In this document: positions 1 to 64,000 of the stretch, piece by piece
How the letters are laid out: every line of letters starts with the position of its first letter
How positions within the stretch are numbered: position 1 is the stretch's first letter
Source of the DNA: Ecdyonurus torrentis
Lineage: Eukaryota > Arthropoda > Insecta > Ephemeroptera > Heptageniidae
Direction of reading: 5' to 3'
Length of the DNA: 64,000 nt
Assembly: GCA_949318235.1 (NCBI GenBank)
Contig: OX439131.1
Span: forward strand, 8,610,811-8,674,810
Notes under the pieces: model-generated
Databases searched by the model: none
What the model was told of the DNA's origin: nothing
The model's input: only the letters and a program-made list of their open reading frames with translations
Position numbers and translations under genes: made by a program

Positions 1-738
1 CACATTATGTATGTATAATACATACTACCGTAATATATGTACATACATACATACTGGTATGTATGCATACATCATATGCATGTACATATTTTATATCAGA
101 AATGGAGGTTATGGTTATCATCTTTAATCTTAAAAAATGTATGTATCTTAACATACCGTTCCATTTCACCAGATTCAATCATTTTGGCCGTGAGAAGATC
201 GTCTTCTTTCATTTTATTTAACGTTTAAAAAATATAAATAAAATTTTATGTATTTCCAAACGTCTCACGTACGTTATTTTTGAAGCAGCACTTTCTTTTT
301 TTCCGTCTTTTGCTGTTTTTTCCACGTCCAGAGGTTCTTTCTTTCTGATAAACAGAACCAGAGATCACAGACAATCACAAAACAGATCTCTGATCCTCTG
401 ATCTGCCGAGTGCCGACTGCCTCTCTCTTTCCAGTCCAGGTCCAGTCTGTCCCTGTCCTGTCTCTGTCTTCTGTCTGTCTGTCTGTTTTTTTTTTTTTGT
501 TTTTTTTTTCTGTTTTTTTTTTTTTTTTTTTTTTTTTCTGTGCGCTCGGTGGCCATGTTCATAGCCAATGAACGAATAAAAGCTTCTGGTTATAGCTAGC
601 TTTTGGTTTCTGTGGAACTTATAGTTATAAATTTAGCCGCAAGCAAGCTATATTATGGCACTTGATGGCGCTACTTAACATCTTATAAGAATTACATTAG
701 TGCCTCATGAAAAAAAGCACAACTTTCATTCATTCAAC
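1..738. other. Upstream region of the RASA3-like gene
   Basis: No protein-coding exon could be supported here. The first 110 bases are an imperfect ATAC/ATGT-rich simple repeat, and 486-537 is a long interrupted T tract. The stretch from about 560 to 738 should hold the 5' UTR and promoter of the gene that starts at 739. I see no convincing TATA box or initiator, so the transcription start is not assigned. Short open frames in this stretch are low-complexity and unlike any family I know. Confidence 0.5.
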
Positions 739-17756
<17,018 letters not shown>

Positions 17757-17804
17757 CTTCAGGCTCAAATTTTAACGCTCATAGTCACATACGGCCTATT
17801 GTAC

Positions 17805-17810
17805 AATAAA
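17805..17810 (+). terminator. Candidate polyadenylation signal of the RASA3-like gene
   Basis: An AATAAA hexamer lies 49 nt after the TAG stop, followed by T-rich sequence. It gives the shortest plausible 3' UTR; further AATAAA hexamers downstream cannot be excluded. Confidence 0.5.
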
Positions 17811-18026
17811 TTCTTATTGTCCTATTTATTTTAATGTACATACATCAATAGCAACCTAAAAATATATATACAACATAGCTTAATTTCATTATGTGTGTAT
17901 AAGAAAATAATAATTTTTATTAATGCCAAATTGTTATAATTAAGTTTCTGAAGTTATACAAAGCTAAATTTTGAAAACATAAAAACTTTTATAAAGCAGT
18001 TAAATAATATATAATATAAATATTAA

Positions 18027-18335
18027 AGACGTAGAACACCTTGAACAAAAAAGTTGCCTAATATCCTAACATACCCAAATATCAACATTATTTTGGTCGG
18101 AGTCATTGATTTCTAATTTATTTTCCATTTACAAAGTGTCAGTTGCGGGTTTACTACGTCACAGCTCGCCTGTTTCCGCGCGCGTGGACCAGGCGAGCTG
18201 TGACGTAGTAAACCCGCAACTGACATTTTGTAAGTGGAAAATAAATTAGAAATTAATGACTCCGGCCAAAATAATGTTGATATTTGGGTATGTTAGGATA
18301 TTAGGCAAGTTTTTTGTTCAAGGTGTTCTACGCCT
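18027..18335. mobile_element. TTAA-type foldback MITE, copy 2 of the 8284 family
   Basis: A 309-bp palindrome closely matching 8284-8573, with TTAA at 18023-18026 and 18336-18339. Both arms carry GTCACAGCTCGCC and GTTGCGGGTTTACTACGTCA. It lies about 270 bp past the RASA3 stop. Confidence 0.9.
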
Positions 18336-20278
18336 TTAAGTGTTTAATGTAACTAATTTACATTATTTTGAACAAATATGAATATTTTAAATAAGTCTAT
18401 TGTTATTTTTTTTTTCCTATTATTATAGGAATTAATATAGATAGTCCTCATGGCTTTTTTTCCTGTGATTTGAAAATACTTCTCTAAAATTATGCTTTAA
18501 CTTATTTTGTGTTTTTAGATTTTAGCAGTATTAATTAGTTTTTGTGTGTGCATGTAAAATTTCGTAGAAAAACAAAAATTGGACATTTTAATTGGATAAT
18601 GGTATTTTCTGCTTACAAAATAAATATTTGTAAAGTCTTCCCCTGCTTTTATACCATACCATTCCTTATTTTGTATCCATAAAAAATATACTGTAGATAC
18701 AAGTTGTATGTAAAAATTATAAAAAATAGGATATTACTTCACTAAACTTGTTGGGTTAGAATGTCTATCGCTGTGAATAATTTTTATTGTTAATTACTTG
18801 ATAAGAATTTAGCTGTAAAATTTCAATTGGAACCCTTTTTTAAAATAGCAAAGAGCTGTTCAATACCAATTTGTTTGAAACTTAAATGCAAGCTTGTGAT
18901 TTACTGTAGCTAAATAAATAATGATAATAAAATACTCAAGCGACAGACGTTCTATAACAATAAACTTATTGTGGTCATTCATTAGCAGAAAATAAAACTG
19001 CATGCATGTGTTTATCAACTTAATTTACCATACACTGTCTCTCAGTTTTCCAATAATTATATATTTCTTTTGCCATTTCCAATATTTTTAATATATACAT
19101 ACTATTAGACTTTTTTAATACCTATTTGCATGTGTCTCATTTTTTTTTTAAATATATATATAATATATATTTAATATAGGTACAAAAAAATATATAATAC
19201 ATTATAAATTTTACAAAGCATAAGAACTGATTCAGTTATAATTCCTTCTTATTTTCTCAAGATTATTATTGTGTTAAATAAGAAGGATATTGAAAAACAC
19301 AAACTATGTTTTGTGGCTCATTAACTGTTTTCCATTGCATTTAAATTGTGCTCGTACAACTTTGTTAAAGCTTAAATTCATCTTAATTTTTTTTTATATT
19401 ATAGGTATAATGTATACATTATATTATGATAATTGTTTGAAAACAAAAATGTTAAAATAATATAAATGGAATGTTAATTACTAGAGAATACTATATATTA
19501 ATATAAATAATATAAATGTATATGTAATCCTAATTGTCAATTTACCCTTTAAATAAGGGATAAAAAATATATACATAAGTGTTATTTACAATATGTGTTA
19601 CAAAAAATTAAATAGCTCCATACGTCTAAATTTTTATGATGTAGCAATATTAGCATTTAACTTTTAGAGCCCTGTGATGTTTGAAATGTTGCACAACTGA
19701 GTATGTTTGGTGACACTGTAATGTTTGCTGGGGTTGCCCTCCATTATTATTATTATTAAAAAAAATTAAACCAGACTGCTTCCTTATATTAATTCAGTAG
19801 ACAAGAAAATCAGTAGAATGCATGTGAAAATGACAAACATGGCCACCATCAATCTCTTAATTTAACAGGAGATTTATAATAGTATCTGGAAATAAATAAT
19901 AATATATCTGGGGGGGGGGGGGGTATACAAACTTTTAATCGTGTTCATCTTTTATATGTTTCTGTAGTACAAAATAACCGATATGATTTATAGAAACCCT
20001 AATTGACTTGGCTAATGTTGTTAATTTTTCATATGCACCTACTTCATTTGAATACATAAACAAATATTTTATCATCTTACATTTAATTTTTCTAGTAGCA
20101 TTCAAAAAGAAAAATTGTAAAATTGTGTTTATGTCTCAAATAACTTTATTATATATATTAACTTGACTTCATTAAATTTTACAGTGTGAGAGAGAAAGAA
20201 TAGATGTGTAATTGCTGCAGTGGTTGCTCACCTCTGAAGAGGGATTTTGAGCGTTGGTAAACAATTAAAAAAGAAATA

Positions 20279-20731
20279 AAAAGGATAAGAGAAACCAGCA
20301 AGGGCCTTACCATAGTGAAGAGAGTCCCATAGTTCGGTGAAAATCTTGCTAGCACAGATATAAAAAACTAACACATTGGAAATATTTCGGCAATTAACTC
20401 CAAGAGAGATGGAGTGTGTTATGCCTTCATCAGTCCTTACAGACTCGGAGAGAAACTATGAATGAATTTATTTATGATCATTTATAATGATCATTTATTA
20501 TTAAATGATCATTTAATTTAATGTAATTTATTATAAATGATCATTTATAGTTTCTCTCTGAGTCTGTAAGGACTGATGAAGGCATAACACGCTCCATCTC
20601 TCTTGGAGTTAATTGCCGAAATATTTCCAATGTGTTAGTTTTTTATATTTGTGCTAGCAAGATTTTCACCGAACTATGGGACTCTCTTCACTATGGTAAG
20701 GCCCTTGCTGGTTTCTCCTATGCTTTTCTTT
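20279..20731. mobile_element. AGCAAGGGCC-terminus palindrome with hammerhead-like motifs
   Basis: The left end AAGAGAAACCAGCAAGGGCC is mirrored by GGCCCTTGCTGGTTTCTCC-like sequence at the right. Arms of about 180 bp meet in an ATGATCATTTA-rich centre. Each arm reads outward CTGATGA, GGCA...TGCC, then GAAA, resembling a hammerhead core, but the helix next to the core is imperfect. Related copies lie at 16906-17308 and 29251-29410. Confidence 0.75.
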
Positions 20732-21308
20732 CAAATTTATCATACCTAAAGGCGATGGTTTATTTTCCTTAACAAATCTCAATTTAAAAAAAAAAAGAAA
20801 ATTAAAAAATGCATTGCTATGTGTTGCATGTGGCAGTGTGGTTGATTTGCCCTAAAGTTTTTTTTTTTTTTTTTTTTTTTTGATCAGTTGAATCTACTAT
20901 ACACAAATGCATTAATGCACAAATGCCTCACAAATGCATTAAACTATACCTATTTTGTAATAATTATTTTTTGTTTGTTTTATCAATGTTTAAGCTCTCT
21001 CCATGGAATTGAGTGTGTTTGTAGTGTATTTGGTAGCAAGGATCATTATTTGTTTTGTCTTCATTGTCTTTGAACTTGCACATTTTAATTTTTAAATTAA
21101 TTTATTACAGTAAAATTGATTCTATACATCAATATATTTTTATTGCAACTTTCCTATTTTGAAATTGTTTTAGTTTTTATTTTTAAACAGACCCCCCCCC
21201 CCCCTCCTCCCCCATTACCCCAATTGTAACATCATAAATATTTTTAATTGTAACATTTTATGTTCATTTACATTATGAACCAATTTTTTTCCCTCTTTTA
21301 TTATAATA

Positions 21309-21423
21309 TCGAGGGCTACGCAGCATTTCGATAAGTGTATAAAGATGAGCGCGGAGCATGCACATGTGCCATAAATGCACCCGCGGAGATTGCACTAGTA
21401 CCGAAATGCCGCGTAGCCCTCGA
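21309..21423. mobile_element. TCGAGGG-terminus palindromic MITE, second copy
   Basis: A 115-bp element with ends TCGAGGGCTACGC(A)GCATTTCG and complement, flanked by TA on each side. It shares its terminus with 9597-9760. A single end with the same motif occurs at about 58974. Confidence 0.7.
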
Positions 21424-22462
21424 TATGTTTCAATGGCTAACTTACATTTTGTAACTACAATTTTTTGTTGATATATAAAGATAAAATTATATTAAAAAAA
21501 AAATGGGTAGCCAATAAAATTTAGTCTATTCATTCATTGACAACTTTAAATGTTAGTTCTTGTGATTATTTACAGTAATTTAATTATGAAAATTAAATAT
21601 TTTATGGAACATTGGCAAATAATATGAACTCATAATTAAAAACTACCATTAGAGCATTTTAAGTTATAGTTTATGATTATCATCTTTAAACTTTTTTCCC
21701 CCATGCTACTGTACTATATAATTTTTTTAAGCTAAACATACACTATTTCTCACTCTCAATACACAGTTAAAGACTAAGAATAATTGTGGTTTCATAGAAA
21801 AAATTTAGTATACATTTCACTAAGTTGTCAAGTTAGTAAAGTGTATTATAATATCACTTAACAACACAAGACTTTTTTTTTTTTGTGGTTTGTTTACAAC
21901 ATTTATACTTAATAGTTTTTTAGATAACTTAAATTTGTAAGCTACAACTCTTAAAAACTTAATATTGCTTTTGTATGTTAATAAGTTATATTTCTTCCAT
22001 GTTGCTCAAATTTGATGCTACAAACTCCTAATAATTGTTGTCATATGATATTTTAAAGAGCCAGCAAAACTATTTGCTATTGTTAACAAAATTGTTAGTT
22101 AAGTATAAATAAACGTTTTTTATTTCAGTGAAGAAGAAAAAGTGGCATTTAACTTTTGTCACATCTTGTAGGCATTTGAATGTTAATACTCTCAATTTAA
22201 CAAACTTGTGATGTTGTTTGTCTGTTTCAGACTTTGAGTAAATGGGGGGGGGGGGGGGGGGGGATACTAATTTTATTAACTGTTTCTCTATCTCTTGATT
22301 TTATCTCTCAACAAACTTATAAATGTAAAACTCAACTGATTTCTAACTCTCTACTGATGAACGTACTAAAAATAAATATTAACACCATGGTGCTTATTTT
22401 TGGTGCAGGTTAGAATGTGCCATCATAGTAAGGTACAAAATACGTGTCAAATTTTTGGTTCT

Positions 22463-22493
<31 letters not shown>

Positions 22494-22593
22494 CTAAAAT
22501 TTGCCAAGGATAAGATGCTTCCAAGTAAATTTTTCGCGCAAACTAAAGGTTCTGTTAAGTCAAAATTTTTAAATAATACTGTGGTGCTCATGA

Positions 22594-22624
<31 letters not shown>

Positions 22625-23095
22625 TTAATTTTTTATCTACGCATATATGCATGTGAGTAAACTTTGAAGTGAATTGATTAATAAAATTTTTGTAAAAACT
22701 GTATTTTCAAAATAAATAATAAATGCAAGATGATATGTACCGAATTGAAAATAATTATGCTAGTTGTTAATTATTTCATATCTATTTCCCATTGATTATC
22801 ATGATTATCATTTTTATACATTGTAGGACACTTTGTGAGAGAAAATTATTTGTAACCCAGAATCAAAGCCAAAATTATGTGCTCTATACTTTGTATGCTT
22901 TATGCTTGTAATTTTGGCATGCCCTAGATATTATTTTCTGACTCTCTGTCAGGCGTCCCTATATCAGTTAAATTAGCTGATAGAGATACACAACTAATAT
23001 ATCAATCTTCCTTTCCCTAATTAGTTGTCTGTGTTCTATTTTTTATTTATTTATTTATTTTTGTCAATTGTTCCAAAGTTGACTTTTTTTCTTAA

Positions 23096-23397
23096 CCTGT
23101 TGATGACGTAGCACATCATATGACAGCTGAGCTTTTCGCGCCAACATCTACGAAATATAACGTTCTGAAGCTTACGCATTAGCATTTTCTCCGTCCGGGT
23201 AGACCATAGCTAAACAGGTTAATATCATTTTATTTTTGTGTTAACCTATTCACGACAGCGCCCTCTACATACACTATGGTCCGCCTGACTGGAGGAAAAT
23301 GTGAGCATGTAAGCTACAGAACGTAATATTACGTATGTCAGCGTGAGAGCCCAGCCGCTCTTGTACGCAATATATGACGTGCTCCATCATCAACAGG
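23096..23397. mobile_element. Paired TTAACCTGTT elements
   Basis: The outer ends CCTGTTGATGACG and CATCATCAACAGG are flanked by TTAA (23092-23095, 23398-23401). Internally there are two more inverted TTAA ends (23219-23222 and 23241-23244), so this may be two adjacent elements, 23096-23218 and 23245-23397. CC-starting termini next to TTAA are typical of piggyBac-like MITEs. Confidence 0.65.
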
Positions 23398-24075
23398 TTA
23401 AATAAAAATAATATATTGTTACATATATAGGTAATAATAAAGGAAGAAAAAAAAGGGGGGGTTATTATAATTCACATAAAAAACTACCCCTGTCATTGAC
23501 TTAATTATTTTGTTTTACTACGGGAGGGGGGGGGGGGCTCAATAGCAGCTGTGACGTCAAGCGTTCCGTAAAAAGCAATGTTAACCTTATGGACAAAATG
23601 ATTCACGTGACATCACCGCAACACCCTAGTGGGCGTATCTTCATTATACTAGCTTGGTTTAACTACATTTTAGGCCTTATCATGCATTGGCCCTCAAACC
23701 TTAGTCTTGCTAACTAAGGCGACAAAGGCCTACTTTTGCTAAACATATAGAATGTATGTTGAATGTTTGGTGTCATTCAATCTGCAGGAATACCCAGATT
23801 AATGTCCATAACTATGACAGATTGCTAATTCTGTCTGTGTAATTTGAATGCCCAGAGCATTAATAATAATACTCTTTTAGAATAAAATATGTACGTTTAT
23901 GTATTTGTGGCTATTGGTTTGCATGGATTTTGTATCTATATCTGCTTGCAAATGTCATATGTTATGTTCAATATATTGTGTCATGGTATGACCATTGTAT
24001 TTATTAAATTGTGTAATCACATTTAGTCCACTGTCCTATTTCATCCGTTTCATCCAATGTGTCCCCGATGTGTCT

Positions 24076-24446
24076 CTCACACGTCTTCCAACTTCAAGCA
24101 ATTTTTGTAGTTCCAAGATACTACATACAAGATAAGGACACGCTCGACCAAATTGGGCCGCCGCGAAATTCAAAATGAGCCTCTAAGCCAATCAGCGCCC
24201 GAGTTAAAGGTCACGTGATCAATATTGACCAATCACAATGCCGCTAAAATTTACATGGGACCAGTTGGTGTCGCTATCTTGTATGTAGTATCTTGGTAGT
24301 TCACGCAACACTAGCGCCATCGCACGCGACACCTGAACTACAATGTTAAGCTTAAGAAGCTTTGTAGTTCCAGATGTCGCTACTATTGGCGCATTGTCGT
24401 TTATATTGGACTCTGCGCTAGCATAGGTAGTTGGAAGACATGTGAG
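24076..24446. mobile_element. Outer MITE with CTCACAYGTCTTCCAACT ends
   Basis: CTCACACGTCTTCCAACT at 24076 is mirrored by AGTTGGAAGACATGTGAG ending at 24446. It is interrupted by the element at 24115-24295. Confidence 0.6.
24115..24295. mobile_element. AAGATACTACATACAAGATA-terminus MITE, copy 1
   Basis: A 181-bp element with perfect 20-bp inverted ends, flanked by GTAGTTCC and GTAGTTCA (7 of 8 identical), so probably an 8-bp target duplication. The interior has CACGTGATC and CCAATCA motifs. It has a reversed relative at 41711-41886. Confidence 0.8.
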
Positions 24447-24667
24447 GGGCATTGCGTTTCATCCAAACTTTGTCAGTTTTTCAAATCTTGCGCGCTAAAT
24501 GTTAGCCAACAGAACATTTCTCCTAATACTCCTAATACCCTGTAGTTTATTTCAGTACTATGCTTTAAATTAAACATAACTAAAACCTCTTAAAGTGGTT
24601 ATTAATTATATATTTTTTTATTTCTCAAAATAAGTGTAAGAAGAAAAAACTAACCTAACCATCTGCC

Positions 24668-24920
24668 CAGTGGATGCTCACTTCCCATAGATTGACGTTA
24701 CACGTTTAAAAAGTTAGTTCGGTTGCACCACCACTTCATTGGCAGCACCGTCGAATAGTATGGTGACGTCAGCCATGACGTCACAACAGCTCGATGTGAC
24801 GTCAGCTGGGGGTTCAAGCCACACATTCGACGGTGCTGCTCTTTGAGTGGTGGTGCTACGAACTAACTTTTTTTGGTTCACAAACGTGTAACGTCCTCTA
24901 TGGGAAGTGAGCATCCACTG
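24668..24920. mobile_element. hAT-type MITE with three CREs upstream of STAG
   Basis: A 253-bp element with ends CAGTGGATGCTCACTTCCCA and complement, flanked by perfect CATCTGCC duplications (24660-24667 and 24921-24928). The centre contains three full TGACGTCA palindromes, at 24764-24771, 24776-24783 and 24797-24804. It ends 222 bp before the STAG start codon and so lies in or near its promoter or 5' UTR. Confidence 0.88.
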
Positions 24921-25142
24921 CATCTGCCAACCATGTTGGTTGGTAGCAGTGTGTGTTTACGACGCTTTGCGAAGAGTGAATTACCGCCCAAATTGTTGTC
25001 GTATTTCACTATAAAATTAGAGCAAAAGGTGTGGAAATATTCTGTTTATAATGATATAAACGTTTAATTTACATACAAATGTACATTTTTTTACACTGAA
25101 GTGTTTACTAACCACTTGCTTTTTTCTTTGTATAGCATAAAT

Positions 25143-27139
25143 ATGCAGCGAAGGGGCGGGAAAAGGATTCGGATGGATGATCCTCCACCCGAATATGAGA
25201 ACCCCTGCACCCCAATGACGCCGATGGATGTGTCTGGAAGTGATATTCAAGAACCTTATACACCCTATCAATCATATTCAACACAGCCACCTACACCTCT
25301 TACTCATGGGTATGATAAAATTGACTACGGGCAATGGTGTTTCATTAGCCTTGCTCGCCCTCGTCTCCGATTTGATTTCATTTGTGCTTTAATTAAAGGT
25401 TAATTTAACCTTTTATCTCTGCTTCTCTTTTGACTTGAAGACTAATCCTGATAAATCAAATTTAGATAATTGCCAATTAAAAGATAAAGTTCAGATCAAG
25501 ATATTTGAAAGCGAATTGTTTTATAGAAATGCCACACCCCCTTTCCGTTCTCATATAACATATAAGGGTCATCATGTAATAAAGTAAAGTATGATAACGT
25601 ACAAATGTGCGTTATGTTTGTACAAAGGAAAACTAAAATAGCATTCAGTTGCTAAAATAAAATACTATTTACCACTGAAGTTATTCAGGGTTTTTTCCTA
25701 TACACAGGCAAACATTCCAAAAAATTATAATTTCAATTGTATGTATACATAAAATGTGCCACAGCATAAATTTTGTATAAAATATAAGTTTTTTAATATG
25801 CATACACATATGTGCATACAAAGTCTTATTTTGCTGTGTTGTGTATAATTTTAGATCTGATACTGTGTATGGCAGTGACCATTCACAGTTTGAGGCACCA
25901 ACGCCAATGCAGCAAAGCTACAGTCAGCAGCAACCATCAACATCATATGCACAACCTCAGCAGCAGCAGCAACAACAGATGAGTTTCTCATATGATGCAA
26001 CAGCTCAGCAGTTTGAACAGCCTGTGGCATCTCCAGTCAACATGGTCACTCGTACAAGGAGTCGAGGCAGGCCTAGAGGTGGGGGCAGTATGGACAAAAA
26101 TTTATAACTATTTTTGATAAGCTACTTCATTTCTTTCATCATCACATCACCATTCCTTTATTTCTATCGAGGCTTATTATTTAATATTATTTACAATACC
26201 CTACAAATTTGTACTTTTTTATACTTTGTATCAATATAATATATTTAAAAAGTGTTATTTCAGTGTTAACTATGGAGACATTTTGCCACAGTATAAAATA
26301 TATTCAATACATAATAAATACTGTATCATATTTTACACTTGAAGTGTTTTTAAAAGAAAATTTTCTCTCAAATAAATATCAGTACATACAAGTGTGATAA
26401 TATATTTTACCATTCAAAAACTAGCACTTAAGGGGATGCAGTGCCTTTTCCTTCACCAAGCAAGCAAGCAAAAATTTAGTATGAGCCAGGTCGTCTTAGA
26501 GCACACATGTACTTGAGGTCGCTCTGCAATCTCGATGCATTTTTTTCTATGCGGGGGATGTGCAAGGAGTTGCCGGCATCTTCGGCATAGTTCGGTAATC
26601 TCAATTTGCACGCGCCTAGTGCGACCGAGGAGGAGGGGGTGAAACAAGTTAACCCATTGTCTTAGAACCGTGAATGAAACGGGAAAATGAGGTATTTTTC
26701 CCCAAAAATACCTACCAAATAAATGATAAAATTCAGTCCATAATGAATATTTAAGAAAATTAACATTTCAATTTAATTTTTATTGCTCTTGCGGTTTCAT
26801 GCTGTGACTCCCCTAAATACCCTTCCGGTTGCCTTGCTCCTCAATGTAGTAAAGTTATCTCGTATTTCAAACCTGCTTGTATTCTTTTGATTCAAAATTA
26901 TAACATTGGAGGCACTCCATACTGCAAGTAAATTGCAAATAAATTCAAATTGGATTATATTATCGTAAAAATTGTATTTTTGTTTATCAAAAGTACTGTA
27001 TTATTAGACGCAGCACTTTTTTTTTTTTTTTTTTAGAAATTCAAACGCATATGATATCTTTAATTATATTGGCTTTGATAAATTGTAATTATTTTCATAT
27101 TATAATTACATTATTTTCTGTATTATTAGACGCAGTACC

Positions 27140-27170
<31 letters not shown>

Positions 27171-29545
27171 ATTCAAACGCATATGATATCTTTAATTATA
27201 TTGGCTTTGATAAATTGTAATTATTTTCATTCCTTATGCTTAAAATTTCAAATTTTTACGTAATTTTATATGTTTATTACGTATGGAGGAAACTATGGAC
27301 TAGACCTATCCAGTGGCGTAACTACCAGGGGGGAAGAGGGGGGAGTTCCCCCGGGCCCGTCGACTTCTGGGGGCCCGTCGGCTTCTGGGGGGGGCCCGTT
27401 GATGCTTGGCGCAAGGATAAAAATAACAAAAAATATTTAAAACATTTTTAAAAAATCACGCTATTACTTGCAAATATGACAGATTTGAACCGATTTCTTC
27501 TGTGCGCGTCCAATAATTACTTTTCTTTTATATTTATTTTGTTTTTGATTATGTTCCCCTCTCTTCCTTTTCAATGAGGGTATTAATATTAACTACATTT
27601 TTTAACTGTCACATCCTTCTAATTAAATTTTCTATAAATGTCTTCTTCAAATATCATAAAATATGTATTTTTTCTATTTATAGTAAAAATTGATTATTGA
27701 CAAAATTAAAATCATTTATGATAGCCTATTTTAACGATTTTTTTTTTTTTTTTTTTTCAATGTTAGTGACACTTTTTAATTGTCATTATAAAAATAGCTT
27801 AAAATTTCAGTGCCACGCCCCCTTTTTCAAAATTTTTCGCCTGCGGCGCGCGTCCTCCCCACCTCCACGGCACTGTCCCCCTTTCGGGGGGCCCGTGTCA
27901 GATTTTTTCCCCTGGCCAAATTTTTGAAGTTACGCCACTGGACCTATCTTCACCCTCTTTTTCTTTGCAAACTGCAAGAGCTGCCTCTCTTGTCGTGCTG
28001 AGTTGAAGGCAAGAGGGTAAGCGAGGGCGGTAGTTTCGTTGACTGCACTTCGGTAATCTCCGCCAAAAGTCACACATGCACTCTTGCTGCATTTTTTGGT
28101 CAAAAAACTAAAATTTACCCTAGTAGAGACATCTGATGTTTGCCATAGGAATTAAAAATTGTATGGAGATTATAGGTATTATAATTAAAAGCAAAATATA
28201 ATTAAAAAGTATCGTTTTTATTTAAATTGCAACAAACACTGCATGTCTGCAATCAAATTTTCTATCGGGCTGACGGAGCACTTTGGTGAATTTTAAGCCG
28301 TAAATATATATTATTTGCTTGTATTGATTAGTCACAATGTTAATCTTATGGAGATAGAGATTAATCAACTTACAAGTGAAATGATTCGAATACTAATTGA
28401 CATAAGATTGTGTTTTTTATATTGTTGGATAAAGTATGTTTTCAATTTCTGGGCTGATGGACAAATTTGTGCTAAGATGATGTGGGGCTAAAATATATCA
28501 CATTTTCTAAGGCTCCGCGAAATGCCACTGCAACTTCTTAATTTAGGTACCATGTTATTCTTATGAGAATGCACTGCATTTGAAAGGTAAAATATATTAT
28601 ATTGGTACGTACATTATGACAAAAATTTCAGTTAACAAAACTTTGAGTAGTACAGTTGATTGTGTTGATTTTTCAGGCAGTTATCGTGGTGGAGCAGGTG
28701 CTGGCAGAGGCGTGAGTGTCAGCATTACCTCCCCTGATGACTCTGCCAAGAAGAAACGCCCTGGCAGAAGGTCAGCTCCTGATAATGCAGTTGAGGATGA
28801 GAACAGCTTATACAGCATCATTCGTCAAGGCAAGATTGGACTTCAGGTAGGTTTCTAAAGTTATATTCAAATTAAATATCATGTATTCCTGATTAGAGCA
28901 GGGAACACTAATATTGTGAGCTTGGTATAAAGAGTGCTTTGTGTTACGCTTAGTTTGTTTTACAGCAAGTGGTGGATGATTGGATTGAACACTACAAGGT
29001 TGAGAGAGATGTCGCCCTGCTAGCATTGATGCAGTTCTTCATTAATGCATCAGGGTGCAAGGGAAAAATTAGCAGAGCTATGCAATTGCACATGGAGCAC
29101 GCGGGCATCATCAGAAAAATGACAGAGGAGTTTGATGAGGTAAAGGAATTGATAAAATACCATTTGATTAAAAATTTATTAGATAATTACTACATGTTTT
29201 CAATTTAATGATAAAAATAACAAAAACATAAGCATTATAGAAAAATACAGAAATATCAGCAAGGGCTTGACTACAGTAGAAGTTCTATGGAGAGGTTGAA
29301 ATCTCACATGGCACAGAGTTATAATGTTTATAACTATAACTCTGTGCCGTGTGAGACCTTGACCTCTCCATAGAACTTATACTGTGGTAAGGCCCTTGCT
29401 GATTTTTTTTATGTGTATAAGGAAAAAACATTGCAGTTTGTATTAATAAGTTAAAAAATAATAATTAGAAAATAGTTGGTAGAGATTAGAGCACGTTGAA
29501 TTGAAAATTAATAAAACGCAAAGATTCTCTAATTTATAGGCCTAT

Positions 29546-29602
<57 letters not shown>

Positions 29603-31638
29603 TTTTTTTAATCTCTCAACGTGCTCTAATCTCTACCAACTATTTTCTAATTATTTTTTTAGAAGTATATTTATGTTAAAATAAAGTCTGAATTTGTCCC
29701 TCCTCCTCATTGATTTATAATGTTTTAAAAATCCTGAGCCCCATATTTGTCATCTAAAAAGTTCAATCAACTAAAAATGTTTGTCTTAAATTGTTGCTGG
29801 TCATAGCTTTTATTGATTGTAACATTGTGCTATGATCTGGTAATTGCAGGAGAGTGGAGAGTACCCTCTGACAATGACAGGTCAACAGTGGAAGAAATTC
29901 AGGACCAATTTCTGTGAGTTTGTTCAGCTATTAGTGAAGCAGTGTCAATACTCCATCATCTATGACCAGTACCTTATGGACAATGTCATCTCTTTGCTCA
30001 CTGGTCTCTCAGATTCTCAAGTTAGAGCTTTCCGACACACTGCCTCCATGGCTGGTAAGTAGTATTAACAATTTTTTCCTACAAACTTTTTTTTTCCTTC
30101 TTTTCTTTTCTTTTCCTTTCTTTTCTTTTCTTTTCCTTTCTTTTCTTTTCTTTTCTTTTCTTTTCTTTTCTTTTCTTTTCTTTTCTTTTCTTTTCTTTTC
30201 TTTTCTTTTCTTTTCTTTACACTTTCTCACTTTCTCATCCCCTATATTTGTGTGTGTGGAGCTCTGCTATTAATAAAATTTCAATTAAACAATAACAGCC
30301 ATGAAGTTGATGACTGCACTCGTGGATGTTGCATTGACTGTGTCTGTCAACCTGGACAACACTCAGCGACAGTATGAGGCAGAAAGACAGAAGACTAGAG
30401 ATAAGAGAGCCAGTGATCGTCTGGAAGCTCTCATGAGTAAACGTCAAGAGTTGGAGGAGAACATGGATGAAATCAAAAACATGCTTACCTATATGTTTAA
30501 GTCTGTCTTTGTGCATCGCTACAGGTAAGCTGTATTCAGTATTGAATTTCTTTAGCTGACATTGTAATCAAGTAATGTATTGTAGTATAAAATTGCTACC
30601 TAAATAACAAATCAATATTTTCCCCCTAAAAAAGTTCTGTTGTTTTTAAAGTTCAGCTTTTATCTAGCTAAAATGGTGACTTTGTTTATTTATTATTATT
30701 TGAAACAAATTATATTTCTACCTATGTAGTTTGCAATTGACTTAAGAACACTTAGGTATACAATATATTGTACATACATACATACATATCATGACGCTAT
30801 AATCCCTTTAGGGGTAAGCTAACAACACAGATGTTTTATCCTGACCCATTGATAGACCTCCACAACTTCCTATCCTGACATACCTCACTTGCTTCCTGCA
30901 GTCTTAAGTATCATTCACATGACGCGTTAATTTGACGCGCGTCGACGGATAAACAAAGTTGCAACAATATAAACAAATGGACCCTTTCACATGGTTTTAA
31001 AACTGACGCGTGCTGACGCGTCCTGACGTGCAAAGCTGGCATCTCCCAGCTTTCGTCGCGTCAGCGCGCGTCAGCGCGCGTCAAAATGACGGATGCATGT
31101 GAACGGTCCCATTTGTTTACAATAGCGCAGCTCGACGCGTCAGGACGCGTCAGTTTTCTGCGCATGCGCGTGCGCATGCGCAGTACGCTTTCTCATCGCT
31201 CTCATGTGAAATAGGCAAATTCTTGAACCCGTCAGCCCGCGTCAGTGTCCGTCGACGCGCGTCAAATTTACGCGTCATGTGAATGATACTTTATACCTTG
31301 TTTCTAACATTTCCTTTTGCATCTCATACTGCGTACATTCTTATTATATTGTATAACTATTAAAATAGCATTGGACAGCACTCAAGGAAGGGGAAAAAAA
31401 TGACAATACAATATGCATTATTGCACTATATGACAATAGAAAGAAAAGAAGTTATAATGTAAATCAAAGTAAAGAAAGTACAGTTGTTTAAAAATTAAAG
31501 TATGCCACATGGAAAATTATATTACCCAAAGAACTTACCTTATAGATTAATTAATATAATTAATTAATATATATTAATTATATATAATATATATATAATA
31601 TATAATTAATATATATTAATTATAATTATAATTAAATT

Positions 31639-31706
<68 letters not shown>

Positions 31707-34700
31707 TGATAATGGCACTAACCTATGTTTAAATTGCAGAGACACTCTACCTGAAATCCGTGCCATTTGCATGGCTGAGATTGGTGTGTGGATGAAGAAA
31801 TTCCACCAAAACTTCCTTGATGACTCGTACCTTAAGTATATTGGATGGACTTTGCATGACAAATGTGGAGAAGTCAGACTAAAGTGCTTGCAGGTTTGTA
31901 CTTTGCTTTAATTTGTTACTACATATAAAAAGTAATTACCATAAACTTAACAAGATCTCTGTGTCATGAGCTACATGAAATACAATTGTGTCACTTTAAT
32001 TTAGGCGTTGCAACCCCTGTACGCCTCAGAGGAACTGAAAGGCAAGTTGGAGCTGTTCACGTCCAAGTTTAAAGATCGTATTGTTGCAATGACACTGGAC
32101 AAAGAGTATGATGTAGCCGTGCAAGCAGTCAGACTGGTCATCAGCATTCTCAAGTAAGGACCTTGTACTCATTTTCATTCCTACATAAAAAACCACATCA
32201 TAAAAATTAGCTTACAAATTGAATATTATGTAAATTGTTGATTTACTTTTTAATACAGTAGTTTGTAATTTTAAATAAATTTAAAACTTATATTAGATGC
32301 AAAAAATAATAATAATAACAATAAAATAAATAAATTTAAAAATAAAATTGATAATAAAGAAAATACTATAGTACAAGAAAGATAGAGCATTTTCAATACA
32401 AAATAATAATAATAATAAAATTAACGTGCTCTAATCTCTTGCTTATTGTTTTCTAATATTGATTTGATTTTTTAACATCTAACACAACCTCCACCTAGTC
32501 AACCTCAATGTTTTCTTCCTGATTTTTAAATTTCAAACTTTTTTCATTATTATTACGCTTAAAAAAATAATTAGAAAATAGTTGGTAGAGATTAGAGCAC
32601 GTTGAATTGAAAATTAATAAAACGTAAAAATTCTGTAATTTAGATAGTAAATTGGGACTAGGGATGCAAATCATTCTAGCTTGCGTTATAATTAAAATAG
32701 ACGTTAAAAGGGATGTGGGGTATAGTGTCAATGTAAAATACGATATACCTAACATCTCACTTTCTCACACTTGATCAAAGGCACAACATTATAAAACAGC
32801 ATCAGACTTACTCTTGGCCTTAGACCGGTTTCGTCCTTTACCTAGGACTCATCAGTAAGGCTCGGCAGAGAGCTCTGTACAGCTAGAGATGGCTCACACC
32901 ACATCTGCTAACTGACTGAGCTGAGGAAGCAAGTGGCAGCCGCGTTTTTATACGCGATGCCCCCACATCTGCCCGCGCTGATTGGTTAAACAATTGCCCG
33001 CGCAAACCCGGCTTGCTGTTTAAAACCTCTCATCCTCACACTGTAATATAATATTGTGCACTAAGAGGGATGCAAGACTAGCTGCCAGCAAGCTACATGT
33101 GCCCTCCCTCACTTCCTAGAGTTCCCCAACTCCAGAAAGTTCTAGCAATGCGCCTGCCGGCCGCGCTGTGTCGTGATTCAAGCTAGTTACATTGTTTAAT
33201 ATATTGACACCGGGGTAGGAAAAGTAAAAAAGATGATAGAAATAGGAGAGATAGGATAAATACATGCGCTTTGGCATATTTTTAATTTAATTAATTTAGT
33301 ACGTGCTCTTATTGGCGTTGGCAAGTAAAAAGGGGCCGAGAATACTTTTTTACTTTTCCTACCCTGGTGTCAATATATTAAACGATGTAACTAGCTTGAA
33401 TCACGATACTGCGCGACCGGCAGGCGCATTGCTAGAACTTTCTGGAGTTGGGGAACTCTAGGAAGTGAGGGAGGGCACATGTAGCTTGCTGGCAGCTAGT
33501 CTTGCATCCCTCTTAGTGCACAATATTATATTACAGTGTGAGGATGAGAGGTTTTAAACAGCAAGCCGGGTTTGCGCGCGCAATTGTTTAACCAATCAGC
33601 GCGGGCAGATGCGGGTGCATCGCGTATAAAAACGCGGCTGCCACTTGCTTCCTCAGCTCAGTCAGTTAGCAGATGTGGTGTGAGCCATCTCTAGCTGTAC
33701 AGAGCTCTCTGCCGAGCCTTACTGATGAGTCCTAGGTAAAGGACGAAACCGGTCTAAGGCCAAGAGTAAGTCTGATGCTGTTTTATAATGTTGTGCCTTT
33801 GATCAAGTGTGAGAACGTGAGATGTTAGGTATATCGTATTTTACATTGACACTATACCCCACATCCCTTTTAACGTCTATTTTAATTATAGCGCAAGCTA
33901 GAATGATTTGCATCCCTAGTCCCAATTTACTATCTAAATTACAGAATTTTCGCGTTTTATTAATTTTCAATTCAACGTGCTCTAATCTCTACCAACTATT
34001 TTCTAATTTTTTTTTGTGTTTTTAAACGTAGTAATTACCAACCGCGATGGTTTTTTCCTATATATTTTATTTTTTTCATTATTGCTAGTATAAAAAAAGT
34101 CAAATTTTGTGTCAGAAAGTTGTAGTGTAGTTTGTTTGAATTTTAATGTGATGTGTTTTGACAGACATCACCGTGACATTCTCACTGACAAAGACTGTGA
34201 GCACGTGTATGAGCTTGTGTACTCTTCTCACCGTGCAGTGGCACAAGCAGCTGGTGAGTTCCTCAATGAACGTCTCTTTGTGCCAGACGAAGATGCAGTG
34301 TCTGGCCAGAGAACTCGCAGAGGAAAGCGTCGCCTCCCAAATACACCTCTAATCAGAGACTTAGTGCAATTCTTCATCGAGTCTGAGGTATGTGAATTTG
34401 AGCTCCTGTGCTATTATACAAGTTTTATTTGCATATAGAAACCTGATATAGTTTAGTTTTGAACTATTGTGTATTTTTTTTTTTTTTTTTTTTTTTTCCA
34501 CTTGCAGTTACATGAACATGGAGCATACCTAGTAGACTCACTCATTGAGTCTAATGAGATGATGAAAGACTGGGAGTGCATGACAGACTTGCTACTGGAA
34601 GAGCCTGGCCCAGATGAGGAACCATTAGATGATCGTCAAGAGACTAGTTTGATTGAAATCATGAGTTGCTGCATCAGACAGGCGGCTACTGGAGAACCCC

Positions 34701-35346
34701 CTGTTGGTCGTGGACCCACTCGTAAGATCCTCTCGGCCAAAGAAATCAAGCAAGTAAATGATGATAGAGCCAAGCTGACTGAGCATTTCATCCCCACACT
34801 GCCACAGCTGCTCAGCAAGTATGTTGCTGACCCTGAGAAAATCACCAACTTGATTGGAATTCCACAGCACTTTGAGCTGGACATTTATGTCTCGTCTCGA
34901 CAAGAGAAGGTATGATATAGATATAGTACAATTATTATGACCCTATGTTATGAGTTAAATAAAAGTAAATGTTTTAAAAGCTGTTGCAACCAATGCCGCC
35001 TGCCCAATTTTTTCCCGTGGTCTGTGACCAGTCCCTGACTTATATGCGTTAAATGTTTTGTGCAGAGCTTGGATGCATTGCTGCGCATAATTCAGAACCT
35101 AGTGGAGCGTCACACTGACACGGAGGTACTGGAGGGGTGTGCTAAAAGCCTCGAGACATTGTGCTGTGAAGGACTAGGTATCTTCACACGCTGTGACGTT
35201 GCTCGAAGCACTCTGATTGACATGATTGTGCACAAATATCGTGAGGCTCTTGATGAGTACAATTCACTCATAGAAGGTGTAAGTACAAGTTTTAAGTTTC
35301 AGAGAGTTAAGGTGATACAAAAATGTTATAATTGCCTTTTCTTTTT

Positions 35347-35443
<97 letters not shown>

Positions 35444-38150
35444 TTTCTTTTTTTTCTCTATAGTACTGTTAAGTACTTTAATTTTAAGCTAATATGGTAA
35501 ATAAATTTATTTGCTTTGTGATAAATAAAAAAATATGAAGGCATCAAAATATATGTAAAATTTTAAAATCAAGCATTATCAATGAATTGTTAATTATATG
35601 TGTCCTATCTATAATATGAGTTGTGCTGTTTTCAGGAAGAGGAACCAGATGAGGACGAGACTTTCAACTTGGTTCACAGTCTGAAAAAAGTCTCCATCTT
35701 CTATGCATGCCACAACATGGGAGCATGGCGCATCTTTGATTCTCTCTTTGAGTGTATTCAGAAAGCCAAGGACGGTAACAAGGTCTACCCTGATGAGGTA
35801 AGTCTTGACTACAACAGTTGTGTTGATAATTTGACTGTTGTCACGTGTAATGTTTAGGCTGTCAAGTACTGCACCTCTGCATCATTTGCAAGCATCTTGT
35901 GGGGTATGCGTCAAGTGGAGGACATGTTGGAGCGTGGCACTGCCACGGGTACTGCGACCACCACGGCACAGGAGGTGGAGAATCTCAAAACTAGGATGTT
36001 GCAGTTTATGGATGTGATGAAGGAAATGCTACTCATGTCACCCACTCAGATGTTCAAAGAAGAGGTAAACTCAAATTTATTATTAATATATATATTTTTT
36101 TTCTTCTTGTTATTACTTTGCTTTGACTGTATTTTTTTTTTTTTTTATTACAGGCATACATCACAATCTGTGATCTATTGATCTTATTCTGCTCTCAACT
36201 GGGCAGCAATCCTGCACTGGTACCTCTAGTTTATGAGCCTGATCGTGCATTGCAGCAGATGCTCAATGACTTCATTCAGAACTATGTATTTATTGATGAG
36301 GATGATGGTTAGTCGGAGTGCTCTTGCTTGTAAGAAAGTCTTTTGATTTTAATTTATTTGTTTGACCCCTTGCAGAGGACCAAGATGAACACACAAAGAT
36401 TGAGGAGCTGCACAAAAGACGTAACTTCCTCGCATCTTTCTGCAAGCTTGTTGTATACAACGTAATGCCCACGCAAGTGGCAGCTGATGTCTTCAAACAC
36501 TATGTTAAGGTGTGTATCGCTGCCTCATTTTCAGTTATGTTTGTGCACCTGCAACTTTTCAAGCCAATTTTAACTATAATTCACTTTGTAATTCTTTTTA
36601 TAAGCCTCAATTTTATTTATAATCATTATTATAAGAACATGTTTAATTTTGTCAATAATGATTTCAGTACTACAATGACTATGGTGACATTATCAAGTCA
36701 ACCCTAGGTAAAGCTCGAGAAATTAACAAGGTGAACTGTGCACGCACCATGGCAGCCAGCTTGACCATGTTGTTCCGAGACCTTCAGCGTGAGGGTGTGC
36801 GCATCAACAGGCAAAGTGAAGACTTCATCAGTCTCAAGGTAAATTTGAATCAACCAAAGTGTCATGTGATTGCATGGCAATATAAAACATAAGATGGTTA
36901 AACCTGCTAATGAAATAGAATTATTGCAGATTGGGAGTTGTTGATCTGCAAGTTTTTACAGTAATATGTGTGTTTTGATTGCAGGAGCTGGCCAAAAGGT
37001 TTGCACTCTCATTTGGACTAGATGCAGTGCGAAACAGAGAGGCCATTACTGCTCTACATAGAGAAGGAATTCTGTTCTCTGTTAACCCTCTAGAGAATGC
37101 TCTGGACCCTACAGGACCTCCACCAAATCTTCCCTTCCTTGAGATCCTCACTGAGTTCACCAACAAGCTGCTTAAGCAAGACAAGCGAGTCGTGTGAGTA
37201 CAAATTTTCTTTCTAGCTTGCTTACTATTATTATTATTTCTTATGTTTGAACTTTGAACACTACACAAAATCACTACAGTCCACTCTGATATGGTAGACT
37301 TTATAAATAATTATGTACGTGCCTATATCTTACTAATGTTGCAGACTAAACTACTTGGATCGACGCATAGCTGCTGGCATGCCATCAAGCCGTGGTGAGG
37401 ACTGGCAGCCTCTACTAATGTATCGCAACAGCTTGGTGCATGGAGAGACTGACCAGCCTCCACAGACCTCCAAGAGAGCTTACAGTCGTAAGCGCAAGGA
37501 TGCAGGTATGTAGTAGTGATTGAAGGAGTTTTTTTTTATTGATGTAAAAAAACACAGATACAGTACATGGTAACAAGAGAAAGAAGAAGAAAACTTATTA
37601 ATATGTTGTTATGGGAATACGTATTATAATATATGTCGTTAATGTTACCATCCATGTATGTAATAATTAGAGAAAAGGATAGAAACTTATCAGTTTGTTT
37701 AAAATCACAGTGTTATGCATGCTGGTTTGATGTGCGAGAGACTACAAGTTTGCTTCTCAGAGGGTATTATATAATATCCATGCTTACCCAATGAAGTAAA
37801 CAAACTACACTTTACAATTTTGTTCAAAATGAACTCTCTACATTTGGCGCTTCTACTAGTTTAACAGGAGAACTAAAAAGGTGAACTTGGAATTTGTAAA
37901 ATGTAGATCGATCATTTTGAACAAAATTTGTAAAGTGTAGTTCATTCACTTTGACGGGTAAGCATTGATATGCAACTTTTTTAGAGGCCGTATTTTTTCT
38001 CTCACATCTTTTTATCAATTAAGTATTGCAAAACTGTTTTTTTCCTTAATTATTATCTAGCACACAAGTTGCTTATTCTGTCCCTTGTATGTGCTGTGTG
38101 CTATTTCTTATATTTGCTTTCAATACCTGGCTTGCAATTTAGTTTAGTTT

Positions 38151-38200
<50 letters not shown>

Positions 38201-40534
38201 AATTCTTGAACTTACAACCTTATAATTTACAAAGTGGCAACCAATAAGGAGTGTTAGCCACGAGGGCACAGTCAAGCTGCTGGTATAAAGTCCATGCAGT
38301 CTTGCCGCTTAATTAGCTTTGAGCTAGTACAAGTACCTAAATATGGTGTTGTTTGTCTGTGCACCAGTATCAATTAATTGACTTTGAAATGACGATGGTA
38401 TGTTATGTGTTTGCAGTGGCTGCTGACGAAGAGGGAGAGGAAGAGGTTGAAGAGAACGACCCAGATTTTCACCCAGGGTAAGTCTTATTACCAGTTTGAA
38501 AAAGTCTTGGTTCAAACCAGTTAAAATGTCTAGAATAATGTGTCACTAAAAGGCTTTTGCTTTGTCATAGAATCTAAAATATCAGAATTATCTTAGTGAT
38601 ACCAGGAAAAATTAAGTTTTAATTTTTTATTTCAAAATTCCAAAAATCTATTTTCGATTTTGTTAAGGTACTACTTTAGGATAGGAGTGAAATTTTTTTA
38701 TTGTGACTTGGAATAAGGTTAAGGCTGGTGTTCCCAAAAATGAAATCAAACAAATTTTATCTTAAAAACTTTCTTCACAGCATAGCGTCAAAGTATTGCA
38801 AATGCCCCACCCCCTAATGCTATTGAATCTATATTTGGACCCCAATTTTTACCCACTTCAAAAAAATTCAGCGGTTAAAAAAAGTCTAGCTTGTTCTTCA
38901 TGTTGATTTTTCAGATTTTTCTATAACGAATCTGCCAAGAAAAAAATTATCGCAAATTGACCCATGTTAATTTGAATAATATGTAATCGTTAATAATTTT
39001 TTTCTCCGTAAATGTCTCGTAAAAATCGTTGAAAAAGTCAAAGTCATTAAAACTTGATCTATAGAACACACTAGTATTTTTTGTTCAGAAGTTGATCAAG
39101 AAAAATTTTGCACACGGGGAGCTTGAAGTTTGCTATGTTTTACGTGTTAAAGGAGGCATATCCCAACTACTGTAATGCTAATTTGCGGAAGATTTGAATT
39201 GAGCCAAAACTTTTTGGAGTATAGAGAATTGTTCCTTGGTTCATTATGAACCTAAAAAGTGATATTAAATTAAATTTTACAACAAAATCGCTACCCTAAA
39301 GTAGTACTGTACCTTAAATACTGTACCAAGCTATAATATCCCCCCCCCCCCCCCCCAATAATTTTGCTGTTTTTATTTTTAGTTGCACTTTGCTTGCACG
39401 CTAGAGAATCCTATAAATTATTTTAAAAATTTGAAGTTAAAATGATATAAGAAGAGAATTTACAATGTTAGTCAATGCACAGAAATACGTTCAATATTAA
39501 ATTCTTTGAAACCTATCATGGGGGAGGGAGGGGGCTATAAAAATGGATGTTAGAAAATCAAAATATATTTATGGTAGGTTATTGACCTGGGGCTGCCATT
39601 AGTCACTTGAGGAACATATTTTTTACAGCAAATATTTCTGCACAATTTATACCCAGGGGTAACAAGTTTCTACTTTGACTTAAGGGAGTAGGGTACCAAC
39701 CTTATATCTCATAAACTAGAAGTGTTTTGGGTCTAAATTTGGTGTCATTGTGTAGCTAAGGGTCACACCTAGCCGTGATAAAAATTTCATGATGTTCGAC
39801 CGTCTCGAAAAAAAGAAAAATATTATTGACATTAACATTGGGCCTTATGGGCTTAAAATTTCAGAAAATCATATAAAATTAATTTACATGGTGACCCCCC
39901 AAAATTTTTATATATTTGAAATTATCTCAAGCTGAAGTATCATTTTGAAAATTTTCAGATTTTTTTGACGAGAAATGTTTGAGTTTAATGACCGACGTCG
40001 GTCCCCTACTCCCTTAAAGAGTTGTCTCTAAATTTGTAATTTTGGCATTTTCATATTATCTTCAAAGTAGAATAACATAGGCCTATATATTTGATCATCT
40101 TTGAATGTGTTTGATGTAACTAAACTTTTAAGTAACATTTTCATCTTTACTACTTGTTGAGTTTATATTTTTTGGCCGCTTAGTTTATGAGATATCAGCT
40201 GATCACCTATTTCTTAAAGTCTTTCTTGAAATCACTTCAGTTACAATGTTCCTTAGCAGCAGCTGTAATTTGTACAGACATTATATAAAATAGTTGAATT
40301 TGCATTTTGGCTGTAAAAAAATTAAATCACTTTTTCGCGACCACGCCCCCTTTCTGCCTAGAAAAAAAAAGTTCCCACCCTTTAAGAAAAGAAGAGAAAT
40401 CTTTGTCACAGGCATTCCACGTGATATTAGTGGTTTGTTTGTAATGGTTTTCACTTGTAAACACCACAAATTCAGCTTGCTCTGAAAGTGTCTGTACCTT
40501 GGTGACACTTATCTTTGTTGTTGACAGGTACTAA
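25143..40534 (+). CDS. STAG: Cohesin subunit SA / stromalin (STAG), 20 exons, 1190 aa
   Basis: HEAT-repeat subunit of nuclear cohesin that binds the RAD21 kleisin and helps load cohesin on chromatin. Exons: 25143-25309, 25855-26078, 28677-28846, 28966-29139, 29850-30054, 30299-30524, 31740-31893, 32005-32153, 34165-34387, 34508-34909, 35066-35278, 35636-35797, 35858-36064, 36154-36307, 36376-36509, 36668-36838, 36985-37193, 37345-37505, 38417-38477, 40528-40534. All GT-AG and in phase. Layout: Pro/Gln-rich N terminus, AT-hook-like RGRPRG at about 126-131, STAG domain about 245-360, stromalin conservative domain about 385-470 ([20 protein letters not shown]), then helical repeats and an acidic tail. 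Sequence is closest to arthropod SA. A 3' splice site 8 nt before the ATG implies a 5' UTR intron. The final exon adds only GY and TAA, and is the least certain part. Confidence 0.95.
26996..27238. repeat. Tandem duplication, 122-bp period
   Basis: The unit beginning CTGTATTATTAGACGCAG occurs at 26996 and again at 27118. Each copy has an internal poly-T (length differs) and an identical stretch from AGAAATTCAAACGCATATG through AATTATTTTCAT. Confidence 0.9.
27311..27940. mobile_element. hAT-like non-autonomous element, 630 bp
   Basis: The ends CAGTGGCGTAACTAC and GTTACGCCACTG are inverted. The flanks are perfect 8-bp duplications, GACCTATC (27303-27310 and 27941-27948). Near the termini are GC-rich GGGGGCCCGTCGGCTTC modules; the centre is A/T-rich. 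There is no transposase frame. Confidence 0.88.
29251..29410. mobile_element. Short AGCAAGGGC-terminus palindrome (STAG intron 4)
   Basis: About 160 bp with ends AAATATCAGCAAGGGC and GCCCTTGCTGATTTTT. The arms pair almost completely through GTTCTATGGAGAGGT and CTCTGTGCC. It shares its ends with the 20279 palindrome. Confidence 0.75.
29462..29654. mobile_element. Short derivative of the ribozyme palindrome family with a 70-nt T tract
   Basis: Ends AATTAGAAAATAGTTGGTAG then AGATTAGAGCACGTTGA, mirrored at the right. These are the same termini as the 32561-34013 palindrome. The interior is mostly about 70 T residues, and no ribozyme core remains. Confidence 0.8.
30095..30219. repeat. (TTTTC)n microsatellite
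   Basis: A CTTTT pentanucleotide array in STAG intron 5. The long open frames across it are artefacts. Confidence 0.95.
30785..30903. repeat. Dispersed repeat, inverted copy at about 60985-61090
   Basis: ATCATGACGCTATAATCCCTTT, GGGGTAAGCTAACAACA and GATAGACCTCCACAACTTCC recur on the opposite strand in the RPL35A intron (about 60985-61090) with similar order and spacing. No terminal inverted repeat is visible. It may be a SINE or part of a longer element. Confidence 0.6.
30907..31290. mobile_element. Harbinger-like CpG-rich foldback MITE (STAG intron 6)
   Basis: A 384-bp palindrome with ends AGTATCATTCACATGACGCG and complement, flanked by TTA (30904-30906 and 31291-31293). The interior repeats GACGCGTC/GACGCGCGTC many times, far richer in CpG than its surroundings. 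A 3-bp TTA/TAA duplication is the PIF/Harbinger signature. Confidence 0.75.
31560..31701. repeat. AT-rich palindromic stretch and (TA)n
   Basis: Alternating AATTAATATATATTAATT blocks are followed by a pure TA tract (about 31645-31701) that ends about 40 bp before STAG exon 7. Confidence 0.9.
32817..32861 (-). ncRNA. Type I hammerhead ribozyme, left arm
   Basis: Mirror image of the right-arm motif. Read on the minus strand: stem I GCCTTA, core CTGATGA, stem II GTCC/GGAC, core GAAA, self-complementary ACCGGT stem III, cleavage triplet GTC, and stem I TAAGGC. All conserved core bases are present. It is antisense to STAG. Confidence 0.88.
32925..32985 (-). promoter_or_regulatory. Leftward Pol II-type promoter of the ribozyme element
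   Basis: On the minus strand, CCAAT (in GGTTAACCAATCAGCGCGG-like context), then TATAAAAACGCGG, then CTCAGTCAGTTAG precede the left hammerhead. It is the mirrored copy of the right-arm promoter. Transcription would run toward STAG exon 8, antisense to STAG. Confidence 0.6.
33592..33666 (+). promoter_or_regulatory. Rightward Pol II-type promoter of the ribozyme element
   Basis: CCAAT at 33592-33596, TATAAAA at 33625-33631, and overlapping arthropod-type initiator matches TCAGT at 33658-33662 and 33662-33666. The spacing is suitable for Pol II. The hammerhead follows about 55 nt after the initiator. Transcription would run in the STAG sense direction. Confidence 0.62.
33716..33760 (+). ncRNA. 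Type I hammerhead ribozyme, right arm
   Basis: Stem I 5' strand GCCTTA (33716-33721), core CTGATGA (33722-33728), stem II GTCC (33729-33732) closed on GGAC (33741-33744) by an 8-nt loop, core GAAA (33745-33748), then ACCGGT (33748-33753) as a self-complementary stem III. Predicted cleavage is after C33754 of the GTC triplet; the stem I 3' strand TAAGGC (33755-33760) pairs perfectly with the 5' strand. All invariant hammerhead bases are present. A loopless palindromic stem III is typical of Penelope/retrozyme ribozymes, which tend to act as dimers. Confidence 0.92.
35352..35447. repeat. (CT)n microsatellite
   Basis: About 90 bp of CT dinucleotides in STAG intron 11, about 70 bp past the 5' splice site. 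Confidence 0.95.
37703..37770 (+). repeat. tRNA-derived SINE fragment
   Basis: The segment CACAGTGTTATGCATGCTGG, TTTGATGTGCGAGAGACTAC and AAGTTTGCTTCTCAGAGGG aligns by eye with the SINE head at 12049-12148. Confidence 0.5.
37781..37964. mobile_element. Palindromic MITE with TGCTTACCC ends (STAG intron 18)
   Basis: The left TGCTTACCCAATGAAGTAAA and the following CTACACTTTACAA(A)TTTTGTTC are mirrored at the right, ending GGGTAAGCA. About 184 bp long. The target duplication is not clear. Confidence 0.7.
38152..38199. repeat. Poly-T tract
   Basis: About 47 consecutive T residues in STAG intron 18, preceded by TTTAGTTTAGG. Possibly the tail of a minus-strand retroposon, but no body was recognised. 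Confidence 0.9.
38667..39313. mobile_element. TTAA-type MITE (GGTACTACTTTAGG family)
   Basis: A 647-bp element in STAG intron 19 flanked by TTAA (38663-38666, 39314-39317). The left end is GGTACTACTTTAGGATAG; the right end complement is GGTACAGTACTACTTTAGGG, offset by a 5-bp GTACA duplication. No coding frame. Confidence 0.75.
39684..40013. mobile_element. TTAA-type MITE (GGGAGTAGGG family)
   Basis: A 330-bp element flanked by TTAA (39680-39683, 40014-40017) with termini GGGAGTAGGG(T/G)ACC. Its interior is similar in diverged form to 49311-49560 (shared GATAAAAAT, CTTATGGG and GGTGACCCC blocks). Confidence 0.82.
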
Positions 40535-40946
40535 AGGCCCACACTGGTACAGAAGATTCCATCTGTTATACAAGTCCAACACAGTGTTAGTTTGGTATGT
40601 TTTTCTTCTTACATTATCATCTATACTCTCATCAAATCAATGCTAGATTAGTTTTTGTACATATGTGTGTTCCTCACAATTAACATTCATCAATATATCA
40701 GTAATGGATATGAAATTAGCAACAACAAAAATTCATTGTTAGCATTTAGATGTAACTTTTTAGTTTAACACTTTTTTTTTTTTTAATGCAAGGTGGTTTT
40801 ACCTAGAATAATAATAATAATTGTATTTATTTCATATATTTAATTATATATTGGTGTATTTCTATAATATTATATAATATAATTTTCTCTCTATGTTTTA
40901 ATTTTATGTATTGTTAATAAGATGTTCTTAAATCAGACTATAACTC

Positions 40947-40952
40947 AATAAA
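40947..40952 (+). terminator. Candidate STAG polyadenylation signal
   Basis: AATAAA about 410 nt after the predicted STAG stop. It is one of several A/T-rich hexamers, so the assignment is tentative. Confidence 0.35.
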
Positions 40953-41710
40953 TTAAGTGAAAATGCAAATCTATTCTTTGCCTCATTAAAGACTACGTGA
41001 GTGATTTTTAATTTTAAGTTAGTTTAAAACTAAATTGATTAACCTACCTAATTTCACCCAAAGCTAATTAATCAATTAATTAATTGCTAGTGCTGCAAAA
41101 AAATATAATAATAATAATGAAATGAAATATGGATAAAAATATTATTTGTTATCCAAATTTGTATCCAGGTTATTAGATTCAGATCATTGTTATCCATTTT
41201 TAGATCCAGTTCAGTGAAATCTGTTTCAAATTTTGGACAAGTGGGTAAATACGCGGACTTGATCCGAGCTGATTTCTGCAGGCCTCCACCAGGATTTATT
41301 ATAATTATTATTATGTTCTTATTATCCTGACTTAATTGGTCTGTTTGTTATTCTGAAAATGTAAAAATTTATCTGGATGGATTTTGACAGAACTTGTGCA
41401 TGCCATGTACAAAGTACATTATACATTATTTCTGCTTTAAGTTGTAGTAGCAATTTCTATAAGCATTCAATTTTTTTTATACAAAATTAATTTATATAGA
41501 TCATGGAGCTACAATCTTGACATAATTAGATAGGTAAGATTTACCATAAATAAAAAAGAAACCGAGAATTTCAGTCAGATCAATGCATAGAACATCTTGT
41601 ATTATTCAAATTTGTGTTTGTGCATTCCGTTTACTTATAAGCTAAATAATTACACTATTGCGTGTTTCAAATTTTTTCCCCCACATATTATGTTATTCTA
41701 CTACTGTACC

Positions 41711-41886
41711 AAGATACTACATACAAGATAGCAACGCCAACTGGTTCCGTGTTAATTTTAGCGCAGTTGTGATTGGTCTATTTTGATCACGTGACCTTCA
41801 ACTCGGGCGCTGATTGGCTTAGACGCTCATTTTGAATTTTTGCCCAAATTGGTATAGCGTGTCCTTATCTTGTATGTAGTATCTTG
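41711..41886. mobile_element. AAGATACTACATACAAGATA-terminus MITE, copy 2
   Basis: A 176-bp element flanked by perfect 8-bp ACTGTACC duplications (41703-41710 and 41887-41894). It is the reverse-oriented relative of 24115-24295, sharing the ends and the GATCACGTGACC and CTGATTGGCTTAG interior motifs. Confidence 0.87.
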
Positions 41887-41942
41887 ACTGTACCTTTATC
41901 ATGGCCCCATCAAGGCATAGTCTTAAATACAGAACTACAGAA

Positions 41943-43017
41943 CATATCGACAAAATCAAATAGTAACCTCGTATCTTAGATTTTGATGTTTTCAAGTTTA
42001 CAGTAGCACTGTAGCTCAGAAAAAAATTACAAAAAATTAACTTTTATTTTATCCTAAGGCACATGTATTGCACATTACTTCAGCTCAGTTTCAAACTTTG
42101 CCAACTGGTGGTGTCTTTGTAATTAACTAATTAGTAACAAAAAACGACTTTTTTTGTGTAATTTTGAAAACAATGATTTGAAAAGTGCATTTCCTCTGAA
42201 AGTACATGAGATAAAAATTTCAAATTCAAACAACCAATAAAGGAAATATTGATTATTCATGCCATGCATACAAAAAAAAATTGCAACCAACCCCTTTGCC
42301 AAAAAATGCAAAAAACGTAACTTTGTAACTACAAGGATTTTAAAGCTGAAAATCACTTTAGGGGTAGAATTGTGTATTGGTAATATGAAACCATTCAAAT
42401 TATTTTGTTCAGTTATTTGTGCGAGAAAATATATATTTATTTAAAAAGTATATGTACTCCGGGTTGCATTTTACAGGCTGATTGTGCTGCGCGCTGCATT
42501 TATTAGGCGCTCTCAAGAATTTTAAATCATAATTTGGGGTTATTTTAAGGTTATTTCAATTAAAGTATTAAATCATTTTACCAATACAAATTTATGGCTC
42601 TAAACTGATTTTCAGCTTCTAAACCTTTGTAGTTTCAAAGTTACGTTTTTTGCATATTTTGGCAAAGGGGTTGGTTGCAATTTTTTTTGTATGCATGGCA
42701 TGAATAATCAATATTTCCTTTATTGGTTGTTTGAGTTTGAAATTTTTATATCATGTACTTTCAGAGGAAATGCACTTTTCAAATCATTGCTTTCAAAATT
42801 ACACAAAAAAAGTCGTTTTTTGTTACTGATTAGTTAATTACAAAGACACCATCAGCTGGCAAAATTTGAAACTGAGCTGAAGTAATGTGCAATACATGTG
42901 CTTTAGGATAAAATAAAAGTTAATTTTTTGTAATTTTTTTCTGAGCTACAGTGCTACTGTAAACTTGAAAACATCAAAATCTAAGATACGAGGTTACTAT
43001 TTGATTTTGTCGATATG
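41943..43017. mobile_element. 1.1 kb foldback palindrome between STAG and cry2
   Basis: CATATCGACAAAATCAAATA at 41943 is mirrored at 43017. The arms are about 500 bp with few differences (mirrored frames at 42123-42398 and the 42600-42800 region). The GC-rich loop contains GTGCTGCGCGCTGC. No transposase is present. Confidence 0.85.
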
Positions 43018-44184
43018 CAACTACTACAGGCTGGTTGTTACAATCATATCTATCATGCACTTCCCAAATGCTGTGTGGCATAGTAACATGCATTGTGCAA
43101 TGTGGTATGCTCCCACAATTCATTTATACACTAACAATTAGCAGAGGCCTGAAATTTATACTCTTTAATGTAAAAGTTACGACTATTCTTTCCATTATCA
43201 CTATACTATATCAACATTAATGAGCATTCCTTGTAAAAGATAATACGTAATTTTTCTAGGTAAAGCACATAAAAATAATTAAACGGACACTCATTTTCTG
43301 GCGCCATTTTATTTGACACCTGATTTGTAGTATCTCTCTAAACTTGGGTTGAATGGAGAGGCTCTGTATCTGATTTTGCCGAAAAAAATAAGTAAATAAA
43401 TAAAGCATGAGTTTACATTACTATTTTAAGACAATGAAACAAAGTTATGTTTTTCAAACACCATTTTATTGTAGTACAGGGTACTTAAATTACTTAAATT
43501 TAATATTATGAATTGAATAATAAAGTAATAACTGTTTTGAGGCTGACTATAAGCGATTTTGCATACATCTGCCTCCGTTTGGACATACTGCCCATGCGTA
43601 GTAAGTCGAAACAGAAGCAGATGTGAATGATATTGCTTAAAGTCAGTCTGAAAAACAGTTGTTCCTTTATTAGTCAATAACAGTGTATTCGTCAACAACA
43701 GAGTTTATAATACAGACTACAAAAGCTTATACAGTATATTTATATAAAATATTATCTCAAGTAATACTTATGTAATAAATAATTTAATTACGTGCACACT
43801 AAAATGAAATGTAAATGATTTTATTTTAAAATCTTTTTATTGATTTTAAGGCAAATATTGTTTATGTGAGTCATTATTATTATTTTTTTTTTTTAATTTT
43901 TTTTTTTATAAAACCTTTTTTTTTATGTGATTGTTCCTTCATTATAAAAATAGGATTTTTTTTTTTTTTAATAAAAATAAGCAATGGTAAAAAGTATGAA
44001 TTTGTATGCTAAGGTAATGAATACCACAAGTAAATTTAGTAGCAATGACAGCAGTCAGAATTCCTAATCAGTTGATTCCAGGAATTTTATTTTATTATTG
44101 GTAATGATTTTTTTTTCTTCTTTTTTTCCATGTTATATATTTAACTGCACAAAGATGCATCATATGATAATAAATTTTTAAACG

Positions 44185-44270
44185 TTCATATTTTTCATAG
44201 TACAGAATTTTGTTGTTCCAGACAAACTTTAAAAGTGTTCAACTATCCACTAAAAACTAAACAGTTAATT

Positions 44271-44316
<46 letters not shown>

Positions 44317-45780
44317 ATAGGTCCTATATAAATTTTAATGTTCATATTTTTTGTAATACAGAATTTTTTGTTGTGCCAGCCAAACTATAAAAGTGGCGAA
44401 TTATCCACACAAAACTAAATAGAAAATGAATTTTTTTTTCACCATAACAGACATAAAAAAAAGGTAATTATACAAAACAGTAATATTAAAACAAACATCA
44501 AAATCAAATACAATGATTGCACATGCAATAACTGATATAATATGGGTTGGTGGAACAAAAATGAAGGCAAGGCATTATAAAGAATACCACTTACACATAT
44601 GGGGATATGTGCCGCACAATGATTATATGGTGCCGCCAACATTTTGGATTAGCAAGTACAATGTGTTGTCATATAAAAATGCTGATTTTCACTTAATACT
44701 TTTAAATGTTCGTATTTGTCGTAGTACAAAATTTTTTGTTGTGCCAGCCAAACTATAAAAGTGTCAAAGTAACCACACACAAAAACTAACCAGAAAATGA
44801 TTTCTTTTTAATATATTAAAATGTTAAATTTATCATATTATAGAATTTTTTGTTGTGCCAGCCAAACTAAAAAAGTTCCTAATTTTCAACTAACAATTAA
44901 ACAGAAATTGACATTTTTTTTTTAATAAATTTAAATATTAATGTTTGTTGTAGTACAAAATTTTGTTGTTGTGCCAGCCAAACTTAAAGTGTCAAATCAT
45001 CCACTAAAAACTAAACAGAAAATGACTTTTTTTTTCTTTTTTTTTTAAATAAATTTAAATGTTTTCATTTGTTTATGTAGTACACATTTTGTTGTTGTGC
45101 CAGCCAAACTTAAAGTGTCGAATCATCCACTAAAAACTAAACAGAAAATGACTTTTTTTTTTTTTTTTTTTTTTTTTAATAAATTTAAATGTTTAAATTT
45201 GTTGTAGTACAATTTTTTTTTTTGTGCCAGCCAAACTATAAATGTGTCGAAATTTCCACTAAAAACTAAACAGACAAGAACGTCTTGAAAATAATAAAAA
45301 TAAACTTTCATATTTGTCATATAGTGAAAAAAATTTGTTGTACCAGCCAAACTATAAAATTGAGAAATAATCCACTAAAATTAAAGACTTTTTTTTATAT
45401 CCCCTAAAAGTGATCAGAATAATAGGTCTTGTTTTTAAAAAAAAAAAAAAAATTAAATGTTGGTATTTGTCGCAGTACATAATCTTGTTGTGCCAGCCAA
45501 ACTATAAAAGTGTGGAATGATCCACTAAAACTGAGCAGATAAGGACTTTTTAAATAATAAAATTAAACGTTCGTATTTGTCAAAGTACAGAATCTTGATG
45601 TTGTGCCAGCCAAACTATAAAAGTGTGGAATGATCCACTAAAAACTGAACAAACAAGGACTTAATAATAATAAATTGAATGTTTATATTTGTATTTTGTT
45701 ATAGTACAAATTTTTTTTGTGCCAGCCAAACTATAAAATTGAGGAATTATCCACTAGAAACTGAGCACTTTTATTGTGTT
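44185..45780. repeat. Minisatellite array abutting the cry2 3' end
   Basis: About eleven copies of a unit centred on TTGTGCCAGCCAAACTATAA, then AAGTGTNGAATNATCCACTA, AAAACTAAACAG, a T- or A-rich spacer and ATTTGTTGTAGTACA. Unit spacing is mostly 115-150 bp because of poly-T length differences. A unique 280-bp stretch (about 44430-44700) interrupts it between early copies. The last copy runs to about 45780, only about 33 bp from the cry2 stop, and contains the cry2 AATAAA. Confidence 0.88.
45770..45775 (-). terminator. Candidate cry2 polyadenylation signal
   Basis: On the minus strand an AATAAA hexamer lies 37 nt after the cry2 TAA, inside the last minisatellite unit. It would give a very short 3' UTR; use of signals deeper in the array is possible. 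Confidence 0.45.
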
Positions 45781-45812
45781 TTTTTTTTTTCTGTGAGAGA
45801 AGACGCACGTGA

Positions 45813-52829
<7,017 letters not shown>

Positions 52830-53090
52830 AATTTAATTTTTTATCCTTTGTTATTATTAATAATTGAATAAGTAGTCATTTTTATAATATCAAAAACCAA
52901 ATCAGTATGTAAATATGTATTACTTCTTAAATATATTATATATTTGAAAAATAGCACACACAAAAATTAAATGATTTGTATAATATAGAATTTGATGCGT
53001 ACTTTGTGGTACGAGATAAACTTTGTGTCACTCTCAAAATAATATAGAGAGTTTTGGATGATGAAAACACCGCACCACCACACCGTATTC

Positions 53091-53223
53091 AACGTGACTT
53101 GGTACCATATATGACGTCACGTTGTTCTCATTGGTTGAGAATGATCACGTGGTATATTGGTCACGTTGCAGAGAGCGAGGCGTATAGGGCCCCGTGCTCC
53201 TCGGCTCAGCGCCAAAGCACGTG
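53091..53223 (-). promoter_or_regulatory. E-box/CRE cluster upstream of cry2
   Basis: Within 133 bp lie two canonical CACGTG E-boxes (53146-53151, 53218-53223), three CACGTT-type E-prime boxes (AACGTG 53091-53096; CACGTT 53118-53123 and 53162-53167) and one full CRE, TGACGTCA (53112-53119). The cluster is 262-394 bp upstream of the cry2 ATG and GC-richer than its flanks. CLOCK:CYCLE binds CACGTG to drive cry2 in insects and cry in vertebrates, so this is the expected site of clock feedback. The transcription start itself is not identified. Confidence 0.72.
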
Positions 53224-53445
53224 TACCCACCCGGTCTTTTGTATGTTATTTATTTGTACCAATAACTTCCCAGATCCTACATAACAAAAGTATAAAACTT
53301 AATCGTATTAATAGAAACCTAATTTTTTTTTTTCTATATCATTCAAGCAGCACCATGAAATTTTACATTTATTATATATATACGCAATAATTATGCCATT
53401 TGAATTACTTTATGAGATTTTCTTTATACAATACATGGGTGACTG

Positions 53446-53581
<136 letters not shown>

Positions 53582-55964
53582 TTGAAAATTGTTCATTAAT
53601 ATGAGAATGTTATATAAGTCACAAAAAAGATGATCGATAATTATAAATCAATAAGTTATAGGCAGTTTTCTTTGTATTGTAATATTACAATGAAAACTGC
53701 ATATAGCTTATATTGATACTGATTCTATTTATAACTTTTAATTTTGTAAGTTAACCACATAATTTCTGAATTACATTTCGTTGCTGACGCACAAGATTTT
53801 GTTAAAAAAAAAACATACGTAATAATAATATAATAAAAAAATATATATTAGAGCACCTATTAGAGCACCTTGTAGATATGCAACTTTTCATACTTTCGTG
53901 TATTGCAAGGTTGCATAAATTTTAATCTACATGGGTAAAGCGAGGGAAGTATAATTAAATCAATTATACCATACAATGATAATTGATAAATATATTATTA
54001 ATGATTGAATAAATTATTTATCAAATGATTGGGTTAAAATTATAGAGAATATATAATGACTATTAATGACTAACTTGATTTTTCATTTTATTTCTCACCG
54101 TATAATGTCAATTGTCGAAACATCCAAATGCAAATGAAAACAAGGTGCATGCAGCCAAAGTTTTTATACTTCTAGAAAATTACGTAATCAATCTCAATTC
54201 GTTGTATAACGCATTGCTTATATAACAAAATGCAAATAATAAAACAAGCGATTCACACTATGATAATAATGTCATTAATACCTGTTTCAGGTTAATATTT
54301 ACCTATGTTGTAATTAACATAATTCATATCATTTACGTACTTTATTGTCTTTGTCATTAGTTGTTACTTTTTGTAAAAATTATAATTATATTACTTGTTA
54401 ATTTCGAATCCTATAAATTAAACTCGCCTCTATTATCAAAGTTTTGTTGTTGTTGTTGTTACTGGGAATGTCAAAAGATTTTATATTGTTCAAAATGTTG
54501 ACGCCGCACTTTTCTTTTTCTTTTTATATAATATTAAATAATTTTTAATTTTATATCGCAGTATAAAACAAAGCTTTTTGATGCTATATAGTCATATGAC
54601 CAGTCTAAAAAATGTTGAGCTACGATATCTACATAATATGTTTGTTTTTATATATTATGTTATTTATTGACGAAGCAGTTTTTTCTGATATAGGTGTGAG
54701 ATCACTATGGTGTATAGGCATTTTGCCTTTTTCTCATCACCCGTTGGGTTACTCGTTGTTTTTTGTATTTTTTTTTGTATGTACTATTCACAATCTTAAG
54801 CCCAATAAAGAACTATTATTATTATTATTATTAAAATACTTTTTTCCCAAATAAAACAAAAGCGCAGTTCTAAAATGTATAGCTGAAAACACAAAATGTG
54901 TGCCCACTGCGCACTGTGATCTGTTTATTTGATTAAAATTTTACATTTTACAATGTAAAACTTCAACACATTAACACATTTGAATCCTGATCGAAATTCA
55001 AATGGAAACATCCCCGCAGTATATTGATTCAAGTAAATGCTTTTCACAAAATTTAAACCAGTTTTTTTTATATAATATAATATAATTATATATATATATA
55101 TATATTATATATATAAAATTTATCATTGTCATGATGCCAATGCTTTTTTTTTTTACATGTATAATTTCAGAATGCAGGTGTGTTGATGCACGACAAAAAT
55201 TATTTATTTTAATATCATATGAATTTGTTTTAATAGTATTTAAATTCTTATATTTTCCAACATCAAATTTTATGCTCAAAGGAGGTTAAAGTGCGAGGGA
55301 AAAGCTTATAAAAGGGCCCCAAGCTTTCTTAGCATTTATTATTATTATTTAAAAAAAAAAAAAAACTACTGCAACGAGGCCGGAAATATTTAAATCGGGC
55401 ATAAAAGTCAAATTTTTACATGTTGTGAACTATTAAAAAAATAAATACAGGGTGTATAAAAAGCGGCACGATTTTAAATGCCTAAAATTTTTTAAAGATT
55501 TAATTTTTCTCTAGCGTGTAATATATGACATTAAAGCCTAAATCTTGATATTTTTTAAAATATTTATGAAATTTAAGTGCATCAAGTGGTTTGCGAGCTA
55601 AAGAAGAAAATGTAAAAAAATGAGTGATTTTCAAAAAAGGCCACTTTTTTTGCTGTAGCTGTTCAAGTTCAATTTTTGGTGCTTTTTTGGTGCTTTTATT
55701 TTTAGCTCTTTAAAGGTCACCTGAGGTCAAATAAGTGCCCTAACTCTTTGCTAATGTCCTAAAATTATTAAAAGTTAGCTACAGTTGACCTCGGGCAAAA
55801 AGGAAATAATCAAATGAGTAGAACAAAAATCATGATTTTAAAGCAAATGGGCCACTTGGAATAAATTGTTTTTGATTGTTGCAACGTGCAGGTGAAAACG
55901 ATTTTTCTATAAGAAATGCATTAAGAATATTTCAAAAAGTTCGTTCATTGCAAGTGGTCCATTC

Positions 55965-56005
<41 letters not shown>
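55965..56005. repeat. Poly-T tract
   Basis: About 38 T residues following ATTCG. Confidence 0.9.
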
Positions 56006-56391
56006 CTAATTAATGTTTAAATTCTAATGAAATTTTAAATCCTTTATTCATTTCCCCAAATATTAAAGGGTGTGCTGACAAGTGAGGAGTGACCTGCAAT
56101 TTTATCACATAATTTTCACTTTCTGTCTCTCTCCAAAAAATGAGTATTGAGAAATGCTTATGAATTTCAATGGCACTACAGCATTAACTGCATAATCTTA
56201 ACTAATTTTTGTTGTTTTGTATCAACTCGCATTAAAATTATTCCTATAAAATTCAACAAAAACTTTAAAGGAAAAAGATAAGTGGAAAAAGAAGCGAATC
56301 AATGATAACGATTCAAACTTCGAAAACACTTAAATATCTAATACAAGGTTTTCATATCCGAGTGACAAATATTACAATCATTTGAAATTAG

Positions 56392-56422
<31 letters not shown>

Positions 56423-56502
56423 TATATTTTCTAAGAAATTAAAAATTAAATGACATTAATTCACTATAACTACTAATCAGTAACTGTTACTAAGTTAACA
56501 AT

Positions 56503-56505
<3 letters not shown>

Positions 56506-56598
<93 letters not shown>
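56506..56598. repeat. (TA)n microsatellite
   Basis: About 90 bp of TA dinucleotides. Confidence 0.97.
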
Positions 56599-56600
<2 letters not shown>

Positions 56601-57230
56601 ATATTATTATATATTATAATATTTAACCATTTAAGCTCCAAGTGTATTTTCACTATAATTGAAATTGTGATTATTTTGGTCAATTTTGGTCAAATGTAAA
56701 TCAAGGGCCGCTGCTGGGCATACAATTTGTTTTGTGTGAATTGTGATATTTCAGTAATCACTCCCGTGTACAGTACATACATACAGAATCATTACTTTGC
56801 AACATTGAAAAGCAAAAAATCAAGTACTGTATGCATTTTTCTTTTCTCTTACCAAATTCAAACTCCACACAGTTGTAAAACTTAACTTCTAAATATTAAC
56901 AGAATCAAGCAAAATGCTCTATAAATAAATATAATTTTAGATTTAAAAGCACCATAAGAAACTAAGATTTCATTGTGCTCTAGAGATTGAACAAGTTACT
57001 GTACATTACTACAGTGGAAATTAAATATGAAAATCAAGGGAAATTTACAGTATTTTTTTTTTTGTATAATATTGACTTGCGTTTTGTGCAGTCACAGAAC
57101 CAATGATATGTGTTCAGTTTAGTCAGCACTTTGACAATAAACAAAAGTATATGTTAACAAAAAAAAAATAATAATAATAATAATAAAATAATGCAATATT
57201 TAACATATTGCTACATTTCTCCCAATACTA

Positions 57231-58089
57231 TGGTCAGTAAGCTATAAGTCGAACGCTGTTGGACTTCGAACGAATCGAGGATAAAGGGCATTTTTGACCT
57301 TTTATGTTATGATTTTACCACTTTTATAAAATAACTAAACGTAGCTCTATTTTTGTTCTTAATGACAGTTTATCGAAAACTTTGTAAAAATTGAGCTATA
57401 TTGTGACAAATTAGACTTTTTTTCAATGAAGCCCCAAATATCTTAATTTTCTTAGAAATTAGCATATTTTTCTTAACACTGCAGCTGCCACACAAAATAA
57501 AATATCAAAGACATTTTTACTTTACAATATTGAGAATTTTATATACTTTGTATGTAACTTATAAAAAAATAAAATTTTCTCAATAACTCCGTAATTTGCA
57601 ATTAAAGTGATGTTCAAAGACTGTCCGTGACTTCAAATTCTCGAATACGTTATAAAAAAAAAAAAAAAAAAAAAAAGTCTTCAATGTGGCTCAAAAAAAT
57701 ATATAATGGTTGAGATGGTAGTAGTATGAAATATTTTCAATTTTAGGTCATTTGGGCAAAAACTCGATTTTTTTGCTTTTTTTTTATTAGGATGTCTGCA
57801 ACTCTGGGTCGGTACCGTGTTCGAGAAATGTTAATCAACTCGTTTGATGTTTGGCATGCCATGGAAGGTCGTTCGAAGTCTACCTTTTTTTCTCACTTTT
57901 TTTTAGATTTTTATTTATAGTTAATTTTATTTTAGTTAGAATTACAGTTCTGAAAGAGATTATCACATCTAGGATTGTCAAAGCATTCAAAAATCAAATT
58001 TTATTATTTTTTGACAGCATCTTAGGTATTCAATTTAATAATAAAGTTGTCACTTTTGCTTAGCTGTTCGGAGACTAGCTTACTGACCA
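57231..58089. mobile_element. TA-flanked 859-bp inverted-repeat element
   Basis: Ends TGGTCAGTAAGCTA and TAGCTTACTGACCA are inverted and flanked by TA on both sides (57229-57230, 58090-58091). Subterminal blocks GGACTTCGAACGA and TCGTTCGAAGTCTACC are also inverted. TA flanks suggest a Tc1/mariner-type MITE. No transposase is present. Confidence 0.75.
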
Positions 58090-58106
58090 TACTTGGAGCA
58101 GATACG

Positions 58107-58205
58107 GTGTAATTAACTATGAAAAGTCAACTGTGATTTGCTAGGTTTATAACACACTCTGATTGGTTTAGTTCCGCAGATACAGCTTTTGGCGGGAACA
58201 ACCTT
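58107..58205. repeat. Dispersed repeat shared with 6205-6320
   Basis: TGTAATTAACTATGAAAAGT, TTATAACACACTCTGATTGG and CAGATACAGCTTTTGGC match the block in RASA3 intron 6 with about ten differences by eye. Confidence 0.6.
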
Positions 58206-58546
58206 GTTTTGGCTAGTGAGTAACTTTCCACTTCTTCTTTACTGAACTCCTGACTTGGCAAGCAGAAGTGTTGATTGTTGGGTTAAAGTAGATACAACTC
58301 ATTCTTTCAAATGTTCTTATGGTATGCACGATTTTTCATGCTTTCAGTAGTATTAATTGCATAATTTTTTAATCATTTTAATTTACAAAGTGGTCTTTTT
58401 CCACTCCTTTTATTCAAACCAATCTTATTTTATAATTTTAGTAAATAATAAATAAGTTAACCTCAAACTAAAGCAAAGGATGTGCACCACTTTACTTGAT
58501 GGTAAAATAAAATTATAAATAAAACTCACAAGTTGTAAGGACAAAA

Positions 58547-58552
58547 TTTATT
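58547..58552 (-). terminator. RPL35A polyadenylation signal
   Basis: AATAAA on the minus strand, 29 nt past the RPL35A TAA and followed by a T/G-rich stretch. The compact 3' UTR is usual for ribosomal protein genes. Confidence 0.75.
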
Positions 58553-58581
58553 AAGAAGCTTTTTGGGTGGAGGTCAACAGC

Positions 58582-61500
58582 TTAAATCCGAGAGGGGTAC
58601 ATCATCTGAAACAAAGCAACAATGATAAGGTAAGTCATTTGGAAACACACTAATTTAGTACAGAAATGACAAGAAGTAGTGGTTTGTAACACAGCTTTAT
58701 TATTAATATTATTCCAAGAATCTCGATTTAGATTTACTCCCATCAAATCAGAATTAACAATACACAAACTGAACAATAATTAATTAAACATGAGCAGTTC
58801 CGCACTTACTCTTGTTATTTACTGGTAATATTATATTCATATATTGGTGAATATTAGTGAATATTGTTATTGAATATTATATTTGGATCTGGATTACACA
58901 CTATTCTCTTGTACTCAAAGTTCCCTGTCAGCTTAAACTCAACTCCTTTCCCACAATTTTTATTATCTATATATCGAGGGCTGAGGCATTTTGGTACTAC
59001 TGCAACCTACGTGGGTGCAATTTTGAAACATCACCGCACTCCTCTCCATTGAAACATCTTTATACACTTAGCCTGCACAGGTGTGCCATTAGTGGAACTT
59101 CAAAGTTAGTGAAGCTTTCAATTTTTCTGAGATATGTCCTAACCATCCTGCCCGATGAATATATACGTTTTCTGTCAATCATATCGCAGTCCATTTTTAC
59201 AGTAACTAACATTAATGGAACATGAAATTAACTAAGGATGCATTTAATATGCAAATCAAAGAAAAGTATTATATATAGGTACAGTATATATTATATAATC
59301 TATTACTTTTCTTTGATTTGCATATTAAACCGAAATGTTTTTTTCTTATATTTAGGTCTACATTAATACGGGTACATTTAAATATTTATATAGTATCATT
59401 AACTGTTTCATTGTTATCATTGTTTTTTCATTATTATTATTATTTTTTTCCCATATTTATTTCAAATATTTATTCTACAATGAAACGTCATAATTCATTA
59501 TAAAATTGTTTTACCATTTCATGTTAGTGTACACCCACTAGTTATTTCGTAATTTTAATGATAGTATCTGCAATGCTTTTGAATTCATATTTTTAACATG
59601 ATGCTTTACTGCTGAAATGACATTCCAAATCTCCGACAACGTGGTACATACCACATATTAAAAACGTTAAGCCCAATATTAATTTTAAAAGCAACAGGTG
59701 GTAACTATTACTATGTTGGTAATGATTCATTGTATGAATAACTAGGTTTCTAATTTTTATTCCTATCCTACAAGCACAGTAATTATTATGAACTACATTA
59801 TTTAGAATAGTCACTTTACTAAACCCGTTAAAAGATGAATAAAGTAAATATTAAAAGCTGTTCATAGTGCTCTGGAACAAAACAAAATCAGCCCTGATAG
59901 ATGATATTGCCTAATGCTTTTTTGAATGGAATTGTGCAGTTCAGGGATGCAAGAGGAACATGACTTGCAATACCACCTGTTAAAACAAATGATGGAGAAT
60001 ATCAAGAACTCAAGGTCCATATAAAGAAGTTAAGCACAGCTCGTCATACAATCAATTTCATTTTGTAATGGATTGTACTAACCTTAAAAGGAAGTAGGCG
60101 ACTGTGAAACAGTATAAAAAAAATTAAAAATAAAAAAACTGGAGCAACCAATCTATTTATATAATACAGTATATGGACCTCGATGAGAACAGTATAATAA
60201 TATTCCACATCAAAGACCACTTGTTTAATTGAAGTAAAAAGTGTATTGTATACTAGAACAATGGTCTCGTTTAAGCGTAAGTCATGACTGAGTTTTTCCT
60301 GAGTTATGCCAAGCTACGAGTTATGCTAGACCCCTTGTTACAATTTATCTCCTATTTTTAATTCCAAAGCTGTTTTCAATCAACAGAGTTGCTAGTGTCT
60401 CTCGCAGAAGTGTTAAATTCTACCAACAAGAACTTTAAAGGGCAAAAAACAGGTAAAATGGGCTATCCTTTGCGAGAAACCCTTAAAATAATAGGAATGA
60501 GAGAGAATCAGCACCATTCTGTCCATATGGTGTGATGGTATATGATGCTGTAGTACAGTTTCAGACAAATGAAAGGTAACCATTTAAACATGTTGGTATT
60601 TTGCGCGCCTCAAATATTATGTGGAAACGATATTGTTACGTCATATTCACGTGTATTGATGCGCGCTCAAGTGTATTGTTATCTATCAGTTGAGCTGCTT
60701 TAGCCTGCAAGCCAAACACGCCTCGTGATGCACGTGAATGACGTATTAACCCATTGTGGACGGTAGGTACATTAATGTACCAGGGCAAAAAAAATTCAAA
60801 AAATTATAAAAAATAAAAATTCTGGAGCAAAAATTTCGAAAAAATTCGACATATATCTTGAATATATGAAAAAAGTACCTAACGTCGTTCATATAGTTTC
60901 CACATAACATTTGAGGCGCGCAAAAAAACAGCAAGTTTAAATGGCTACCTTTCATTTGTCTGAAACTGTACATGGTTTTTGGTATATCAGGATAGAAAGT
61001 TGTGGAGGTCTATCACTAGGTAAGGCTAAAAATCATATATGTTGTTGGCTTACCCCGAAAGGTACTATAGCTTCACGATATGTACGTATGCAAGTTGAGA
61101 AATACTTGTGAGTTTGATTATATACTTGGGAGGAACTCTTGATTCTCTAGCTTCTTAGAGGCAAGAGATTAGGTCAAATTGGAGGAATGGGAGATAGTAT
61201 GTGCTTACACTAATAGGGGCGACATGGCACAGAAAATATTCTAACACAGGCAGTAAAGAAATTTCTTTTCGGCCTGGGTTAGAATAATTTTCTTTGCCAC
61301 TGTGTCCCTGTTTGTATGTTCATACTACCCCCCATAACCCAAAATTTCCTAATATATGTTTTTAACTATTAAATCTTTTTATTATCATACATATCGCATA
61401 GTCAATTTTTCATTAATATTTATTATCCAGCACAAAGTCGCTTATAATTCATTTTTTTCCTTTTCCTTCCATGTTGTCTACCTTTATTCCTCTATTTTAT

Positions 61501-63603
61501 CCTGCTATTTCTCAACTTTTTATGTTATATCCCTGGCTTGCAACGCCTTGAACAATGTGTGAGCGTCTAGAATTTTCTCACGCCTCACTGGCGGTGCAAT
61601 GCCGCGGGTATAAATATCCCCGGCTCAGCAGCCAGTTACCAGTTCTACTCCACCCAAACATAAGGGAGAGAAAAACCATGCCGGTGCTCAAAACACCAAC
61701 ATTTCTAGCTTTGCAAACTATTTAGTAAAATAAGTACAAAAAAGAGCCTCCTATATAAATTTATCCTATGATACTTAGACCCCCCCCCCCCCCCCCCCTC
61801 TTGTCCAGTTAACATTAAGCTTATTGTACAAAATAAACTACAAATAATTTCCCTATATCTGTTATCTGAAAAAGGCAATTGTATCTATTGTTTTGAAATA
61901 TGAAATTAGTTTACTGTGCTACATAAAACTTACAATGCGAATGCGGTGGCCAATTGCCTTGGCAGGGAGGTTGCGCCTGAACTTGGCTCTCAGGCCGCCA
62001 CTGCAGCCATGTGATCTGGTCACCTTGCCCCAGATGGCACGCACCTTGGACTTGCGTGTTGTGTTGGGTACCCTTGTCCTTCTCTTGGCCTGTAACAAAT
62101 TCAAGTTAGAAATGTCATCATTTTTTATATAGCATCTATTTATTCATTACAACTGCAATTGTTTGTCTTTTTAATGTTATAAATTTATTGCATACTGTAA
62201 AATTAATTTCCAAGCAGTTAAAAAAATGCATAATCAAAAAAAAAATTATGCAAACACTATTAGTTCACATTTATGTTTGGAGTATCGTATTACATTTAGT
62301 TTGTAAAGCTGTGAATAATAATTTTATTAATTTTTTAAATGTACAGTACCAGATAGAACTTTCATTTAAATTTCTATAACTTACCCAAGTAATAATAAAT
62401 GCACCACTTTTGCTTTCACATATTTATTTATTTTTTTCCGTACTCTGCACAGCAAATCATTAATGGAAGACTAGCAAAAGTAGGTTTAATGAGAAAATAA
62501 ACAAATTCACAGCTCAACAATACTAACAAAGTGCTAGCAGACGACTTTGTGTTCCTGTCTCAATTTAACATGCTTTCTTATGGGGCAATGAAGCAGCTGT
62601 AACTCGAATTAGATTTATTTTTCGTAGTTAAAATTTTTACTGTAGCATGCTGAGCATTGAAGCTTTTGTTTTCCTGGATTTTATGTCAATTGGATGAAAA
62701 AAATAATTTGTAACCAAATTGTTTGAAATCCAGGAAATCAAAAGCTTCAATGCTCATCAAGCTACAGTAAAAATCTCAGCTCCAAGAAATAATTCTAACT
62801 TCAGTTACAGCTGCTTCATTGGGGCCATACAAAAGCATGTTAAATTCAGACAGGAACACAAAGTCGTCTGCTAGCACTTTGTTAGTATAGTTGAACTGCG
62901 AGTTTATTTTCTCACTAACCCTACTTTTGCAAGCAAAACTATCTTTCTTTTGAATTAATTTTATTTCTACTCCACTTTTAATTAAGACAGTAACTCAAAG
63001 TTGTCTGACAGCACTTTGTTAGTATTGCTTGCCAAGCTTGTTAATTTATGGGCTAAGCCAAAGGCATCCGAAAGGTGTTTTCACCTATTCCTTATTTTTC
63101 CAGTACAAAATCCTTTGCAATTAAATAAGTAATTAGCAAGTTCAACCCCTCTAGCTTTACATACTGGTTCAGGAAATAATAATAATCATCTTTAAATCAC
63201 ATCAGCCAGAAATTGATTCCTCCCATTGGTACCCAGTAATTACATCAGGACCATACATCATCACATCACATATGCATACCAGTATGCCGTTCCAGCCACT
63301 CAACTTCCAATAAATAAAACCTACCTTATAAACATAGACACAGCGCTTGCCGATGTAGAACTCTGTTTCATTCTTTATGGTGCAGCCTTCAACTTTAAGA
63401 AGAGCTGTGTTTTCATGTTGATTTCTAAGTCCTCGCTTGTAGCCAGTGAAGACTGCTCTAGCATAAAGCCGCCCGTGTCTTTTAATTGGGCGCTTCTTTG
63501 AAACTTTTTTCGGCGCTTCGCTAGCGGGAGTGACTGCCTTCTCTTTCTTCTTCTCTTTCTTGTCAGCCTTAGGCTTAGGTGTTTTCTTTTCTGTATCCGC
63601 CAT
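58582..63603 (-). CDS. RPL35A: 60S ribosomal protein L35a / eL33 (3 coding exons, 152 aa)
   Basis: Structural protein of the large ribosomal subunit (eL33). Coding exons: 63603-63325, 62089-61934, 58605-58582, all GT-AG with phase 0. The conserved core starts at [18 protein letters not shown] (residues about 46-63) and continues through [58 protein letters not shown] and GHRIRIMMYPSRI. The last exon encodes only MMYPSRI and stop, matching the invariant C terminus. About 40 extra Lys/Pro/Ala-rich residues precede the core, giving 152 aa against about 110 in vertebrates; arthropod eL33 proteins also carry such N-terminal extensions. A 3' splice site (TTTTCCAG) 4 nt before the ATG indicates a 5' UTR intron, as is common for ribosomal protein genes. 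The upstream exon is not located. Confidence 0.95.
60554..60970. mobile_element. Inverted-repeat element with TACAGTTTCAGACAAATG ends (RPL35A intron 2)
   Basis: The left TACAGTTTCAGACAAATGAA is mirrored by CATTTGTCTGAAACTGTA ending at 60970, with further pairing through TGGTA..TTTGCGCGCCTCAAAT. Inside lies a TTAACCCATTGTGGACGG end (60747) like piggyBac termini, suggesting a nested insertion. Confidence 0.75.
60985..61090. repeat. Inverted copy of the 30785-30903 repeat
   Basis: GAAAGTTGTGGAGGTCTATC, GTTGTTGGCTTACCCC and TATAGCTTCACGATATG are the complement of the STAG intron 6 copy, in the same order. Confidence 0.6.
62474..62940. mobile_element. 467-bp palindrome in RPL35A intron 1
   Basis: GCAAAAGTAGGTTTAATGAG at the left mirrors CTCACTAACCCTACTTTTGC at the right. 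Long paired arms run through GTGCTAGCAGACGACTTTGTG and GAAGCTTTTG. A partial extra copy of the CAGCACTTTGTTAGTATTG segment lies at 63010-63030. Confidence 0.82.
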
Positions 63604-64000
63604 CACTCTGGAAAATAATTACAAAACTATTATAAAGAGAACATATTAAACAAGGCAAGTTATTGCATACGTTCATAAACTAAAACAGCATTTTTTTTAT
63701 TGAAAAACTACATAAATAAAAACAACTTTAAAACGTTACATAATAGATAATCATTAGTTATCGCTACACAAACTGAGATCACAACTCGGCCGCTATGCTT
63801 TCACAAACATTGAAATTGTTTACTTTTACATATTTATGTACATACTTCCAGATTTGGATAACAAAATCTTCACTATCATGAATGACACTTGAATTATTGC
63901 CTAATTTAAACAACTTTATTTAATTTATTTGCAACTTATGCGAAAAAATACTGAAAGATATACATTATAAACAAAATACATAGGGTGACACTACACGTAA
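63604..64000. other. 5' flank of RPL35A
   Basis: Should contain the noncoding first exon of RPL35A. The GC-richer patch CGGCCGCTATGC at 63789-63800 is a candidate for the 5' exon or promoter, but a clear TOP-type pyrimidine start could not be fixed. Otherwise A/T-rich and without recognisable genes. Confidence 0.4.

Follow-up and report, generated by a model that had tools for sequence, protein, structure and literature searches.

A mirror-image element inside an intron of the STAG gene

The 64-kb window, i.e. the whole stretch of DNA that was analysed, harbors a cohesin STAG gene on its + strand, and one of the introns of this gene contains the element under study, a ~1.5-kb mirror-image piece of mobile DNA, both halves of which bear a small self-cleaving RNA motif (Table 1). 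Reading the sequence, the intron is predicted to extend from the GT at 32154 to the AG just before 34165. For the host gene, a search with the joined STAG protein scored 7,978 candidates, 2,716 of them at E 0.001 or better, and the best 120 were considered. The best-scoring match is the mayfly Cloeon dipterum (76% over the query), and among the matches listed a termite and stick insects come next by score, their named full-length matches being at 68-70%, with a few partial matches of other arthropods displaying 74-75% identity over 72-79% of the query.

The element is organized as an inverted repeat of 671 nt (arms 32562-33232 and 33345-34015), 98% complementary, with 112 nt between the arms and differences between them at 13 of the 671 positions. 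The first-pass annotation of this DNA had placed a palindromic element at 32561..34013. The palindrome holds, but not its end, as the right arm and the tail that follows it extend to 34070, and we place the left edge at 32552. The outermost 10 nt of the left arm (32552-32561) were assigned from a 13-bp direct repeat and not from the arm match; taken alone, these 10 nt align with the other arm at chance level, 1,441 of 5,000 random segments also attaining their score of 16. This direct repeat, TTTTTTCATTATT, is present in two copies directly outside both edges, 32552 and 34070. In a control on random segment pairs of the window of the same size, in which pairs less than 500 bp apart were skipped yet counted in the 20,000, a shared 13-mer was found in 30 of up to 20,000 pairs, 23 of these 30 not being simple repeats.

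The element contains no reading frame for RT or GIY-YIG: its longest stop-free stretch is 71 codons, and Pfam at E 1 gave no match in the 10 that were searched of its 21 stop-free stretches of at least 30 codons, which supports the initial view that it has no reverse transcriptase. Lacking the ORF for a telomerase-like RT and a GIY-YIG endonuclease that marks the autonomous, EN-containing Penelope-like elements, the copy is at most a derived, non-autonomous one. Six-frame translation of the 112-nt centre revealed nothing recognisable as coding. The outer part of both arms carries a stop-free stretch of ~70 codons (33813-34022 on the + strand and 32552-32764 on the - strand), with no Pfam match.

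Table 1. Coordinates of the element, of its parts and of its two shorter relatives in the window
Feature	Position	Strand	Remarks
Relative #2	29408..29676	.	Shorter head-to-head pair, outer ends as in the element; left-hand tail; no ribozyme
Relative #3	32360..32538	.	Short copy, older and decayed, adjoining the element on its left; right-hand tail
13-bp direct repeat, left copy	32539..32551	+	TTTTTTCATTATT; putative target-site duplication
Left arm (putative pLTR)	32552..33232	-	Reads leftwards, without tail; symmetric part 32562-33232
GTAAGT, left arm (mirror)	32806-32811	-	Shortly after the ribozyme; putative 5' splice site
Minimal type I hammerhead motif, left arm	32817..32861	-	Rfam and structural scan
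Overlapping Inr-like TCAGCT/TCAGTC, left arm	32914..32924	-	Predicted transcription start; putative role
TATAAAA box, left arm	32946..32952	-	30 nt before the A of TCAGCT; putative role
CCAAT box, left arm	32981..32985	-	Motif position; putative role
Asymmetric centre between the arms	33233..33344	.	112 nt
Right arm (putative pLTR)	33345..34035	+	Reads rightwards; symmetric part ends at 34015
CCAAT box, right arm	33592..33596	+	Putative role
TATAAAA box, right arm	33625..33631	+	Putative role
Overlapping Inr-like TCAGCT/TCAGTC, right arm	33653..33663	+	Predicted transcription start; putative role
Minimal type I hammerhead motif, right arm	33716..33760	+	Rfam and structural scan; predicted cleavage after C33754
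GTAAGT, right arm	33766..33771	+	Shortly after the ribozyme; putative 5' splice site
Tail, right arm only	34036..34070	+	35 nt; holds an ATG also present in the tails of #2 and #3
13-bp direct repeat, right copy	34071..34083	+	TTTTTTCATTATT

Each arm carries outward-facing promoter motifs and a minimal hammerhead motif

Read outwards, each arm displays the same succession of a CCAAT box, a TATAAAA box, an Inr-like motif, a hammerhead motif and a GTAAGT, followed by ~260 nt up to the arm end. The A of TCAGCT lies 30 nt downstream of the TATA T. The promoter and splice roles assigned to these motifs are putative, and the motif positions support the outward-facing promoter-ribozyme unit that had been proposed for each arm. 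The longest stretch without differences between the arms, 199 nt, covers the promoter-ribozyme block; as a gap of this length arises in 13.8% of random placements, we make no claim of selection on this block. In the interval 33625-34165, the promoter motifs of the right arm point along STAG, the next exon of which starts ~95 bp past the element, and they could serve as an alternative STAG promoter.

The two hammerhead motifs, 45 nt each, are identical and lie on opposite strands. Direct reading gives in both arms a stem I GCCTTA/TAAGGC, the core CTGATGA, a stem II GTCC/GGAC, which amounts to 5 bp with the adjacent U-A included, then GAAA, ACCGGT and the GTC triplet, confirming the two mirrored hammerhead arms recognized in the palindrome by the first-pass annotation and supporting the minimal type I form that it gave them. 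Each motif scores 30.0 bits with the Rfam model RF00163, which corresponds to an E of 7.3e-05 for the 2,001 bases searched and of 0.0023 for the 64-kb window. The covariance model proposed as a check thus detects both arms, but below the curated cut-off of 34 bits, and at the curated cut-offs the window has no match. We attribute this shortfall to the missing stem III loop, all core nucleotides being present. A strict structural scan of the window (CTGANGA, stem II of at least 4 bp, GAA, stem III of at least 2 bp and stem I of at least 5 bp) returned exactly two sites, both of them the arm hammerheads, and returned none on either strand of 60 first-order Markov copies. No third hammerhead was found in the window by the structural scan or by Rfam at E 1; a pattern match at 28734 was discarded as a candidate since the structural scan did not find the site.

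Stem III consists of ACCGGU without a loop and is self-complementary. With no loop, a monomer can hardly form this stem, a reservation to be made when the hammerheads are described as complete. In the predicted minimum of the monomer (-14.7 kcal/mol), ACUG pairs with CGGU and the core is hidden. For two 45-nt strands, the RNAcofold minimum is a dimeric hammerhead at -31.9 kcal/mol, just 2.5 below two separate monomers, with a predicted double hammerhead structure in which stem III has six pairs and two stems I form between the strands. Cofolding thus favours a two-strand dimeric hammerhead. Cutting as a dimer has been proposed in reviews for minimal Penelope-like hammerheads and reported for amphibian ones (PMC6155905; PMC7761336), and a 2020 review calls the role of the hammerhead in Penelope-like elements unknown (PMC7761336). 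Searches with three ribozyme patterns against viral contigs and with one pattern against prokaryotic genome contigs gave 0 matches, an insect element not being expected in such collections. In a limited literature collection, a text search retrieved no paper naming both mayfly and hammerhead ribozyme, and no paper on a mayfly genome with Penelope was found.

Two shorter relatives share the outer ends of the element

Relative #2, which also lies between STAG exons, has its arms joined by a poly-T run, and the outer end on its left matches over 82 nt at 95% identity. A possible 7-bp duplication, TTTATGT, is present at its edges in AT-rich DNA; it is one of two shared 7-mers found, and was picked since it abuts both edges. 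Relative #3 aligns with the outer end over 69 nt at 75%. The left arm of this copy is poorly resolved, and its edges revealed no duplication. Both relatives keep the outer ends without the inner parts, as 5' truncation predicts.

The tailed ends were compared using the segment 34016-34070 of the element. Against the tailed end of #2, none of 5,000 random AT-rich segments scores as high, and the weaker resemblance to the tailed end of #3 is equalled by 52 of 5,000 (~1%). At the tail-less ends, i.e. the left arm of the element (1,441 of 5,000) and the right arm of #2 (1,380 of 5,000), this segment has no match. In the alignment, an ATG with similar surroundings is common to the tails of the element, #2 and #3, and the missing ORF may begin there. 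Note that the left copy of the 13-bp repeat adjoins the decayed tail of #3, and that common tail sequence could account for part of the repeat; its perfect identity beside clearly diverged sequence, the sole counter-argument, disfavours this.

Other repeats in the window

Seven other palindromic elements are found in the 64 kb, at 3323-8810, 5562-6209, 12157-13778, 18023-18339, 20279-20727, 41943-43017 and 62471-62933. The one at 12157-13778 has clean symmetric ends and an exact 8-bp sequence, CACTGAAT, on both sides; no equally clear duplication was found for the six others. The palindrome 18023-18339 has a related copy at 8280-8577, inside the palindrome 3323-8810. A hammerhead search at E 1 gave no match in these seven palindromes. 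Direct repeats also occur: 44161-45790 is an array of diverged copies, often ~114 nt apart, with the phrase GTTGTGCCAGCCAAACT, and at 27017-27230 an 82-nt sequence is present twice at 100% identity, with starts 132 bp apart.

The element compared with Penelope-like elements

In Penelope, the ORF is bounded by pLTRs with an adjacent inverted pLTR, the head-to-head arrangement being the most frequent (Arkhipova et al, 2013; PMC3846280). According to the same paper, the pLTR has a putative TATA and Inr, an optional 31-bp tail is found at the 3' end of one inverted pLTR, and target duplications of 8, 9 or 10 bp flank some copies and are missing from others; in Adineta, the pLTR with the tail reaches into the ORF. 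Inverted pLTRs and short 3' extensions are also named in a curation guide (PMC8969392). The Adineta vaga Pen families are therefore like the element in their mostly head-to-head inverted pLTRs, TATA and Inr, 31-bp tail and 8-10-bp duplications, and, in a few cases, in the unrelated sequence lying between solo pLTRs (PMC3846280). Unlike these families, the element is a pair alone, without RT or EN, and its arms measure ~680 nt against 193-218 bp for the Adineta pLTRs; a hammerhead is read directly in each of its arms, whereas the main text of the Adineta paper does not contain the word (PMC3846280). Inverted head-to-head pLTR pairs being known in ordinary Penelope elements (PMC3846280), the suggestion that the inverted order could mark a distinct retrozyme-like family is not supported. 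The kinship with Penelope-like elements suggested at the same time is likely.

The Anolis Poseidon element PAc cuts and extends both target strands, prefers AT-rich DNA, and initiates internally on the RNA, at two sites between which the tail lies; its hammerhead, located at the pLTR-ORF junction and overlapping the ORF start, does not cut without protein, and hammerhead mutants are without effect on insertion in vitro (Frangieh et al, 2024; PMC11167929). PAc resembles the element, as modelled below, in a hammerhead near the ORF start, a tail between two RT start sites, AT-rich targets, and the cutting and extension of both strands (PMC11167929). It differs in having a full ORF and tandem direct copies, and in the overlap of its hammerhead with the ORF start: any ORF start in the element would lie ~290 nt past the hammerhead, in the tail (PMC11167929).

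As to the ribozymes, minimal hammerheads without helix III map in some cases to Penelope-like pLTRs (PMC7761336; PMC6155905). In Penelope-like elements and Terminons, such minimal type I hammerheads have no proper helix III and may cut as dimers (Cervera & de la Pena, 2014; Lunse et al, 2017, both cited in PMC7761336), like those of the element, which differ from them in the self-complementary stem III ACCGGU and in the presence of two copies on opposite strands.

A derived Penelope-like copy would combine an inverted head-to-head pair, a minimal hammerhead within the pLTR, an optional tail of 30-40 bp on one arm and a short target duplication. Here, promoter motifs and ribozymes face outwards in 98% inverted arms, a minimal hammerhead lies within the putative pLTR in both arms, a tail of 35 nt is present on the right arm alone, and 13 bp are repeated in AT-rich DNA, the possibility of shared tail sequence applying to this last feature. 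Note that a duplication is no strict marker, since some published Penelope copies have none (PMC3846280). The element is thus probably a non-autonomous head-to-head Penelope-like pLTR pair in the STAG intron of a mayfly-like insect, which would have formed by the mechanism proposed below. This reading builds on directly observed features, namely the hammerhead motifs, the arm symmetry, the outward order of the motifs, the single tail, the edge repeat and the same-ended relatives, and takes the arms as putative pLTRs from their form, not from homology. The most satisfactory account of the element is that of a derived member of a kind already known and not of a new system, its identity as a Penelope element in the strict sense being unproven because RT and endonuclease are absent.

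Alternative readings

The structure could also be that of a foldback or TIR DNA transposon (MITE-like) that captured a hammerhead and a promoter, with #2 and #3 as internally deleted derivatives and a transposase acting from outside. The window is rich in TIR-like elements, with no fewer than seven palindromes besides this one, one of them with the exact 8-bp flanking repeat; furthermore, the element (#1) and #2 keep both ends, with one tail in each of the three copies, and such a tail in all three copies would also result from a DNA transposon with unequal ends, which counts against the pLTR reading. We nevertheless regard a TIR transposon as unlikely. In such a transposon, the inverted ends would extend to the duplication on both sides, and the duplication would have a fixed length. 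The symmetric arms fall short of the right edge, leaving the 35-nt tail outside, and the element does not match, on one side, the clean symmetric ends and exact 8-bp duplication of the 12157-13778 palindrome. The candidate duplications differ, 13 versus 7 bp, the second being weak, in a comparison limited to three copies, one of them decayed. Promoter motifs and hammerhead follow one another in each arm as they do in a Penelope pLTR, and none of the 10 searched frames, all from the element itself, matches Pfam.

Two further readings can be set against the orientation of the arms and the differences between them. An inverted retrozyme-like unit living via ribozyme-processed circular RNA would fit the small size of the element, its non-coding nature, its promoter motifs and its pair of type I hammerheads, and animal retrozymes, themselves small and non-coding, do carry type I hammerheads (PMC7229834). 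However, animal non-LTR retrozymes are direct tandem repeats that give RNA circles of ~170-400 nt (Cervera & de la Pena, 2020; PMC7229834), which the orientation of the element cannot yield. A retrozyme, with its direct repeats, two same-sense hammerheads and unit RNA, was not recovered here: the hammerheads lie on opposite strands, with no third in the window, and no transcript of the locus holds two sense copies, so that no unit is excised and retrozyme-style excision is excluded at this locus. Judging from the arm symmetry, a read-through transcript would instead fold as a 671-bp hairpin. We therefore hold this reading to be very improbable. Even less credible is an assembly artefact in which the palindrome would be an inverted chimera. 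Long inverted repeats are a known library artefact, but the 13 arm differences, the direct repeat at the edges of the element and the existence of a second, smaller pair with the same ends (#2) argue against it.

A model for the formation of the head-to-head pair

For the Penelope-like pLTR pair, we infer the transcription, the cutting, the enzyme and the order of events as follows. An autonomous relative elsewhere would make tandem transcripts, the pLTR of which would begin with a Pol II promoter, continue with a minimal hammerhead and then run up to the point where the enzyme gene starts. This enzyme would nick both strands of an AT-rich target DNA, and reverse transcription would begin inside the RNA, at either of two neighbouring sites that would correspond to the outer ends of both arms. 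The 35-nt tail on the right would reflect use of the far start site, and the tail-less left end use of the near one. Synthesis of the two cDNAs would have ended within the pLTR or a little upstream of it, and the cDNAs would have been joined at the centre by their 5' ends, a joining that would leave the 13-bp target duplication. The hammerheads would be passengers in this copy, each of them being transcribed outwards from its own promoter; they would cut best as a dimer of two RNAs, splitting a leader of ~100 nt from the rest.

We lean slightly towards two independent starts of reverse transcription over self-priming, since a tail would be expected in both arms if the first cDNA had served for self-priming. 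The authors of the 2013 Adineta study preferred self-priming on an antisense template (PMC3846280). Cutting by the hammerheads of the element, and any need for it, are putative, the motif lying below the Rfam cut-off, the Anolis hammerhead being unable to cut without protein and its mutants leaving insertion in vitro unchanged (PMC11167929).

Implications for hammerhead-bearing Penelope-like elements

A more far-reaching idea, to which we give little credence, is that solo head-to-head pLTR pairs with one hammerhead per arm might constitute a self-sustaining non-autonomous family of mayflies, made and remade by an enzyme starting on both cut strands at once, the ribozyme setting the 5' boundary or pairing two RNAs via dimeric cutting. 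The element is otherwise one more probable example of hammerhead-bearing Penelope-like pLTRs. A locus combining a ribozyme, promoter motifs, a tail, a likely duplication and same-ended short relatives helps to ask whether head-to-head copies arise from two starts or from self-priming.
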